Below, one piece after another: positions 1 to 64,000 of a stretch of 64,000 nt of DNA; within the stretch, counting starts at the first letter, position 1; each line of letters starts with the position of its first letter. Under the pieces are notes generated by a model. It was not told the origin of the DNA. It worked only from the letters and a program-made list of their open reading frames with translations, and made no database searches. The stretch is from NCBI GenBank assembly GCA_025060615.1, contig JANXBS010000010.1, forward strand, positions 62,001 through 126,000, in the 5' to 3' direction. This stretch comes from Anaerolineae bacterium (GTDB taxonomy: Bacteria; Chloroflexota; Anaerolineae; DUEN01). The position numbers and the translations under genes are program-made.

Positions 1-795
1 CTTTTTCAGGGTAACTTAGGTCGCTCTATGCTCAACCGCCACCTCGTGCGGGATGATCTCGCAAAGTATTTCCCCGCCACCCTAGAGTTGGTGCTGGTCT
101 CCATGGCCTTTGCGATTGTGATCGGCATCCCAGCCGCTGTGCTGGCCGCAGTATATCGCGATCGCTGGCCGGATCAGGTGAGCCGGATCATCGCTCTCTC
201 TGGCATCAGTATGCCCCTGTTTTGGCTGGCAATTATGCTCCAATTGATCCTGGGTCAGTGGTTGCGCCTGTTGCCTATCAGCGGCCGCTTTGACCCAAGG
301 CTCCCTTATCCCAGGGAGATCACCGGGCTGCTGTTGCTTGACACCTTGCTTCTCGGCGATCTCAAGAGCTTCTTCGTCGCCCTGAAGTACATCTTCTTGC
401 CGGCGTTGACTCAGTCTCTCATCGCCCTGGCCTTGATTATGCGCCTGCTGCGGGCCGACATCCTGGAGGTTCTGCAGAAGGACTTCGTGCGAATGGCGCG
501 AGCGAACGGCATCCCTGAGCGTATCATCCTGTTCAAGTATGTGCTCAAAAACGGCCTAATCGCCACGGTATCTATGCTGGGTTTTTTGTTTGGATTTCTG
601 CTGGGCGGCTCCGTCATGGTGGAGACGGTCTTCAACTGGCCGGGGTTAGGGCTATACTCGATGAACTCGGCCCTCAGTCTGGACTTTCAGCCGATCATGG
701 GGATCACGCTATTTGTCGGGCTGCTCTTCACATTGGTGAATCTGGCCACCGACCTGATGTATGGCGTGTTGGACCCACGTATCCGCTATGGATAG
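1..795 (+). CDS. ABC importer permease, DppB/OppB type (5' end outside window)
   Basis: Inner-membrane permease subunit of a peptide/opine/nickel-type ABC importer. The frame is open from base 1 and the residues before the first ATG (position 28) still fit the family (a GNLGRS motif followed by a PATLEL segment), so the gene begins left of the window. Family members have about 300-330 residues and only about 264 are visible. Several hydrophobic segments are seen, and the EAA-like cytoplasmic loop that contacts the ATPases lies near the middle (RMARANGIPE), followed by the GGSVMVETVF and PGLG motifs typical of DppB. It is followed after 51 bp by the second permease and then both ATPases, so it is the first visible gene of a dpp-type operon. 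The substrate cannot be read from sequence; the downstream HyuA/DUF917 genes suggest a cyclic amide or a peptide-like compound (inference). Confidence 0.93.
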   Translation, partial: LFQGNLGRSMLNRHLVRDDLAKYFPATLELVLVSMAFAIVIGIPAAVLAAVYRDRWPDQVSRIIALSGISMPLFWLAIMLQLILGQWLRLLPISGRFDPRLPYPREITGLLLLDTLLLGDLKSFFVALKYIFLPALTQSLIALALIMRLLRADILEVLQKDFVRMARANGIPERIILFKYVLKNGLIATVSMLGFLFGFLLGGSVMVETVFNWPGLGLYSMNSALSLDFQPIMGITLFVGLLFTLVNLATDLMYGVLDPRIRYG

Positions 796-846
796 GGTGA
801 TGCGTCATGTATGATGTGTCCCATTTGCGCTTACGAGTGATGAGCT

Positions 847-1770
847 ATGAGTGAGGCCATTGCTTTCCGAGTTGACCTAAGAGGATGGTGGCAACGGTGG
901 CGCCACGAGAACGAGAGCCTAATCGAGGACTGGCGGCGCGCGCTCTACCGCTTCCGTCAGAGCACTCTCTCGATGGTGGGGTTGGGGATCGTCCTGTTCC
1001 TCTTCTTGGTCGCGCTGACCGGTCCTTGGTGGGTGCCGTACCCAGAGGATGCCACAGGGACCCTGCACATCGAGGAACGGTTTCAGCCTCCTAGCCTTCG
1101 CCACCCTTTCGGCACCGATGAGGTCGGGCGTGACATCTTCACCCGCACCGTGATAGGCACCCGCATCTCGTTTCAAGTAGGAGTGATCATCCTGGTAGTT
1201 GCCATCAGCATTGGGGTGACCCTGGGCGGGCTGGCCGGCTATCTGGGGGGATGGATCAGCGAGCTTATCATGCGCCTAGCAGACATCATGCTCACATTCC
1301 CCGGCATCTTCCTGGCCCTCAGCATCACCGCCGCGCTGGGGCCGGGGGTGACCAATGCCATGCTGGCCTTGTCCATTACCTGGTGGCCCGGCTACGCGCG
1401 GTTAGTCCAGGCTCAGGTGATGTCCGCGCGGGAGGATGACTATGTGCAGGCTGCTAAGGCAATGGGAGCCAGCCATCTACGCATCATTTTTCGTCACATC
1501 TTGCCCAACATTATTCCCGCTATCATCGTGAAGGCCTCGATGGACATCGGCTTTGCTATCCTGAGCTTGGCCGCCCTGGGCTTCATCGGCGTGGGAGCTC
1601 AGCCGCCGGTCCCCGAGTGGGGAGCCATGATCTCCAAGGGGCGCGGCTATCTGCCCCACTATTGGTGGTACTCCACCTTCCCTGGGTTGGCCATGTTCTT
1701 GACCGTGTTCGGCTTCAACTTGCTCGGCGATGGGCTGCGCGATGTAGTGGACCCGCGCTCGCGACGCTAA
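847..1770 (+). CDS. ABC importer permease, DppC/OppC type
   Basis: Second membrane subunit of the importer, 307 residues, normal length for DppC. An N-terminal OppC_N-type segment holds the first membrane helix (about residues 40-65), followed by the family motif HPFGTDEVGRD (near residue 88) and a binding-protein-dependent permease domain with five further helices. The EAA loop reads QAAKAMGASHLRIIFRHILP and the C-terminus has the usual GDGLRDVVDPR ending. It pairs with the upstream DppB-type subunit as a heterodimer. The gene shares strand and spacing with its neighbours and is probably co-transcribed. A second, truncated DppC-like gene occurs near 51 kb and may be compared with it. Confidence 0.95.
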   Translation: MSEAIAFRVDLRGWWQRWRHENESLIEDWRRALYRFRQSTLSMVGLGIVLFLFLVALTGPWWVPYPEDATGTLHIEERFQPPSLRHPFGTDEVGRDIFTRTVIGTRISFQVGVIILVVAISIGVTLGGLAGYLGGWISELIMRLADIMLTFPGIFLALSITAALGPGVTNAMLALSITWWPGYARLVQAQVMSAREDDYVQAAKAMGASHLRIIFRHILPNIIPAIIVKASMDIGFAILSLAALGFIGVGAQPPVPEWGAMISKGRGYLPHYWWYSTFPGLAMFLTVFGFNLLGDGLRDVVDPRSRR

Positions 1771-1843
1771 GAGCCTGTCTGAAGACTTCATCGGGTGGGC
1801 GAAGGCGAGCCTTCACTTACCCAATGATGTATCTGGGGCGATA

Positions 1844-2875
1844 ATGGACGAGGATGTGCTAGTCTCGATTCGAGATTTGCATGTCAATTTCCACACTTTC
1901 GACGGCGTGGTGCGAGCGTTAGCCGGCGTGAACCTCGAGCTACGCCGTGGCGATGTGTTGGGGCTGGTGGGTGAGACGGGATGTGGCAAGACGATGACGG
2001 CGCTGAGCATCCCTCACCTGATCCCTTGCCCACCAGGTGAGATCGCCCAAGGTGAGGTCCTGTTTGACGGCAAGAATGTGCTGGCGATGAGCAACGGGGA
2101 GCTGCGCCGGTTGCGAGCCACCCGGATGGCGATGATCTTCCAAGACCCGACCACCAACTTGAACCCGGTCTTCACCATCGAAGAGCAAATGGTGGATGCC
2201 ATCCTTAGCAAAGCGGAGGCTCCTGCCACGATGGCAATGGCCCCATTCGCCAAATGGCTCCCATCGAACCGCCAACGCCGGCGAGAGGCTCGCCGCATAG
2301 CCGTTGAGGCACTGCGCAGGGTAGGAATCCCCGACCCTGAGCGTCGCATCGCTAGCTATCCCCACGAGTTCAGCGGCGGGATGAGGCAGCGAGTGTTGAT
2401 CGCCATGGCGATCGCAGGCCGGCCGGAGCTGCTCATCGCCGACGAGCCCACTACCGCCCTTGACGTCTCCATTCAGGCCCAAATCTTGAGGCTGATCCAG
2501 GACTTGGTGCGTGAGCTGGACCTGACGGTACTGTTGATCACTCATAACCTGGGGGTTGTCGCCAAGGTCTGCAACAAAGCGGCCGTAATGTATGCCGGCC
2601 GAGTGGTAGAGCAGGGGCCAGTGCGCAGTATCTTCAAAGAGCCGTGTCATCCGTACACTCGTGGCCTGTTACGGGCCGTGCCGAGGCGCGACAAGGGGAA
2701 GGGTGAGCTACAGGGGATCGCTGGCTCCATCCCCAGCCTAATAAACCCGCCGGTCGGATGTCGTTTCCATCCCCGCTGTCCTCATGCTATGCCACAATGC
2801 GCCTTTGAGCCGCCTCCCGTGATGCGGCTCGTGGGGCACGCGCATTATGTGGCGTGTCATCTGTACGATATATGA
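1844..2875 (+). CDS. ABC importer ATP-binding protein, DppD/OppD type
   Basis: Cytoplasmic ATPase subunit, 343 residues. Walker A is GETGCGKT (near residue 44), the Q-loop FQDPTTNLNP follows, then the signature FSGGMRQRV, Walker B LLIADEPTTALD and the H-loop ITHNLGVV. The C-terminal oligopeptide/dipeptide domain carries a Cys cluster of the CRFHPRCPHA type (CX5C...C) that in this family is reported to bind an iron-sulfur cluster or metal. The ATG at 1844 gives the usual N-terminus of the family. It works with the DppF-type protein encoded 34 bp downstream, forming an ATPase heterodimer under the two permeases. Confidence 0.95.
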   Translation: MDEDVLVSIRDLHVNFHTFDGVVRALAGVNLELRRGDVLGLVGETGCGKTMTALSIPHLIPCPPGEIAQGEVLFDGKNVLAMSNGELRRLRATRMAMIFQDPTTNLNPVFTIEEQMVDAILSKAEAPATMAMAPFAKWLPSNRQRRREARRIAVEALRRVGIPDPERRIASYPHEFSGGMRQRVLIAMAIAGRPELLIADEPTTALDVSIQAQILRLIQDLVRELDLTVLLITHNLGVVAKVCNKAAVMYAGRVVEQGPVRSIFKEPCHPYTRGLLRAVPRRDKGKGELQGIAGSIPSLINPPVGCRFHPRCPHAMPQCAFEPPPVMRLVGHAHYVACHLYDI

Positions 2876-2909
2876 GAGATATGACGCGTCGCACGGAGAG
2901 CTCTAACCT

Positions 2910-3908
2910 ATGAATGGCCCCCTTCTGCAGGTCCGCCAACTCACTAAGTATTTCCCTGTGCGCGGCGGCCTCTTCCGTCGCCATGTGGACGATATTCGCG
3001 CCGTGGATGGCGTGGACTTGGAGATTCACGCAGGGGAATCCTTTGGCCTGGTCGGTGAGTCAGGCTCGGGCAAGACTACCCTGGGCAAGCTGATCCTCCG
3101 TCTCATCGAGCCCACCTCTGGCCAGGTCCTCTTCGAAGGGCGAGATGTGCTCCGGCTGTCCGAGCGGGAGATGCGCAGCTACCGCGCTCATATGCAGATT
3201 GTCTTCCAAGACCCCTTCTCCTCACTGAATCCCCGCATGAAGGTCAAGCAGATCATCGCTGAGCCGATGATCATCCATCGCCTGGCGCGCGGTGCCGAGC
3301 TGGAAGCGCGCGTGCGGGAGCTGGCACGGCTGGTGGGGCTGACCGAGGATCACCTACACCGCTATCCCCATGAGTTTAGCGGCGGCCAACGCCAGCGCAT
3401 TGGCATCGCCCGCGCCCTGGCCTTGCAGCCCAAGCTCATCATCCTGGACGAGCCCACTTCTGCCCTCGATGTCTCCGTCCAGGCGCAGATTCTTAACCTG
3501 CTGTTGGACTTGCAACGGCGTCTAAACCTGACTTATCTGATGATCTCGCACGACCTAGGCGTGATCCGCTACATGTGCGACCGGGTAGCCCTGATGTACT
3601 TAGGGCGCATCGTCGAGCTGGGGACCGTGGATCAGATCTTCAACGCGCCCCGGCACCCGTATACACAGGCCTTGCTGTCGGCTATGCCAGAGCCTGACCC
3701 GGATCATCAGGGGGAACAAATCGTCCTACAGGGGGAGATCTCCACGCTGGCCAGTCCACACCAGGGCTGCCCCTTTGCGCCGCGCTGCCCGGCCCCGAAG
3801 GTTCGCGCCTGCACGGAACACATGCCCCCCCTTCTGGACATCGGCCGGGGCCACCAGGTGGCCTGTCACCTGGTGACGCTCGGCAGCTCGCCATTGGTTA
3901 CTCGCTGA
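2910..3908 (+). CDS. ABC importer ATP-binding protein, DppF/OppF type
   Basis: Second cytoplasmic ATPase of the importer, 332 residues. Walker [10 protein letters not shown]-loop [12 protein letters not shown], signature [15 protein letters not shown], Walker [13 protein letters not shown] and H-loop ISHDLGVI are all intact. The C-terminal oligopeptide-transporter domain ends with a [10 protein letters not shown] Cys motif. The N-terminal phrase [12 protein letters not shown] is typical of DppF. No substrate-binding protein gene is seen in the visible part of the operon; it may lie left of the window. Confidence 0.95.
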
Positions 3909-3955
3909 TCACTGATCGCTCATTGCTGAATCGCTAAAACCTGAAGGAGGCTGGG

Positions 3956-5497
3956 ATGAGGATCGGCATAGACGTAGGTGGCACCAATACCGATGCGGTG
4001 CTCATGAAAGGTATGACGGTAGTAGATGCGGTGAAGACGCCTACTACCCCTGACGTCAGCACGGGCATCACCACGGCCCTTCGGAACCTGCTCGCGAAGA
4101 CGCGCGTGGACCCGGCGGCGATTACCGCAGTGATGATCGGGACGACTCATTTCACCAACGCCGTGATCGAGCGCAAACACTTAATGCCCACGGCCGCAGT
4201 ACGGCTGGGGCTGCCAGCGACAGCTGGGCTGCCCCCCATGGTAGATTGGCCGCCTGACCTGCGCGAGGCGATTGGCAATCACTGGTATCTGGTCCACGGC
4301 GGCCACGAGTTCGATGGCCGTCGCATCTCCAAGCCGGATGAACGAGAGCTGCGCCAGGTGGCCCAGCAGATCAAGGACAAAGGTATCCGGGCGATCGCCG
4401 TCTCCAGCGTCTTCTCCCCGGTGAACCCGGAGGACGAGAACTGGGCCGCTGCGATCCTCCAGGATGAGATCCCCGACGCCCACATCACCCGTTCTCACGA
4501 GATCGGGCGTATCGGGTTGCTGGAGCGGGAGAACGCGGCGATCATGAACGCCTGTCTCCAGGACCTGGCTCGGCGCATCATCGCGTCCTTTCGACAGGCT
4601 CTGGTCGAGATGAACATCCAGGCGCCGTTCTACTTGAGCCAGAACGATGGCACCTTAATGAGCGCCGAATTCGCTGAGAAGTACCCCGTCTTCACTTTCG
4701 CTTCCGGGCCTACCAACAGCATGCGCGGCGCGGCCTTCCTCTCCGGGGTGAAGGAGGCTATGGTGGTAGACCTGGGCGGCACCACCTCCGACGTAGGGAT
4801 GCTCATCCATGGCTTCCCCCGGGAAGCCTCGGTGGCGGTGGAGATCGGCGGCGTGCGCACCAACTTCCGTATGCCTGACGTCTACTCCTTCGGCCTGGGC
4901 GGCGGCAGCTTGGTGAGGCGCGACCCTCTCCAGATCGGCCCTCAGAGTGTGGGCTATGAGTTGACGACCAAGGCTTGGGTTTTCGGCGGCGATGTGCTGA
5001 CAGCTACAGATATCGCTGTAGCAGGCGGGCTGGCGGATATCGGCGACCGCAGCGCGGTGCGCTCGCTGGACGGTAGCTTTGTGCGCGAGGCGTTGGACCT
5101 GATGCAGCAGATGGTAGACGCCGCTGTAGATCGCATGAAGACAAGCGCCGAGCCGATCCCAGTGATCCTGGTGGGCGGAGGGACCATCCTGGTCTCACGT
5201 CCTGTGGCCGGTGCCTCCGAGATCATCCGGCCTGAGCATTACGCTGTAGCTAACGCGATCGGCGCAGCCATCGCCCAAGTGGGCGCGGAGACCGATCGGA
5301 TTTTCTCCCTGGCGACCATGTCGCGAGAGGAGGCCCTGAATCAGGCCAAAGAGGAGGCGATCGCCAAAGCGCTGGCAGCCGGCGCGGCGAAGGAGACCAT
5401 CCAGATTGTGGACGTGGAGGAAGTGCCGCTCACCTATCTTCCCAGCAACGCCACCCGTATCCGGGTCAAAGCGGTAGGCGATCTTCAACTAGATTGA
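3956..5497 (+). CDS. Hydantoinase/oxoprolinase family protein (HyuA-like)
   Basis: A 513-residue protein of the hydantoinase A / oxoprolinase family, whose members hydrolyse cyclic amides with ATP. The N-terminus starts with the actin-like phosphate loop IGIDVGGTNTDAV, and a second nucleotide loop, VVDLGGTTSDVGML, lies near residue 270, as in Hydant_A_N followed by Hydantoinase_A. GLGGGS near residue 315 and ILVGGGTILV near residue 403 are further family signatures. It is shorter than 5-oxoprolinases or HyuA of about 690 residues, but this short form is typical when DUF917 genes sit next to it, as here. A strong ribosome site (AAGGAGG, 3943-3949) fixes the ATG. The actual substrate is not known; acetone-carboxylase-like or hydantoinase-like activity would be guesses. 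Confidence 0.9.
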   Translation: MRIGIDVGGTNTDAVLMKGMTVVDAVKTPTTPDVSTGITTALRNLLAKTRVDPAAITAVMIGTTHFTNAVIERKHLMPTAAVRLGLPATAGLPPMVDWPPDLREAIGNHWYLVHGGHEFDGRRISKPDERELRQVAQQIKDKGIRAIAVSSVFSPVNPEDENWAAAILQDEIPDAHITRSHEIGRIGLLERENAAIMNACLQDLARRIIASFRQALVEMNIQAPFYLSQNDGTLMSAEFAEKYPVFTFASGPTNSMRGAAFLSGVKEAMVVDLGGTTSDVGMLIHGFPREASVAVEIGGVRTNFRMPDVYSFGLGGGSLVRRDPLQIGPQSVGYELTTKAWVFGGDVLTATDIAVAGGLADIGDRSAVRSLDGSFVREALDLMQQMVDAAVDRMKTSAEPIPVILVGGGTILVSRPVAGASEIIRPEHYAVANAIGAAIAQVGAETDRIFSLATMSREEALNQAKEEAIAKALAAGAAKETIQIVDVEEVPLTYLPSNATRIRVKAVGDLQLD

Positions 5498-5555
5498 GGG
5501 GTTTCATCTGTTGCACGTTCAAACGTTCGACAGTACACGTATAAACTCCTGTTCC

Positions 5556-6686
5556 ATGTGGATGTTGAGCGCCGAGGACTTGGAGTCCATCGCTATTGGA
5601 GCGGGGATCTTGGGCGCTGGCGGAGGCGGCAACCCGTACCTGGGTAAGCTCCGCATGCGCTGTCTGCTGGAAGAAGGACGTTACGTTTCCATCATCCTGC
5701 CTGAGGCGTTACCAGACGACGCGCTGGTGGTCACTATAGGCGGCATCGGTGCCCCGACAGTGGGCGTGGAGAAGCTCGAACGGGGTGATGAGGAAGTGCG
5801 CGCGCTGCAAGCCCTCGAGGCATTTCTGGGCCGGCGAGCTGATGCCCTGATCTCGGTGGAGATCGGTGGCGGGAACTCGGTGGCCCCGCTGATTGCGGCC
5901 GCGCAGGTCGGCCTGCCTGTCGTAGACGCCGACGGCATGGGTCGCGCCTTCCCCGAGATCCCCATGACCTCGTTTTTCATCTACGGCGTGGATCCCACCC
6001 CGGCCGTGTTGTGCGATGAGAAGGGCAACGTCGTTCTATTCCCTCGGGCGCAGGACGCCCGCACGCTCGAACGCCTGGCGCGTTCGGTTACCATCGCGAT
6101 GGGGTGCACGGCCACCTTTGCCATGGCCCCCATGACGGGCGCCCAGGTGAAGCGCACCGCGGTGTGGCACACCCTCTCCCTGACCAAAGCCATCGGCGAC
6201 CAGGTGCAGGCCGCGCGACGGCAGGGGCGGGACCCCGTTCAGAGCATTCTGGAGCTGAGCGACGGCCAGGTGATCTTTCGCGGCAAGATCACTGATGTGG
6301 CCCGGCGTACCACGGGAGGTTTCGCCCGCGGCACGGCCACCATTGCCGGAGTGGAATCGTACGCCGGCCAGGAGATGGTCATCGAGTTTCAGAACGAGAA
6401 CTTGATCGCTCAAGTGCGGCAGAGAGATCAGGGAACAGGGGCACAGCAGAGCGACGGCGAGATCCGGGCTACTGTCCCTGACTTGATCTGCATCGTGGAC
6501 GACGACACGGGCGAGCCGATCACCACCGAACTTCTGCGTTACGGATTTCGCGTGACGGTACTGGGCATACCCTGCTCAGACAAACTGCGCACGCCGGAAG
6601 CGCTGGCAGTGGTCGGCCCCCAGGCGTTTGGCTATCCGGTGGAGTATCATCCCCTGCCTAAGCGGAAGAGAGGAGGCATCGCATGA
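5556..6686 (+). CDS. DUF917 family protein, copy 1
   Basis: Member of the DUF917 family (CoxX-like), of unknown reaction, usually encoded beside hydantoinase-like proteins. The frame is open back to a TTG at 5511, but the ATG at 5556 makes the N-terminus align residue for residue with copy 2 (both reach their LG-x-GGGG motif, GAGGGGNPYLGKL here, at the same residue number), so 5556 is preferred although the ribosome site is weak. Shared blocks include GAPTVGVEKL, DGMGRAFPEIPM, RSVTIAMGCTA, FRGKITDV and RYGFRVTVLGIPC. The Asp-Gly-Met-Gly-Arg and Met-Gly-Cys-Thr blocks are the best candidates for an active site (inference). Its stop codon overlaps the start of copy 2 (ATGA). Confidence 0.88.
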   Translation: MWMLSAEDLESIAIGAGILGAGGGGNPYLGKLRMRCLLEEGRYVSIILPEALPDDALVVTIGGIGAPTVGVEKLERGDEEVRALQALEAFLGRRADALISVEIGGGNSVAPLIAAAQVGLPVVDADGMGRAFPEIPMTSFFIYGVDPTPAVLCDEKGNVVLFPRAQDARTLERLARSVTIAMGCTATFAMAPMTGAQVKRTAVWHTLSLTKAIGDQVQAARRQGRDPVQSILELSDGQVIFRGKITDVARRTTGGFARGTATIAGVESYAGQEMVIEFQNENLIAQVRQRDQGTGAQQSDGEIRATVPDLICIVDDDTGEPITTELLRYGFRVTVLGIPCSDKLRTPEALAVVGPQAFGYPVEYHPLPKRKRGGIA

Positions 6687-7762
6687 GGAAGCTGGACGTC
6701 CAGAACGTGGAAGACCTGGCCCTGGGAGCCGCCGTACTGGGCACCGGCGGTGGGGGCGATCCCTACATTGGCAAGCTCATGGCGATCCATGCCATCGAGA
6801 GATATGGCCCGGTGACCTTGCTCTCCCTGGATGAAATCGGCGATGACGATCTGATCGTGCCTGCTGCTATGATGGGAGCTCCCACCGTCATGGTGGAGAA
6901 GCTGCCGCAGGGGGATGAGGCGATCAAGGCCTTTCAAGCTCTGGAGGACTACCTCGGCAGGAAGATCAACGCCACCATGTCCATTGAGGCGGGAGGGCTC
7001 AACTCGACCATCCCGATCACGGTAGCTGCTCGGCTGGGGTTGCCGATGGTAGACTGCGACGGCATGGGCCGCGCCTTCCCTGAGATCCCCATGGTGACCC
7101 ACACGCTGTACGGCGTCTCGGCCACGCCGTTCGCCATGGCGGACGAGAAGGGGAACAGCGCGATCCTGAACACCATTGACAATCACTGGACAGAGCGGCT
7201 GGCTCGCAGCATCACGATTGACATGGGGTGCACAGCCCTCATCGCCTGCTACGCGGCGACCGGCCGCCAGCTCAAGGAATGCAGCGTGCCGGGCACCATC
7301 ACGTTAGCGGAACGGATTGGGCGCACCATTCGAGAGGCGCGTCAAGGCAACCGCGATGTGATCGCGGCCGTGCAGGAGGTCACTGGCGGTTTTGAGATCT
7401 TCCGAGGCAAGATCACGGACGTGCAGCGGCGGACGGAGACCGGCTTTGCGCGCGGAGAGGCCACTTTCGAGGGGATGGATGGATACGCCGGCCAGCGCAT
7501 GAAGCTCCATTTTCAGAACGAGCACCTGGTGGCGGCAGTGGATGGCCAGATCGTCGTCACCGTGCCTGATCTGATCGCTGTTCTGGACGCTGAGACCGGC
7601 CAGCCCATCACCACGGAGAGCCTGCGTTACGGCTTTCGGGTCGTGATCTTAGGCATCCCCTGTCACGAGAAATGGCGGACGCCGGCCGGCCTGGCTCTGG
7701 TGGGGCCGCGCTACTTCGGGTATGACACAGATTACGTGCCGGTAGAAGTGCGTTACCGATAA
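6683..7762 (+). CDS. DUF917 family protein, copy 2
   Basis: 359 residues, paralogue of the gene just upstream and translationally coupled to it by an ATGA overlap. It keeps all shared blocks: GTGGGGDPYIGKL at the N-terminus, GAPTVMVEKLPQGDEA, DCDGMGRAFPEIPM, ITIDMGCTALIA, FRGKITDVQRRTETGFARG and RYGFRVVILGIPC. Two tandem, clearly diverged copies suggest a heteromeric enzyme together with the HyuA-like protein, comparable to multi-subunit hydantoinases (inference). It is the last gene of the operon; a 110 bp gap with a short inverted repeat (CCATGCC/GGCATGG near 7815-7845) separates it from the MFS gene. Confidence 0.9.
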   Translation: MRKLDVQNVEDLALGAAVLGTGGGGDPYIGKLMAIHAIERYGPVTLLSLDEIGDDDLIVPAAMMGAPTVMVEKLPQGDEAIKAFQALEDYLGRKINATMSIEAGGLNSTIPITVAARLGLPMVDCDGMGRAFPEIPMVTHTLYGVSATPFAMADEKGNSAILNTIDNHWTERLARSITIDMGCTALIACYAATGRQLKECSVPGTITLAERIGRTIREARQGNRDVIAAVQEVTGGFEIFRGKITDVQRRTETGFARGEATFEGMDGYAGQRMKLHFQNEHLVAAVDGQIVVTVPDLIAVLDAETGQPITTESLRYGFRVVILGIPCHEKWRTPAGLALVGPRYFGYDTDYVPVEVRYR

Positions 7763-7871
7763 GGCGAATTTTCTCCTACCTCTCTCCCTGTGATACAATC
7801 CCGACTGGCAGCGCCATGCCTTGCCGAAAGCGAGACACGGCATGGATCGTTCATCCTGTTGAGGAGAACCC

Positions 7872-9185
7872 GTGAAGTTCCCCGGCCTCTTGGCTGTGAT
7901 TTTAACGCGTCTCCGGTTTCCGCCTTTTCCCAAACTGCGATGGTCTTTCCCTGCTGCTCTTTTCGAAAAGGAAGCCCTGACTCCACCACGTGAGCAACAT
8001 AACCAGCGCTACTTATACTGGGACATCGCCTGGTTTGGTGTGACATCCGGCATCGCCCTCAACTTTCTGGCGGTCTATGCTGTGCGTCTCGGCGCGACCG
8101 AAATCGAGGTGGGCGCGCTCACCTCAGCGCCAGCACTGATTTCGATCTTCTGGCTGATCCCAGCTGCGCAAATTGTGGCCCGCCAGCGCCATATTATGAA
8201 GCTTCTGCTATGGACTCTTTTCACCCACCGCCTGGGCTATCTGCTGATAGCGCTGTTGCCATGGGGGGTTCCAATTAGTTGGGTAGTGCCCGGCCTGGTT
8301 GCACTGTCAGCACTGCAGGCATTCCCACTCGGCCTCGCCAACATTGGTTTTTCTGCGATGTTACCTGAGGCCATTTCCAAGGAACGGCTGGGGAGAGTGA
8401 TCAGCGTCCGCAACGCGCTGATCGGAGCTACTTCCACGCTGACCGTTTTGGGCTGTGGACCCATCCTGGCGGCATTGCCCGCCCCGCTGAACTATCAAGT
8501 GTTGTTTCTAATCGCCTTCCTGGCCAGTATGGCCAGCTTATACACGGTTGCACAGCTTGATATCCCTCCGAAGAGGCGGGCTCCATCGGCCGTGCAGGGG
8601 TTGGCAGATCTGGTAGAAGGATTTCAACACTTCTGGGCCGATCGCCGATTCGTATTCTTCACGCTGGCCTCGTTCGTGCTGCACTGGGGCATATACATGG
8701 CCGCGCCGTTATTTCCGGTATACTGGGTGCATGTACTGGGGGCGTCAGACTCATTCATCAGCCTGATCGTCACACTGGGTAACGGCTCCTCCGTACTGGG
8801 AGCTTTAGCCATGGACCGTGTGCTGCGGCAATGGGGCAATCGACGTGTGGTGGGCTTCAGCATGCTGGGGCTAGCACTGATCCCGATCCTGACGGCAATG
8901 ACTCAAACCCTGCCGCCCTTGCTCGTCATCTCTTTGCTAGGAGGGCTCTTCGCGGCCGGATTGAACGTCTGCCTGTTCAATGCGCTGATCCAGGTCGCGC
9001 CTGATGCTGACCGGGAACGTTTTATTGCCATCTTCTCGGTGCTGGCGAATGTGGCTGTGTTCGCCGCGCCGCTGTCCGGCTCTTGGCTGGCAGAGATCGT
9101 GGGGATCGCGCCGGCCTTCTTCATCTCTGGAGCGATCCGCATCCTGGCCGGCGCGATGTTCTTATGGCATCGGAGCGCGTATTGA
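7872..9185 (+). CDS. MFS transporter
   Basis: 437-residue polytopic membrane protein of the major facilitator superfamily with about 11-12 hydrophobic segments. It starts at a GTG with a GAGGAG ribosome site 6 bp upstream. The first segment of about 40 residues is basic and atypical; the first clear helix follows YLYWDIAWFGVTSGIALNF. A loop of the SKERLGRVISVRNAL type after helix 4 and a second-half motif MDRVLRQWGNRRVVG correspond to MFS cytoplasmic loops. Substrate unknown. It shares strand with the operon upstream but has its own spacing. It is convergent with the dioxygenase gene, with 61 bp between the stops. Confidence 0.88.
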   Translation: MKFPGLLAVILTRLRFPPFPKLRWSFPAALFEKEALTPPREQHNQRYLYWDIAWFGVTSGIALNFLAVYAVRLGATEIEVGALTSAPALISIFWLIPAAQIVARQRHIMKLLLWTLFTHRLGYLLIALLPWGVPISWVVPGLVALSALQAFPLGLANIGFSAMLPEAISKERLGRVISVRNALIGATSTLTVLGCGPILAALPAPLNYQVLFLIAFLASMASLYTVAQLDIPPKRRAPSAVQGLADLVEGFQHFWADRRFVFFTLASFVLHWGIYMAAPLFPVYWVHVLGASDSFISLIVTLGNGSSVLGALAMDRVLRQWGNRRVVGFSMLGLALIPILTAMTQTLPPLLVISLLGGLFAAGLNVCLFNALIQVAPDADRERFIAIFSVLANVAVFAAPLSGSWLAEIVGIAPAFFISGAIRILAGAMFLWHRSAY

Positions 9186-9246
9186 CGCCGAGGGCGGTGG
9201 CCCCGATAGATGCTTGAGCCGGCGCTCCTCTGGATGCCTGACGAGT

Positions 9247-10074
9247 TCACCCGCTACGCGCAAGGGAGCTAAACTCCGTCCCGCAGGGGCCCGCTGGGCC
9301 GTTATCCTCGCGGCGGACGATCTCCCCGCGTATCGTGTATAGCGGATTGTAGTAGTTGCCGATCCGGAGGCTCGACACGCCTACGTAATGGCAGATGAAA
9401 GACCGCCGCCAGCGATCCCTTGACCGGTTGGGAGGCGAGCCGTGAATCAAGCTCCCGTTGAAGAAGAGCACATCGCCAGCTTCCATGGGTACCGTGATAG
9501 GAGCTAGGCCCTCGGGGACATCCACCTCTTCCTTTGTGAAGTAGATGGCCGGATCCGCCTGGTGTGGACAGAGGATTCCCAGATGGTTGGTCTTGGGGAC
9601 GACTATCAGCCCTCCGTTCTCCTCATCTGCCGGTTCTAACGCGACCCAGGCAGCAATACACGTACCGGGCTCCACCCGCAGGTAGAAGTTATCCTGGTGC
9701 AAGGACTGCCCACGTGCGCCCGGCGGCTTGAAGTAGAACATGCTTTGCGCTGCCAGCGGCTCCTCACCGAACAACTCGGTCAGTATGCTGATGATCCTGG
9801 GATGCAGCATGTAGCGTTTTGCCGTCTCGTTCACGCGATGTGGGTGCATAATGCGCGGGTATTGCTTCAAGACGTCGCCGCCGGACTCCGCCGCCGAGAG
9901 CGGGTAGTAGTTGAGCTCTGGAATGGGCGCACTGGCATGCATTGCTGTCATCGTTTCTATCAGTTCCTGAACCTCACTCGGGCTCAGCAGGCCAGGGATA
10001 AGCAGATACCCCTCCCGCTCGAACTGCTCGCGCTCGCTAATTGAGAGCTCTCTAGTCAACACCTGCGTTGCCAT
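9247..10074 (-). CDS. Phytanoyl-CoA dioxygenase (PhyH) family protein
   Basis: 275-residue Fe(II)/2-oxoglutarate-dependent oxygenase of the PhyH family. The facial triad is visible as H126-x-D128 (SLHQDNF) and the distal His211 (LIHGSPPN), with Arg residues just behind it that would bind 2-oxoglutarate. The double-stranded beta-helix core is indicated by AAWVALEPADEENGGL and GDVLFFNGSLIHG. The ATG at 10074 has a GGAGGAAG ribosome site. It is divergent from an AraC-type regulator with only 114 bp between starts, so that regulator is the likely controller. Bacterial members hydroxylate diverse small molecules; the substrate cannot be told here. Confidence 0.9.
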   Translation of the reverse strand: MATQVLTRELSISEREQFEREGYLLIPGLLSPSEVQELIETMTAMHASAPIPELNYYPLSAAESGGDVLKQYPRIMHPHRVNETAKRYMLHPRIISILTELFGEEPLAAQSMFYFKPPGARGQSLHQDNFYLRVEPGTCIAAWVALEPADEENGGLIVVPKTNHLGILCPHQADPAIYFTKEEVDVPEGLAPITVPMEAGDVLFFNGSLIHGSPPNRSRDRWRRSFICHYVGVSSLRIGNYYNPLYTIRGEIVRREDNGPAGPCGTEFSSLARSG

Positions 10075-10188
10075 AGTCCTTCTTCCTCCGTTAGAGCCAA
10101 CAGGAGAGTTTATACTTTTCTGCTTAGATAGCCGAAGCGATTATATAGTGAGATTCGTTAGATGTGAATAGCAGGAATTGCTGAACAT

Positions 10189-11088
10189 ATGCACAATTAT
10201 GCTGTCGAGCAGGCACAGCCAGATCAGGACACGCCGTCTCCACCGCCGGGGATCCTCGTCTCCGGTCACTTCCGCGAGCCATTCGGCTACCATGTACGCC
10301 GACCCGCCGGCACACGCGATTGGCTGGTCACTTACACGTTGGCCGGTGAGGGGCGCTTCCGGTTAGGCGGCCTGACATATCCATGCGTGGCTGGCGACCT
10401 GATCATCCTGGCTCCCGGCGTGCCTCATGACTACGCTACCGCCCGTCCTGGAGAGATCTGGGAATTCTTCTGGGCGCACTTTCTACCGCGCCCACACTGG
10501 ATGCGCTGGCTGCGCCTGCCAGAACTTGCACCTGGGCTATACAGCCTTTCCATTGGGGATCAGATGACCCAGCGGCGGATTTGCCGGGCATTTGAGCGGC
10601 TGTTGCAGGATAACCAAGGCCTAGGAACGCTGCGAGAGGAGCTGGCGGCCAACGCGCTAGAGGAGATCATCCTCTTAGTTGCCCAGTACCATTTCAGAAT
10701 GGCCAGCCGTGCCTTGGACCCTCGTGTAGAGGCTGTGCTGCATCAGTTATCTCAACGGTTCAGCGAGCCGCTTACCGTGTCCAACCTGGCAAGCCTCGTC
10801 TCCCTCTCCCCCTCGCGCCTCTCCCATCTGTTCAAGGAGCAGGTAGGAGATTCGATTATGGAGATGCTGCGGAAGCTACGCCTGCGCCAAGCCGCACGTC
10901 TGCTCGAGTTCACCTCGCGGCAGGTGAGCGAGATCGCGCAGGATGTGGGCTTCCGTTCGCCTTTCTACTTTTCACGGCAATTCAAAGCCTACTACGGAAT
11001 GAGCCCTACGGCTTATCGAGGGCAAGTCCAACGGCGCAATCCCACTCCTACAGATCGAGCTCACGAGGCGGCTGAAGGGGAAGCTTAG
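10189..11088 (+). CDS. AraC family transcriptional regulator
   Basis: 299 residues. The N-terminal half is an AraC-type cupin ligand-binding domain (GRFRLGGLTYPCVAGDLII, then PHDYATA), the C-terminal 100 residues are the two helix-turn-helix units: LTVSNLASLVSLSPSRLSHLF and ISEIA-like QVSEIAQDVGFRSPFYFSRQFK, ending with the conserved YYGMSPTAYR. Divergent to the PhyH-type gene, a common arrangement in which the regulator activates the oxygenase gene in response to a small ligand. The ATG at 10189 has a weak AGGAATT site upstream. Confidence 0.92.
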   Translation: MHNYAVEQAQPDQDTPSPPPGILVSGHFREPFGYHVRRPAGTRDWLVTYTLAGEGRFRLGGLTYPCVAGDLIILAPGVPHDYATARPGEIWEFFWAHFLPRPHWMRWLRLPELAPGLYSLSIGDQMTQRRICRAFERLLQDNQGLGTLREELAANALEEIILLVAQYHFRMASRALDPRVEAVLHQLSQRFSEPLTVSNLASLVSLSPSRLSHLFKEQVGDSIMEMLRKLRLRQAARLLEFTSRQVSEIAQDVGFRSPFYFSRQFKAYYGMSPTAYRGQVQRRNPTPTDRAHEAAEGEA

Positions 11089-11177
11089 CAAGGGTCTGCG
11101 TGCCGCCACGGAGACGCTCGTTTGACGTCAGGGCCTTCAGCCACTCTGCGACCAGCAAGACGACCTGATTTGATGGA

Positions 11178-12170
11178 TCACGCCCACTCCAGGATGGAAT
11201 GCTCAAAGACCTTCTCAGGTACTGAGCGGAACAGAGGGCTCACCGACTCCCGGCCATGGATTCGGACGATCGCCTCGGCAAAGAGAGGTGCTACAGAGAC
11301 GATAGCGATCTTCGAGGAGCTGGAGATCCATGGGTTATCCACCGAATCCGTCCCCACCAACAGCTCGATGGGGCTTTCCTCGACCCGCTGGATTCCAGAG
11401 CTGTTAAGCAAGAGGTGAGACACACAAGCGAAGATCCGCTCCACCCCTCTCCGTTTCAATTCCCTGGCCATCTCCACCAGGGTGCCACCCGAGATGGTGA
11501 AATCGTCTACGATGAGGGCGTTTTTCCCCTTCACCTCGCCAATCAGCTCTAGGATCTCCGCCTGCTCGTCATGGGATTTGCGGATCTTATCGCCGATGGC
11601 CAAAGAGACGCCTAGGTACGAGGCGTAGTTTCTCGCCCGCTTGGCGAATCCCGCGTCGGGAGACACAACCACCAGGTTCTCTATCTCCAACCGCTTGATG
11701 TGCTCACACAAAACCGGGAACGCAAATAGATGATCTACTGGCTTTTTAAAAAACCCCTGGATCTGAGGGCTGTGCAGGTCCATGGTGACCACGCGATCAG
11801 CGCCGGCCTGTTCGATCGCGTCGGCGCACACCCGCGCTCGGATGGAGACGCGTGGCTCGTCTTTCTTATCCCCTTTGCCATAGCCGAAGTAGGGGATGAT
11901 CGCAGTGACAGAACCGGCGCTCGCCCGCTTGAAGGCGTCCATCCAGAACAAAATCTCCACGAATTCATCGTTAGGCCTCAACGCAATCGGCTGAACCAAG
12001 TAGACATCTTTGTCGCGCACCGTCTCACCAATGCGTACGAAGGTGTTGCCCTCGGAGAACGTGATCGTCTCGGCACACCCCAGCTCTACCCCGATGTACT
12101 GACAGATCTTCCGGGCAAACGCCATCCCAGTGCTCCCTGCGAACACTTTAATCTCGCCACTCGGTAGCAT
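11178..12170 (-). CDS. prs: Ribose-phosphate pyrophosphokinase (PRPP synthetase), divergent form
   Basis: 330-residue PRPP synthetase: ribose 5-phosphate plus ATP gives PRPP and AMP, feeding purine, pyrimidine, His and Trp synthesis. Diagnostic blocks are FSEGNTFVRIGETVRDKDV, FGYGKGDKKDEPRVSIRA, VTMDLHSPQIQGFF and VSPDAGFAKRA. The PRPP-binding loop reads VDDFTISGGT, whereas most family members have VDDxIDTGGT or VDDxIDTAGT, and the flexible loop lacks the usual RxDRKDRPREP wording. It is therefore a divergent member, still likely to be an authentic pyrophosphokinase because all catalytic segments are present. A GGAGGAGG ribosome site precedes the ATG. It lies 15 bp behind the DUF4129 gene and is probably read from the same transcript. 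Confidence 0.9.
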   Translation of the reverse strand: MLPSGEIKVFAGSTGMAFARKICQYIGVELGCAETITFSEGNTFVRIGETVRDKDVYLVQPIALRPNDEFVEILFWMDAFKRASAGSVTAIIPYFGYGKGDKKDEPRVSIRARVCADAIEQAGADRVVTMDLHSPQIQGFFKKPVDHLFAFPVLCEHIKRLEIENLVVVSPDAGFAKRARNYASYLGVSLAIGDKIRKSHDEQAEILELIGEVKGKNALIVDDFTISGGTLVEMARELKRRGVERIFACVSHLLLNSSGIQRVEESPIELLVGTDSVDNPWISSSSKIAIVSVAPLFAEAIVRIHGRESVSPLFRSVPEKVFEHSILEWA

Positions 12171-12185
12171 GCGGCCTCCTCCGTG

Positions 12186-13706
12186 CTAGGTATGATTTAG
12201 AAGACGATCTGTGGGCGCTCCTCCCCCTGTCCAACAGGCCTGGATCTGATCCCAAGCCTGTTGGACATGATCAACTTGATCCGATGTGGGCAGCGTTGCG
12301 TCATAGCGAGCTTGCACGTATCCATCAGTGAGAGCTCTCAACGCTTCCCTGGCCTGCGGAAGCATCTGTTCCAGTGCCTGTTGATATTCCAATGGGGTCT
12401 GCTCGCGTCGTCGGGGATAACCATGCTTCCCGGCTACTGCGAGCAACGCCTGATAGACTGCCCGAATCATACGCCGGGTAGGAGGCTCACCCTCTAAGGG
12501 GAGAAACTTGTGCATCCGAACAGAAGCAAAGCGACGCAACCAATGCAACCAGCGGCGCCACAAAGCAGCCACCTGGCTGTGAAGTAAACCTACAGACAGG
12601 ATAAGCTCTCGCGTTTCCTCAACCGCTTCTTCGGCCTCAAACCAGCGGCCGCGCAGACCTAGAGCGAGGATCAGCACGATGAGGGCGATGATGCTAATCA
12701 ACCCGAGCCAGCGGGCGCTTTCAGGCAGGGCAATGGCACCCCTAAACCACGCTTCCAAGGCCTGTTCTGCTTCTGTCATCCGCGGCAGCCGCAACGGTAT
12801 TAACAGACCGAACAACGCCCAAAGCTGTTGAGCTAGGGAGGCCAGCGCGGCGGCGAGAGGATAAAGAATCAGAAACAGGAGAGAGCTCAGGGAAAACAAG
12901 AGCACATAGATCAGCCGGGCGATGAGCGCTAGGGCGCCCCCTAGCCATTCCAACACACGAGCTACGTCCTCTGGGGCAAGCAGAGCCGCTACAGCCCATC
13001 CCAAACCCAGTAACGTTCCAATCACGGAAAGGGCGCTTACTAGCCAATAGCGATTCGCCCGGATTGATGTAGGCAGCGAGGCCTTGCCTCTTTGAGCGAC
13101 CTTTAGGCTGGAAAGGGCCAGAGCAATCATGCCTGCGGTGAAGAAGAGCACCACTACCCCGTACGCCCATTTGGGCAAGCCAACTGGGCTGACGACAGTC
13201 ACCAGGGTGAACAACGTCAGCGCCACAAAACCCCGAGCAAACGCGCCCCATACATCCTCGTGTTCCAAACGGCTGCTTCCATCTGTCACCCCGCGTGTCC
13301 AGAGATAAATGACCGCCAGGAGCGCGAGGAACGGCGGAGGGACGACCACATCCCAGTGGGTAAGTTGAAGGCTCAGCGCACTTACCCAATGAACATCCCA
13401 CAAGTCATAGCGCTGGCGATAGAATTGCCACCAAAGCACCAACGCCGCAGCCAATAGCCCGCTACCAGCTACTGCCAGGCGCGCGCCGACCAGGCTTCGG
13501 ATCAGTACGGTAGCACAACGCGTCACCGCCACGCCGCCCAATGAGAGTCCAATGATGAGGGGGACCGAAAGTAAAGCTGTCTGAAAGGTGGGCGACAGCC
13601 AACGGCGCGCCAACTCCAGCCAGGGCCATAGCCAGCATGTACGGAGGATGGCCAAGGCTATTGGCAACGCGGCTTCACTGAGCCAATTCCAGCGAATCGA
13701 GCTCAT
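12186..13706 (-). CDS. Polytopic membrane protein with C-terminal DUF4129 domain
   Basis: 506 residues. Nine or more hydrophobic segments fill the first 350 residues, including a long run of Leu-rich helices around residues 230-300. The soluble C-terminus (about 400-490) looks like DUF4129, with RRMIRAVYQALLAVAGKHG, an RREQTPLEY motif and a DGYVQARYDA motif. DUF4129 proteins are often encoded with transglutaminase-like, DUF58 and MoxR genes and are thought to work in cell-envelope or protein maturation processes; those partners are not seen here. Its ATG overlaps the stop of the upstream gene (ATGA), so the two are coupled. Confidence 0.85.
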   Translation of the reverse strand: MSSIRWNWLSEAALPIALAILRTCWLWPWLELARRWLSPTFQTALLSVPLIIGLSLGGVAVTRCATVLIRSLVGARLAVAGSGLLAAALVLWWQFYRQRYDLWDVHWVSALSLQLTHWDVVVPPPFLALLAVIYLWTRGVTDGSSRLEHEDVWGAFARGFVALTLFTLVTVVSPVGLPKWAYGVVVLFFTAGMIALALSSLKVAQRGKASLPTSIRANRYWLVSALSVIGTLLGLGWAVAALLAPEDVARVLEWLGGALALIARLIYVLLFSLSSLLFLILYPLAAALASLAQQLWALFGLLIPLRLPRMTEAEQALEAWFRGAIALPESARWLGLISIIALIVLILALGLRGRWFEAEEAVEETRELILSVGLLHSQVAALWRRWLHWLRRFASVRMHKFLPLEGEPPTRRMIRAVYQALLAVAGKHGYPRRREQTPLEYQQALEQMLPQAREALRALTDGYVQARYDATLPTSDQVDHVQQAWDQIQACWTGGGAPTDRLLNHT

Positions 13707-14320
13707 AAGGCCCTATAAACGATTTCACTCTTAAGCCTTAGAAAGCGCTGGGGCGAATTGTTGCGACTGACAATGGCCCGGAAGAAATCCTCGATGCGGA
13801 AACTGCCAATTTCAGCCACATGCAGGCCGCACGGCCTTACCTGTGGGCTGTAATCAAGGGCTTTCAGTTGGACCCATGATGCCCTCACCTGAGGGCTTTT
13901 AGTGAAGAGCACACGTGGCCAGCGATAGACAATGGCGTCGCTCTGAGCTAGTAAAGCAGGACAGAGGACAGCCCAACGTTGTGCCCAGACATCAGCCATG
14001 ATCCTAATGAAGCTGTCCGACAAGACGCGCAGCGAGGAAGAACGCCCTCGATTGTTCCAGCCAGCACGGGAGAGATGGCCTTTCAGCCTCTGATACCCCA
14101 AGGCGCACAAAAGCCTTTCGACAGCCGACGCCAGCGTGCTGAACAGGTGGGGACGCGACTGAGGCTCACCGGGTAGACGGCTCTGCAACGCCTGTAGAGA
14201 GGGAACCTCTGTGGTCTCCGCCCCAAACAAGACCTCTTCCAGCTCGGAAGGAACTACAAGGGGAGACCAATAGCTACGCAAAATCCACACAAGCGACTCC
14301 AGAAGCAGCGCTTTGATCAA
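13703..14320 (-). CDS. Protein of unknown function coupled to the DUF4129 gene
   Basis: 205 residues, not recognised. The start is a TTG at 14320 with no ATG or GTG alternative near it. The first 20 residues are hydrophobic (LLLESLVWILRSYWSPLVV) and could be a membrane anchor; the rest is soluble, basic and rich in Arg, Ser and Leu, with a C-terminal RIEDFFRAIVSRN block. Overlap of its TGA with the ATG of the next gene supports real translation. Because DUF4129 genes often follow a DUF58 gene, it might be a very diverged or shortened DUF58-like protein, but no VWA motif is visible, so no function is assigned. Confidence 0.6.
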   Translation of the reverse strand: MIKALLLESLVWILRSYWSPLVVPSELEEVLFGAETTEVPSLQALQSRLPGEPQSRPHLFSTLASAVERLLCALGYQRLKGHLSRAGWNNRGRSSSLRVLSDSFIRIMADVWAQRWAVLCPALLAQSDAIVYRWPRVLFTKSPQVRASWVQLKALDYSPQVRPCGLHVAEIGSFRIEDFFRAIVSRNNSPQRFLRLKSEIVYRAL

Positions 14321-14459
14321 CCCGAATTATACATAAGGAGCAAAGTTTGTCCAAGCAAGAGATTGGTTATCGCCCTGTCAGCCATGTTAAAATAGGGCCG
14401 CCAGTCTGCTCACTAAGCTTTTCTGGGACGAATCATTTTCTGCTGGAGGCAAGCATTTC

Positions 14460-15122
14460 ATGGGGGCACCTATAGCAGCCTTTTTCGACCTCGATCACAC
14501 AATCCTCACTGCCTCATCTGGGCGACTATTCGTTCGTTATCTGCGACAGATACGTGCCATCTCGCGCCGCAAGGAGGCAGCTATTTGGGCCTGGAGCGGG
14601 CTGTATTTGCTCAGGTTAATGGACTACCCACGCCTGCTCGCCCGCTTGACCGTGGACGTCGCCGGCCAAAGTGAAGCAGCCATGTGGAGGACGTGCTGGC
14701 GCTGGTTCGATGAGATGTTAGTGAAATACATCAGCGAGGACGCCAAGCGGGCGATCATCCGGCACCGAGCGGCAGGACACCTGGTGGCTATCGTGACCGG
14801 ATCCACCCTTTATGCGGCCGGACCTGTCGCTGCTTACCTGGGGTTGGGAGATCACGTCCTAGCCACGCGTCTGGAGGTACAAGACGGTCATTTCACGGGC
14901 CGGCTGATAGAGCCGGCCTGCTATGGGAAGGGTAAGGTCTACTGGGCTGAACGATATGCAGCTGCGCGCGGCATAGATCTCTCGCAAAGTTACTTCTACA
15001 CCGACAGCGTTAGCGACCTACCTCTGCTCGAGCGGGTAGGACATCCAGTGGCGGTTAACCCTGATTGGCAGTTACGCCATATCGCCCGAACACGCGGCTG
15101 GCCTATCATTGCGTTCCGCTAG
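14460..15122 (+). CDS. HAD superfamily phosphatase, SerB-like subfamily IB
   Basis: 220-residue cytoplasmic hydrolase. Motif I is FFDLDHTIL with nucleophile D10 and acid/base D12; motif II is IVTGST (T113/S115); motif III is the Lys in YGKGK (157-159); motif IV is TDSVSDLPLL with D182 and D186. The helical cap between motif I and II and the phrase FYTDSVSDLPLLE are those of HAD-IB hydrolases related to phosphoserine phosphatase, but this group also includes enzymes acting on lipid or sugar phosphates, so the substrate is open. It is transcribed divergently from the 13703-14320 gene and convergently to mreB. Confidence 0.88.
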   Translation: MGAPIAAFFDLDHTILTASSGRLFVRYLRQIRAISRRKEAAIWAWSGLYLLRLMDYPRLLARLTVDVAGQSEAAMWRTCWRWFDEMLVKYISEDAKRAIIRHRAAGHLVAIVTGSTLYAAGPVAAYLGLGDHVLATRLEVQDGHFTGRLIEPACYGKGKVYWAERYAAARGIDLSQSYFYTDSVSDLPLLERVGHPVAVNPDWQLRHIARTRGWPIIAFR

Positions 15123-15187
15123 AAGAAATGGATTATCGAAAACAGCACATCGGTCTAAGTCTTCGACCTGATTGTGCTGACGGCGCT

Positions 15188-16192
15188 TTATACCTGTGGC
15201 AGGCTACGTCGCATCAGGTCATAGTTCTCGAGCGCCTTCCCTGCGCCCAACGCCACACAGGCAATGGGGTTCTCAGCCACGTAGCAAGGCACGCCTGTCT
15301 CTTGGGTGAGCAACTGATCCAGATACCGCAACAGCGCGCTGCCGCCGGTCAGCACCATGCCACGGTCAATAATGTCGGCTGCCAGCTCGGGTGGAGCCTT
15401 TTCCAATGTGGCCCGGACTGTGCTCACGATGGCGTTGAGCGGCTCGGCAATGGCTTCGGTCACCTCGCCGGCTGTGATCATGATGGTCTTCGGCAGCCCA
15501 GACACCTGATCGCGCCCCTTGACCTCCATCGAGATGTCTGGGTCAATCGGCAGGGCGCTGCCGATCTTGATTTTGACCTCCTCGGCGGTCTGCTCACCGA
15601 TCATCAAGTTGTACTTTTTGCGGATATAGGCCTGGATGGCCTCGTCAATGCGGTTGCCTCCTACGCGCACGGCGCTCCATACCACGATGTCGTACATGGA
15701 GACGATCGCTGCCTCAGTAGTGCCCCCACCGACGTCCACTACCATATTACCGGTAGGCGTGCCGATGGGAAGGCCAGCCCCTAGCGCCGCCGCTAACGGC
15801 TCAGGGATCAGGTATGCCTCGCGAGCGCCCGCTTCGAGCGCAGCATCCCGTACTGCCCTGGCCTCTACGCTCGTGACCCCTTTGGGTGTGCTGATCATCA
15901 CGCGCGGCTTGAACAGCGGGTTACGGCCGCACACCTTGCGGATGAAATATCGCAGCATGGCCTCAGTGACCACATAGTCGGCTACGACGCCATCCCGCAG
16001 GGGGCGCGCCACCTCGATGGATTCCGGCGCGCGCCCCAGCATATCGCGGGCCTCCTGGCCTACGGCCACGATCTTGTTATCGCGCGTTGAGATCGCGACC
16101 ACAGATGGCTCCTGCATGACAATGCCACGTCCCTGGACATACACTAGCACACTGACCGTTCCTAGGTCAATGCCGATCAGCTTTTCAAACAT
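15188..16192 (-). CDS. mreB: Rod shape-determining protein MreB
   Basis: Actin-like ATPase that polymerises under the membrane and guides lateral cell-wall synthesis. Phosphate loop 1 [13 protein letters not shown], loop 2 [13 protein letters not shown] and the adenosine motif [11 protein letters not shown] are present, as is [20 protein letters not shown]. The frame extends upstream to 16210, but the ATG at 16192 has an AAGGAGG site 3-4 bp upstream that lies inside that extension, so 16192 is the start (334 residues). mreC and mreD are not next to it. It lies downstream of the ATP synthase operon on the same strand, but a strong hairpin separates them. Confidence 0.95.
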
Positions 16193-16214
16193 ACGCCTCC
16201 TTAATAACACAAGA

Positions 16215-16250
16215 ACGGGGCTGAAAAAACGATCGCCTTTTCAGCCCCGT
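16215..16250 (-). terminator. Hairpin terminator behind the ATP synthase operon
   Basis: Perfect 13 bp inverted repeat, arms 16215-16227 (ACGGGGCTGAAAA) and 16238-16250, loop of 10 nt. On the minus strand it follows atpC by about 90 bp and is followed by TTCTTGTGTTATT, a moderate U-rich tail. It would stop the ATP synthase transcript before mreB, although some read-through is possible because the tail is weak. Confidence 0.75.
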
Positions 16251-16336
16251 GTCTCCCCTTAGTTAAGCCAAAGGGACACCTCGGTTTCCGTTTCCCATCC
16301 CTCCTCACACCCCATGGAGGAGTTCAAGGGCGGATA

Positions 16337-16786
16337 TCACTCGCCTTGGGAGGGGCCGGAGGGCCGGCCTCGGCGTTGGCGAGCCCTCTCGACTACACGC
16401 AGGCGCACCAACGAGCGCCGCAATGCTGCCTCTGCCCGTGCGAAATCCACATCTTCACGTTGGCGCTGACGCAGGCGCTCCTCGGCCCGTCGGCGAGCGG
16501 CCAAGGCGCGCTCCTCGTCTATCTCTTCAGCGCGCTCGGCGGTATCGGCCAGGATCGTCACACGATCGCCGAGGACTTCCATGAAACCACCGCCGATGGC
16601 CATCAGGACGTCCTCTTCGCCCTCTTTACGGATCACAAGCTGCCCATACGTCAGCGCTGTCATCAACGGGGCGTGGTGAGGCAGAATGCCCAACTCACCC
16701 TCGACACCCGGCGCGATCACCATATTGACGTCGTCCGAGTAGACCACGCGCTCAGGAGTGACAACCTCACAACGTATCGTGGCCAT
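16337..16786 (-). CDS. atpC: F-type ATP synthase epsilon subunit
   Basis: 149 residues. N-terminal beta-sandwich with the family pattern RCEVVTPERVVYSDDV, then GELGILPHHAPLMTAL, and a C-terminal helical hairpin from about residue 90 (EEIDEERALAARRRAEERL). The epsilon subunit sits on the central stalk and can inhibit ATP hydrolysis. The C-terminus runs on about 15 residues past the usual end as a basic, Arg-rich tail. ATG at 16786, 12 bp after the atpD stop. Confidence 0.97.
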   Translation of the reverse strand: MATIRCEVVTPERVVYSDDVNMVIAPGVEGELGILPHHAPLMTALTYGQLVIRKEGEEDVLMAIGGGFMEVLGDRVTILADTAERAEEIDEERALAARRRAEERLRQRQREDVDFARAEAALRRSLVRLRVVERARQRRGRPSGPSQGE

Positions 16787-16798
16787 GGTTCCCCTCGC

Positions 16799-19149
<2,351 letters not shown>

Positions 19150-19285
19150 GCTTTCCTCCTACGCTTATTCAGCTCGTCTGTTGAAACAGGCGAACACCTT
19201 TACAAAATTGCTGAAGGGACCTTACCAACTATTTTTGCTCGCGTATGCGCTTACAGCGCCTCAACCCTAAGACCAAGCGCGCGTT

Positions 19286-20812
19286 TTACGGCTTGTATTC
19301 TGCCTTGAATTCCTCGATCGCAGCCCGCAACAGGGTGATGGTCTCATCTGTCAGCTTCTTGTCGCGCATGATCGCCTGACCGATCTCCGGATGACGGCTA
19401 TCCATGAACCGGTGGAACTCATCCTCCCAGGCCCGAACCTTTTCGATGGGAACATCATCTAGATAGTTGTTGACGGCGGCGAACAGGATCATCACCTGAT
19501 GGTCCAGCGACATAGGCTGGTACTGCGGTTGTTTGAGGATCTCGTTCAAGCGCTGACCTCTCTCAAGCTGGCGCCGCGTGGCGGGATCCAGATCCGAGCC
19601 GAATTGGGCGAAGGCGGCCAGCTCCCGGAACTGGGCCAGCTCCAGCTTTAACCGCCCAGCCACCTGTTTCATCGCCCGCGTCTGCGCATCGCCGCCCACG
19701 CGAGAGACGGAGATGCCGACGTTTAAGGCCGGCCGCTGGCCGGCGTAGAAGAGGTCAGACTCCAGATAGATCTGGCCATCGGTAATGGAAATGACGTTGG
19801 TCGGGATGTACGCCGACACGTCGCCCGCCTGTGTCTCGATAATGGGGAGTGCGGTCAGCGAGCCGCCGCCATACTTGGGATGCATCCGAGCTGCCCGCTC
19901 CAGAAGGCGAGAGTGAAGGTAGAAAATGTCACCGGGATACGCCTCGCGGCCCGGCGGCCGGCGCAGCAACAGCGAGATCTGACGATAAGCCCAAGCATGC
20001 TTGGTTAGGTCATCGTAGACGACCAGGGCATCCTGTCCCTTTTCCATAAAATACTCGCCGATGGCACAGCCGGCATATGGTGCAATGTACTGGAGCGCGG
20101 CCGGTTCTGAGGCTGAGGCGACGACCACCACTGTATAATCCATTGCGCCAAACCGCTCTAAAGTGGCAACAACCTGTGCTACGGCAGCCCGCTTCTGGCC
20201 GATCGCTACATAGATGCAGATCAGGTCTTTGTCCTTCTGGTTGATGATGGTGTCAATGGCGATAGCCGTCTTGCCCGTCTGCCGATCACCGATGATCAGC
20301 TCGCGCTGCCCGCGGCCGATGGGGATCATCGCATCAATCGCCTTGATGCCCGTTTGTACCGGTGTGTCGACGTTGGCTCGATAGACCACGCCAGGGGCGA
20401 TCCGCTCGATGGGGCGGTATTCCTTAACGTCAATGGGGCCTTTGCCATCTATAGGCTCCCCTAGCGCGTTGACCACGCGGCCCAGCATCGCCTCGCCCAC
20501 CGGCACTGAGGCGATGCGTCCTGTCGTGCGCACTTCGTCACCTTCTTCGATATCAGAGTAATCGCCCATGACGACGACGCCGACCTGGTCCATCTCCAGG
20601 TTGAGCGCCATGCCCATGACACTATGCGGACGGCGAGCCGTCGGCACGAACTCCACCAGCTCACTGGCCATCACGCCGGCCAGCCCCGACACACGGGCAA
20701 TGCCGTCTCCCACCTCCAATACATATCCGACATCTACCGTCTCGATAGGAGGCTGGAACGCCTCGATTTGCCGTCTCAGCTGTTGCGTGAAATCCTCTAA
20801 CCGAACCGCCAT
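19286..20812 (-). CDS. atpA: F-type ATP synthase alpha subunit
   Basis: Regulatory nucleotide-binding subunit of F1, 508 residues from the chosen ATG. Walker A is GDRQTGKT. Other signatures are [17 protein letters not shown] and the alpha/beta signature [14 protein letters not shown]. The longest frame would begin at 20851, but the ATG at 20812 has a GGAGGA site 4-5 bp upstream and gives the standard MAVRLEDF start, so the extra 13 codons are rejected. Confidence 0.97.
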
Positions 20813-20900
20813 CTGTCCTCCTCTGCCTAGCCCGTCAGCCCATTGGCCCATCTAGGGCATGCGGCTCTCCTCGCGCGCAGCAAGCACGGGGGATCGCCGA

Positions 20901-21440
20901 TTATGATGCGCTGCGCAACTGCGCGCGCATGGCAGCCAGCTTGCCTGCCAGGCTGCCATCTATCACCTCATCTCCCACTTTGACGATTAAGCCCCCCAGG
21001 ATTTGGGGATCCACCCGAAAGTCGAACTCGAGATCGCCGCCGAAGCGCTTGATCAAGCGCTCCCGCACCTGCTGTTTTTCCTCCTCGGTCAGCGGCACCG
21101 CGCTAGTGACGCGGGCGACGCGCACTTCCGGCCCCCGTCGGATCATGCGTTCCAGATCAAGGACGATCTCATCCAGCAGGTGCAGGTGATGTTCTCGCAG
21201 GAGCACGTAGAGGAAATTACGGACGCTCGGGTTTACCGTATCAGGCAGGATTGAATCCAAGGCCTGCTGGCGCTCTGCAAAAGAGGAATCGGAATTGAGC
21301 CGAGCGCGCACATCCGGATGGAGCGCTAGTTCACGCCGGACCGCGCTGAGCTGTTCCACCCACATCTCCAAAGCGGAGTGGTAGAGCGCCTGCGCGTATC
21401 GCTGGGAAAGCCCTGTCATCTCAGCCGAGATGCTGGTCAC
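20901..21440 (-). CDS. atpH: F-type ATP synthase delta subunit
   Basis: 179-residue peripheral-stalk protein linking subunit b to the top of F1 (OSCP homologue). The N-terminal helical domain starts at LSQRYAQALY and the C-terminal part has TSAVPLTEEEKQQVRERL and DPQILGGLIVKVGDEVIDGS, a typical family end. Start is a GTG at 21440 overlapping the atpF stop (GTGA), with a GAGGTGG site upstream. An ATG seven codons later (21419) is a less likely alternative. Confidence 0.95.
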   Translation of the reverse strand: MTSISAEMTGLSQRYAQALYHSALEMWVEQLSAVRRELALHPDVRARLNSDSSFAERQQALDSILPDTVNPSVRNFLYVLLREHHLHLLDEIVLDLERMIRRGPEVRVARVTSAVPLTEEEKQQVRERLIKRFGGDLEFDFRVDPQILGGLIVKVGDEVIDGSLAGKLAAMRAQLRSAS

Positions 21441-21931
21441 GATACCACCTCTAGCTGATTCAGGAAGTCCTGAACGAGTTTGCGCTGCGTCTTCTCGTCT
21501 ACCACCTGGCCAATCAGCCGCTCTGTCGCCAATACCACCAGCGATGCGATCTCGTCGCGGGCGCTGCTGAGGATACGCTCGCGTTCACGTTCGGCCTCCT
21601 CGCGGGCGCGGGCACGAATCTCCTCTGCTTCCTTACGCGCTTGCTGGAGGATCTCCTCTCGCAGTCGCTCGCTGGCCTGCATCGCCTTCTGGATGGCCTG
21701 TTGGCTCTCTTGGCGAGCCGCTTCTAGCTCTTGCCGATACCGCTCCTGGGCAGCAGCAGCCTCCTGACGCACTCGATCGGCCTCGGCTAGGCTCTCGCGC
21801 ACTCTGTTCTTGCGGGCTTCGAGCATTTCGAAGACCGGCTTATACAGGAAACGCTGTAACAAGAACAGAAGGATCCCGAAGTTGATAATTTGGGCGATCA
21901 GGAAGTTGAGGTTAACGCCTAGCTTTTCCAC
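21437..21931 (-). CDS. atpF: F-type ATP synthase b subunit
   Basis: Peripheral stalk subunit, 164 residues. One N-terminal membrane helix (NLNFLIAQIINFGILLFLL) is followed by a long charged coiled coil rich in Arg, Glu, Gln and Ala through about residue 135. The frame can be opened at a TTG at 21937, but the GGAGG box would then touch the start codon; the GTG two codons later (21931) has the same box at a spacing of 6 and is chosen. Only one b gene is seen, so the stalk is presumably a homodimer. Confidence 0.95.
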   Translation of the reverse strand: MEKLGVNLNFLIAQIINFGILLFLLQRFLYKPVFEMLEARKNRVRESLAEADRVRQEAAAAQERYRQELEAARQESQQAIQKAMQASERLREEILQQARKEAEEIRARAREEAERERERILSSARDEIASLVVLATERLIGQVVDEKTQRKLVQDFLNQLEVVS

Positions 21932-22072
21932 ACGCAACCTCCGTTCTCGTTCTGGCTTGACCCGGATTAGAGGGTGATGAAGCGCCGAGCCTTAAGATCA
22001 AGGTAGGCAGCACCTCGCCTCATCACCCCATCGCTCTTTGCCTGGCCGCGTGTTAACAAACATGTCGGCCCT

Positions 22073-22327
<255 letters not shown>

Positions 22328-22402
22328 TTAATAAGGGGAGATTAGCACACTTTAAGGCCTTTGTGCACTTATTCCCTGAAGCTGAGCTAAGCCGTAATCT
22401 TT

Positions 22403-23362
22403 CTAATGAGATGCTTCGCTATGCTCGCTGTGTCCTTCATGGGAAACCCCTGCCATCGAGAGGAAGACCAACGACAGAGTGGCAAAGACAAATGCCTGCA
22501 TGAAGCCGACAAAAAGCTCTAGCCCGTAGAAAGGCAGCACGACCAGGAACGGGATCAAGAACGGCACTACGAAGAGCAACACCTGACCTGCGAAGATGTT
22601 GCCAAAGAGACGGAAAGTGAACGAGATGATTTTAGCGAACTCGCTGATCAACTCCAGGATGCCTACAAAGCCATCCACAGGGGTTTTGAAGTTAAAGAAT
22701 TTACGCAGATAAGCCCGCCCCAGGTCGCGAAAGCCTGTAACCTGGACATACACTATGACGATAAGCGCTAGCGCCAGCGGCAGGTTCAGATCGGTGGCAG
22801 CAGCGCGCAGGAAAGGCACCAAAACATAGCCGTGTTCCCCCTCGTCAAGCGGCTCAGCGGTCAAGATGGCGATGGGGCCGAGCTCTTTGATCTTGTAGGA
22901 GCGCATCCCTTCCTTGTGCGCCGGCTCAATGATCCCAATGCTATCGAAGCCAGGGAAGAGCTCCCACCAATTGGCGACAAGCAAAAACAGGAGGATGGTC
23001 ATAAAAAACGGGAAAAAACGACGCGCCTTCGCCCCGGCCATCTCTTCAGCTAGGTTGTAGAAGGTCTCCAGGAACCACTCCACCAGGTTTTGCAGACCAG
23101 AAGGAATAAGGGTCATACGACGCCGCACCGCCAACACGATCGCCAGCAGTGTGAGGTCTGCTAACAGCGTAGCGAGCAGGGTGTTCGTGATAGGGAAGCC
23201 CAAAACTGTAAGGCCTGGGATCTTCTCAGCGGGGAGTTGGATGGTCGGCAGTGGCACTGGGAAAAGGATACGGCCACCAATCAAGATGACCAGCGTACCG
23301 ACAAGGATGGCCGTATTGCGTCGGTTGAAGAAACGTTTCAGAGTCAAGCTCAAGTTCTGCAC
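22403..23362 (-). CDS. atpB: F-type ATP synthase a subunit
   Basis: 319-residue membrane stator protein forming the ion half-channels. The essential Arg is in TFRLFGNIFAGQ near residue 255, and an earlier helix has the NLVEWFLETFYNLAEEMAG block. It is somewhat longer than average because of a hydrophilic insertion between the second and third helices (around residues 150-180, with HKEGMRSYKIKELGPIA) and a His-rich end (SHEGHSEHSEASH). Confidence 0.96.
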   Translation of the reverse strand: MQNLSLTLKRFFNRRNTAILVGTLVILIGGRILFPVPLPTIQLPAEKIPGLTVLGFPITNTLLATLLADLTLLAIVLAVRRRMTLIPSGLQNLVEWFLETFYNLAEEMAGAKARRFFPFFMTILLFLLVANWWELFPGFDSIGIIEPAHKEGMRSYKIKELGPIAILTAEPLDEGEHGYVLVPFLRAAATDLNLPLALALIVIVYVQVTGFRDLGRAYLRKFFNFKTPVDGFVGILELISEFAKIISFTFRLFGNIFAGQVLLFVVPFLIPFLVVLPFYGLELFVGFMQAFVFATLSLVFLSMAGVSHEGHSEHSEASH

Positions 23363-23538
23363 GATACGCCCGTCTCCTCAGAGGGTGTCTGAAAAAAATC
23401 ATGACTAACCTCTTTTGCGCCAGACCTCGTGAGCGCAAAAAAGAGGCTTAACGCGCTCCCCAACCTCTTGAAGCCAAATCCCTGTTTCGCCCGAGCAAAA
23501 GCCACACTCAGAACTACCCCTCATGCAAGGCTGACCGG

Positions 23539-23796
23539 TTATGGCCGAGAAGAGCCTTTCATGATGCCATCATCTCGCCCTCGTCGTTCGAGCTTGGCAT
23601 ACCGGCGCTGAACCATCCGCCAGATCCCCATACTCGCGGCCATTACGCCGACGAGCATACCCACAAGAGTCAGCCAAGGAGCCATCTCGAAACGCCGATC
23701 TGCCCAAATCCCAAGGGCCAGGGGAATAGCAGATAAAACTATCACCACCACGCTCAAATGCAGGACGAAGGCCAAGACCGGATGCTTGCACGCCAT
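23539..23796 (-). CDS. AtpZ/AtpI-like small membrane protein of the ATP synthase operon
   Basis: 85 residues with two predicted membrane helices (about 8-30 and 40-62) separated by a short basic loop, and a charged C-terminus. The layout and the position directly in front of atpB match the AtpZ/AtpI group (ATPase_gene1 type), thought to help c-ring assembly or Mg2+ uptake. Sequence identity to either family cannot be judged by eye. It is the first gene after the operon promoter at 23848-23876. Confidence 0.75.
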   Translation of the reverse strand: MACKHPVLAFVLHLSVVVIVLSAIPLALGIWADRRFEMAPWLTLVGMLVGVMAASMGIWRMVQRRYAKLERRGRDDGIMKGSSRP

Positions 23797-23847
23797 TTCC
23801 TCTGGGCTGCCTTGCGAATCAAGGCCTTTTCGCAGTTACACCGAAAA

Positions 23848-23876
23848 ATTATAGCAGAAGGGACAGTTATGAGCAA
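23848..23876 (-). promoter_or_regulatory. Promoter of the ATP synthase operon
   Basis: On the minus strand TTGCTC (23876-23871) is followed after 17 bp by a perfect TATAAT (23853-23848). Transcription would start near 23841, about 45 nt before the first gene of the atp operon. No operator-like repeat is seen beside it. Confidence 0.65.
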
Positions 23877-24089
23877 ATCTTGACCAAAAATACACAAACC
23901 CCTCACCCAGTCCCTACCTATAGCTGGTGTGCCATCCATCTTCGATTCTCGGATATGATCGAGCCAACTTCTGACGGGTATCCTACGAGGTGAACCGCCG
24001 AGGATATAGATTTACCCTAGGGGCATTTGACGGTCCACTGAACGTTTGACCACCGGGGCTTGCGCTCCAGACCCATGTGAAACGGCCGC
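23877..24089. other. Intergenic stretch without a recognisable gene
   Basis: Between the atp promoter and the IS66-type remnant. Short frames exist on the plus strand through 24046-24377, but they are antisense to the remnant and have no family resemblance. No RNA gene or repeat was recognised. Confidence 0.5.
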
Positions 24090-24494
24090 CGATACTCCGG
24101 TGGGATGCTCCCCCCTACGATCTCTGCCCACAGCATCCTACCTATCTCAGCCGATGTTCGGTCACCTCCGGTTTCGGCGAGCGGAGACCAAAGGCCACAC
24201 GGCGGCTCACCCCTCGTGCAGATCAGCCTCCATGTAGGGTCATGCGCAGATACTGCATCGCTTCGGCAGAGGAGTGACGGTGCGATCGGTTTTTCCGCCG
24301 GACGCCAGGCGCATCTGGGATGTACAGGCTGTCCTCCCCTGGAATGTTTTCAATACCCGTCGCTGCTGGAAAACTGATGGCTGTTGTGGCTATCCCGCTT
24401 CAGGCGCTGCCACAGTTCTGCGATCTCGGCCCACAAGCGGACGTTTGCGGCATGTAAAGGTGCGTTTTCGGCCTCCAGGCGCGCCCCCTCCGCT
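24090..24494 (-). pseudogene. Decayed IS66-type transposase (TnpC N-terminal part)
   Basis: Read on the minus strand, three separated pieces in shifting frames recall the order of an IS66 TnpC N-terminus: a coiled-coil leucine/alanine-rich helix ending RDSHNSHQFSSSDGY (compare the usual NSxNSSKPPSSDG), then after a stop codon RGGQPVHPR (compare GGQPGHPG), then SPKPEVTEHRL in another frame (24161-24176), followed by a CCGQ zinc-finger-like trace. Stops, frame changes and internal deletions make it non-functional, and the catalytic DDE part is absent. It begins immediately after the stop of the P-type ATPase gene. Confidence 0.65.
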
Positions 24495-26568
<2,074 letters not shown>

Positions 26569-26576
<8 letters not shown>

Positions 26577-26919
26577 GTTTGGACTCCTTCACGTCGTAGC
26601 GCGTGCATTCGTAAACGCCTTTTGCGACATCAGCGAGTAGTTCATCGGCAAGTTGTAGTAGTTGCTTGACGCGCTTGTCACTCAATTGATAGTAAACAAA
26701 ACGCCCTTGCTGTTCGGCAGTAACGAGGCCGCAATCGCGCAAACAGCCCAGGTGATTCGATACATTCGATTGGGTCAAGCCGGTGGCCTGCACAATTTCG
26801 CTAACGGTGAGCGCTCCGTCTCGCAATGCTTCCAAAATCGCAAGGCGTGACGGATCGGCGAAGCCGCGAAAGAGTTTAGCTTGTAACTTAATGGCTTTGG
26901 GGTTGGCAGCGATAAGCAT
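26569..26919 (-). CDS. ArsR/SmtB family metal sensor, CmtR-like
   Basis: Winged-helix repressor, 116 residues from the chosen start. The DNA-recognition region QSNVSNHLGCLRDCGLV has the Cys-x3-Cys spacing of the mycobacterial Cd/Pb sensor CmtR (Cys57 and Cys61 there), and a third Cys near the C-terminus (VYECTRYD) would match Cys102, so a Cd(II)/Pb(II)-type site is inferred. The frame opens at 26931, but the ATG at 26919 has a GGAG box 6 bp upstream, whereas 26931 has none and lies in or near the operator. It is followed with overlap by the efflux ATPase, forming a self-regulated resistance operon. Confidence 0.9.
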
Positions 26920-26939
26920 AACACGCTCCATAAATCATC

Positions 26940-26985
26940 ATATCAGCATATACTGATATTATATGCGAAAAACAACGGCTGTCAA
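26940..26985 (-). promoter_or_regulatory. Promoter and operator of the metal-resistance operon
   Basis: On the minus strand TTGACA (26985-26980), 16 bp, TATAAT (26963-26958): a near-consensus promoter. A perfect inverted repeat ATATCAG-N6-CTGATAT lies at 26940-26959, overlapping the end of the -10 box and the expected start near 26951. An AT-rich dyad at this place is where ArsR/SmtB repressors bind, so metal-free sensor would block polymerase here (inference). Confidence 0.75.
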
Positions 26986-27029
26986 ATCGTCCGAAGCGAG
27001 ACCCGCAGCACCTTGGCCAACCGGGCCGA

Positions 27030-27422
27030 CCTCGCCTGGTGCCTACCCTCGGGGTCGGTTTGACGCAGGCGGTCAAGCAGCGTTGGGGAAGTAGGGTGGT
27101 GCGGATCAAGAGGCGCCAAGGGCTGGAGGAGCCCATCGGGTGCCCCTACGCGGTCCATATGGAACGCTTGAACGGGGTGCTGCGGGACCGGCTGAATGAT
27201 TTGACGCACAAGACGCATGCCTTCGCCAAGCGAGAGCAGACGTGGGATGCTATTTGGTCTCGTGCTGGTTCGAGGCCAACTGACTGCGTCCCCATCCAGC
27301 CCTGCGTGAGCTGGCTGATGGCCTTCCTGATGGACGGAGTTACCGACGTAGGACCCCGGCGATGGCCATGCCTGACCGACCATGTTTGGAGTTGGGAAGG
27401 ATTCTTGAACTATAGACATTAG
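27030..27422 (+). pseudogene. Decayed DDE-type transposase, C-terminal part
   Basis: Plus-strand coding trace with LTQAVKQRWGSRVVRIKRRQ, then HMERLNGVLRDRLNDLTHKTHAFAKR, which is a transposase-like C-terminus. After TWDA (27244-27252) the reading continues only by frame change: FGLVL in one frame, then FEAN, an in-frame TGA at 27281-27283 where Trp is expected, LRPHPALRELADG, and finally LTDHVWSWEGFL. Two frameshifts and a stop make it a pseudogene. The exact IS family was not identified; no terminal inverted repeats were found. Confidence 0.65.
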
Positions 27423-27778
27423 GTAGTCTCCCTCTTTCGTAAGATCCAGCATCAGGCCCTTCTTCACCTAGGCTCTTGAACCGCGTGCGGCAAACTCTGC
27501 GCCGAAAACATCGCTCCTACTCGAAAACGGCTATGACATCCGCTCCCCCAAACCCAGCCTAGACGGCCAGCGGCTCTTCGGCTATAATGCGTACAGGATG
27601 TGGCTGAGCTCTGGGACGATCGCCAGGAGATGGCGTCTCAGCTAACGTCTGGAACCAGACCCCCCTTCATATCGTCTTATGATGCGCAAGCGTTAAAGAT
27701 GAGGAGAGCGATCCTGCCCGCTCCCGACAGAACAGCTTCCACCCACTCGATGATGTGCTTTCCAAGGAGGAAATCGCG
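27423..27778. other. Leader region before the alpha-2-macroglobulin gene
   Basis: No gene is supported here. A TATAAT box at 27583-27588 could be a -10 element for the downstream gene, but no good -35 box is found 16-18 bp upstream. The AAGGAGG ribosome site at 27764-27770 belongs to the following gene. Confidence 0.4.
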
Positions 27779-30700
27779 ATGCATCTTACCCGTTCACTTC
27801 CACGTATGCTGATCCTCTTTATAGTTATCCTTCTGGCCGCGTTGCCCGTGCTGAGCGGCTGTGCCCCACGCCGAGCCGCGCGCGCAGAGGCCCCACCGGC
27901 CAGCCCGCCAGCAAACCCTATTGCATCATCAGAAACCTCCAGTCAGACAGTTCCCACTCGCTTCGGAGCCTGCCTATGTGATACCGAGGCGCAAATGGCC
28001 ATGGCCGCCCCGCGTAACCAACTGCCTCCCACCGTTGTGGCCATCAGCCCTGAGCGTGGCGAGGAACAACGGCTCAACGCGCCCCTCGTCATCACCTTCG
28101 ACCAGCCTATGGACCCGGCCACTACAGCCGCCGCCTTTCACATCGAGCCACCCGTAGAAGGTCAAGCCACCGTCATGGGCAAGACGCTCACTTTCCAGCC
28201 CGCCCAGCCTTGGCCACGGGCGACCGCTTTCAAGGTGACGGTGGACGCAACAGCCAGAGGGCTTAACGGGCTGACTCTAACGGCGCCGTTTGAACATCGC
28301 TTCACCACGGTGGGCTATCTAGAGGTAACTAGCGTCCAGCCAGCCGATGGCGCCAGCGATGTGCCCACCGATACGTCCATCACCATTGTCTTCAACCGGC
28401 CAGTAGTGCCGCTGACGGGCGTTGAAGAGCAGGCTGGCCTTCCTCAGCCACTAAAGCTGGAGCCAGCGATCACAGGGAGAGGCGAATGGCTCAATACCAG
28501 CATCTACACCTTTCGGCCCAGCGAACCGCTGGCTGCCACCACCCGCTACACGATCACCGTTCCCGCCGGCCTCACCGACCATACGGGCGGCATTCTGGCT
28601 CAGGACTATACCTGGACCTTCACCACGACCAGCCCGATCGTGGTGAACATGGCACCTACCACCGATCAAGTCCCGCCCACCTCACCCATCACCATCACGT
28701 TCAGCCAACCGATGGACCCTGCCAGTACCGAGGCAGCTTTCTCCCTGCGTACAGCTAAGGACAACGTCCCCGTCGAGGGGATGTTTACCTGGCAGGACGA
28801 AGGGCGAACACTGGTCTACCAGCCCAAACAGCCGCTCGCCTACGGCGCAGGATACGTGGTCAACGTGGATAAGACTGCTCGTCCGGCGCGCGGCGAGGGG
28901 ACGCTGCGTCAAGCTACGCGGTTCAGCTTCCGCGTCGTCCGTCTGCCCGGTGTGCGCTCGACCACCCCCAAGGATGGTGATCAGGCGGCGGATCCATATG
29001 GCGCGATGGAGGTCACCTTCCACAGTCCTATTGACCCGAATACCTTGGGGCCAGGAGCTATCCGGGTCGAGCCGGAACCGACGCAGGTGTACACCTGGTA
29101 TAACGAGTATGAGAGCCGGCTCATCATCTCTTGGGAACGCCAGCCGCGCACCGCCTACACCGTCACCCTGGGCAGCCAAATCGGCGACCGCTACGGCAAC
29201 ACGCTGGGCAGGGACGTGGTGATCCGCTTCCGCACCCGTGACTACGATCCGATGGCCTACCTGGGCGGGTTTGGTCCCATAGGCACTTATAACGCCTACA
29301 CCCGAACGATCGCCACCGCCAGCTACCGCAACGTCAGCCGGCTCGACTTCGGCCTATATCAGGTGAATGAAACCACCTTCCTCAGCCTAACCGGTGAGCA
29401 GAGCTGGGATGCCTGGCAACGTCTGAAACTGGACGAGGCAGCCCTGTTGAACCAGTGGTCGGTAGACGTAAGCCCACCTCCCAACGTGATCCGCACCTGG
29501 CAAGGCCCGCTGACCGACTCCGAAGGGAAGCCACTGCCGCCCGGCCTCTATCTGTTGGAGCTACGCGCGCCCGAGATCCGATATAGCCCGGACCGCTTGC
29601 CCTCGCGCCAGTTGTTGATAGTCTCTCGCCTAAACATCTCCCTGAAGCACACCGACACTGAGGCGCTGACATGGGTCACGGATCTGAAGACGGGCGAGCC
29701 GGTTGCCGATCTGCCGCTCCGCCTACTAGATGGCCAGGGGCTAGAGATAAGCGGGCGGACCGACGCGCAGGGGGTGTTCCGCACGACCTTCGAGCAACGG
29801 GACTACTGGAAGCCGCTGTACATCTTCGCCGGCCAGCTCGGCGCCGATGATTTCGCTGTAGTCCTGAACCAGTGGAGCAACGGCATCAGCCCGTGGGAGT
29901 TCGGGCTCAACGTAGAGATGTACAAACAGCCGCTGAACGCTTACCTCTACACTGATCGCCCCATCTATCGGCCTGGCCAGACCGTGCACTGGAAGGCCAT
30001 CCTCCGCTGGGACGACGACGCCCGCTACTCCCTGCCCGCGGCCGGAATGCCGGTCACCATCACGGTCAACGACTCCTTCGGCAATCAAGTGCTCCAGGAG
30101 CGGAAGTCGTTGAGCCCGCTGGGCACCGTCTACGGCGATTTCACCCTGGCCCCGGAGGCCTCGCTGGGATGGTACAACATTGACCTGCAGGTCATCCTGC
30201 CGGAGCTGCCGCCAGAGCGCCGCGAGCAGCACTACAGCGTCGGCTTCCAGGTCGCCGAATACCGCAAGCCAGAGTACGAGATCAGCGTGACCACCGAACG
30301 CCCCGAGTATGTCCAGGGCGACATCATTACCGTCACCGCTAAGGCCAACTACTTCTTCGGCGGGCCGGTCAAGGACGCTGAGGTGCGCTGGTCGCTCTTG
30401 AGCTGGGACTATTTCTTCAATTATCAAGGCGAGGGGTGGTACAGCTTCCAGGACTTCAAGGGATGGGACTACTACCGCCCCGAGTACTACCGCTTCGGCG
30501 AGCCGCTAGCCCAGGGTCAGGGCAAGACGGACGCCGAGGGGCAGTTCACCTTCTCGGTTCCAGCCGACATCGCCGACCGCGACCAATCGCAGACGTTCAC
30601 TTTCGACGTGCGCATCACGGACGTCAACGGCCAGGAGGTCGCCGGCTCCGCTGCGGCTGTGGTGCATAAGGCCGCGATCTACGTGGGCCTCTCGCCGCGG

Positions 30701-33700
30701 GAGTATGTCGGGACCGTGGGCGAGCCCAACCACGTGGACCTGATCACCGTGGACCCGCAGAGCCAGTCCATCGCCTCCGTCCCGGTGACCATAGTCGTCT
30801 CGCTGGCCAAATGGTACAGCGTGCAGGAAAAGAGCGACGACGGTCGCTTTTACTGGACCAGTAAGGTCGAGGAGACGCCGGTGCTCACCCGCACGTTGAC
30901 TACCGACGCCCAAGGCCGGGCGACGCTGACCTGGACGCCCACGGCTGGCGGCCAATACCTGGTGCGCGCCCGCGCTGAGGACGAGAGGGGCAATGCCACG
31001 GCCAGCGCCGTCTTCGTGTGGATTAGCGGCCGTCTCGGCGAGTTCGTCCCCTGGCGCATGGAGAGCAACGATCGCATCAACTTGGTGGCCGATAAGAAGG
31101 AATACCAGGTGGGCGACACAGCGCAGGTGCTGGTGCCATCGCCTTATCCGGGGCCGGTCTGGGCGTTGCTCACTATCGAGCGCGGCCACATCCTGTCGCA
31201 TCAGGTGATCACGCTCACCAGCAACAGCCAGACCCTCTCGATCCCCATCCTCAGCGAGTTCGCCCCCAACATCTTCGTCAGCATCCTGATCGTCCAGGGA
31301 CAGGACGAGCAGAATCCGCTGCCGTCGTTCAAGCTCGGTTATGTCGAGCTGCCGGTCTCCACGGCTGAGAAAGAGTTGCAAGTCACGCTCCGCCCTAACG
31401 CGGCCGTGGTGGCCCCGCGCTCGCCAGTGACGTACACCATCGAGGTGCGCGATCACGTCGGCCGTCCGGTGAAGGCCGAGCTGTCACTGGCGTTGGTGGA
31501 CAAGGCAGTGCTGACGCTGACCGATCCCAACGTGGAGCCGATCCTCGATCGCTTCTACCGCAAGCGCGGCCTCGGGGTGAACACGGCACTAGGCTTGGCG
31601 ATCAACCTAGATCGTCTGGTGCAGCAGCAGGTCAAAGGCACTAAGGGCGGTGGCGGCGGCCCTGGCGAGGGCCCCACCGTGCGCCGCGAGTTCCCGGACA
31701 GCGCACTGTGGGCCCCGGCGGTGCAGACGAATGAGCAAGGCCGCGCCCAAGTGAGCCTGGTGCTGCCGGACAACCTGACCACCTGGCGCCTGATCGGGAA
31801 GGGCGTGACGGCGGAGACGCTGGTCGGGGAGGCTACGGTGGACATCGTCGCCACCAAAGAGCTGCTGGTGCGGCCGGTAGCCCCGCGCTTCTTCGTGGCA
31901 GGCGACGCGGCGGATGTGGGCGCAGTGGTGCACAACACCACGAAATCCGACCAGCAAGTGGAGATCACCTTCACCGCGCAGGGGTTAAGCGTGGATGGCC
32001 CGGCGCGCCAGGCCATCACCGTCGCCGCGGAGTCCGCGGTGCGCGTGGACTGGCCGGTGCGCGTCCAGCCGGGCAACCAGGCCGTGTTGCTCTTCGACGC
32101 TCGCTCTGGCGAGCTGAGCGACGCAGTGGAGATCACCCTGCCGGTATATCGTTATACCACGCCGGAGATCGTAGGGACCAGCGGCGAGGTGGCCGCTGAC
32201 GAGGCCCGCCTGGAGGTGGTCCACGTGCCGGCAGGCGCTCAGCCAAATCAGGGCGAGCTCACGGTGATGCTCGAGCCGACGCTGGCGGCCAGCATGTTGC
32301 CTGGGCTGCGCTATCTAGAGCACTATCCCTACGAGTGTACCGAGCAGGTGCTCTCCCGTTTCCTGCCCAATGTGCTCACATATCAGGCGATGAAGCGGCT
32401 GGGAATCGAGCGGCCCGACCTGGCCGAGAAGCTATCGCATCAGTTGGGGATCGGTCTACAGCGTCTCTACAGCCGCCAGAACGTGGATGGGGGCTGGGGC
32501 TGGTGGTATGGCGAGAGGAGCAACCCGTTCATCAGCGCTTACGTGGTCTTCGGGTTGGTGCAGGTGAAAAAGGCAGGCTTCAGCGTGGACGAGGACATCC
32601 TCGACCGCGGCATCCGCTATCTGCATCTGCAGCTTCAGGCTCCGGCGAAACTCCAAGGCTACGCGCTCAACCGGCAGGCATTCATGATCTACGTGTTGGC
32701 AGATGCGGGTCGTAACGTGATGAGCCAGGCAGCGACACTCTACGAAGAGCGAGAACGCCTGGCCCTCTATGGTCGAGCTTTCTTGGCTCTAGCGTTTGGC
32801 GTGATGGACGCCGAAGGGCAGCGTGCCCGTATTGACACGCTCATCAGCGATCTGACGGGCCGGGCCGTGCTCAGCGCCACCGGCGCTCATTGGGAGGAGG
32901 CGGGAACACCGGACTACTGGACGATGAACACCGACGTGCGCACCACCGCTGTTATCCTGGACTTACTCGCCCGTTTCGGGTCCACCGGAGGGATTGCACC
33001 CAATGCGGTGCGTTGGCTGATGAACGTGCGTAAGGACGGGCACTGGGAGACCACGCAGGAGACCGCCTGGTCGCTCATCGCGCTTACTGACTGGATGCTG
33101 GCCACCGGTGAACTAGAGGGGGACTACTCCTGGCGCGTGCGCCTGAACGACGAAGATTTGGGCCAAGGAGCCGTAAACCGCGATAACCTGGACGATCCGG
33201 TTGTGCTCAAGACGGAGATAGCCCGGCTGTTGCTAGACCAGGCCAATCGCCTGAGCATTGAGCGATCTACGGCAGAGGGGCAAACTGGCCGCGGCCGGCT
33301 GTACTACACGACCCATCTACAGTACTACCTGCCGGTAGAGTCCATCCAGCCCCGCGACCGCGGCATCGTCATCGCCCGCCGCTATACCCTGACCGATGAT
33401 CCGCAAAAGCCGATCACCCAGGCCAAAGCGGGGGATGTGATCCAGGTCGAGCTGACCATCGTAGCCCCTAACGATCTGCACTACCTGGTGGTAGAAGACC
33501 CGTTGCCGGCCGGCGCAGAGGCGATAGACGTCAGCCTGCGCACCACCAGCCGGATGTATCAGGGGCCGCAGATGGAAGAAGTCCCGTCTGAGGAGGAGGC
33601 ACAGAGCTGGTGGTGGGATCGCTGGGTACCTACGCATACGGAACTGCGGGATGAGAAGGTAGTGCTGTTCGCCACCTGGCTGCCGCGTGGTACCTACCGG

Positions 33701-33826
33701 TACACATATCAGATCCGCGCGAGCCTGCCCGGCCGGTACCTGACGCTGCCAGCTACAGCCTACCAAATGTACTTCCCAGAGGTGTGGGGACGCAGCGCTG
33801 GCGGGGTGTTCACCATTGTCCGGTAA
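27779..33826 (+). CDS. Alpha-2-macroglobulin family lipoprotein with thioester motif
   Basis: Very large exported protein, 2015 residues from the ATG at 27779 (the frame opens at 27755, but AAGGAGG at 27764-27770 fixes the start). The N-terminus is a lipoprotein signal with lipobox LSGC near residue 28. Four Ig-like Big_5/SbsA-type repeats follow (each with an ITFDQPMDP-like strand) to about residue 490, then macroglobulin MG domains (YIYTDRPIYRPGQTVHWK-like segment near 730), an A2M domain (ALWAPAVQTNEQGRAQVSL) and the complement-like helical domain. The thioester motif is YECTEQ with Cys1520 and Gln1523, so covalent trapping of proteases is likely. In proteobacteria these proteins are often coupled to PBP1C; no such gene is adjacent here. 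Confidence 0.93.
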   Translation: MHLTRSLPRMLILFIVILLAALPVLSGCAPRRAARAEAPPASPPANPIASSETSSQTVPTRFGACLCDTEAQMAMAAPRNQLPPTVVAISPERGEEQRLNAPLVITFDQPMDPATTAAAFHIEPPVEGQATVMGKTLTFQPAQPWPRATAFKVTVDATARGLNGLTLTAPFEHRFTTVGYLEVTSVQPADGASDVPTDTSITIVFNRPVVPLTGVEEQAGLPQPLKLEPAITGRGEWLNTSIYTFRPSEPLAATTRYTITVPAGLTDHTGGILAQDYTWTFTTTSPIVVNMAPTTDQVPPTSPITITFSQPMDPASTEAAFSLRTAKDNVPVEGMFTWQDEGRTLVYQPKQPLAYGAGYVVNVDKTARPARGEGTLRQATRFSFRVVRLPGVRSTTPKDGDQAADPYGAMEVTFHSPIDPNTLGPGAIRVEPEPTQVYTWYNEYESRLIISWERQPRTAYTVTLGSQIGDRYGNTLGRDVVIRFRTRDYDPMAYLGGFGPIGTYNAYTRTIATASYRNVSRLDFGLYQVNETTFLSLTGEQSWDAWQRLKLDEAALLNQWSVDVSPPPNVIRTWQGPLTDSEGKPLPPGLYLLELRAPEIRYSPDRLPSRQLLIVSRLNISLKHTDTEALTWVTDLKTGEPVADLPLRLLDGQGLEISGRTDAQGVFRTTFEQRDYWKPLYIFAGQLGADDFAVVLNQWSNGISPWEFGLNVEMYKQPLNAYLYTDRPIYRPGQTVHWKAILRWDDDARYSLPAAGMPVTITVNDSFGNQVLQERKSLSPLGTVYGDFTLAPEASLGWYNIDLQVILPELPPERREQHYSVGFQVAEYRKPEYEISVTTERPEYVQGDIITVTAKANYFFGGPVKDAEVRWSLLSWDYFFNYQGEGWYSFQDFKGWDYYRPEYYRFGEPLAQGQGKTDAEGQFTFSVPADIADRDQSQTFTFDVRITDVNGQEVAGSAAAVVHKAAIYVGLSPREYVGTVGEPNHVDLITVDPQSQSIASVPVTIVVSLAKWYSVQEKSDDGRFYWTSKVEETPVLTRTLTTDAQGRATLTWTPTAGGQYLVRARAEDERGNATASAVFVWISGRLGEFVPWRMESNDRINLVADKKEYQVGDTAQVLVPSPYPGPVWALLTIERGHILSHQVITLTSNSQTLSIPILSEFAPNIFVSILIVQGQDEQNPLPSFKLGYVELPVSTAEKELQVTLRPNAAVVAPRSPVTYTIEVRDHVGRPVKAELSLALVDKAVLTLTDPNVEPILDRFYRKRGLGVNTALGLAINLDRLVQQQVKGTKGGGGGPGEGPTVRREFPDSALWAPAVQTNEQGRAQVSLVLPDNLTTWRLIGKGVTAETLVGEATVDIVATKELLVRPVAPRFFVAGDAADVGAVVHNTTKSDQQVEITFTAQGLSVDGPARQAITVAAESAVRVDWPVRVQPGNQAVLLFDARSGELSDAVEITLPVYRYTTPEIVGTSGEVAADEARLEVVHVPAGAQPNQGELTVMLEPTLAASMLPGLRYLEHYPYECTEQVLSRFLPNVLTYQAMKRLGIERPDLAEKLSHQLGIGLQRLYSRQNVDGGWGWWYGERSNPFISAYVVFGLVQVKKAGFSVDEDILDRGIRYLHLQLQAPAKLQGYALNRQAFMIYVLADAGRNVMSQAATLYEERERLALYGRAFLALAFGVMDAEGQRARIDTLISDLTGRAVLSATGAHWEEAGTPDYWTMNTDVRTTAVILDLLARFGSTGGIAPNAVRWLMNVRKDGHWETTQETAWSLIALTDWMLATGELEGDYSWRVRLNDEDLGQGAVNRDNLDDPVVLKTEIARLLLDQANRLSIERSTAEGQTGRGRLYYTTHLQYYLPVESIQPRDRGIVIARRYTLTDDPQKPITQAKAGDVIQVELTIVAPNDLHYLVVEDPLPAGAEAIDVSLRTTSRMYQGPQMEEVPSEEEAQSWWWDRWVPTHTELRDEKVVLFATWLPRGTYRYTYQIRASLPGRYLTLPATAYQMYFPEVWGRSAGGVFTIVR

Positions 33827-33864
33827 GTGGACATCAAAAGCCTTGGCGATGATAGACTGACAAG

Positions 33865-33900
33865 CAAGGCGCCTTGGACATGAGCGTTCAAGGCGCCTTG
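33865..33900. repeat. Two copies of a 12 bp palindrome forming a long hairpin
   Basis: CAAGGCGCCTTG occurs at 33865-33876 and again at 33889-33900, with 12 bp between. Each copy is itself a perfect palindrome, and together they can form a 12 bp stem with a 12 nt loop. It lies between the stop of the macroglobulin gene and the 3' end of tRNA-Sec, so it may end both convergent transcripts, although neither side has a run of T. Confidence 0.7.
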
Positions 33901-33923
33901 CGGGGATCAGCACTATGGGATAG

Positions 33924-34017
33924 CGGGAGTGGATGGGAGTCGAACCCACCGTGGCCGCTGCGAGCGCCCACCACCGGTTTTGAAGACCGGGGGACTCACC
34001 GGAATCCAGCCACTCCC
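33924..34017 (-). tRNA. selC: tRNA-Sec (anticodon TCA)
   Basis: 94 nt. The acceptor stem has 8 bp (GGGAGTGG with CCACTCCC), longer than in ordinary tRNAs, with discriminator G. The D loop contains TCCGGTGAG exactly as in E. coli tRNA-Sec, the anticodon loop is CTTCAAA with TCA at 33981-33983, the variable arm is long (about 24 nt), and the T arm is TGGG-TTCGACT-CCCA. All these are hallmarks of selenocysteine tRNA. CCA is not encoded. selA, selB and selD are not in the window. Confidence 0.95.
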
Positions 34018-34050
34018 TTGCCAACCCGTAGGTAAACTGCGACTAACCGT

Positions 34051-34078
34051 ATTGTAGCAAAACGCTGGCAAATGGCAA
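34051..34078 (-). promoter_or_regulatory. Promoter of tRNA-Sec
   Basis: TTGCCA (34078-34073), 16 bp, TACAAT (34056-34051) on the minus strand. The start would lie near 34044, giving a 5' leader of about 27 nt before the mature tRNA. Confidence 0.5.
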
Positions 34079-34222
34079 GGCGGGCCATCAGCAGGATCGC
34101 CGCAGATCAAGATGCACATCCCCTTGCTTCCTGTCTAGACGAGTGTATCACCCCTTACCGATGCTTTCCCTCGCCCGAAGTATAGTCGGTGCATAAGGAA
34201 GGCTAGTGCTCAGGAGGAGGGG

Positions 34223-34567
34223 ATGACGCAAGATGGACTGTGTCCGGTGACTGCAACAGCTCGCATTGTAGGGCGGAAGTGGACGTTGCTGATCATCTAC
34301 CACCTATTGCAGTCCCCTCGCCGATTTTGCGAGCTACAGGAACTGCTGGGAGGGGTTAATCCCACCACGCTATCTCAACGGCTGAAAATGCTGGAGAGCG
34401 CAGGGCTGGTCCGCCGTTATGAGCGTCCAACCATGCCGCCATGGGTTCAGTATGAGCTGACGCAAAAGGGAGAGGCACTACGGCCTGTGATCGAGAGCAT
34501 GGCCAACTGGGGGAGGACCTGGCTAACAGAGGGAGAAACGTTGGCCACCGATCGGATTGGAGATTAA
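34223..34567 (+). CDS. HxlR family winged-helix regulator
   Basis: 114 residues. The pattern CPVTATARIVGRKWTLLIIYHL followed by RRFCELQELLGGVNPTTLSQRLKMLESAGLV is the HxlR winged-helix domain, with the leading Cys (C7) conserved in redox- or aldehyde-sensing members. A GGAGGAGGGG ribosome site precedes the ATG. It sits 4 bp before the MBL-fold gene and is probably co-transcribed with it; control of this small operon is a reasonable guess. Confidence 0.9.
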   Translation: MTQDGLCPVTATARIVGRKWTLLIIYHLLQSPRRFCELQELLGGVNPTTLSQRLKMLESAGLVRRYERPTMPPWVQYELTQKGEALRPVIESMANWGRTWLTEGETLATDRIGD

Positions 34568-34571
34568 CGGC

Positions 34572-35228
34572 ATGATCCTTGAGCGCCTGATCGTTGGCCC
34601 TCTGCAGGTCAACTGCTACATCCTGGGATGTACGGCAAGCGGTGAGGCGATTGTAATTGATCCTGGCGATGATGTGCCAGGCATCCTATCCGTCCTGAAG
34701 CGACATCGCCTTAGGTTGGTCAAGATCGTCAACACCCACGCTCACTTCGACCACGTGTTGGGGGTGCGGGAGCTGCAACGGGCCACTGGCGCCCCCTTTT
34801 TATTGCATCCCGATGAATTGCCGATTCTGGAAGCCGTGCCCAGGCAAACCATGGCCTGGCTTGGGTTTGACCCTGGGCCACCGCCGGCCTTGGACCAACC
34901 ATTACAGGCTGGCGAGTGGGTGCGCTTCGGGCAGGAGATGTTGGAAGTGAGATGGACTCCGGGGCATTCGCCAGGCGGGATCAGCCTGGTGGATCACGCC
35001 GGACGGCGAGTGTTCACGGGAGATGCCTTATTCGCCGGCTCTATTGGGCGTACCGATCTAGAAGGGGCTGACACAGAGACCTTGCTACGCAGCATTTGCG
35101 AGCAGCTCCTCTCCCTGCCTGAGGATTACGAAGTGCTTCCCGGCCACGGGCCGGCCACGACTATCGGTGAGGAACGCCGCAACAACCCATTTGTGCAGCC
35201 TGGGGTGATCTTCCGATGGCGGAGCTGA
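34572..35228 (+). CDS. MBL-fold metallo-hydrolase, glyoxalase II-like
   Basis: 218 residues from the ATG at 34572 (a TTG at 34557 would overlap the regulator gene). The metal motif THAHFDH gives H56, H58, D60 and H61; further ligands are in TPGHSPGG, FTGDALF and LPGHGP. The N-terminal phrase VGPLQVNCYILGC is typical of the glyoxalase-II-like group that hydrolyses thioesters such as S-lactoylglutathione or similar. The downstream JAMM protease gene overlaps it by 13 bp. Confidence 0.88.
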   Translation: MILERLIVGPLQVNCYILGCTASGEAIVIDPGDDVPGILSVLKRHRLRLVKIVNTHAHFDHVLGVRELQRATGAPFLLHPDELPILEAVPRQTMAWLGFDPGPPPALDQPLQAGEWVRFGQEMLEVRWTPGHSPGGISLVDHAGRRVFTGDALFAGSIGRTDLEGADTETLLRSICEQLLSLPEDYEVLPGHGPATTIGEERRNNPFVQPGVIFRWRS

Positions 35229-35776
35229 TCCTTCCTCGCTTTATCTGCGATGAGATTGTAGCCCATGCTCGACAAGGCGCTCCAGAGGAGGTGTGCGGCA
35301 TTCTATCTGGACAAGGCCACGTGGCGATGGGACTGTACCGGGCGCGTAACGTCGCACCCAGCCGTTTCATTGACTACGTGGTAGACGATCAAACCCTGTT
35401 GCGCCAGTTCGAGTTCGAGGAGCGCGGCCAATCCATGGTAGCCATCTACCATTCGCATACCGAGTCGCCGGCTTTCCCCTCCGCTACGGATGCCCGGCAG
35501 GCTTACTATCCTGATTCGGCATATATCATCTGCTCCTTGCAACGGCCAGAGCGACCGGTGATCCGTGCTTTTCGGCTGATTCAAGGCTCACCGCAACGTC
35601 TCGACCGAGAGCAGATCCCTTCTGATGCTACCCCCGTGCGAGGGAACTCCTCCTTCCTGGCCCGCTACGTGGGAGATGGACACTGCGGGCGATACGACCT
35701 TTACACGCTTTCACCGGAGCAAGAGGCTGAGTGGCTCCCCTGCCATGTGTATGAAGTGGCTATCTTGATCGTGTAG
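35216..35776 (+). CDS. M67 family JAMM metalloprotease
   Basis: 186 residues. The JAB1/MPN/Mov34 motif is intact: catalytic Glu24/25 (APEEVCG), then H79-x-H81 and D92 in YHSHTESPAFPSATD. Bacterial members remove sulfur-carrier or ubiquitin-like proteins (Mec-type) or act on peptidoglycan/siderophore links. Members are commonly about 140 residues; here an extra C-terminal part of about 45 residues (from NSSFLARYVGDGHCGRYDLY) is not recognised. No ThiS/MoaD-type gene is adjacent. It overlaps the MBL gene, so the two are co-translated. Confidence 0.85.
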   Translation: MAELILPRFICDEIVAHARQGAPEEVCGILSGQGHVAMGLYRARNVAPSRFIDYVVDDQTLLRQFEFEERGQSMVAIYHSHTESPAFPSATDARQAYYPDSAYIICSLQRPERPVIRAFRLIQGSPQRLDREQIPSDATPVRGNSSFLARYVGDGHCGRYDLYTLSPEQEAEWLPCHVYEVAILIV

Positions 35777-36019
35777 ACTGCCTCCTATGCGCTATAAAAG
35801 TTGGCGCCAGCAGCATCCTGAAGGGGTGGCCAGATTACCCAAAACTGGATAGGATATGGTATTATAAGGCTGGCTTCCACCGTATGGCCCTGAAAGCTTT
35901 CCATCGAGCGAGCGAACAGGGTACCTCTACGGCGTGAGGTCACAGACACGGCAAGCGCTTAGGTTCCCATCCTTCAGCCGGATCGGAACAGGAGCCATCA
36001 GAAAACGGAGGATTTCAGC

Positions 36020-36484
36020 ATGAAGATTCAGGACCATACGGTGGTGACGCTGGCGTACACGCTGCGTCTGGACGACGATGAGATCGTGGATTCCTCTGAT
36101 CGGCATGAGCCGTTTCAGTACGTCCACGGGACGGGCAGCATTGTGCCCGGATTAGAGGCAGCGTTAACAGGCCTGGAGCCCGGGCAAAAACGGCATATCG
36201 TTGTGGAGCCCGAACAAGGGTACGGCGAGTACATTGAGGGCACCTTGATCGAGGTCCCGCTGGAGATGTTCCCGGCCGGCGTCGAGCCTGAAATCGGTAT
36301 GGCCGTCTACCTTCAGGATCCCAATGGCGGCGTGGTGCCATTTTTCATTGCCGACGTGACGGAAGACCACATTGTGTTGGACGCCAATCATCCCTTGGCC
36401 GGAGAGCGGCTGCACTTTGACGTGGAGATCCTGGATGTGCGTCCGGCTACCCAAGAGGAGATCGCTCACGGGCTCGTGCACTAA
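36020..36484 (+). CDS. FKBP-type peptidyl-prolyl isomerase, SlyD-like
   Basis: 154 residues. FKBP fold with the insert-in-flap domain: VVTLAYTLRLDDDEIVDSS, then YVHGTGSIVPGLEAALTG, GYGEY, and the second strand set MAVYLQDPNGG and NHPLAGERLHFDVEILDV, the last being diagnostic of SlyD/FkpA-like isomerases. It acts as a folding helper in the cytoplasm. The C-terminus lacks the His-rich metal tail of E. coli SlyD. ATG with a GGAGG site 9 bp upstream; its promoter is not clear. Confidence 0.92.
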   Translation: MKIQDHTVVTLAYTLRLDDDEIVDSSDRHEPFQYVHGTGSIVPGLEAALTGLEPGQKRHIVVEPEQGYGEYIEGTLIEVPLEMFPAGVEPEIGMAVYLQDPNGGVVPFFIADVTEDHIVLDANHPLAGERLHFDVEILDVRPATQEEIAHGLVH

Positions 36485-36642
36485 GCACGAATTCCCTCCA
36501 AATGGGCTTGTGTGGGCATGCAGCATCGCTGGATCAGACACTGAGCTATAAAGCCGACGCCATGAGGTGCATTCCAACGTTGGTACATGCTAACAGGCTT
36601 TTCAGGCGCCCGCTGAGCCTCAGTCCATGGTCGCTTCAACAG

Positions 36643-36671
36643 AAGGGTCGGCTAAAAACCGGCCCTTTCTG
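36643..36671. terminator. Bidirectional hairpin terminator
   Basis: Stem AAGGGTCGG (36643-36651) with CCGGCCCTT (36659-36667), one G-T wobble, 7 nt loop, followed on the plus strand by TTCT. It stands between the convergent SlyD-like gene and the HExxH protein gene and may serve both. Confidence 0.7.
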
Positions 36672-36741
36672 TCACTGAGGCAGGCCACTGGAATGTTGGA
36701 AGAACGCCCGCGCAAGATGTAAGATGGGCCAATCTCTCACC

Positions 36742-37995
36742 TCAGGGGACAGCGCCGAGGCGTTGCAAAGCGGCGTCCAGCTCTGCCACCGAGGTGATGC
36801 GGGCCGCAGTGCGCAGAAACGCCGCCAGCGAGGGGCTTGCTTCGCGCAGCTTGGTCAGCTTGGGACCGATGGGGTCCACCGCGCTGGGGCCGGTCGCATA
36901 ACTGCCGTGAAAGGCGAAATAGGCCTGATTGAGCCGACGGATGACGTAGCCATGCTCCACCAATCGCCGTCGGCGAGCCTCCATGAACGCCTCCGCCTCA
37001 CGCACGTATCCTTTGGCCAGCAGCGCATCCACAGCCAGCCGGGTGGCTCGCATCTCACGGCCGAAATCGAAGGCTTTCTCCTCGAGCGGACGCTCTTGGC
37101 TGGCTTGTGTGCGCTTTAGAGAAACCAGCTCAGGGTAAAAGCGTTCCAGCGCCTTCTGCCCTACCTCGTCACCCACGATGGAGGCGACCGTTTCGTTCAA
37201 CGTCACCGTGTCCCTACTGCTGTAGTAGTTCCAGCCCAAGGGGTAGAAAACCAGGTAATTGTGCGTCCACTCGTGGGCGATGGTATTGAGGATCCAATCC
37301 AGGCCGGCGCGATCTATTACCATCGTGGGAAACGAGCCAAAACCACCAATGCCTTCAACGAGGGCCGACACATCACCCAACGCTTCCACTTGCTCTTCCA
37401 GCGCGATATGCTGATCCACCGGCAAATCCGATTGTAGATATACCCCCAGGCGGAGCTCAATCCGAGCGCGAGGGGAGACGATGAGATAGTACGGAGGCTC
37501 CGAGAAGGCGAACTTGACGGGCGGCCAGACGAGCCCCAGCACGGTCAATCCCTCATCGGCGAGGACGGCGCTGATCTGGGCCTGCAAGATTGCCTCGACC
37601 ATGGGCCGGCGTTTCGCCTGTACCTGCCTGAGCATTGCCACTTGGGCTCGCAGCCCGGCCGTGGCAGCGTCTGGGTCAGCCTCCGCAGCGCTCGCGTAGA
37701 TCCGCTCGATTCGGCGTTCGAACTCGCCGATCTGCCGCGCAGTGGCGACGTACTCGTGCACCAGCCGGACCGCTTGGGAGGAGGTCAGATCGGCTGCTGG
37801 ATTCACAAACATTTCCCTCGCCTTCTGAGCCAGCCCTTGGACTTCCCACGCCCACAAATTAAAGCGGTAAGGCGCGGCCAACATGCGCACTTGCATCTCA
37901 AAACGCGCCTCGGGCGAGAGGGATTCGCCGGGAACAGCGATCAGGATGAAGAGGAACACCAATGCCAGCAATCCACGCCGGCAAAGGCTCATCAT
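36742..37995 (-). CDS. Exported HExxH-type putative metalloprotease
   Basis: 417 residues from the ATG at 37995. The frame is open upstream to 38178, but that part would run into the divergent promoter region and reads as non-coding; the chosen start gives a signal peptide or membrane anchor (LLALVFLFILIAVPGES). The zinc motif is H241-E-W-T-H245 (IAHEWTHNYL) with a likely third ligand E268 in NETVASIVGDE, the gluzincin layout. The segment between residue 50 and 140 is helical. It is not recognised beyond the zinc motif; the substrate is unknown. It ends 72 bp from a shared terminator. Confidence 0.8.
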   Translation of the reverse strand: MMSLCRRGLLALVFLFILIAVPGESLSPEARFEMQVRMLAAPYRFNLWAWEVQGLAQKAREMFVNPAADLTSSQAVRLVHEYVATARQIGEFERRIERIYASAAEADPDAATAGLRAQVAMLRQVQAKRRPMVEAILQAQISAVLADEGLTVLGLVWPPVKFAFSEPPYYLIVSPRARIELRLGVYLQSDLPVDQHIALEEQVEALGDVSALVEGIGGFGSFPTMVIDRAGLDWILNTIAHEWTHNYLVFYPLGWNYYSSRDTVTLNETVASIVGDEVGQKALERFYPELVSLKRTQASQERPLEEKAFDFGREMRATRLAVDALLAKGYVREAEAFMEARRRRLVEHGYVIRRLNQAYFAFHGSYATGPSAVDPIGPKLTKLREASPSLAAFLRTAARITSVAELDAALQRLGAVP

Positions 37996-38129
37996 CGCCC
38001 GGCGCGCGACCGCAATGAGGACAGCGAGAGCCCTCAAAGGCTGGGCCTCAAGCTTAAACGGCGGAGATCGAAACCCCATAGCAGATATCATAAAACCCGA
38101 AGGTCCAAAGGTGCAAAGGGAGCCGATGC

Positions 38130-38157
38130 TTGCATATCGCGCAGGACGCGATAGAAT
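38130..38157 (+). promoter_or_regulatory. Possible promoter of the ECF transporter operon
   Basis: TTGCAT (38130-38135), 16 bp, TAGAAT (38152-38157), with a second -10-like TATAAT at 38161-38166. It lies about 40 bp in front of the S-component ATG. The -35 box is imperfect. Confidence 0.4.
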
Positions 38158-38198
38158 AGTTATAATCGAAGATCTCATGCGATTGAGGAGAAGTGCCT

Positions 38199-38729
38199 AT
38201 GAGACAAGCAAGCCCCATTTTCATTGCAGTCGTCGCAGTGATGACCGCAGTAACGACTGTGTTTACCCTGGCCATTCGCGTGCCCGTGCCGGCCACCAAC
38301 GGCTATGTTAACCTTTCCGATGTGGCCATCTACTTCACGGCCTTCGCTTTTGGGCCGTGGGTAGGGTTGATCGCCGGAGGGGTGGGAACGGCACTGGCCG
38401 ACCTGCTAGGGGGCTACGCGCAATTTGCTCTGCTCTCTCTGTTCGCCCATGGGCTCGAAGGATTGGTGGCCGGATGGTTAGGGCGCGATCGTGACTTTCT
38501 GAGGATGGTCGCAGCCTGGCTGGCCGGCGCAGTAGTGATGTGCGCGCTGTATCTACTGGGCGAGGGTTTAGTTCTGACGGGTTGGGGGCCGGCCTTTGCA
38601 GAATTGCCCTTTAACGCCTTCCAAAACCTGGTAGGGGCCGTGGTTGGCATCCCGTTGGTGTTGGGAGTGCGCCGGGCATATCCGCCCATCACCCAGATGC
38701 TGCGCCGTCAGGCCTGGCGGGAGGAATAG
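38199..38729 (+). CDS. ECF transporter substrate-binding S component
   Basis: 176 residues from the ATG at 38199, which has a GAGGAG box at a spacing of 8 (a GTG two codons earlier is too close to it). About five to six membrane helices; the N-terminal half has the S-component pattern VNLSDVAIYFTAFAFGPWVGLIAGGVGTALADLLGG, including the Ala-rich helix that contacts EcfT. The family is that of riboflavin/thiamine-type S components, but the vitamin cannot be assigned. A, A and T subunits follow directly, so it is a group-I ECF transporter with a dedicated module. Confidence 0.85.
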   Translation: MRQASPIFIAVVAVMTAVTTVFTLAIRVPVPATNGYVNLSDVAIYFTAFAFGPWVGLIAGGVGTALADLLGGYAQFALLSLFAHGLEGLVAGWLGRDRDFLRMVAAWLAGAVVMCALYLLGEGLVLTGWGPAFAELPFNAFQNLVGAVVGIPLVLGVRRAYPPITQMLRRQAWREE

Positions 38730-38732
38730 CTT

Positions 38733-40463
38733 CTGGACGTCCTAGCTATCAGCGATTTGTACTTCGCGTATCCGCCCTGGCAGGAAAAAGGCCCCCCGGT
38801 GCCTGTGCTCCGGGGGGTTCATTTGCGCGCGAGGCGGGGAGAGTTGATCGTCTTACTAGGCCGTACCGGCGCCGGTAAGACTACCCTGTGTCTCTCCACC
38901 AATGGCCTGGTCCCTCATGCTACCGGGGGTACGATCCGCGGCAGCGTGGAGGTGTGCGGCCAAGATACGCGGCGTCTCCCGCCCGCCGCGTTGGCCAGCG
39001 CTGTCGGTATGGTGTTTCAAGACGCCGAAAGCCAACTCTTTCAGATGACTGTGGAAGACGAGATCGCCTTCGGCCTGGAGAACCTAGGGTTCCCGCCCGA
39101 AGAGATCGAACGCCGCATCACATGGGCCCTCTCCGTAGTCGGCATCGAACCGCTCCGCCATCGGTCCCCGCGACGGCTCTCCGGAGGGCAAATGCAACGG
39201 GTGGCGATCGCCGCCGCTCTGGCCCTTCGCCCAGCCCTTCTGGTGCTGGATGAGCCCACCTCTCATTTGGATCCGCGCGGCAAGATCGAGGTGCTGACGG
39301 CTATCCAGCAATTGCGCGCCGAGCTGGATACGACGATCCTCATGGCCGCACAGGATATCGAGTGGGTAGTCCCCTTAGCAGACGGCATAGCTGTCCTGGT
39401 GGATGGCTTAGTACGATCGTTGCCTCTCTCCAGTCTGTCCATCCACGAGGCCTCCTGGCTGTTGGAAACGGGCGTTGGCGCGCCTCAAACGACTCGCCTG
39501 GTTCACGCGTTGCTATCTCGAAACAATGGCCAGCAAGGCCATCTCCCCCTCTCCTTGCAGGAGACTGCACGGGTGCTCACGCCAGCTCGCTGGCGTGTTC
39601 TGCCGCCACGGCCGCGCGCCTCGCCGATGACCATTTTCAGCTCTCCCATCATCACCATCGAAGACCTCGATTTCGTGTATCCCAACGGGACGCGTGCCAT
39701 CTCCGGGATCTCGGTACAGATCGGCGCCGGCGAATACGTCGCATTGGTCGGGCCGAATGGGGCTGGCAAGTCCACGCTGGCGCGCTTGCTGATGGGACTG
39801 CTCCGCCCCACCGCCGGCCGCGTAGTGGTCAACGGGCTGGACACACGCCTTACCCGCGTTCCGGTGTTGGCCCGCCACGTTGGTTACGCCTTCCAAAACC
39901 CTGATCATCAGATCTTCGCGCCGACTGTCTACGAGGAACTCGCCTTTGGCCCTCGCAACGCAGGCTGGACGGCAGACCAGGTGGACGTGGCCGTGCAAGA
40001 GATGCTGACTCGGTTTGAGCTAGGCCATCTGGCGCGTGTGCCGCCGGCCGTGCTCGGCTATGGATTGCGGCGCAAGATCGCCGTGGCGGCGGTTGCTATC
40101 TCTCGCCCTGCTGTGTTCATCCTAGACGAGCCGACTGGTGGCCTCGATCGGGCAAGCGCTCAGGAACTGCTGGATTTCCTGGACGAGTTGAACCGCCAGG
40201 GGGTCACGATCATCCTGATCACCCACGATATGACGATCGTAGCGGAACGCGCCCGTCGCTGCATCGTCCTGGTGGACGGTCGAATCACGTTCGATGGCTC
40301 GCCCCGAGAACTGTTCGCCCGGCCGGACGTGTTGGAGCACGCCGGACTGCTTCCACCACCAATCACGCGGCTAGCGGAGGCGCTAGGCGTGCCACGTGAG
40401 ATCGCCCCGATCCTCAGCGTAGATGAGTTCCTCGAGGCGTGGGCCGGAGAGGTGGCCTTGTGA
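38733..40463 (+). CDS. ECF transporter fused ATPase (A1-A2, CbiO-like)
   Basis: Two ABC domains in one chain, 576 residues from 38733. Domain 1: Walker A GRTGAGKT, signature LSGGQMQRVAIA, Walker B LLVLDEPTSHLD. Domain 2 (from about residue 308): Walker A GPNGAGKS, Walker B VFILDEPTGGLD, but the signature reads LGYGLRRKIAVA, without the SGGQ core. The first ordinary start is TTG at 38757, which would cut off the first strand of the ATPase; the residues in front (LDVLAISDLYFAYP) match the family, and a CTG at 38733 lies 8 nt behind GGGAGG (38719-38724), so a CTG start is proposed. Together with EcfT and the S component it powers vitamin uptake. Confidence 0.9.
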   Translation: MDVLAISDLYFAYPPWQEKGPPVPVLRGVHLRARRGELIVLLGRTGAGKTTLCLSTNGLVPHATGGTIRGSVEVCGQDTRRLPPAALASAVGMVFQDAESQLFQMTVEDEIAFGLENLGFPPEEIERRITWALSVVGIEPLRHRSPRRLSGGQMQRVAIAAALALRPALLVLDEPTSHLDPRGKIEVLTAIQQLRAELDTTILMAAQDIEWVVPLADGIAVLVDGLVRSLPLSSLSIHEASWLLETGVGAPQTTRLVHALLSRNNGQQGHLPLSLQETARVLTPARWRVLPPRPRASPMTIFSSPIITIEDLDFVYPNGTRAISGISVQIGAGEYVALVGPNGAGKSTLARLLMGLLRPTAGRVVVNGLDTRLTRVPVLARHVGYAFQNPDHQIFAPTVYEELAFGPRNAGWTADQVDVAVQEMLTRFELGHLARVPPAVLGYGLRRKIAVAAVAISRPAVFILDEPTGGLDRASAQELLDFLDELNRQGVTIILITHDMTIVAERARRCIVLVDGRITFDGSPRELFARPDVLEHAGLLPPPITRLAEALGVPREIAPILSVDEFLEAWAGEVAL

Positions 40464-41242
40464 GCGTGGATTTCGACCTATATGTGCCTGGCAGTAGCTT
40501 GCTTCACCGCTTGGACCCGCGTGTGAAGCTACTCTTGGTGCTTGAAAGCATCTTGATCCTTTTCCTGTTCACGCGCTTCGCGATTGCCGCTGGCTTCCTC
40601 CTCGCCACGCACGTGCTCCTCCTGGCTGCTGGCATTCCCGTCCAACGCCTACGCGCCCTTTGGCGCTTGCTGTTGCCACTGACCCTGCTCATACCGGCGC
40701 TTTGGCTGATCTTTCAGCCTGGCTCAGGAAAGGCTTTCTTGACGCTTGGTCCGCTTCGTCTGACCTGGGAGGGACTTCAGCAGGGGGCGACTGTAGCAGT
40801 CCGGTTGGATGCGCTGGCGTTCGTCATGTTCCTCTGGCTGTTCACGACTGATCAGGTGGCGATTGTACGGGGGTTCACAGCCCTCGGCATGCCGTACACG
40901 TGGGGGCTGACCCTGGCCCTTGCCTTGCGGTACATTCCTACCGTAGCAGAGACCTATCAGCAGGTGATGGATGCTCAGCGCGCTCGTGGGCTAGACCTGG
41001 AGAGCAGTGGGTTTTGGCGGCGCCTGCAGGCATATCAGCCCATCCTCGTCGCGGTGCTTATCAGCGCTTTACGCACCAGCCAGGGGCTGGCCTGGAGCTT
41101 GGAGGCACGCGGGCTGGGAGCTCCCGGCGTGCAGCGTACCCAGTTCCGCCGCCTGCGCTTCACCGCGTGGGACTGGGCTATCACTGGGCTATTGGTCGGT
41201 GCCTTTGCTCTCAGCCTAGCCATCTTTATAGGGGGAGTCTAA
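40460..41242 (+). CDS. ecfT: ECF transporter transmembrane T component
   Basis: 260 residues. The GTG at 40460 overlaps the stop of the ATPase gene (GTGA) and has AGGTGG upstream; the longer frame from 40439 is rejected. Several membrane helices, the starting motif LLHRLDPRVKLLL, and the two Ala-Arg-Gly coupling motifs AQRARGLDL and LEARGLGAPG, which contact the ATPases. Last gene of the ECF operon, convergent with the HEAT-repeat gene by 10 bp. Confidence 0.92.
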   Translation: MSVDFDLYVPGSSLLHRLDPRVKLLLVLESILILFLFTRFAIAAGFLLATHVLLLAAGIPVQRLRALWRLLLPLTLLIPALWLIFQPGSGKAFLTLGPLRLTWEGLQQGATVAVRLDALAFVMFLWLFTTDQVAIVRGFTALGMPYTWGLTLALALRYIPTVAETYQQVMDAQRARGLDLESSGFWRRLQAYQPILVAVLISALRTSQGLAWSLEARGLGAPGVQRTQFRRLRFTAWDWAITGLLVGAFALSLAIFIGGV

Positions 41243-41252
41243 CGCTATCCAG

Positions 41253-42902
41253 CTAACGCCGCGGAAACAATCGCGAGCGCCCATTCCCTCCAAAAATGAT
41301 CGCCACCACGAGGATCACCATCATAGCCAATACCGCCCATCGCAGCCAGCCTAGCCAATCTGGAAATAGCTCGGGCAGCGTTGGCCATGACGTCGCCGGT
41401 GTAGCGGCGGTAGTAGCCGATGTTGCTTCCTCGCCTAGCGTGCTGGCCGCGTAGGACCGCACCAGATGATTGGGGTCGTGGAGGGCTATAACCAGGGCCT
41501 CTCGGGCCTGCAGGGTGCCGATCTCAGCCAGCGATCGCACAGCCTCTAAGCGCACTGCCTCGCTGGGATCGCGAAGAGCGGCTGCCAGTGCCGCAGTTGC
41601 CCGTGGCGATCGGATCCATCCCAGCGCCTCTGCGGCCCCCTGGCGCATCGCTGGATGGTCGGCGGCAGTCAGGATGGCCACTAGGGGTTCCACCGCCGGC
41701 TCGCCGATCTGCTCCAGGGTGGCCAACGCTAGATGACGGGCTGGCGTCCCAGCGGGTTCGCTTAACAGCGAGATCACCTCTTGGGCGGCTTCGGCCGTCC
41801 CGATCCGCGCTAGGGCCTGCGCGGCAGCTTGACGGGCTATGCTATCGTCGTTGCGTAACGTTTGCCCTAGGGCCTCGATGGAGGCTGGGGTCGGGATGTA
41901 GCCCAGCACCGTGGCCGCTCGCCAGCGCACCTGTGGGTCATCGTGCCCTAGCGCAGCGATCAAGGTGGGCATCATTTCTGGCGTTGCTAAGGGCCCCAGC
42001 GCCTTGGCAATCGCCTGTCCTACGGCAGGGTCCGGCTCCAGACTTAAGCGTTGCAACAAGCGATCGGCGGCTTCCTGACCGCCTAACCACCCCCACGCCT
42101 TCGCAGCGGCGGCTCTACGCGATGGCTTATCTGCGCTCAGCCATTGGTCTAGCAGGGCCGTATCGCCAAAGGCGTACCAGGAGGCAGTCCCGCTTGCCAT
42201 GGCCTGCACTGCCAACGGGCGCTCGGCATCGGGGACGAGCCGGAGGACGCGCGGCTCGCCTGGCACAGCTCGATGCAGCGGCAGCCACGTCTCGCCGCCA
42301 TCTACGCTGGCAAAGACGCCCACCGGAGCGAAGCGCATCTGCACTGTGCCCAGCCAATAACCGGTCGCCGCGTACACGAGCTCATCATTCTGCGGGGCGA
42401 CGGCTAGTGCCGTCACCTCCAGAAACGTGCCCGGCAACAGCCCCAGCTCCGGTGAAAGGCGAGCCCATGTGCGTCCGCCGTCTACGCTTCGGAAGACACC
42501 ACCGGTCAATGTCCCCAAGTAAATCAGCCCGGGCGTCTGCCGAGCCATGGCCAGCGCCATCGGGACATCAGGCAAGTCTGATAGGGTTTCCCAATGCGCG
42601 CCAGCGTTCTCGGAGCGATAAAGGGCATTCCTAGCCCGCACCAACACGAGTGATGGCTGAGCGGGATGGGCGATCACCTCCAACACCGGCGCCGGAAAGA
42701 GCCCTAGCGAGGTCCAAATGCCATCCTCAGAGCGCTCCCAGACCGCGCTGGTGCCGTCAGGATACACCTCCCACCGATAGGTTTGCTCTGGCATCGGCGG
42801 AAATACCGGCCCATCCCCGGCTGTCAGGGCAATTGTATTGATCACACTCCACACCACTAATACACCGATACCGATCCGGTTCCACCTACCAACGCCTCGC
42901 AT
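41253..42902 (-). CDS. BNR-like beta-propeller plus HEAT-repeat membrane protein
   Basis: 549 residues from the ATG at 42902, which has GGAGG upstream; the frame opens at 43034 but the extra 44 codons cover a terminator. N-terminal signal or anchor (GIGVLVVWSVINTIALTAG), then a sialidase/BNR-type part with repeated YRSENAGAHWETL, FRSVDGGRTWARL and FASVDGGETWLPL units (about residues 60-230), then six or seven HEAT repeats with PQVRWRAATVLGYI and PSEAVRLEAVRSLAEIG units, and one C-terminal membrane helix. Such fusions suggest an extracellular binding or sensing surface. No enzyme motif is seen; function unknown. Confidence 0.85.
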   Translation of the reverse strand: MRGVGRWNRIGIGVLVVWSVINTIALTAGDGPVFPPMPEQTYRWEVYPDGTSAVWERSEDGIWTSLGLFPAPVLEVIAHPAQPSLVLVRARNALYRSENAGAHWETLSDLPDVPMALAMARQTPGLIYLGTLTGGVFRSVDGGRTWARLSPELGLLPGTFLEVTALAVAPQNDELVYAATGYWLGTVQMRFAPVGVFASVDGGETWLPLHRAVPGEPRVLRLVPDAERPLAVQAMASGTASWYAFGDTALLDQWLSADKPSRRAAAAKAWGWLGGQEAADRLLQRLSLEPDPAVGQAIAKALGPLATPEMMPTLIAALGHDDPQVRWRAATVLGYIPTPASIEALGQTLRNDDSIARQAAAQALARIGTAEAAQEVISLLSEPAGTPARHLALATLEQIGEPAVEPLVAILTAADHPAMRQGAAEALGWIRSPRATAALAAALRDPSEAVRLEAVRSLAEIGTLQAREALVIALHDPNHLVRSYAASTLGEEATSATTAATPATSWPTLPELFPDWLGWLRWAVLAMMVILVVAIIFGGNGRSRLFPRR

Positions 42903-42982
42903 CGCAACCTCCGCTTCTCCTCTTCGCTCTACACAGTTTAACGTGGTGATCGTCTGAAAAGTTCCAGGCGGAGCAGACAGAA

Positions 42983-43011
42983 AGCGGGCCGGCCTGTATG
43001 GCCGGCCCGCT
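42983..43011 (-). terminator. Strong hairpin terminator
   Basis: Perfect 12 bp arms AGCGGGCCGGCC (42983-42994) and its complement (43000-43011) around a 5 nt loop. On the minus strand it is followed by TTTCTGTCTG. It would end transcription of the DUF4062-like gene at 43087 before the HEAT-repeat gene. Confidence 0.75.
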
Positions 43012-43086
43012 GATTGTCCACCGCAGGTCCTCATTTCTCTGTCCTAAGCTTTCAGCAGGTGCGACGAAACTTGTTCATCTCACAAG

Positions 43087-43686
43087 TCAGTTCCGGTCGC
43101 CTCCGATGGGAACGCCACCTGTGCCGGCATCCCGGGGCCCCAGGATGATGCCGCCGCCTCCTGCGCCGGCCGGTTCTAGGATTACTTCAGCCTGCTCCTC
43201 TCGCCTACTTTTCCCCTCTCTCTCGGCTTGGCGTATCCGGTTGAGCGCCTCCCACTCGTCCGGGGTCAGCCTGAAATCCGCGGCCCGCTCTAGCAACACG
43301 TCCACCAGCGCGGCGCGCACCAGCTTTTCCAGCTCCATCGCCGATTCGAAGACCTGCCATTCGATCTGCACCTCGCGGAGAAAGAGGGCCGCGGCAGGGG
43401 TACGCCGGCCCTTTCGCAGCAGCGGGGCCACACGTCGCCCTGATCGCCGGGCTGCTTCCCATTCGATCCCCACCGGCGCGGCGATGTCCTGCCCCATCAG
43501 GAACACGAAGAGATCGCATTGCATCACCCCTGTTAGATCGGCAGGGCGCGGCTCGCCAGGGGGCGGTGTGCGCTTGATCTCCCATCCTAGTTGTATAGGA
43601 AGCTGTGCTACTACGCGCCCAATCACCTCACGTTCAAGTTCAAGATCTGGTCCTGCGCTCACAAAGAGGTGAAACCGCTCTGGCAT
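43087..43686 (-). CDS. DUF4062/TIR-like domain protein with Gly-rich tail
   Basis: 199 residues. The first 95 residues look like a DUF4062 or TIR-like alpha/beta domain: RFHLFVSAGPDLELEREVIG, then DLFVFLMGQDIAAPVGIEWEAARRSGRRVAPLL. Residues 140-165 are a charged helix and the last 35 are Gly-rich (AGAGGGGIILG). DUF4062 occurs at the N-terminus of many STAND-type signalling or conflict proteins as an effector-associated domain; here it stands alone. Ribosome site GGGAGG precedes the ATG. It lies on the same strand as the CHAT and clostripain genes but is separated from them by an oxidoreductase gene on the other strand. Confidence 0.75.
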   Translation of the reverse strand: MPERFHLFVSAGPDLELEREVIGRVVAQLPIQLGWEIKRTPPPGEPRPADLTGVMQCDLFVFLMGQDIAAPVGIEWEAARRSGRRVAPLLRKGRRTPAAALFLREVQIEWQVFESAMELEKLVRAALVDVLLERAADFRLTPDEWEALNRIRQAEREGKSRREEQAEVILEPAGAGGGGIILGPRDAGTGGVPIGGDRN

Positions 43687-43767
43687 TTCTCAACCTCCCA
43701 ACACTCCTGATAGATTCGCGCCGATAGTATGACATGAGTGATAACGCAAGGCAAGAGGCCTTCCAAG

Positions 43768-43796
43768 TTGCCATTTTCACCTCGTTTTGCTAGACT
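43768..43796 (+). promoter_or_regulatory. Possible promoter of the Gfo/Idh/MocA gene
   Basis: TTGCCA (43768-43773), 17 bp, TAGACT (43791-43796). The leader to the ATG at 43929 would be about 125 nt. Moderate match only. Confidence 0.35.
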
Positions 43797-43928
43797 CACA
43801 AACCATGGAGCACGGATCAGGGCCGGAAAAGCCGTGCCGGCATTTCCACCGGATTAGGAGAGGCCTGAAAGGGCAAGGCATTCCTCTAGAAGACCCATCC
43901 AACACTTTCCAGAGATCGGAGGCATCCT

Positions 43929-44951
43929 ATGGCGATTCGCGTTGGGCTTATCGGTTGCGGTGGGGTCGTCACGGCTCACCTACGCGGCTGGAAGGCCGTA
44001 GAAGGACGTGCGCAGGTGGTCGCCGTGGCAGATATAGATCGGGCTCGCGCCGAGCAACGGGCCGCCGAGGTGGGCGGAGCTGAGGTGTTCACCGATTACC
44101 GTGAGATGCTGGCCCGCGCTGATCTGGACGCCGTGGACATTTCGCTTCCACATCACCTGCATCGGGATGCCATCGTCGCCGCAGCCGAAGCAGGGAAGCA
44201 CATTCTGTCGGAGAAGCCACTCTGCCTGACGTGGCAGGAGGCCGAGGAGATCGCGCGCGCAGTAGAATCCAATGGGGTGACGATGATGTGCGCACATAAC
44301 CAGCTCTTTCTGCCCTCGGTGCAGGCGGCTCGCGCCTACCTGGACGAGGGACATCTCGGGAGCATCTATATGCTGCGCACCATTGACTGCTTCCACAACT
44401 TCCGGCCTACCGGCCTCCCCGGCCGTCCACCCAAGCCAGTGGACCTGGGATGGCGGGCCTCCAAGGCATTGACCGGCGGAGGCGAGCTGATCGATACCGG
44501 ATACCATCCCACCTACATACTGCTATACCTAGCCCGATCGGAGCCCGTTGCGGTGACCGCTTTCACTCAAAAGCATCGCCACCAGCATATGGAAGGAGAA
44601 GACACCGGCTACGTCATGATCCGCTTCGCCGATGGCTCCATCGGCCATGTCCTGACCAGTTGGGCGTTCGAGTTTCCTCTAGACAACCCCCGCTTTCAGA
44701 TCATCGGCGAGAAAGGCCAGGTGAGCGGCACCAACACCCTTGTCAAGTTCAAGCCCAACGGCTGGGAGACGCCGGCTCAACACGAGTTCCCGCCCACCGA
44801 CACCTTTATCGCCGAGATTACGCACTTTGTGGAGTGCCTGGAAACAGGTGAACCGCCTATTCAGACCCATGTGGATGGAGCGAGGGTCCTCAAGGTGTTA
44901 CTGGCCGCGTACAAATCCGCTGAAGAGGGAATCACCGTGACTTTAGCATAG
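43929..44951 (+). CDS. Gfo/Idh/MocA family oxidoreductase
   Basis: 340-residue NAD(P)-dependent sugar or cyclitol dehydrogenase. The Rossmann fold begins VGLIGCGGVVTAHLRGW, the conserved EKPLC motif (about residues 98-102) follows HILS, and the C-terminal domain has DTGYHPTYILLYL, holding the catalytic Asp/His pair of the family. It stands alone on the plus strand between minus-strand genes; its stop codon lies within the hairpin at 44948-44980. Confidence 0.92.
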   Translation: MAIRVGLIGCGGVVTAHLRGWKAVEGRAQVVAVADIDRARAEQRAAEVGGAEVFTDYREMLARADLDAVDISLPHHLHRDAIVAAAEAGKHILSEKPLCLTWQEAEEIARAVESNGVTMMCAHNQLFLPSVQAARAYLDEGHLGSIYMLRTIDCFHNFRPTGLPGRPPKPVDLGWRASKALTGGGELIDTGYHPTYILLYLARSEPVAVTAFTQKHRHQHMEGEDTGYVMIRFADGSIGHVLTSWAFEFPLDNPRFQIIGEKGQVSGTNTLVKFKPNGWETPAQHEFPPTDTFIAEITHFVECLETGEPPIQTHVDGARVLKVLLAAYKSAEEGITVTLA

Positions 44952-44980
44952 GGAGGCAAAGCGCTGCTTCGCCTCCCTAT
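44948..44980. terminator. Bidirectional terminator between convergent genes
   Basis: Inverted repeat ATAGGGAGGC (44948-44957) and its complement (44971-44980); the inner AAGC/GCTT pairs extend it to nearly 15 bp. It includes the stop codon of the oxidoreductase gene and touches that of the CHAT gene. Confidence 0.75.
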
Positions 44981-47289
44981 CATCCTCCTTCGCCCAACCG
45001 GCCCTCGGGGTCCGCATACAGCACATACGCCAGCCAGGTGGAGTTCCATGGTGCTGCCTGACGGATCTGCTCCCGTGCTTCCTGGAACGCTTGGGCGATG
45101 GGTTTGTTGTCCTTTAATAGCGCCGTATAGAAGCACCGGGCGAACTGCAACGCCAAGGCGTCATTTACCTCCCACATGGCGCCTATAAACGCGCCCACCC
45201 GAGCCCTCGCCACTAGTTGCTGCGCCCAGCCGCCCAGCCCGGTGAAGCTGAACTCTTCCCGCGCGCCATGGCAGGCATTGATGAAGATCAGCGGCCGTGG
45301 CCGTTTGCCCCCGAAGCGCGTCCGGATGTCCGACGGCCGGAGTGCCCCGTCGGATAGGATGATGGCGGAATCCTGAGGCAACGTCGAGTCGAATTGGCCA
45401 TGACAGGCGAAATGCACCAGGGAGAATTCGCCGGTCTGCAGCCAGTCCAGCACCTGGAGCCGGCTGTTAAAGGCAGCCAGAGAGATGATGCCCGGGCGCA
45501 GGTCGCTCAGCCGCTCTACAAAGGCCACCTCCTCCCGCACTGAGGGCAGGTTGACCTGTACCGGCGCCACTGGGCGCGCCGCGCCCACCGGCAACGCATC
45601 TGCTAGGCCCGGCCCCGACAACCATCGCGCGATGGCGAACTGCTGACACCAGAAGGGGTCATCCTCGCGTTCGCCATCGCTCTTATACCGGTATGGCTTA
45701 ATAGCCTCCCAGGGCACCCACGGCTCATCTGAGGTGATGAGAATGGACTTGACCCTGGATCGGAACTCCCAGTACTGCTCTTTCAACCGGTCGGGGACGA
45801 GCTCATCCCACAAGCCGTTGCCGATCGCGGCCAGACGCCGTTCGGCGTAAGCCCGCGCCTCCGTGGTAGGCGGAGCTTTGCCCGCCATCTGGCTCAGTTC
45901 CTGATACACCGCCTGCATCTTCTCCAACGGCGATCCCCGCAGCTTTACCTCGCCTGACTTGAAGTGGTGATAGCCGACCACCTCTTTACTAGAGTGCAAT
46001 TCGAAGTAAAGGACACGCTCATCATGATAATCCTGGATGACCCGTAGCTCCAGATCGGGCGGCTCCACCGTTGGAGCAGCCTTTAACTCAAGGATGATAG
46101 GCGACTCCGGTTGAGAGGTCGCTGCGTCGGTGATCTGTTCCACCACCAGCACTCGGCGGCGCGCTGTGCCGAGATAACGGCCATGCTGGTAGAAGTCCAC
46201 TCGGATCTCTTGCTCGCCCAGCCTGCGGGGGATAAGCACAAAGCGCTCCTCAGTGTCCCGCTCGCGCTCCACCCGGATTGTGCGCGTGTCGCCACCCTCC
46301 ACGTCGAAGCCGCGGGCACGCACTACTACCTCCACCTCTGGTAGCTCGGGTGTGCCTGTGTCCTCGATGGCGATCGCCTCCACGCCCGGCTCGGAGGGCT
46401 GGATCAAGAGACGGACAAAGAGGCTGAATCGCTGATGGAGGATCACCTGCTCCTGGCATTCTAACTCCGGGTAACGCAGCAGAGGCCGCTGCGGCTCAGC
46501 GGAGACCTCGGGCGCGGTTTCTACGTGCTCTGAGCGCATGGGTTCTAGCTCTTCTATCTTTGGCGGCCTTGCGCTACGGGTTATATCCCCGATGGTCACA
46601 CGACCGTACACCGATCCAAGCCATTGGCCCTCTTGGGTGAAGGTCACCTCAATTGGTTGTTCGCCAACCTCCCGAAGGGTTAGCACAAACCGTGTCTCAT
46701 CGTCGGCATCCTGGTGCATTGGCAGGGTTTGCCGGTGATCGCCCTCAATTTCGCAGCCAGCGACGTCTAACGAGATCTCCAGCTTTGGCGGTTGATTCGG
46801 CTCACCTGTGTCTAGCACGAAGATGGGCTCGGCTCCGGGATCAGGCGGCTCGCGTAGGAGCAGCACAAGGAGGTCAGCCTTTTGTCCCCGCCTAGGCCTG
46901 GTCGGGGAGAGCACTATCTGGGGATATCGCGTGAGGTGAGGAGCCGTTGGCTCCGGCCCCAAGCGGGTTGGCAAACGCTGGAGCAATTGAGGATCACTTC
47001 GGATGCTCCCACCGCGAATGGCCGGCCCCTTTGTAGCATCCAACAGCGTGCCCACGATCGCGCGAACACCGGCGATCGCGTCCAATCCCTGGAGAAACTC
47101 CACCAACGCTCGTCCCCGGTGATAGTCAACCGGATCGCTCGCCTGCTGGTACCGGTAGCGCATGGCCATGTATAGCCTTTCGACCTGCACCTGCTCTGCT
47201 GGGGATAGCTCACCCCAACGCTTCTGCAAAGCGGCAATGATCTCCTCGATGTGCCTCGCGGCCTTACGAGCTTGAATCTCCTCTGGCAT
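44980..47289 (-). CDS. CHAT-domain caspase-like protease with duplicated beta domain
   Basis: 769 residues. The C-terminal CHAT domain (about 460-765) has the catalytic dyad His630 in HFACHGQ and Cys673 in FINACHGA, both intact. The N-terminal 110 residues are helical (ARHIEEIIAALQKRWGELS, then VEFLQGLDAIAGVRAIVG). Between them lie two copies of an Ig-like or beta-sandwich unit of about 115 residues, each starting RYP, with matching parts IFVLDTGEPNQPP / IAIEDTGTPELPE and RFVLTLREVGEQPIEV / RFVLIPRRLGEQEIRV. No membrane segment. The 88 bp gap to the upstream clostripain gene on the same strand suggests joint expression. Caspase-like proteases of this type act in signalling or cell-death systems; the trigger and substrate here are unknown. 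Confidence 0.88.
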   Translation of the reverse strand: MPEEIQARKAARHIEEIIAALQKRWGELSPAEQVQVERLYMAMRYRYQQASDPVDYHRGRALVEFLQGLDAIAGVRAIVGTLLDATKGPAIRGGSIRSDPQLLQRLPTRLGPEPTAPHLTRYPQIVLSPTRPRRGQKADLLVLLLREPPDPGAEPIFVLDTGEPNQPPKLEISLDVAGCEIEGDHRQTLPMHQDADDETRFVLTLREVGEQPIEVTFTQEGQWLGSVYGRVTIGDITRSARPPKIEELEPMRSEHVETAPEVSAEPQRPLLRYPELECQEQVILHQRFSLFVRLLIQPSEPGVEAIAIEDTGTPELPEVEVVVRARGFDVEGGDTRTIRVERERDTEERFVLIPRRLGEQEIRVDFYQHGRYLGTARRRVLVVEQITDAATSQPESPIILELKAAPTVEPPDLELRVIQDYHDERVLYFELHSSKEVVGYHHFKSGEVKLRGSPLEKMQAVYQELSQMAGKAPPTTEARAYAERRLAAIGNGLWDELVPDRLKEQYWEFRSRVKSILITSDEPWVPWEAIKPYRYKSDGEREDDPFWCQQFAIARWLSGPGLADALPVGAARPVAPVQVNLPSVREEVAFVERLSDLRPGIISLAAFNSRLQVLDWLQTGEFSLVHFACHGQFDSTLPQDSAIILSDGALRPSDIRTRFGGKRPRPLIFINACHGAREEFSFTGLGGWAQQLVARARVGAFIGAMWEVNDALALQFARCFYTALLKDNKPIAQAFQEAREQIRQAAPWNSTWLAYVLYADPEGRLGEGG

Positions 47290-47377
47290 CCGAGCCCTCC
47301 TATAGAGACGCCCATATGCATCAAACCCTTGACCTTAACCGGATGTCCGCGGGTCGAGATGCCCCATCAAGGTGCCT

Positions 47378-48655
47378 CTACACGCGATTGACCATGCGGA
47401 TGAGGTCCAGCCACCGTGTTTGGACGAAGTCCAGGGTCTCATAGAACGGCGAAGGGCGCTTCCAGGGGAAGTAGATAGAGACCCCGTGGGCGCACTGAGC
47501 CAGATCGCGGCCATCACGGCTGCGACCCTGGGCGACATTCGCGATCACCGGCCCCTGCCCCAGGTCCAGGTGCGCGCGCAAGGCCCGCGCCCGCTCTCGC
47601 ACGGCCGGCTTGCCATCCTGATAAGCCTGCAGAAAACGATCGAGAAAATCGGCCAGGTCTTTGTACTCATCGTCCTCAAAGGCTAGGGCTTCCTGTTTCG
47701 CATCGCTCAGGGCGTATCGCGTGGCGCTGGCAGGCTCTAGGGCCGCATCCACGAACTCTCGGAGCAATCGGCCGGTCTCCTCCAAGGTAGCAAGGCGTAC
47801 AGCCGATTGCGTCACTGTAGGCGGCACGCGCGTATCCGAGGGATAGGAACGCAGGTACTCCTCCACGATCAGCCGGCTGAGCTCTTCTGAGGACATGTCA
47901 GGAGCCCTCACTAATCGCCCCAAGATTTGCGTGTACGGCCAGCCGGCCATCGGCTCTACCTCCTGCGAGGCGACCATGAACTCGGCCAGGTCGCGAAGTT
48001 GATATTGTACCTCGGCCATCGCCATAAGGCAGGCGTCCATCCCGATGATGTCCAGCCGCCGGCCCGCTTTTCTTTCAGCCTCTTGGATCGCCCGTTTCAG
48101 CTCCTCGTTGGTGAGGAAATCCATGGAGGTGTCATCAGCTGCGATCCCGCGCGTGTCCTCGGGCAGTTCCAGAATCCACCTCCCCGTGCCGCGAAACGGC
48201 GGGCGGGCGCGTGCCCCCACCAAAGGGCGCATTGCCCGGGAGACGGAGCGAACCTGGCTGTAGATGTCATCATCCTTCCATCCGAAGCCATGATTCCAGA
48301 TCACAAGCATCGTACGCTCGGCTGGACAGCGATTCATCCCCCACACGATGAAATCCGTTAAAGTCTGAGGATCGCCGCAGTTAGCTTCGGGGATCGTTTC
48401 CACCACCTGATTCTTCGTGGCAACCCCTGCTCGGATCTCGAAACGATAGGTGCGGTTCCCCTCTGTGATCGTGTCGAATTGAGCCAGGATGGCCACCTCA
48501 TCCGTAGAGCCGACTTTCTGGGCTTCCTCGATGTCCACATAGCCGGCTGAAGTCATCTCGGCCATCAGGGAGACCTTGCCGTATGGGGAATCGAACACTC
48601 TACCGTTGTCGCCGGCCATGTACAGCAGGATGGTCCACTTCCGTGTCGTGCGCAC
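47378..48655 (-). CDS. Clostripain (C11) family cysteine protease
   Basis: 425 residues. Caspase-fold (clan CD) protease: N-terminal strand KWTILLYMAGDN, catalytic His122 in VIWNHGFGW and Cys209 in IIGMDACLMAM. A SQEVEPMAGWPY segment after the Cys matches clostripain-like enzymes, which cut after Arg. No signal peptide is seen, so it is probably cytoplasmic. GTG start with GGAGG at a spacing of 7. It is immediately upstream of the CHAT protease gene on the same strand, which puts two caspase-like proteases side by side. Confidence 0.9.
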   Translation of the reverse strand: MRTTRKWTILLYMAGDNGRVFDSPYGKVSLMAEMTSAGYVDIEEAQKVGSTDEVAILAQFDTITEGNRTYRFEIRAGVATKNQVVETIPEANCGDPQTLTDFIVWGMNRCPAERTMLVIWNHGFGWKDDDIYSQVRSVSRAMRPLVGARARPPFRGTGRWILELPEDTRGIAADDTSMDFLTNEELKRAIQEAERKAGRRLDIIGMDACLMAMAEVQYQLRDLAEFMVASQEVEPMAGWPYTQILGRLVRAPDMSSEELSRLIVEEYLRSYPSDTRVPPTVTQSAVRLATLEETGRLLREFVDAALEPASATRYALSDAKQEALAFEDDEYKDLADFLDRFLQAYQDGKPAVRERARALRAHLDLGQGPVIANVAQGRSRDGRDLAQCAHGVSIYFPWKRPSPFYETLDFVQTRWLDLIRMVNRV

Positions 48656-48825
48656 AGTGGCGCCTCCTTTGTTCTAAGCTCGGGGGAGGTCAACAGCTAA
48701 CCCAAGCCGGCCATCGGCCGACCCACAGCCGAAGTATAGCATACGATGCTGGCAATTGCTAGCTTACCTGAGAAGGGTGAACGTCCTCTCAGAGAGTGCA
48801 GAGGAGAGACAGTTTGGGGATAGCC

Positions 48826-49023
48826 TCACCGTTCCGGGCGGAGCATCTCTTCACTGGCCGCAGATCGCGTCCCTGTGGCAGAAGCTCCGGCAAGGCGTTG
48901 GGGCACGTCGTGGAAGCTGTTGCACCGCACACAGATGCGGCGCACATTGCCCTCATCCAGACGGATTACCACATGCTCGGTCAGGTTACCGCAATCGGGG
49001 CAAAGTCGGTTCTCTCGGCTCAT
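48826..49023 (-). CDS. Small zinc-ribbon protein
   Basis: 65 residues from the ATG at 49023 (a GTG two codons earlier would abut its GGAAGG box). The N-terminal half has a zinc ribbon CPDCG...CVRC (residues 8-11 and 31-34), the C-terminal half is low in structure. It is read in the same direction as the following clostripain and CHAT genes. Function unknown; the intact four-Cys ribbon and ribosome site argue that it is real. Confidence 0.6.
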   Translation of the reverse strand: MSRENRLCPDCGNLTEHVVIRLDEGNVRRICVRCNSFHDVPQRLAGASATGTRSAASEEMLRPER

Positions 49024-49049
49024 CTTCACCTTCCGGCCTCATCTACATA

Positions 49050-50522
49050 TCAAGACGAGGAGAGAACCCTTGAGGATACGTCTGAGTCCCTCACCAGACG
49101 CAGCGATGCCATCACCAGCCCGATGTACAGCCAAAACAGGCTTGTCATATGCGGATAGGCCAGATTGAAGAGGTAGTGGTCGAACATGCCGGCCGCCAGG
49201 CCGCCTGCCACCGCCCCCCCCAGCCCCAGGATGATGCCCTCCCATCGCTCGGGGAGCCCCCGATGCCAGGCCTGTACCAAGTGGCCGAAAAACAGCGCCA
49301 TCGTCAGCAGGAAAGCCGCTAGGCCAAGCAGCCCTATCTGCTCGGCGATCATCAGGTACAAATTGGAGACACCAATGTATAAGTCAATAGTTGGCGCGCC
49401 GGCGAATCCCACGCCGAACCACGGGTACTCTGAGATCAGACGCAGCGCGTCCCTATACTCACCGAAGCGCATTTGCGTCGCTAAGTCCTGGCCGCGCACG
49501 CCTTCGATGAAGTGGTTGACATACCCTTGCGTCTGAGGCAGCAACAGGAGGAGCAAAGCGCCGAGCAACGCCAGCAGCAAAAGCCGGCGATAGCGGACGA
49601 TCCCCAGCAACAGCAGCGCAGCGGCCAACCCCACTAGTGAGCCGCGCGAATAGGTCAGATACAGGCACACCCCCTCCGTCGCCAGCATGGGCAAAACCAG
49701 CCAGCGCGGCCACAGGGGGGATCGCACCACAGCCTGCGGGGCTGTCACCAGCGTCACCAATACCATCAGCCCGCCTAACACGTTTGGGTCTACCGAGGTG
49801 CCAATGGCACGCATTGGATTCATGGGATCGTCCTCGATGTAGCGCAGGGCGCCATAGCCTCCCGGATAGCCGAAACGGCCCAACGCATTTAGAACGCGGA
49901 CCGTCCACGCCTCAGGGATCGCGTAAAACACAACACCGATGGCCGCCGCGCCGAAGCCGGCCAACATCAACACGCGCAGGAGCCATTCGATCTGGGACGG
50001 CCGGCGCACGTGATTGATCACCACGAAGAACACGGCGATGCCCAGGATCATCTCGACGAAATCGCGCAGCGTGGTAGCTGTCAATCTGGCGTGCGCGAGC
50101 CCTCGAGCGAAGGCGACCAAGGCCAACCCAAGAAACAGGAACACAGCCAGGCCGATGGGCGATGCCTCGAATCGCCGTTCCCGGCCAGTGGCCAGGCGCG
50201 CAAACCATACGAAAAACAGCATGACCAGTGCCACATCCAGAAACGAAGGCGTAAAACCGAGCTTGAACGGGAATGTAGCGAAGGGCAGCAGGCAAGCGAT
50301 GCTCACCAGCGCGATCAGACCCCACTGGATGGAAGTGAGCATGAGCGCTCCGCCTGCCAGAGTAATGGCACCCGCCAGCGAGTATAGGGGCCCCAGTGCA
50401 GCTACGTAGCTGGCTACGATCAGCGCCGCAATTACACAGATCGTCCCAATCGCTAAACAAGCGGCTCGCCGATCAGGGCCAAAGATCCACCACTGTAGCC
50501 GCATCAGATACAAATTAAGCAC
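49050..50522 (-). CDS. O-antigen ligase/polymerase-like membrane protein
   Basis: 490 residues with about 11-12 membrane helices. The Wzy_C-type pattern is seen in LYLTYSRGSLVGLAAALLLL and in the periplasmic loop before EYPWFGVGFAGA, the usual place of the catalytic region of O-antigen ligases and polysaccharide polymerases. GTG start with an AGGAAGG site. No glycosyltransferase genes are adjacent, so the polymer is unknown. Confidence 0.85.
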   Translation of the reverse strand: MLNLYLMRLQWWIFGPDRRAACLAIGTICVIAALIVASYVAALGPLYSLAGAITLAGGALMLTSIQWGLIALVSIACLLPFATFPFKLGFTPSFLDVALVMLFFVWFARLATGRERRFEASPIGLAVFLFLGLALVAFARGLAHARLTATTLRDFVEMILGIAVFFVVINHVRRPSQIEWLLRVLMLAGFGAAAIGVVFYAIPEAWTVRVLNALGRFGYPGGYGALRYIEDDPMNPMRAIGTSVDPNVLGGLMVLVTLVTAPQAVVRSPLWPRWLVLPMLATEGVCLYLTYSRGSLVGLAAALLLLGIVRYRRLLLLALLGALLLLLLPQTQGYVNHFIEGVRGQDLATQMRFGEYRDALRLISEYPWFGVGFAGAPTIDLYIGVSNLYLMIAEQIGLLGLAAFLLTMALFFGHLVQAWHRGLPERWEGIILGLGGAVAGGLAAGMFDHYLFNLAYPHMTSLFWLYIGLVMASLRLVRDSDVSSRVLSSS

Positions 50523-50936
50523 GTTTCGCCTTCCTCACAGGGAATTTCTCTCACGTTGGAGAAGCAGGGTGATCGAGGACATGGCCTTCGACCATCTCAA
50601 GCCTTCACTTCAGACGAAAAACCTGCTTTAACCAGAATATGCTTCAGACCTCGCGTTTCGTCAACTGAGGGGATGTCGCGGGGGATATGCTCGATTTGTC
50701 AGCAAGCGTTCAGAGTGTTCCTCGCTGACAGGAGAGGCACAAAGGGATTACCCTCCGCAAAATCTTCTCTTTCATCCGCCTGGCTCGGCCTCAGGAGCAA
50801 AAGCGGAAGTCGAGAGGAGACAGGCCAAGGGCCTGATCAGGAGGCTTGGAAGAGTCCAATCCCACTGAATGTAGGATACCCGTTTTCGCGAAATCGTGGC
50901 AATTGTGGTATATTGAGTGGAGTTTACAATCCTAGG
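50523..50936. other. Region before the truncated permease
   Basis: 414 bp without a convincing gene. The permease frame is formally open back to 50556, but these residues are basic, Ser/Gly/Arg-rich and unlike any permease. The last codons (VYNPRVDSNPVE) may be a remnant of the extracellular loop before the LGRD motif of a DppC protein. Confidence 0.5.
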
Positions 50937-51650
50937 GTGGACTCTAATCCAGTGGAGTCTCAGCATACCTCTTCCTGGGAATACCTCCTCGGCATTCATC
51001 GGCTGGGGCGGGACATGTTGCGCCAGATTAGGCATAGGACGCGTATCTCACTTACGGTAGGCTTTCTAGTGTTGTTCGCTTTGGGGACAGTTGGCACACT
51101 GCTGGGGTTGACCGCCGGCTATTTTGGAGAGCTAGTAGCTTCGATCATCATGCGGCTGATGGACATCCTTCTCGCCTTCCCAGCCATCCTTCTGGCCATT
51201 GCCATCGTGGCCATTCGCGGGCCGGGCCTGACCAATACGATGATCGCCGTCTCCATCGTGGGGATTCCCGGCTACGCTCGAGTGGTGCGCTCTATGGTGC
51301 TCTCGATCCGCGAGCGCGACTATGTAGAGGCTGCGCGCATGGTGGGCGTGAGCGATCTGCGCATCATGTCTCGATATATCCTGCCTAACAGCCTGTCCCC
51401 CATCATCGTGCAGGCCACCCTGGGCGTTGGCGGGGCGATCCTGTTTGCCGCAGCGCTGGGGTTTCTCGGCCTAGGCGCACAACCGCCGGCCCCTGAGTGG
51501 GAAGCTATGATCGGCGACGGCATCCCGTTCCTGCGACAGTCGCCGCATATGGTCTTCTTCCCCGGCACGGCGATCATGCTGACCGTGTTGGGGTTCAATC
51601 TCTTAGGCGACGGCCTGCGCGATGCCCTGGACCCGCAGACTCAGGTGTAG
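50937..51650 (+). CDS. Truncated DppC-type ABC permease
   Basis: 237 residues from a GTG at 50937; the true start is uncertain (the frame opens at 50556, and ATG 51015 is another choice). From LGRDMLRQI on it is a normal DppC permease core with five membrane helices, the EAA loop EAARMVGVSDLRIMSRYILP and the end GDGLRDALDPQ. The OppC_N part with the first helix is missing, and no partner permease or ATPase is nearby. It may be a decayed gene, or a permease left from a lost operon. The adjacent M28 peptidase would fit a former peptide uptake locus (inference). Confidence 0.65.
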   Translation: MDSNPVESQHTSSWEYLLGIHRLGRDMLRQIRHRTRISLTVGFLVLFALGTVGTLLGLTAGYFGELVASIIMRLMDILLAFPAILLAIAIVAIRGPGLTNTMIAVSIVGIPGYARVVRSMVLSIRERDYVEAARMVGVSDLRIMSRYILPNSLSPIIVQATLGVGGAILFAAALGFLGLGAQPPAPEWEAMIGDGIPFLRQSPHMVFFPGTAIMLTVLGFNLLGDGLRDALDPQTQV

Positions 51651-51689
51651 CGCTTCCCACAGCTATTTCGTCTGAAGAAGGGATTTCAC

Positions 51690-53051
51690 ATGCGAGGAAC
51701 CGAAGAACTGCTGGCGCGTGAGCGCCGAATCGCAGGGGAGATCTACACATCGGATATGGCCTATCGGCATCTGTTGGCGCTCTGTGATGGCTGTGGCCAT
51801 CGGTTCACTGGTTCAGCCGGGGAGTCCCGAGCCGTCTCTTATCTGGTCGAGCGGTTGACCGAGTATGGGCTCCATCACGTTCGCGTGGAGGAGGTCCCTC
51901 TTACTGGGTGGCAGCGCGGCGATGCCCGCCTTCAAGCGATCGGCCGGGATGAAATCCACTTGGATTGCCTGGCGTTGCCTTATTCCCCGGCCGGCGAGGT
52001 GGAAGCTGAGCTGCTCGACCTGGGCTCGGGGGTGCCGGAGGTTATCGCCGCGCGCGCTAGCGAGATCCGGGGCAAGATCGTGCTGGTCTCCAGCGCTAAT
52101 CCGCCTATGTACAGCCGAAACGTGCACCGCCTGGAGAAATACGGCCGGGCTGTCCAGGCAGGCGCGGTGGGATTCATCTTCGTTGGCGATGAGCCAGGCC
52201 AACTGGCCCAGACTGGCGCCTTACCCATCGGCGCGCCGATCCCGGGCGTGGGCGTGAGCCGAGAGACGGGCTCGGCACTGACACGGGCATTGCAAGCTGG
52301 ACCAGTGCGCGTACGCCTCCAGGTGGCCGGAAGCACTCATCCCATCGTCGCCTACAACGTGGTGGGAGAGCTGCCAGGGAAGCAGACATCACCATGGTTG
52401 ATCGCCTGTGCCCATCTGGACAGTCATGACATTGCTCCGGGTGCTAACGACAACGCCTCGGGTGTAGTAGCTGTGTTGGAAGCCGCCCGGGCGCTGGCGT
52501 TGGATGGAGCCCTACCGCTGCCGGTGCGCTTTATCTTCTTCACAGGTGAAGAGCTGGGGCTGCTGGGCGCTCATCGATATATTGCCACTCACCGGGCAGA
52601 GCTCTCTTCGGTACGCTTTGTGCTCAATCTAGACACGGTCGGCGGCCCTGGAAAGCTGGCCATCTTTCTGCAGGGATGGCCAGAGCTGTTATCACGCTTC
52701 CAAGCTCAGGCGCAAGCAATCAATCCGGAGAGCATGGTTGTGGATCGCCTGGTGCCCTATTCCGATCATTTCCCCTTCGCCCTGCAAGGCGTGCCATCAG
52801 CAATGGTGGCCTCCTGGAGCGGCGGTGGTGGACGCGGATGGGGTCACACAGCCGCCGACACGGTGGACAAGGTGTCGCCGGGAAGCTTGCAGGCAGCAGC
52901 AACCTTTACGGCGCGCCTGCTATTGCACTTGGCTGCTAATCAGGATCCATGGCCGCCTCACCGCACCCAGAATGAAGTTCAGGCATTGTTACAGCGAGAG
53001 GGATTGGAGGAGGTCATGCGCTTAGAAGGCCGTTGGCCTTTCGCAAGTTGA
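51690..53051 (+). CDS. M28 family zinc aminopeptidase with PA domain
   Basis: 453 residues. The metal ligands of M28 are visible in order: His in ACAHLDSHD, bridging Asp in GANDNASGV, Glu-Glu in FTGEELG, Asp in LNLDTVGG, and His in WGHTAADT. An inserted PA-like domain (about residues 90-225) contains AVQAGAVGFIFVGDEPG. No signal peptide, so probably cytoplasmic or exported by an unusual route. It removes N-terminal residues from peptides. It lies 39 bp behind the truncated permease. Confidence 0.9.
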   Translation: MRGTEELLARERRIAGEIYTSDMAYRHLLALCDGCGHRFTGSAGESRAVSYLVERLTEYGLHHVRVEEVPLTGWQRGDARLQAIGRDEIHLDCLALPYSPAGEVEAELLDLGSGVPEVIAARASEIRGKIVLVSSANPPMYSRNVHRLEKYGRAVQAGAVGFIFVGDEPGQLAQTGALPIGAPIPGVGVSRETGSALTRALQAGPVRVRLQVAGSTHPIVAYNVVGELPGKQTSPWLIACAHLDSHDIAPGANDNASGVVAVLEAARALALDGALPLPVRFIFFTGEELGLLGAHRYIATHRAELSSVRFVLNLDTVGGPGKLAIFLQGWPELLSRFQAQAQAINPESMVVDRLVPYSDHFPFALQGVPSAMVASWSGGGGRGWGHTAADTVDKVSPGSLQAAATFTARLLLHLAANQDPWPPHRTQNEVQALLQREGLEEVMRLEGRWPFAS

Positions 53052-53087
53052 AAAAACATTTTAGCTCTACAACGAGGGGAGGTTGCC

Positions 53088-54320
53088 ATGAGAGCCTTGA
53101 GACGAGCGTTCATGACGATCTTGTTAGCCATCGGGCTCCTCATCGTGGCTCCCGTCGTTCACGCCTTCGACGGACGTTCTGGCGATCGCGTGGTTATCGC
53201 TGCGGAAGAGGTGATCTCGGATGATCTCTATGCCGCTGCGAATGAGGTAGTCATCAATGGACAGATCGAAGGGAGCCTCCTGGCAACCGGCCGCCAAGTT
53301 CGAATCGAGCGGACGGCGAAGGTGGCTCGTAATCTAATCGTGGCAGCCCAATTTGTGCAGATCGAGGGAGGGGCTCAGATCGGTGGTGACCTGATCGCAG
53401 TCGGCCAAGACCTGAGGGTAGATGGCTCGATAGCTGGCAGCGTGATCGGCTTCAGTGCTCAAATGGATCTGGGAGGACAAGTCGGTGGAGATTTGGTATT
53501 CTGGGGTGGGGACGTCGGAATCGCTGGCCAAATCGCTCGGGATGGCCTCCTTGCGGTTGAGCAATTCGAACTGAGTGGGCGCATCGAACGGAACTTGCGT
53601 CTAGTAGCCTCTCAGGTAGCGGTGGATCCGGCTGCCCGCATTGGGGGTGATCTGCACTATCGAGCTCCTGAAGCAGCCATCCCCGCCGAGATAGTTGCTG
53701 GCCAGGTGCAATTCACGCCATCTGTGGAAGAGCAAGAGGCTCCCTTAACCTTATCTGCCCGCGTTGGCGAATGGTCCCTAACGCAGCTCCGGCGCTGGAT
53801 TAGTCTGCTCTTAGTAGGGGCGATCATGGTGGGCTTTGCTTTCAGGTGGACTCAGCAGATGGCCGATCAAGTTCAACAACGTCCTTTGGCCAACCTGGGG
53901 TGGGGCTTTGTAGCTTTGATCATCACGGTAGGCGGTGCACTGGCCGGGCTTCTTTTGACGATTCTATTTACGGTCCTCCTTGGGGTAGTCACCCTGGGAG
54001 ATCTCGCTTGGCGTATCGCGCTCTTAGGCCTCCTGGCAATCAGTGGAATGCTCTTCCTGTTCAGCCTGGTATGGGCCTATCTCAGCCAGATCACGGTGAG
54101 CTTCCTGGTTGGGCGTTCGATCCTCGGCACACTGAAATCCTCGGCTGCGAAGGGGCGCTGGGGGCCTTTGCTCATAGGTTCATTTCTCCTCATCCTCCTT
54201 ACAGCCATTCCCTACCTGAGCACCCTCGCCACGTTGGTGGTTGTGCTTTTGGGCTTGGGCTCCATGGCTAGATGGGCAGAGAGGCGATTTCGCCAAACCA
54301 CTCTCGTTCAGCCAGGCTAA
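53088..54320 (+). CDS. Secreted bactofilin-like repeat protein with membrane C-terminus
   Basis: 410 residues. Signal peptide (residues 1-25), then about eight turns of short beta repeats such as VVINGQIEGSLLATGRQVRIE and QIGGDLIAVGQDLRVDGSIAG, a right-handed beta-helix pattern like bactofilins and polymer-forming cytoskeletal proteins, to about residue 205. After an acidic linker come four to five membrane helices (from 235). The combination of extracytoplasmic beta-helix and polytopic C-terminus is known from many uncharacterised bacterial proteins. Function unknown. Confidence 0.85.
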   Translation: MRALRRAFMTILLAIGLLIVAPVVHAFDGRSGDRVVIAAEEVISDDLYAAANEVVINGQIEGSLLATGRQVRIERTAKVARNLIVAAQFVQIEGGAQIGGDLIAVGQDLRVDGSIAGSVIGFSAQMDLGGQVGGDLVFWGGDVGIAGQIARDGLLAVEQFELSGRIERNLRLVASQVAVDPAARIGGDLHYRAPEAAIPAEIVAGQVQFTPSVEEQEAPLTLSARVGEWSLTQLRRWISLLLVGAIMVGFAFRWTQQMADQVQQRPLANLGWGFVALIITVGGALAGLLLTILFTVLLGVVTLGDLAWRIALLGLLAISGMLFLFSLVWAYLSQITVSFLVGRSILGTLKSSAAKGRWGPLLIGSFLLILLTAIPYLSTLATLVVVLLGLGSMARWAERRFRQTTLVQPG

Positions 54321-54329
54321 CCTTCTACA

Positions 54330-55310
54330 ATGGCTCATAACTCCGACAAACAGGAAAATGGAACACGGGTGAGCTGGCTACGTCGCTTCCCGGCACATGG
54401 TTTCCTCGGGCTTGGATTGATTGCCCTCGGTTGGCCTCTCTCCTGGCTGAGGCCGGCCTGGGCTTATCCCCTAACCCGACATGCCTTTCTGATCCTTTGG
54501 GTGGGCTATATCCTCACGGTGGACGCGCTAGTCTACGCCCGCAAGGGCACCTCGCTGTGGCGCCGCAGCCGCGCGCGTTTCCTCGGACTGTTTGCAGCCT
54601 CCGCGCCCGCTTGGTGGCTTTTTGAGTTCTTCAACCGGTATCTGCGGAACTGGGAGTATATCGGTCCACGGGAGTGGAGCGGCCTCCCCCTTTTTCTGGT
54701 TGCCACGGCTCACTTTACTATCGTAACACCAGCAATTCTGGAGACGGCGGAGCTATGGGGAAGTGTGCGCTGGGTGCGACAACTAGGGCCAGGTCCGCAG
54801 CTGAATGATTCACCGCGCACGCTGACGAACATGATCCTGCTAGGCATCGCCGCCGTCATCGCTGTGATCACCGCGCCACGATATGCCTTTCCGCTGGTGT
54901 GGATCTCAGTTTACTTAATCGCTGATCCCATCAACCACCTGCGCGGCCGTCCTAGCCTGATCGCTCCTCTGCGCAGGGGAGATTGGCGGCCGGTATTGGC
55001 GCTCTGGTTGGCAGGGCTAACATGTGGCTTTTTCTGGGAACTATGGAACTACTATGCGTGGCCCAAGTGGATTTATCATGTGCCATTCGTCGGCGTGCTT
55101 CATCTCTTTGAGATGCCTTTGTTGGGTTACGGAGGCTATTTGCCCTTCGCCATGGAGGTGTACGCGCTTTATCAGCTCACGCTGGACCTGGTGGGCGTTT
55201 CTGCCGATCATGTGCGACTGGTAGACGAGGTGTCGCTGGAACAGCCACCAGCTGAGATCGAGGCTGGATCATCCCGAGGCAGTGCTGAGGCTGCGTCGAG
55301 AAGCGGATAA
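54330..55310 (+). CDS. Polytopic membrane protein of unknown function
   Basis: 326 residues, about nine hydrophobic segments. Notable are several Trp/Tyr-rich polar motifs between helices (WWLFEFFNRYLRNWEYIG, FFWELWNYYAWPKWIYHVP, MPLLGYGGYLPFAMEVYALY), which repeat in the two halves and suggest internal duplication. The C-terminal 35 residues are soluble. It starts 10 bp after the bactofilin-like gene and is probably co-transcribed. Not recognised. Confidence 0.8.
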   Translation: MAHNSDKQENGTRVSWLRRFPAHGFLGLGLIALGWPLSWLRPAWAYPLTRHAFLILWVGYILTVDALVYARKGTSLWRRSRARFLGLFAASAPAWWLFEFFNRYLRNWEYIGPREWSGLPLFLVATAHFTIVTPAILETAELWGSVRWVRQLGPGPQLNDSPRTLTNMILLGIAAVIAVITAPRYAFPLVWISVYLIADPINHLRGRPSLIAPLRRGDWRPVLALWLAGLTCGFFWELWNYYAWPKWIYHVPFVGVLHLFEMPLLGYGGYLPFAMEVYALYQLTLDLVGVSADHVRLVDEVSLEQPPAEIEAGSSRGSAEAASRSG

Positions 55311-55438
55311 AATCTTCCCTTGAAGAGGCGGTCACGAAAGAAGTGAACGCGGCATATGGACTTCAAAGGGCGTTACGAAGATCACCTGGGTGAGAGGTAA
55401 CGTTCCACAAATCCACATGCATCAGCCGAGTCGCCAAA

Positions 55439-55512
55439 TGCCCCCGGCGCGACTCGAACGCGCAACCGACGGATTCGAAGTCCGGCGCTCTATCCCTTTG
55501 AGCTACGGGGGC
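55439..55512 (-). tRNA. tRNA-Arg (anticodon TCG)
   Basis: 74 nt. Acceptor GCCCCCG with CGGGGGC, discriminator A; D arm TAGCTCAAAGGGATAGAGC; anticodon stem-loop CCGGA-CTTCGAA-TCCGT with TCG at 55476-55478; T arm GCGCG-TTCGAGT-CGCGC. CCA is not encoded. It reads CGA codons. Confidence 0.95.
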
Positions 55513-55520
55513 ATGGCCCG

Positions 55521-55549
55521 ATTCTATCACCGGCCACGCGTGAAGTCAA
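55521..55549 (-). promoter_or_regulatory. Promoter of tRNA-Arg
   Basis: TTGACT (55549-55544), 17 bp, TAGAAT (55526-55521) on the minus strand. Expected start near 55514, only about 2-3 nt before the mature 5' end. Confidence 0.6.
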
Positions 55550-55566
55550 ATGCCAGATCGAGCTTA

Positions 55567-55595
55567 TTGCCCCCCACCCGGCTTTGCGCTATAAT
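55567..55595 (+). promoter_or_regulatory. Promoter of the rel gene
   Basis: TTGCCC (55567-55572), 17 bp, TATAAT (55590-55595). Leader to the ATG of about 70 nt. Confidence 0.6.
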
Positions 55596-55672
55596 TGAGG
55601 AGTTGAAGCCGGGCAGGACCCCAACGGCCTCCCTACCGTTGATAATCTCTCGTGTGGTAGACAGGTTTCGAT

Positions 55673-57847
55673 ATGCAGGGAAGGACAGCCAACCCGGTTG
55701 GACTGGAGGGGCTTCTAGAGTTACTTCCGAAGACATGGCCTCCTTCGGATATCGAGCTGATTGAGCGCGCCTACACGCTGGCCGCTGCGGCCCACGACGG
55801 GCAGGTCCGCGCCTCAGGCGAGGCATATATCCACCATCCTCTGGCCGTCGCCAGCATTTTGGCCGAGCTCAATCTTGACCCGGCCACGATCGCCGCCGGC
55901 CTCCTCCATGATGTGGCAGAGGACTCCCAATATAATATCCAGTATATCGAGGAACATTTTGGCCCAGAGGTAGCGCGCTTGGTAGATGGGGTAACCAAAT
56001 TAGAGCAGATTGATGAGCTCCGCAAGCCGGCTGAGTCTCTCCAAGATGAAAAAGCTGAGAGCCTGCGCAAGATGTTTCTGGCCATGGTGGACGACGTGCG
56101 CGTGGTGCTCATCAAGCTCGCCGACCGCCTCCATAACATGCGCACCTTGAGCTCACTCCCTGAACATAAACGCCGCCGCATCGCCCGTGAGACGCTAGAG
56201 ATCTTCGCCCCCCTCGCCAACCGGCTCGGCATCTGGCAGATCAAGTGGGAGCTCGAGGACCTGGCCTTTCGACACCTCGAGCCCGCTACGTACAAAGAGC
56301 TCGCCCGGAAAATCCAGGAGCGACGCCAAGATCGTGAGCAATACATCAATCAGGTGATCCAGACCTTACAAGACGAGCTGCGCAAGGCCGGCATCCAGGC
56401 CGAGGTGAGTGGCCGGCCCAAGCACATTTACTCCATCTGGCGCAAGATGAAGCGGAAAGGCGTCGACTTCGACCAAATCTACGACGCCCAGGGCGTCCGT
56501 ATCATCGTGAACTCGGTTCTAGACTGCTACGCGGCATTGGGCGTGGTACACAGCCTATGGCGACCTATTCCTGGTGAGATTGACGACTACATCGCCACGC
56601 CCAAGGACAATATGTACCGTTCGCTGCATACCGCTGTGGTAGGCCCCAACGGCCGGCCAATGGAGGTGCAGATCCGCACCTGGGAGATGCACCGAACCGC
56701 AGAATATGGGATCGCTGCGCATTGGCGATACAAAGAGCAGGGCGGCAAACGCGATATAGACTTTGAAAACAAGATTGCCTGGCTGCGACAGCTCATGGAG
56801 TGGCGACAGGAGGTCACAGACGCCCAGGAATTCGTGGACTCAATGAAGACAGACGTCTTCCAGGACCGCGTCTACACCTTCACGCCCCAAGGAGATGTCA
56901 TTGACCTGCCGGCCGGTTCAACTCCCATTGACTTCGCGTATCACGTCCATACCGAGGTGGGACATCGCTGCCGCGGCGCGCGTGTCAACGGCAAGCTGGT
57001 GCCGCTGGACTACCAACTGCGCAATGGCGATCAAGTGGAGATCATCACAGCCAAACGGGGCGGGCCTAGCCGCGATTGGCTCAACCCCAATCTGGGCTTC
57101 GTCAAAACGCAGCGCGCTCGCGGCAAGATCCGCCAGTGGTTCCGCCGCCTGGACCGCGAGGTGAACATCGCCGAAGGCCGCCAGATCCTGGATAAAGAGC
57201 TCAAGCGGCTCAGCGTCGAGATCAGCTATGACGCTATCGCCAAGATGTTTAACTTTGAATCGGTGGACGACCTGCTGGCGGCCATCGGTTACGGCGACAT
57301 CAACCCTCAGCAGATCGCAGCCAAAGTGCTGGAGGTGGAACGCAAAGACCAAAGCGCTCCATTGCCTGAGCCCGCCCACAAGCAGCGTCCCACCATTCCC
57401 ATGGATGGAGTGAGCGTGCAAGGCGTGTCAGGCCTGCTAACCCATCCTGCGCATTGCTGTAACCCGTTACCTGGCGATGACATCATCGGATATGTCACAC
57501 GTGGGCGAGGCGTCTCCATCCACAAACGGGACTGCCCGAACGTCTTGCTTACCCGTGAGCCTGAGCGGCTGATCGAGGTGAGCTGGGGGACACAACCACA
57601 GCAGACATATCCGGTGAGCATCATTGTGCACGCCTTCGATCGAGCGGGGCTGCTTCGAGATATCGCTAGCGTAGTAGCGGATGAGAAAGTCAATATGCGC
57701 GAGGCCCAGGCGATCACCGGATTGAAAGACAACACGGCGATCATCACAGCCACCCTGGATGTCACTGGCGTAGTACAGCTCAGCCGGCTTTTGACCAAGA
57801 TCGAGCAGCTCCCCAACGTGGTGGAAGCCCGAAGGCGAGTCGGATAG
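55673..57847 (+). CDS. rel: Bifunctional (p)ppGpp synthetase/hydrolase (RelA/SpoT homologue)
   Basis: 724 residues, full-length long RSH protein. HD hydrolase domain: HHPLAVA (H54/H55), then LLHDVAED (H79, D80) and LIKLADRLHNMRTL, so hydrolysis should work. Synthetase domain (about 235-350): GRPKHIYSIWRKMKRKGVDF, YDAQGVRIIV, and the active-site MEVQIRT...AEYGIAAHW. TGS domain near 395-455 (VYTFTPQGDVIDLPAGSTPIDFAYHVH) and ACT domain at the C-terminus. It makes and removes the stringent-response alarmone (p)ppGpp in the cytoplasm. Confidence 0.97.
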   Translation: MQGRTANPVGLEGLLELLPKTWPPSDIELIERAYTLAAAAHDGQVRASGEAYIHHPLAVASILAELNLDPATIAAGLLHDVAEDSQYNIQYIEEHFGPEVARLVDGVTKLEQIDELRKPAESLQDEKAESLRKMFLAMVDDVRVVLIKLADRLHNMRTLSSLPEHKRRRIARETLEIFAPLANRLGIWQIKWELEDLAFRHLEPATYKELARKIQERRQDREQYINQVIQTLQDELRKAGIQAEVSGRPKHIYSIWRKMKRKGVDFDQIYDAQGVRIIVNSVLDCYAALGVVHSLWRPIPGEIDDYIATPKDNMYRSLHTAVVGPNGRPMEVQIRTWEMHRTAEYGIAAHWRYKEQGGKRDIDFENKIAWLRQLMEWRQEVTDAQEFVDSMKTDVFQDRVYTFTPQGDVIDLPAGSTPIDFAYHVHTEVGHRCRGARVNGKLVPLDYQLRNGDQVEIITAKRGGPSRDWLNPNLGFVKTQRARGKIRQWFRRLDREVNIAEGRQILDKELKRLSVEISYDAIAKMFNFESVDDLLAAIGYGDINPQQIAAKVLEVERKDQSAPLPEPAHKQRPTIPMDGVSVQGVSGLLTHPAHCCNPLPGDDIIGYVTRGRGVSIHKRDCPNVLLTREPERLIEVSWGTQPQQTYPVSIIVHAFDRAGLLRDIASVVADEKVNMREAQAITGLKDNTAIITATLDVTGVVQLSRLLTKIEQLPNVVEARRRVG

Positions 57848-57849
57848 CC

Positions 57850-57910
57850 AAAAGCCCTCACCGTCGTACATGAGGCTGCATGAGGCTGATCGAAGGCGAT
57901 GAGGGCTTTT
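57850..57910. terminator. Bidirectional terminator between rel and the parvulin gene
   Basis: Inverted repeat AAAAGCCCTCA (57850-57860) and TGAGGGCTTTT (57900-57910), with the T run on each side. The loop region carries a direct repeat of ATGAGGCTG (about 57870-57888). Confidence 0.75.
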
Positions 57911-57914
57911 CGCG

Positions 57915-59345
57915 TCACTGGCGCGGGAAGATCAGCGGAGTAGGGGTGGGCGGCACTTTATCGGGCGACCAGTATCGCTCGATGGGAATTGCCTGTCTCT
58001 GTTCGTTCAACAGCTTCTGATAAGCTTCCGCCCGCCGTTGCTCCAACAGGAACGGCTCCACAGGACGGGCGAGATCTTTCTCCAGCACCTGGATGATGTG
58101 ATATCCGTACATCGTCTTCACCGGATCACTGATCTGCCCCGGCTCCAGCGAGAAGGCTAACTGCTCGAACTCCGGGACCATCTGCCCACGGCCAAACCAT
58201 CCAAGATCGCCGCCGTTCACTTTGCTCCCTAAGTCGTCTGAGAACTCCTGCGCCAGCTTCGCGAAATCCTCTCCGGCCCGCAGCCGTTTCACTAGTTCCT
58301 GTGCCAGCGCTAGCGCCTGTTCCTCCGTACGCGGTTCGGGAGTGGGCGTAGGAGTAGACGTCTGGGATTCACCCGGCAGCGGTGTGGCTGTGGGGGTTGG
58401 CGTTGGCTCCTGAGAGCCGGCCGGCAACGGCGTGGGCGTCGGGGTGGGGGTACGGATAGCAATCAAAATGTGACGGGCGTGAACCTGCTCCTCGACAGTG
58501 GGGACCTCATTGGCGACCTGCTCGCGCAGCTTCTCCTCTAGCAGTTGTACCTCAATCAGCCGCCGATACTCGTCTAGGGACATGCTGGCGATACGAGCTA
58601 GAAAACTTTCCAGGTCCTTCAGCCCTTGTTGGTATTCCTCTTCAGTCATAATATGCACGGTAGGTGTCGGTGAAGGGGTAGGCGTAGGAGTGGCCTGCTC
58701 CGTGCTGGTGAAGGGAGCTGTCGGCGTCGGGGTGATGGTTAAGTTCACATTCGAAGTTGGGGTAGGAGTCCAAGACGCGGCGGTGGCTGTCGCCTGGGCG
58801 CGCGCCTCGGCGGTGGCTGTGGCATCTGGCCCAGTGAGGAAGCCACGGCTGCTCGCCACCTGGGAACGCAACCGTTGTTCGATTTCTTCTGGCGATACGA
58901 CAACGCCTCGCTGGGCTGCCACTTTTCGGACTACCTCCTCGTCAATCATCTGCTCCAGGACTTGCAGGCTGAAGGATTCTGGGTTCGCCAACAGGGATTC
59001 GAGCTGACTGATCTGCCCAGCGAAAAGGGATTGACCACCCTCAGAGGCGAATTGGGCATCTAGACGACGATACTGTTCCAATCGTCCTTCGAGGTTGTTT
59101 CGCTCCAGTTGCACCCGATGCCAGAAATCCTTAGTGCGGATAGAGACATCTCCCACCTTTGCAATAGCGAGATTGGGCTTCCGGATAAATTGATCTAATG
59201 CTCCTATCGCGAGGATCACCAAGGCGAGCGCAACGACAACGCCCGTGAAGATTTTGATGCGTAACGCTTGCTCACGCTGGCGACGGCCAATGGCGATCTG
59301 TTTGCGAGTCAGTTCAGGAGTCTCTTTGCCGCGTTCCTTCGCCAT
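57915..59345 (-). CDS. Parvulin-type peptidyl-prolyl isomerase with Thr-Pro insertions
   Basis: 476 residues. N-terminal membrane helix (about 30-50) and SurA-like N-terminal domain, then a parvulin domain: [52 protein letters not shown], and GYHIIQV. Two low-complexity Thr/Pro stretches occur: one (about 190-235) between the N-terminal and parvulin parts, and one (about 310-350) inside the parvulin domain, between its first strand and helix. Exported folding factor of the PrsA/SurA kind. Alternative: the insertion may be a flexible loop that does not harm the fold. Confidence 0.9.
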
Positions 59346-59498
59346 ATGGACTTCAGGCTCCTCGTTCGCCCAAGCCAGACGATCACAACTCTGTCACATT
59401 AGAAGGCGGTTGGCAAACGAAGGGCATAGAGCTCGTTTCAGCCCTATGCCCTTCGCTTGCGATCCAGATGACGCAGCCACACCACCAACGAGGATAGC

Positions 59499-59879
59499 TT
59501 ATGCAGCTCCCTGACGCCGCGATATGATGCGCACCTGTTCGCCCGTGAAAGGCAGCAATGCCAGATGGCGCGCTCGTTTGACCGCGACGGCTACTCGTCG
59601 CTGGTGTTTTGCACAGATGCCGGTCTTGCGGCGCGGGCGAAGCTGCCCTCGTTCTGTAATATAGCGGCTTAACACGTCCACCTGCTTGTAGTCCACATAC
59701 TTGACATGTTCGGCGCAAAAGGCACACACGCGCTGCTGCCGCCCCAAACGGCGAACGCTGACATGTGTCCCCTGGGACTGAGCATCCCCAGACGCCGCTT
59801 CTTCCGTCTCCTCCTCTTCAAGGTCTAAATCCTCGTCGGTGTCGTCCAAATAGTCGTCTCGCTCTTCCACGTCAGCCAA
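59499..59879 (-). CDS. rpsR: 30S ribosomal protein S18
   Basis: 126 residues from a TTG at 59879, which has AGGAGG at a spacing of 6; an upstream GTG (59906) would put that box inside the gene and is rejected. The C-terminal 75 residues are S18 ([40 protein letters not shown]). The Cys-type zinc form is seen as CAFC plus CAKH. The N-terminal 45 residues are an acidic, Asp/Glu-rich extension not typical for S18. Confidence 0.95.
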
Positions 59880-59917
59880 TGTAATCCTCCTCAGAAAGGG
59901 TGCCACCAGCCCAGCAT

Positions 59918-60310
59918 TTATCGGTTATACTCGGATTCTTCCATATCAGGGCCGGCATCAAAGTCGGTGTCCGGAGCTCGGCTATCGAGCATAATCATCT
60001 CGTTGGCGACTAGTTCTGTGCGATAATGCTTTTGGCCATGCTCGTCGTCCCAGCCACGGGTTTGCAAGTGGCCTTCCACATAGACCCTGGAACCTTTGCG
60101 CAGGTATTGACTGCAGATCTCTGCCAGATTGCCCCAGGCGACCACGTTGAACCATTCAGTCGCGTCCCGTCGTTCGCCATCTGCAGTTACCCAGCTACGG
60201 CTGGTCGCCACGCTGAACGACGTCACAGGTTTCCCGCTCGGCGTGTACCGCATTTCCGGATCGCGTCCCAGGTTACCGATAATGATGACTTTGTTCAATC
60301 CTCGTGCCAT
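59918..60310 (-). CDS. ssb: Single-stranded DNA-binding protein
   Basis: 130 residues. OB-fold with [20 protein letters not shown] at the start, and [30 protein letters not shown] in the middle; acidic C-terminus ([18 protein letters not shown]) for partner proteins, lacking the usual DDDIPF tip. Placed between rpsF and rpsR as in most bacteria. Confidence 0.96.
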
Positions 60311-60460
60311 ATGTGCTCGCTCCCCTCCAGGCTTGAACCGCTACATAGTCTGATCTCACCAAGAGTTGCCAGTTGACTAATGATCTATCCGAATTTCCCA
60401 GATGGGCAAGAAGATCGTCTTTGCTGACTGTGAATGCTTCCCATGGGTTTTCGGATAGCT

Positions 60461-60748
60461 CTAAGCTCCTGGACGGACGATGAGATGACGCATGATCTCC
60501 TCGTTCAACCTGAGGTTACGGTCGAGGGCAGAGACAGCATTCGGAGGTATACGAAATCGCTGGAGGACGTAGAATCCTTCGATCTGCTTCTGAATTGGAT
60601 AAGCCAGACGGCGACGCCCCCAGGGCGTCGTCTCTAATACCTCGCCTCCAGCCGCAGTAATCCAGCGGGTGACCCGCTCAATATGAGACATGATCCCTTC
60701 TTCATCGAGGCGAGGATGCAAGATGTACATCAACTCATAATCTCTCAC
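60461..60748 (-). CDS. rpsF: 30S ribosomal protein S6
   Basis: 95 residues, GTG start (RDYELMYILHPRLDEE). The S6 core has ETTPWGRRRLAYPIQKQIEGFYVLQRF and ends DRNLRLNEEIMRHLIVR. First gene of the rpsF-ssb-rpsR operon. The nearest GGAGG box is 13 bp upstream, an unusually long spacing. Confidence 0.96.
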   Translation of the reverse strand: MRDYELMYILHPRLDEEGIMSHIERVTRWITAAGGEVLETTPWGRRRLAYPIQKQIEGFYVLQRFRIPPNAVSALDRNLRLNEEIMRHLIVRPGA

Positions 60749-60838
60749 GCTCGCCGATCAGCCTCCTTTCTCTGGGATTACCCCCGATCAAGCAGCGTCT
60801 GCGTCGGGGGCAGAAAGAACGAGGGCGTTAAGCCCTCG
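60749..60838 (-). promoter_or_regulatory. Structured mRNA leader of the rpsF operon
   Basis: On the minus strand the leader can form a hairpin with 7 bp arms (CGAGGGC...GCCCTCG, 60820-60838), then a second stem CCCCCGA...TCGGGGG with an inner GCAG/CTGC pair and a bulge (about 60781-60812), directly before the ribosome site. In many bacteria S6-S18 represses by binding a leader stem in this place; whether this is the same motif is inferred, not shown. Confidence 0.35.
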
Positions 60839-60852
60839 CCGCGAGCAACAAC

Positions 60853-60881
60853 AATATAGCACAAAGCCTTCAGAGGGGCAA
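60853..60881 (-). promoter_or_regulatory. Promoter of the rpsF operon
   Basis: TTGCCC (60881-60876), 17 bp, TATATT (60858-60853) on the minus strand; start near 60846, leader about 98 nt. Confidence 0.5.
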
Positions 60882-60944
60882 ATCCGCTCGCATGGGCTGT
60901 GTCGAAGCCAAATGGCTAACAGCGCTTCAAGCTGTAGCGATATT

Positions 60945-60972
60945 TGTCAAACCCCTACGAATCAAGTATAAT
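60945..60972 (+). promoter_or_regulatory. Promoter of tRNA-Pro
   Basis: TTGTCA (60945-60950), 16 bp, TATAAT (60967-60972). The mature tRNA begins 22 bp downstream. Confidence 0.6.
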
Positions 60973-60993
60973 GGGACATAGGTGAGATAAACC

Positions 60994-61069
<76 letters not shown>

Positions 61070-61104
61070 GGATTACCCTCATAGCTATAGGTGAGGGATC
61101 GAGT

Positions 61105-64000
61105 CTAGTCTCCCAATCCCGAACGATAGCCCTTTGCTATGGCCGGCTCATAAGTGAGTTGGACCAGACGACCTTGCCTTGTCGCAACAACGACGCTCCC
61201 AGGAGCAAGTGGACACAGACGATGGACGGCTAGCGGTTCGCTGTTTATGAGTTGTCCCTGTAGATCTACCGCCAGAAGCCGTTCTTGCGTCCCCACGAAC
61301 CATACCTCGCATCCGGGCCACGCGGCTAAGCCGGTCACCGGGGCGCCAACAAGCAGACGCTGTTTGGGAGAGCCATCGGCCAGCCCGAAAACGCTTACGA
61401 ATCCATTGGCACCTCCAACCAGAACCTCTATTTCCCCATCGTGATCCACGTCCGCTGTAATACAGGCTTGGATGTAAGTGCTCCCCTCTAGCTTCCAGAT
61501 CCAGCTCTCTCTCGCAGGCGATAGGAGCCCCACCCCGTGCTCAGCGGCTGCTAAGATATACCCCTTTTCCTTCTCCGGTGGGCCTATCCACTCAAAAGCC
61601 ACTGAATCTCCCGCGACGAAGGGGATCACTCGCCGAAGGGGACGGAACATAGGTTGTCGTAATCCACCAAACACGATCGCTTCGCCGCTGGGCTCAAGCC
61701 CAGGCTGGCCCTCATAGACGCAGATGCCGTGATTCCAGCGGTTGCGCACCCACAGATCCCAGGGGGCCTGACCTTCAGGAGGGCAGGGCAGAAGATCCAC
61801 CTGCCAGGAGCCATCCGCCCAGCTGTGGCCCAACACCTCTCCATCGGGGTCGAGGAAGACTACCAGAGCATATCCGCCGAGGGCCAGCGCCCCTCGCCCA
61901 TCAGGTTCACGATGCCAGATCGCTAGCCCGTGTACCGAATGCAACATGCCGAAATAGAGGCCCTTCGTCTCTCGGTGGAAGTGGGCTAGGGAGAGATCAC
62001 GCCGAACAGCTCCATCAGGGTCCAGGATCACCAGGCGTCCCCCCAGGAGGCCCACGCAGATCTGCCGACATCCGCGGCCATCCAGATCATGGCAGGAGAC
62101 GTGGGTGACCGGGTTGGGGGCTTGCCATCGCCAACGTTCCGCGCCATCTTCGTCCAGAGCGACCAGCTCGTGAGCTGAGCTGATCGCCACCAGCTCCAGG
62201 CGGCCATCATGATCCAAATCGGCCGAGATCAATTGCTTGATCGGAGGAGGATTCCAGCGGTTGCTATAAAGCTCGATCTCGTGACAAATCAACGGCTCAC
62301 CCGCCGGAGGCGAAGGGATGTGGATTTGGATCTGACGAGCTTTATCGGCGATGGGGAATCGAAGCGACTCGAAGCGATCTTCCCAGCCATGAAAACGCGG
62401 CCAGGTGACCGTCTCTTTCCTCGGCTCATGATGGCACAGGCGCTGATCGTCCTGGAATCCGTCTGAGCTCAGCATGACTTGAATCCCCTCGGGCAGAGGA
62501 TGGAACGTGCGCAATGTGGGCTGTGGGAGGCTGTCGCCGATCACCCGCAGGTGATCCACGAAGATCTCCTCGCCCAGGTCCAGGCGGATCTCATAGCGAT
62601 CTGCCTCTGGCCATTGCCGCACAAGCGTTCGCCACTCGGGTAGCACGGCATCCACTAATTGCTCTGGGAAGCCGTCGACGGGCGCGGGTCGGGCAGTGAC
62701 CGCCACGCTTCGAATGCGCTCCTGCACCGGATGCCATGCGCTCCATTCCCATCCAGTGTGCCAATTGCCCTCAGGGAAGGCGGGTAGAGCAGAGGAGACG
62801 ACCGGACGAGGAAGATCCCGCCACGCATGGAATTGCTCCTGCAGACGAGCGGCAAGTCCCATCACGAGGTCCGGAGACAACGAGAGGCTCAGCATTTGAT
62901 CTTCGCTTAGCGCTGCTTCGAAGGACTGATCTCCCTGACTTATCCAGATACGAGCCCCCGGGCTATCGGGGCCATCTGCCCTCACCACCATCCGGCCAGC
63001 GTTCAGATCCAGGCATAGCCCCACGGGCCGATCGCTGCGGAAGCTGTAAGCGGGCTCAACCTCAAAAGAACGGACGCCTGAGAGGGCGATAGCCTGAGGC
63101 ATGGCCATCAGGCTGACAGCCTGGGCTTTCATCCCTGCCCCCTGAATTCCCCGCTGTTGCGGATCCACGGCACACCAAGCCAGCGGTTGCCCCTGCGCCT
63201 CAACGATCAGGGCCTGCGTAGAGGTGAGGAAGAGGATGTCCAGAGGCTCTAAAGCCCCTATGGGCTGCACGTAAAAGAGGTTTTGAAAGGTGACCAAGGA
63301 TTTGGCATCATAAACCCCATGTTGACGTTGGCGCAAAACATAGGGATTGACGGCCCCCTGAATGCCCTGTTCCTCGCTTGTGGCCAAAAGCTCTTGGCTA
63401 CAGCACAGGGTGAATATGTGATCCCCCTGGCGAGCGCGCCAGAAGCGGCCCTGAAGCGTCGCATAACCAGGGGTGCGCCAGGTGCAGGTGACCGTGAAGG
63501 GTCCTGCTTCCTGAATTTCAACGGTGTCTATGACCACGAAGAAGCCGTCATCAGGCTTCGCCCAGAAGATGTATCGGGTCCAACAGGTATGATGGACGGG
63601 GGCCATTCGCGTGGCGCTCAAGGCGATGGCTGGAAAATCAGCAGCAGTGATCCATTCCGCCAGAGGAGGCAAGGGGGTGCGGTTATAGCCATCGCTGATT
63701 AGCAAAGCGTTTTTATGATAATACGATTGTCGGTCAGTGTTCTGGATCAGAAAGATATGTCCTGCCTGGCTGAAGCGGACGATCGCGTTGGCGGCGTGCA
63801 TGCTGCCCTGCCAGCGAAATCCTCCTTGATATCCCTCAACTAGGAGGTAAGGCCCCTGAGGATCGAAGTTCTTGCGAAAGACCAACTTATCAAAGGTGCG
63901 CTCGGATGGTAACGTGCTCCGCCCTACTCCGCCCTGGTGCAGCCATGTCTCGGGGGCGTTCACGCTGTGCCCTTTGGGCTCGACATGCTCTGGCGGATGA
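61105..64000 (-). CDS. Large beta-sandwich and FG-GAP-like repeat protein (5' end outside window)
   Basis: At least 964 residues are visible; the frame is open to base 64000 and the residues in front of the first GTG (63963) still read as protein (PPEHVEPKGHSV), so the start lies right of the window. The first 300 residues resemble the beta-sandwich part of heparinase/lyase-like proteins (FRKNFDPQGPYLLVEGYQGG, FFVVIDTVEI). A discoidin-like binding segment follows around 470-570 (YEIRLDLGEEIFVDHLRVIGDS). From about 580 to the end there are FG-GAP/PQQ-like blades with DLDHDGRLELVAISS and DVDHDGEIEVLVGG units, which are calcium-binding loops of beta-propellers. Probably a carbohydrate-acting or -binding protein; no signal peptide can be judged. 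Confidence 0.8.
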   Translation of the reverse strand, partial: HPPEHVEPKGHSVNAPETWLHQGGVGRSTLPSERTFDKLVFRKNFDPQGPYLLVEGYQGGFRWQGSMHAANAIVRFSQAGHIFLIQNTDRQSYYHKNALLISDGYNRTPLPPLAEWITAADFPAIALSATRMAPVHHTCWTRYIFWAKPDDGFFVVIDTVEIQEAGPFTVTCTWRTPGYATLQGRFWRARQGDHIFTLCCSQELLATSEEQGIQGAVNPYVLRQRQHGVYDAKSLVTFQNLFYVQPIGALEPLDILFLTSTQALIVEAQGQPLAWCAVDPQQRGIQGAGMKAQAVSLMAMPQAIALSGVRSFEVEPAYSFRSDRPVGLCLDLNAGRMVVRADGPDSPGARIWISQGDQSFEAALSEDQMLSLSLSPDLVMGLAARLQEQFHAWRDLPRPVVSSALPAFPEGNWHTGWEWSAWHPVQERIRSVAVTARPAPVDGFPEQLVDAVLPEWRTLVRQWPEADRYEIRLDLGEEIFVDHLRVIGDSLPQPTLRTFHPLPEGIQVMLSSDGFQDDQRLCHHEPRKETVTWPRFHGWEDRFESLRFPIADKARQIQIHIPSPPAGEPLICHEIELYSNRWNPPPIKQLISADLDHDGRLELVAISSAHELVALDEDGAERWRWQAPNPVTHVSCHDLDGRGCRQICVGLLGGRLVILDPDGAVRRDLSLAHFHRETKGLYFGMLHSVHGLAIWHREPDGRGALALGGYALVVFLDPDGEVLGHSWADGSWQVDLLPCPPEGQAPWDLWVRNRWNHGICVYEGQPGLEPSGEAIVFGGLRQPMFRPLRRVIPFVAGDSVAFEWIGPPEKEKGYILAAAEHGVGLLSPARESWIWKLEGSTYIQACITADVDHDGEIEVLVGGANGFVSVFGLADGSPKQRLLVGAPVTGLAAWPGCEVWFVGTQERLLAVDLQGQLINSEPLAVHRLCPLAPGSVVVATRQGRLVQLTYEPAIAKGYRSGLGD

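What the first reader, a model, noticed from the sequence alone, without database searches (positions are those of the whole stretch)
3956..7762. HyuA-like gene with a translationally coupled DUF917 pair behind a peptide-type importer
The two DUF917 proteins are clearly homologous but different, overlap by ATGA, and follow a HyuA-like ATPase and a complete set of importer ATPases and permeases. This suggests a three-subunit enzyme acting on an imported cyclic amide or related compound. The reaction of DUF917 proteins is not known.
Basis: partly seen in the sequence, partly recalled or inferred. Interest (0 to 1): 0.5.

Follow-up and report, generated by a model that had tools for sequence, protein, structure and literature searches.

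The report
ATP-driven cyclic amide opener, paired DUF917
Beside a peptide-type importer lie a short ATP-using protein and two sister DUF917 proteins that most likely open imported ring-shaped amides such as cyclic dipeptides; relatives manage with one DUF917 protein, so the pair is not a fixed three-part machine.

Summary
In detail: HyuA-like 3956-5497, DUF917-alpha to 6686 and DUF917-beta 6683-7762 (52% identical, ATGA overlap) follow OppBCDF; a family-5 solute-binding protein lies just left of the window. (1) Two DUF917 branches are named by NCBIfam as thiohydantoin and S-methyl-thiohydantoin desulfurases. In nine loci these lie beside a urocanate hydratase, without HyuA, and lack residues (E102, N107, D126) that the window proteins have; the window proteins belong to another, largely HyuA-linked branch. 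(2) No obligatory trio: 14 of 16 tested single-DUF917 genomes of the phylum have it beside a short HyuA; alpha-type and beta-type proteins each occur alone; other clusters hold up to five; the overlap is absent in 10 relatives. (3) HyuA has the caprolactamase-A fold and phosphate motifs but lacks GxxPGP and the C-terminal domain. (4) Some relatives, including three 73-74% identical, lie beside cyclodipeptide oxidases; others beside dipeptidases or racemases. Best reading: an ATP-dependent cyclic-amide hydrolase, probably for cyclic dipeptides (hydantoins second), with DUF917 in the place of HyuB. Substrate, activity and complex formation are inferred, not shown.

The parts
1..795 (+). OppB-type permease of the importer (gene begins 219 nt left of the window)
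   Evidence: BPD_transp_1 123 bits; whole gene at L082 9782-10795
847..1770 (+). OppC-type permease
   Evidence: BPD_transp_1, OppC_N
1844..2875 (+). OppD-type importer ATPase
   Evidence: ABC_tran, oligo_HPY
2910..3908 (+). OppF-type importer ATPase
   Evidence: ABC_tran, oligo_HPY
3956..5497 (+). short HyuA-like ATPase: DxGGTxTD and DxGGT motifs kept, GxxPGP motif replaced, no C-terminal domain match
   Evidence: model pLDDT 91.4 aligned to caprolactamase A 6yra, Z 31.0, 500 residues
5562..6686 (+). DUF917-alpha (start unsettled: TTG 5511, ATG 5556 or ATG 5562)
   Evidence: S-Me-THD_N 199 bits, S-Me-THD_C 234 bits; alpha clade, SH-aLRT 98
6683..7762 (+). DUF917-beta, ATGA overlap with alpha
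   Evidence: S-Me-THD_N 208 bits, S-Me-THD_C 261 bits; beta clade, SH-aLRT 95; model pLDDT 94.4 matches 2o3i at Z 41.5

Best explanation
The operon encodes import and ATP-dependent ring opening of a cyclic amide, most probably cyclic dipeptides (2,5-diketopiperazines). The short HyuA would phosphorylate the carbonyl oxygen of the lactim form of the ring, as is proposed for caprolactamase A and 5-oxoprolinase A. A DUF917 protein would then hydrolyse this activated imidate, the job done by HyuB/CapB in the known enzymes. The chemistry is a small step from that of the S-methyl-thiohydantoin desulfurases in the same family: an S-methyl isothiourea and an O-phospho-lactim are both imidate carbons carrying a leaving group. 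alpha and beta would be alternative or complementary hydrolase subunits served by one ATPase, widening the substrate range. Shown here: gene order, family, fold, the split in residue pattern, neighbourhood linkage in relatives, and that many genomes have the short HyuA with one DUF917 only. Inferred: activity, substrate, any HyuA-DUF917 contact, the role of having two.
For: HyuA model aligns to CapA over 500 residues (Z 31.0) and to N-methylhydantoinase 9h03 (Z 22.2). The P1 motif is kept in all 34 aligned rows and P2 in 32 (the two distant rows read DxGGS). A short HyuA adjoins DUF917 in loci of bacteria and archaea. Link to cyclic dipeptides: cyclodipeptide-oxidase genes (Nitroreductase plus DUF6092; one fused protein in L045) in 9 of 80 loci, and DUF6092 alone at a contig end in a tenth. 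In 400 genomes of the phylum DUF917 occurs in 9 of 11 with DUF6092 against 30 of 389 without (Fisher p 1.5e-8), and 7 of the 10 over-cut-off DUF6092 genes lie within about 2 kb of a DUF917 gene. An M19 dipeptidase gene follows HyuA in L075, L081 and L099, and in two overlapping fragments in L076; an isoaspartyl peptidase and M19 follow in L126. Hydantoin-racemase matches in 11 of 80 loci. DUF917 enrichment in cyclodipeptide-oxidase clusters is already in print (PMC11055893, one section read), and PMC6061476 (passages) suggests that many genes annotated as 5-oxoprolinase may be cyclic-dipeptide hydrolases.
Against: The own genome has no DUF6092 match, so the link is by relatives only. Only 3 of the 7 co-located oxidase contigs also carry a short HyuA; of the 9 genomes with both DUF6092 and DUF917, G053, G175 and G184 show no short HyuA at all (in L033, the same contig as G175's by length, DUF917 lies at the contig end). 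In L029, L033 and L045 a full-length HyuA and HyuB follow the oxidase, and in L027 the start of one at the contig end, so the oxidase may serve that enzyme. NCS1 cytosine/allantoin-type permeases in the 12 Firmicute and Methanomethylicales loci point at least as well to hydantoins. In five of these 12 loci (and in L115, L120, L126) a second DUF917 has its own HyuA, which speaks against one shared ATPase as a general rule. Monomethylamine methyltransferase genes stand beside L062. OsmC and a cysteine-synthase homologue stand beside L119. The GxxPGP adenosine motif is absent.
Confidence: 0.5

Rival explanations
1. The same ATP-dependent ring opening, but on five-membered hydantoin-type rings (hydantoin, N-methylhydantoin, allantoin-like purine breakdown products) rather than cyclic dipeptides.
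For: NCS1 permease genes in the 12 Firmicute/Methanomethylicales loci and annotated cytosine permeases beside HyuA-DUF917 in L115, L119, L120, L121, L122, L124; PucR-family regulators annotated beside L120, L121, L129; racemase matches in 11 of 80 loci; HyuA aligns to N-methylhydantoinase 9h03; methylamine methyltransferase beside L062 would fit an N-methyl substrate.
Against: The window and many Chloroflexota loci use an Opp-type importer (oligo_HPY, SBP_bac_5), typical of peptides; the oxidase and dipeptidase neighbours act on cyclic or linear dipeptides.
Confidence: 0.25
2. One reading: an obligatory three-subunit enzyme HyuA-alpha-beta in which both DUF917 proteins are needed in one complex.
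For: 19 of 80 loci hold one alpha and one beta; ATGA overlap here.
Against: Short HyuA with a sole DUF917 in 14 of 16 single-DUF917 genomes tested and in four Bacillus-type genomes; sole partners in both clades; one to five alpha/beta genes per locus; overlap not conserved; the near-invariant polar residues are kept in both, so neither looks like a dead subunit.
Confidence: 0.1
3. Thiohydantoin or S-methyl-thiohydantoin desulfurases of ergothioneine-type catabolism.
For: The only NCBIfam matches of both proteins at E 0.01 are NF058532 and NF058529; L119 has OsmC and a cysteine-synthase homologue beside HyuA-DUF917.
Against: Scores 83-118 bits against cut-offs 440 and 450. All nine desulfurase loci examined hold a urocanate hydratase and no short-HyuA match at E 1e-4, six of them being only 4 kb long; none of the ten window proteins scanned is a urocanate hydratase. 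Those nine proteins carry Q or an alignment gap, S/P and T/V/A where the window proteins carry E102, N107 and D126.
Confidence: 0.08
4. An ATP-dependent carboxylase (acetone/acetophenone carboxylase style) or another non-hydrolytic reaction.
For: HyuA aligns equally well to acetophenone carboxylase 5l9w (Z 31.4) and nearly so to acetone carboxylase 5svc (Z 28.1).
Against: No Hydantoinase_B-type subunit among the ten window proteins scanned; amide-processing neighbours in relatives.
Confidence: 0.07

Closest known systems
Caprolactamase CapAB / 5-oxoprolinase / N-methylhydantoinase (HyuA-HyuB)
   Same: HyuA-type ATPase of the same fold, residues 6-614 of CapA matched; DxGGTxTD and DxGGT motifs
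   Different: No GxxPGP motif, no match to the C-terminal domain PF19278 that the long HyuA of L045 has; the neighbouring gene is DUF917, not HyuB/CapB
Thiohydantoin desulfurase NF058529 and S-methyl thiohydantoin desulfurase NF058532
   Same: Same protein family; D124, R130, N279, E280, D296 shared
   Different: 25-30% identical to beta in six compared; lack E102/N107/D126; lie beside urocanate hydratase, no short HyuA found
PDB 2o3i, Chromobacterium violaceum CV_3147, structural-genomics DUF917 protein
   Same: Whole-length fold match, Z 41.5, rmsd 2.1, 336 residues, 27% identity
   Different: No function in the PDB title
DUF917 genes of cyclodipeptide-oxidase clusters (PMC11055893)
   Same: DUF917 with peptide ABC importers, racemases, AroM, peptidases; Chloroflexota among the phyla rich in the oxidase
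   Different: The section read names neither HyuA as partner nor DUF917 pairs or arrays

Membership tests
DUF917 / S-Me-THD-like (PF06032 + PF20906) | Both Pfam domains above cut-off | tested here: met
   199-261 bits against cut-off 27 in alpha and beta
Thiohydantoin desulfurase NF058529 / S-methyl thiohydantoin desulfurase NF058532 | Curated whole-protein cut-off (440 / 450 bits) | tested here: not met
   alpha 86.0 / 83.2 bits, beta 106.9 / 117.6 bits
Thiohydantoin desulfurase NF058529 / S-methyl thiohydantoin desulfurase NF058532 | Residue pattern seen in proteins over the cut-off (Q or gap, S/P, T/V/A at beta 102, 107, 126) and urocanate hydratase nearby (my own criterion, from nine loci) | tested here: not met
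   Window has E102, N107, D126 and no urocanate hydratase among the ten proteins scanned; nine of nine comparison loci have the other pattern and a urocanate hydratase
HyuA/CapA ATPase subunit | Hydant_A_N and Hydantoinase_A domains, CapA-like fold | tested here: met
   147.9 and 102.1 bits; Z 31.0 to 6yra
HyuA/CapA ATPase subunit | P1 DxGGTxTD and P2 DxGGT motifs (as given in PMC8453981, passages) | tested here: met
   DVGGTNTD and DLGGT in the window
HyuA/CapA ATPase subunit | GxxPGP adenosine motif | tested here: not met
   GYELTT in the window; GAVPGP in the two long HyuA rows of A2
HyuA/CapA ATPase subunit | C-terminal domain PF19278 | tested here: not met
   No match at E 0.001; 50.5 bits in the long HyuA of L045
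HyuAB/CapAB two-subunit hydrolase | HyuB/CapB partner with Asp-His-Asp-His metal site | tested here: not met
   No Hydantoinase_B among the ten window proteins scanned; no His among the invariant or nearly invariant DUF917 columns
HyuAB/CapAB two-subunit hydrolase | ATP- (and bicarbonate-) dependent ring opening | not testable with these tools
   Needs purified proteins
Cyclodipeptide-oxidase-linked clusters | CDOA and CDOB genes in the same cluster | tested here: not met
   No PF19585 in the own genome; both genes in 9 of 80 related loci, CDOB alone in a tenth

The most novel reading that the evidence does not exclude
HyuA-DUF917 is an undescribed class of ATP-dependent cyclic-dipeptide hydrolase, spread over bacteria and archaea, in which a stripped-down HyuA phosphorylates the ring and DUF917, recruited from the same stock as the thiohydantoin desulfurases, replaces HyuB. 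In Chloroflexota and relatives a single ATPase serves up to five interchangeable DUF917 hydrolases, each for other ring side chains.
Probability: 0.27. Interest if true: 0.7.

Novelty: new variant of a known kind. Interest (0 to 1): 0.5.

Why it matters
Cyclic dipeptides are widespread, and little is known of their degradation (PMC3852281, start of abstract in the listing). If right, the locus gives a widespread, testable pathway, an assignment for the HyuA-linked part of a large family still labelled DUF917 in many annotations, and a case of one activating ATPase shared by several hydrolases. It also warns against naming these proteins desulfurases from the new Pfam name.

Tried and rejected
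Obligatory pair: rejected by single-DUF917 genomes and the tree. Desulfurase membership: rejected by cut-offs and residue pattern. alpha as a dead subunit: rejected, since the near-invariant polar residues are kept in the groups alpha0, alpha1, alpha2, beta0 and betaX. ATGA coupling as a conserved trait: rejected. DUF917 as a HyuB by fold: Foldseek and its second look gave only 2o3i as a clear match; HyuB did not appear, which proves nothing. A strict link between the E/N/D/E pattern and HyuA adjacency: not found. Of 259 rows with a full pattern, 203 of 208 chained to a HyuA have E102-D126-E134, but so do 48 of 51 not chained (contig ends, gaps over 600 nt, and real cases such as L128 and the extra copies of L004 and L006); 14 of 273 rows with a gap were dropped there and looked at without position 72. 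So the pattern sets the nine desulfurases apart from most others; exceptions outside them are L129, L131, L105|18 and single changes at 134. Papers: DUF917 occurs in 4 held papers; two searches for a cyclic-dipeptide hydrolase of this kind found no paper that describes one, though I recall work on ATP-dependent HyuA/HyuB-type cyclic dipeptidases; the ergothioneine-catabolism paper that I recall was not held under the DOI I tried.

Limits: the 79 loci were chosen by likeness to beta, best 80 of 551 relatives. The Fisher test takes no account of kinship; 5 of the 11 DUF6092 genomes belong to one family. The 16 genomes are those of the 25 single-match genomes with E of 1.4e-34 or lower, less G053 (contig fragment); the other 9 were not tested. 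Adjacency is read from coordinates; five of the 14 (G395, G174, G010, G334, G379) were also read as loci.

Because second HyuA genes exist in several Firmicute loci I lowered the probability of the novel case from 0.3 to 0.27.
Full report
What is there. Own-genome sequence left of the window adds the family-5 solute-binding protein, so the cluster reads SBP-OppB-OppC-OppD-OppF-HyuA-DUF917alpha-DUF917beta, all on one strand. Downstream genes (MFS 7872-9185, PhyH-like 9247-10074 on the minus strand, AraC-type 10189-11088) look unrelated. The genome holds these two DUF917 genes and no other.

Family. DUF917 is now called S-Me-THD-like in Pfam. NCBIfam has two equivalogs, thiohydantoin desulfurase and S-methyl thiohydantoin desulfurase. 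The window proteins hit both with 83-118 bits, about a quarter of the cut-offs or less. For comparison I took six loci with proteins over the thiohydantoin cut-off (8 of 398 genomes of the class of L070's genome have one) and three plasmid loci over one of the two cut-offs (one over NF058529, two over NF058532). All nine carry a urocanate hydratase and none a short-HyuA match at E 1e-4, though six of the loci are only 4 kb long. The nine share D124, R130, N279, E280 and D296 with the window proteins; where beta has E102, N107 and D126 they have Q-S-T/V, or a gap with P-A (six of them aligned). In 249 of 273 DUF917 frames found in my loci the pattern at 102/107/126/134 is E-N-D-E. In the tree five desulfurases were set as outgroup and join by one long branch, support 100. 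The window proteins therefore sit in another branch than the desulfurases.

One or two or five. In 79 loci found by likeness to beta plus the own locus, one to five alpha/beta genes occur per locus. Loci with three or more of them show at most one short HyuA (over 45% identical). In the 12 Firmicute and Methanomethylicales loci beta has its own HyuA; six of these loci hold a second, distant DUF917, in five of them with a HyuA of its own. Four Bacillus-type genomes (G425, G427, G429, G430, with L069, L072, L075, L080) have one DUF917 in all. In 400 genomes of the window's phylum 39 carry DUF917, 25 of them once. Of 16 single-match genomes tested, 14 carry a short HyuA (47-60% identical) whose coordinates abut the DUF917 gene and 2 (G021, G040) none at E 1e-60. 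The tree gives an alpha clade (SH-aLRT 98) and a beta clade (95). Sole partners fall in alpha (L095, L096, L097), in beta (L069) and in neither (L098, L099). Haloferax mediterranei carries one alpha, one beta and a third type behind the same kind of importer. The tree is a quick search with SH-aLRT only, and long branches make some places unsure. Mesorhizobium has SBP, two permeases, two ATPases, HyuA and a single DUF917 in nearly the order of the window. So neither the pair nor its ATGA overlap is general.

HyuA. Its model (pLDDT 91.4) aligns with CapA over 500 residues, up to residue 614 of a 691-residue chain, Z 31.0, and with acetophenone carboxylase (31.4), acetone carboxylase (28.1) and N-methylhydantoinase (22.2). 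P1 and P2 phosphate motifs are intact; the place of the GxxPGP adenosine motif reads GYELTT; the C-terminal domain gives no match. PMC8453981 (passages) describes CapA as the phosphorylating subunit and CapB as the metal-bearing hydrolase, joined by a channel. Here the gene in the place of CapB is DUF917.

Neighbours. Nine of 80 loci have both cyclodipeptide-oxidase parts (L004, L006, L007, L009, L010, L027, L029, L033, L045) and L068 has CDOB only, at the contig end. L006 and L007 carry the two oxidase genes between OppF and HyuA, where the window goes straight from OppF to HyuA; L004 does so with an extra DUF917 in between. The beta of these three is 73-74% identical to the window's, and they have no alpha. 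In the genome sample 9 of 11 DUF6092 genomes carry DUF917 against 30 of 389 others. Seven of ten over-cut-off DUF6092 genes (G036, G175, G184, G193, G215, G233, G254) lie close to DUF917; G053 and G261 have it on another contig, G161 not at all. A short HyuA shares the contig in three of the seven (G193, G233, G254) and is found elsewhere in the genome in G036, G215 and G261. M19 dipeptidases, an isoaspartyl peptidase, AroM and racemases occur near HyuA-DUF917. Andreas and Giessen (PMC11055893, one section read) had already noted DUF917, racemases, AroM, peptide importers and peptidases in oxidase clusters; they call DUF917 uncharacterised and likely hydantoinases. In a Clostridioides difficile study (PMC12915319, one passage) a permease, a DUF917 and a hydantoinase gene with consecutive numbers (CDR20291_1615-1617) rise together in a table of regulated genes. 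Results that point elsewhere: NCS1 permeases in the 12 Firmicute/Methanomethylicales loci, a methylamine methyltransferase beside L062, OsmC and cysteine synthase beside L119, full-length HyuA with HyuB beside the oxidase in L029, L033 and L045.

Mechanism. I commit to ATP-dependent opening of a cyclic amide, with cyclic dipeptides first and hydantoins second. Phosphorylation by HyuA is inferred from fold and motifs. Hydrolysis by DUF917 is inferred from its place in the operon and from the desulfurases, which act on an imidate-like carbon with a sulfur leaving group (I know these reactions only from the NCBIfam names and from recall). The role of several DUF917 copies as interchangeable hydrolases for one ATPase is the boldest step; it rests on copy number, retained residues and sole partners from both clades, and the second HyuA genes in several loci count against it as a general rule.

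Noticed in passing
L062 6075-7442 and 7444-8826: Two tandem monomethylamine methyltransferase (MtmB) genes near HyuA-DUF917 in a Methanomethylicales genome read through without any in-frame stop, although MtmB is known (recalled) for an in-frame amber codon.
   Followed up: partly
L119 9001-12757: On a Streptomycetaceae plasmid HyuA-DUF917 is followed by OsmC, a cysteine-synthase homologue and a divergent DUF917: possible sulfur chemistry.
   Followed up: no
L105 (G184:C109): SBP, Opp importer, racemase, DUF917 with pattern E-N-D-D and cyclodipeptide oxidase in one cluster, in a genome without a short HyuA match: a DUF917 that may work without it.
   Followed up: partly
L131 5875-9508: Salinigranum cluster of DUF917, DUF1177, AroM and aminopeptidase behind an ABC importer; this DUF917 scores 251-262 bits to both desulfurase models, between the two branches.
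   Followed up: no
L045 6754-7647: Fused cyclodipeptide oxidase (Nitroreductase plus DUF6092 in one 297-aa protein) followed by full-length HyuA and HyuB.
   Followed up: partly
window 9247-10074 (-): PhyH-type dioxygenase gene divergent from an AraC-type regulator at 10189-11088.
   Followed up: no

What the first reader, a model, noticed from the sequence alone, without database searches (positions are those of the whole stretch)
33924..34017. Selenocysteine tRNA gene present without other sel genes nearby
All hallmarks of tRNA-Sec are visible (8 bp acceptor, TCA anticodon, D-loop TCCGGTGAG, long variable arm). The genome should therefore encode selA, selB, selD and at least one selenoprotein with in-frame TGA. 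Sec use is uneven in Chloroflexota, so this is informative.
Basis: partly seen in the sequence, partly recalled or inferred. Interest (0 to 1): 0.6.

Follow-up and report, generated by a model that had tools for sequence, protein, structure and literature searches.

The report
Ordinary selenocysteine tRNA, working partners elsewhere
The stretch is a normal, intact bacterial gene for the tRNA that inserts selenocysteine, the 21st amino acid; the rest of the machinery and at least three probable selenoproteins lie on other pieces of the same genome, as in most of its relatives.

Summary
The tRNA-Sec is real. ARAGORN and Rfam RF01852 (76.5 bits, cut-off 47) find it on the minus strand, 33924-34017. 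It has the bacterial 8+5 acceptor/T-stem, a 6-bp D-stem, TCA anticodon, long variable arm and G73. Across 21 class-level sequences 99% of predicted pair cells hold and 19 of 32 pairs covary. A sigma-70-like promoter and a 13-bp hairpin flank it. No other sel gene was found on its contig, but the genome (97.8% complete) has selA, selB and selD on three other contigs. It also has three genes with an in-frame TGA at the known redox-active position: SelD itself, a formate dehydrogenase alpha subunit, and a peroxiredoxin-like protein (UxxC motif). Separation of the sel genes is normal here: in 34 well-assembled class members no selA lies within 15 kb of another sel gene, and only two other pairs do. 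tRNA-Sec was found in at least 147 of 199 genomes sampled from the class. Sec use in Anaerolineales and all three selenoprotein families are already published. Verdict: observation confirmed, interpretation supported, nothing new in kind; low interest. Decoding of the UGAs as Sec is inferred, not shown.

The parts
33924..34017 (-). selC: tRNA-Sec(UCA), 94 nt including discriminator G73; CCA not encoded
   Evidence: ARAGORN, RF01852 76.5 bits; conservation and covariation in 21 sequences; sequence of the ends
34051..34078 (-). sigma-70-like promoter TTGCCA-16-TACAAT with extended TG, upstream of the tRNA; consensus match only
   Evidence: 10 of 12 matches; 1 found against 0.2 expected in shuffles
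33864..33901 (.). 13-bp hairpin between the 3' end of the tRNA and the converging A2M gene; terminator-like but without a T-run
   Evidence: fold -29.2 kcal/mol for the 64-base stretch; not called a terminator by the scan

Best explanation
This is a functional bacterial selC gene. It is probably transcribed from its own promoter, matured and given CCA by the host enzymes, charged with serine by SerRS, converted to Sec-tRNA by SelA with selenophosphate from SelD, and delivered by SelB to UGA codons followed by a SECIS hairpin in at least three mRNAs (SelD, formate dehydrogenase alpha subunit, a peroxiredoxin-like protein). Shown here: the gene, its conserved structure, the partner genes and the in-frame TGAs at the known active-site positions. 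Inferred: transcription, charging, and decoding of the UGAs as Sec. The dispersed placement of the sel genes is the normal arrangement in this class.
For: tRNA. Partners: selA 592 bits, full length; selB 329.6 bits with GTPase and SelB winged-helix domains PF09106 and PF09107; selD 374.9 bits. Selenoproteins: SelD TGA in AACAG-U-ASK, aligned to the E. coli-type SelD active-site Cys in 3u0o, with the same CAGUA(S/A/G)K motif in many relatives. FdhA TGA in NVDNCARL-U-HSPT, aligned to the Cys of the formate dehydrogenases 9wxb and 6tg9, above the TIGR01591 cut-off. Prx-like TGA in GFS-U-PFC, a UxxC motif in PF00578, as listed for Prx-like selenoproteins in PMC13188914. Class-wide co-occurrence: selA over cut-off in 166, selB in 160, selD in 163 and tRNA-Sec at 60 bits or more in 147 of 199 genomes.
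Against: No expression, charging or proteomic data. SECIS hairpins were only folded singly, without shuffle controls or comparative support. The genome is a 73-contig assembly, so linkage across contig ends cannot be excluded.
Confidence: 0.97

Rival explanations
1. The tRNA is a relic of a lost Sec system.
For: No sel gene on the same contig; no gene neighbours shared with the same-family relative G086.
Against: All three partner genes are full length and three TGA-containing genes are present; the window tRNA fits a structure maintained by covariation in the class.
Confidence: 0.01
2. It is a long-arm tRNA-Ser or a UGA suppressor misread as tRNA-Sec.
For: RF01852 also scores a tRNA-Ser of this genome above its cut-off (C4, 50.1 bits, called tRNA-Ser by ARAGORN).
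Against: 76.5 bits against 50.1 for the best tRNA-Ser; 8-bp acceptor, 6-bp D-stem with 4-base loop, TCA anticodon, conserved in the class together with selA and selB.
Confidence: 0.01
3. The contig carrying the tRNA is a contaminant and the Sec genes belong to different organisms.
For: Draft assembly, 2.9% contamination, each sel gene on its own contig.
Against: The tRNA is closely similar to that of the same-family genome G086; selA is 78% identical to SelA of the Caldilineae MAG J4; the same set occurs across the class.
Confidence: 0.02

Closest known systems
Bacterial tRNA-Sec (Rfam RF01852, selC)
   Same: Full-length model match, 8+5 acceptor/T-stem, 6-bp D-stem, UCA anticodon, long variable arm, G73
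   Different: Nothing of note; CCA not encoded; the variable stem is interrupted by one mismatch
Bacterial Sec insertion system (SelA/SelB/SelD)
   Same: All three proteins found above the curated cut-offs
   Different: Genes lie on separate contigs instead of a selAB(C) cluster, as in most sampled class members
Selenoprotein FdhA of Anaerolineales (PMC4959059)
   Same: Sec-type formate dehydrogenase alpha subunit in the same broad lineage
   Different: A further genome; this FdhA has an N-terminal NuoG-like iron-sulphur extension

Membership tests
bacterial tRNA-Sec (RF01852) | covariance-model score above gathering, full length | tested here: met
   76.5 against 47 bits, positions 1-91
bacterial tRNA-Sec (RF01852) | 8-bp acceptor plus 5-bp T-stem, 6-bp D-stem, long variable arm | tested here: met
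   99.0% of pair cells standard, 19 of 32 pairs with changes on both sides in 21 sequences
bacterial tRNA-Sec (RF01852) | UCA anticodon and discriminator G73 | tested here: met
   anticodon bases and G94 (=G73) invariant in the alignment
Sec insertion system | selA, selB and selD in the genome | tested here: met
Sec insertion system | at least one selenoprotein gene with TGA at the redox-active position | tested here: met
   SelD, FdhA, Prx-like
Sec insertion system | SECIS hairpin just downstream of UGA | tested here: inconclusive
   single-sequence folds give short hairpins about 15-32 nt after UGA in fdhA and 14-27 nt in selD; no comparative test
Sec insertion system | Sec actually inserted | not testable with these tools
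   needs mass spectrometry or selenium-75 labelling

The most novel reading that the evidence does not exclude
The Sec trait and a Sec-containing SelD are ancestral and near-universal in this class, with the sel genes scattered around the genome; the few genomes with a Cys-SelD mark losses or degenerating systems. The presence counts support this, but ancestry was not tested with a tree.
Probability: 0.6. Interest if true: 0.25.

Novelty: already known. Interest (0 to 1): 0.12.

Why it matters
It settles a simple question: the tRNA belongs to a complete, probably working selenocysteine system, so automatic annotation of this genome may truncate or miss at least three redox enzymes (SelD, formate dehydrogenase, a peroxiredoxin-like protein). 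Beyond that it is routine.

Tried and rejected
The AhpD-like family PF02627 gave no match. Among five molybdopterin oxidoreductases only the C3 one has a TGA; among seven AhpC/TSA proteins only the C6 one. Genes flanking the tRNA were not found around the tRNA-Sec of the same-family genome G086, so there is no conserved neighbourhood to interpret. In 23 class genomes with a TGA-containing SelD no tRNA-Sec was found even with a more thorough search; I take this mainly as draft-assembly loss and did not resolve it. A relic and a misread tRNA-Ser were considered and rejected.

Full report
Observation. ARAGORN and Rfam agree on a tRNA-Sec on the minus strand. The gene has 8 acceptor pairs, a 6-bp D-stem closed by a 4-base loop, a 5-bp anticodon stem with CTTCAAA loop, an 8-pair variable stem interrupted by one mismatch, and a 5-bp T-stem. 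An alignment with 20 tRNA-Sec genes from the same class gives 99.0% standard pairs over 671 cells (shuffled mean 85.1%) and two-sided changes at 19 of 32 pairs; sliding the partners by 1-3 columns drops pairing to 47-57%. This is a maintained structure, not a chance fold. The best tRNA-Ser of the same genome reaches only 50.1 bits with the same model, which also shows that the Rfam cut-off of 47 does not separate Ser from Sec in this lineage; I used 60 bits for counting, because the class-wide scores listed show a gap between 60.2 and 54 bits.

Surroundings. The tRNA has a good sigma-70-like promoter (TTGCCA-16-TACAAT) and a strong 13-bp hairpin downstream. It sits between a bacterial alpha-2-macroglobulin gene that converges on it and, on the other side, an HxlR-type regulator, a metallo-beta-lactamase-fold protein, a JAB-domain protein and an FKBP-type isomerase. 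None of these is a selenium gene, and the neighbourhood is not shared with the same-family genome G086.

Partners in the genome. The window is C10:62001-126000 of a 73-contig assembly, 97.78% complete. selA is on C12, selB on C2 and selD on C21, each the only place in the genome above the curated cut-off of its family. SelA has both SelA domains, and SelB has the GTPase, beta-barrel and winged-helix domains.

Selenoproteins. Three genes carry one in-frame TGA at the position where homologues have the redox-active Cys or Sec: SelD (AACAG-U-ASK, aligned to the SelD active-site Cys of 3u0o), FdhA (NCARL-U-HSPT; TIGR01591 813.9 bits) and a Prx-like protein (GFS-U-PFC; Pfam AhpC-TSA 112.4 bits; nearest NCBIfam model SelL-related redox protein, 91.3 bits, below its cut-off of 120). 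Short hairpins follow the UGA in single-sequence folds; this is weak evidence for SECIS elements. A complete selenoprotein list was not possible.

Class-wide picture. In 199 genomes drawn from the class, tRNA-Sec (60 bits or more) was found in 147, selA over cut-off in 166, selB in 160 and selD in 163. Nearly all full-length SelD matches listed carry one TGA. G107, whose SelD has no TGA, also lacks selA, a selB above cut-off and a tRNA-Sec, as expected for a lineage that lost Sec. In 34 well-assembled genomes (hand-copied coordinates) selA is never within 15 kb of another sel gene; only one selB-selC pair (5.1 kb, G017) and one selB-selD pair (5.9 kb, G067) are close. So a lone selC is the rule here. 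Two less contiguous genomes, G091 and G093, have selC next to selB.

Literature. Sec-type formate dehydrogenases and Sec elongation factors are reported in Anaerolineales single-cell genomes (PMC4959059), and FdhA, SelD and Prx-like UxxC proteins are established or confidently predicted prokaryotic selenoprotein families (PMC13188914).

Verdict. Observation confirmed, interpretation supported, ordinary biology. What remains inferred is the decoding itself.

Noticed in passing
class genomes G023, G058, G087, G111, G151 and 18 others: SelD gene has an in-frame TGA but no tRNA-Sec was found in the assembly; most likely draft-assembly gaps, but a few are 95% complete or more.
   Followed up: partly
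L100:1500-1592 minus (G030:C1): A divergent tRNA-Sec (53.2 bits, ARAGORN anticodon at position 32, shorter D arm) in a genome that has selA and selB but a SelD without TGA; it was counted as absent by the 60-bit rule.
   Followed up: partly
window 24495-26576 minus: P-type metal ATPase with an N-terminal metal-binding domain and CSCS where the usual CPC transport motif is expected (ACSCSFALATP), next to an ArsR-type regulator gene; read by eye from the translation.
   Followed up: no
window 27755-33826 plus: 2023-aa bacterial alpha-2-macroglobulin with several Big_5 domains and a CTEQ thioester-like motif (YECTEQ).
   Followed up: partly
L067 (G093) and G091:C69:113515-114940: selC lies directly beside selB in these two genomes, an exception to the dispersed arrangement.
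   Followed up: no
Rfam RF01852 on this lineage (L002:1501-1586): The gathering score of 47 bits lets tRNA-Ser through (50.1 bits for a tRNA-Ser(TGA) of this genome), so raw Rfam hits overcount tRNA-Sec in these genomes.
   Followed up: yes
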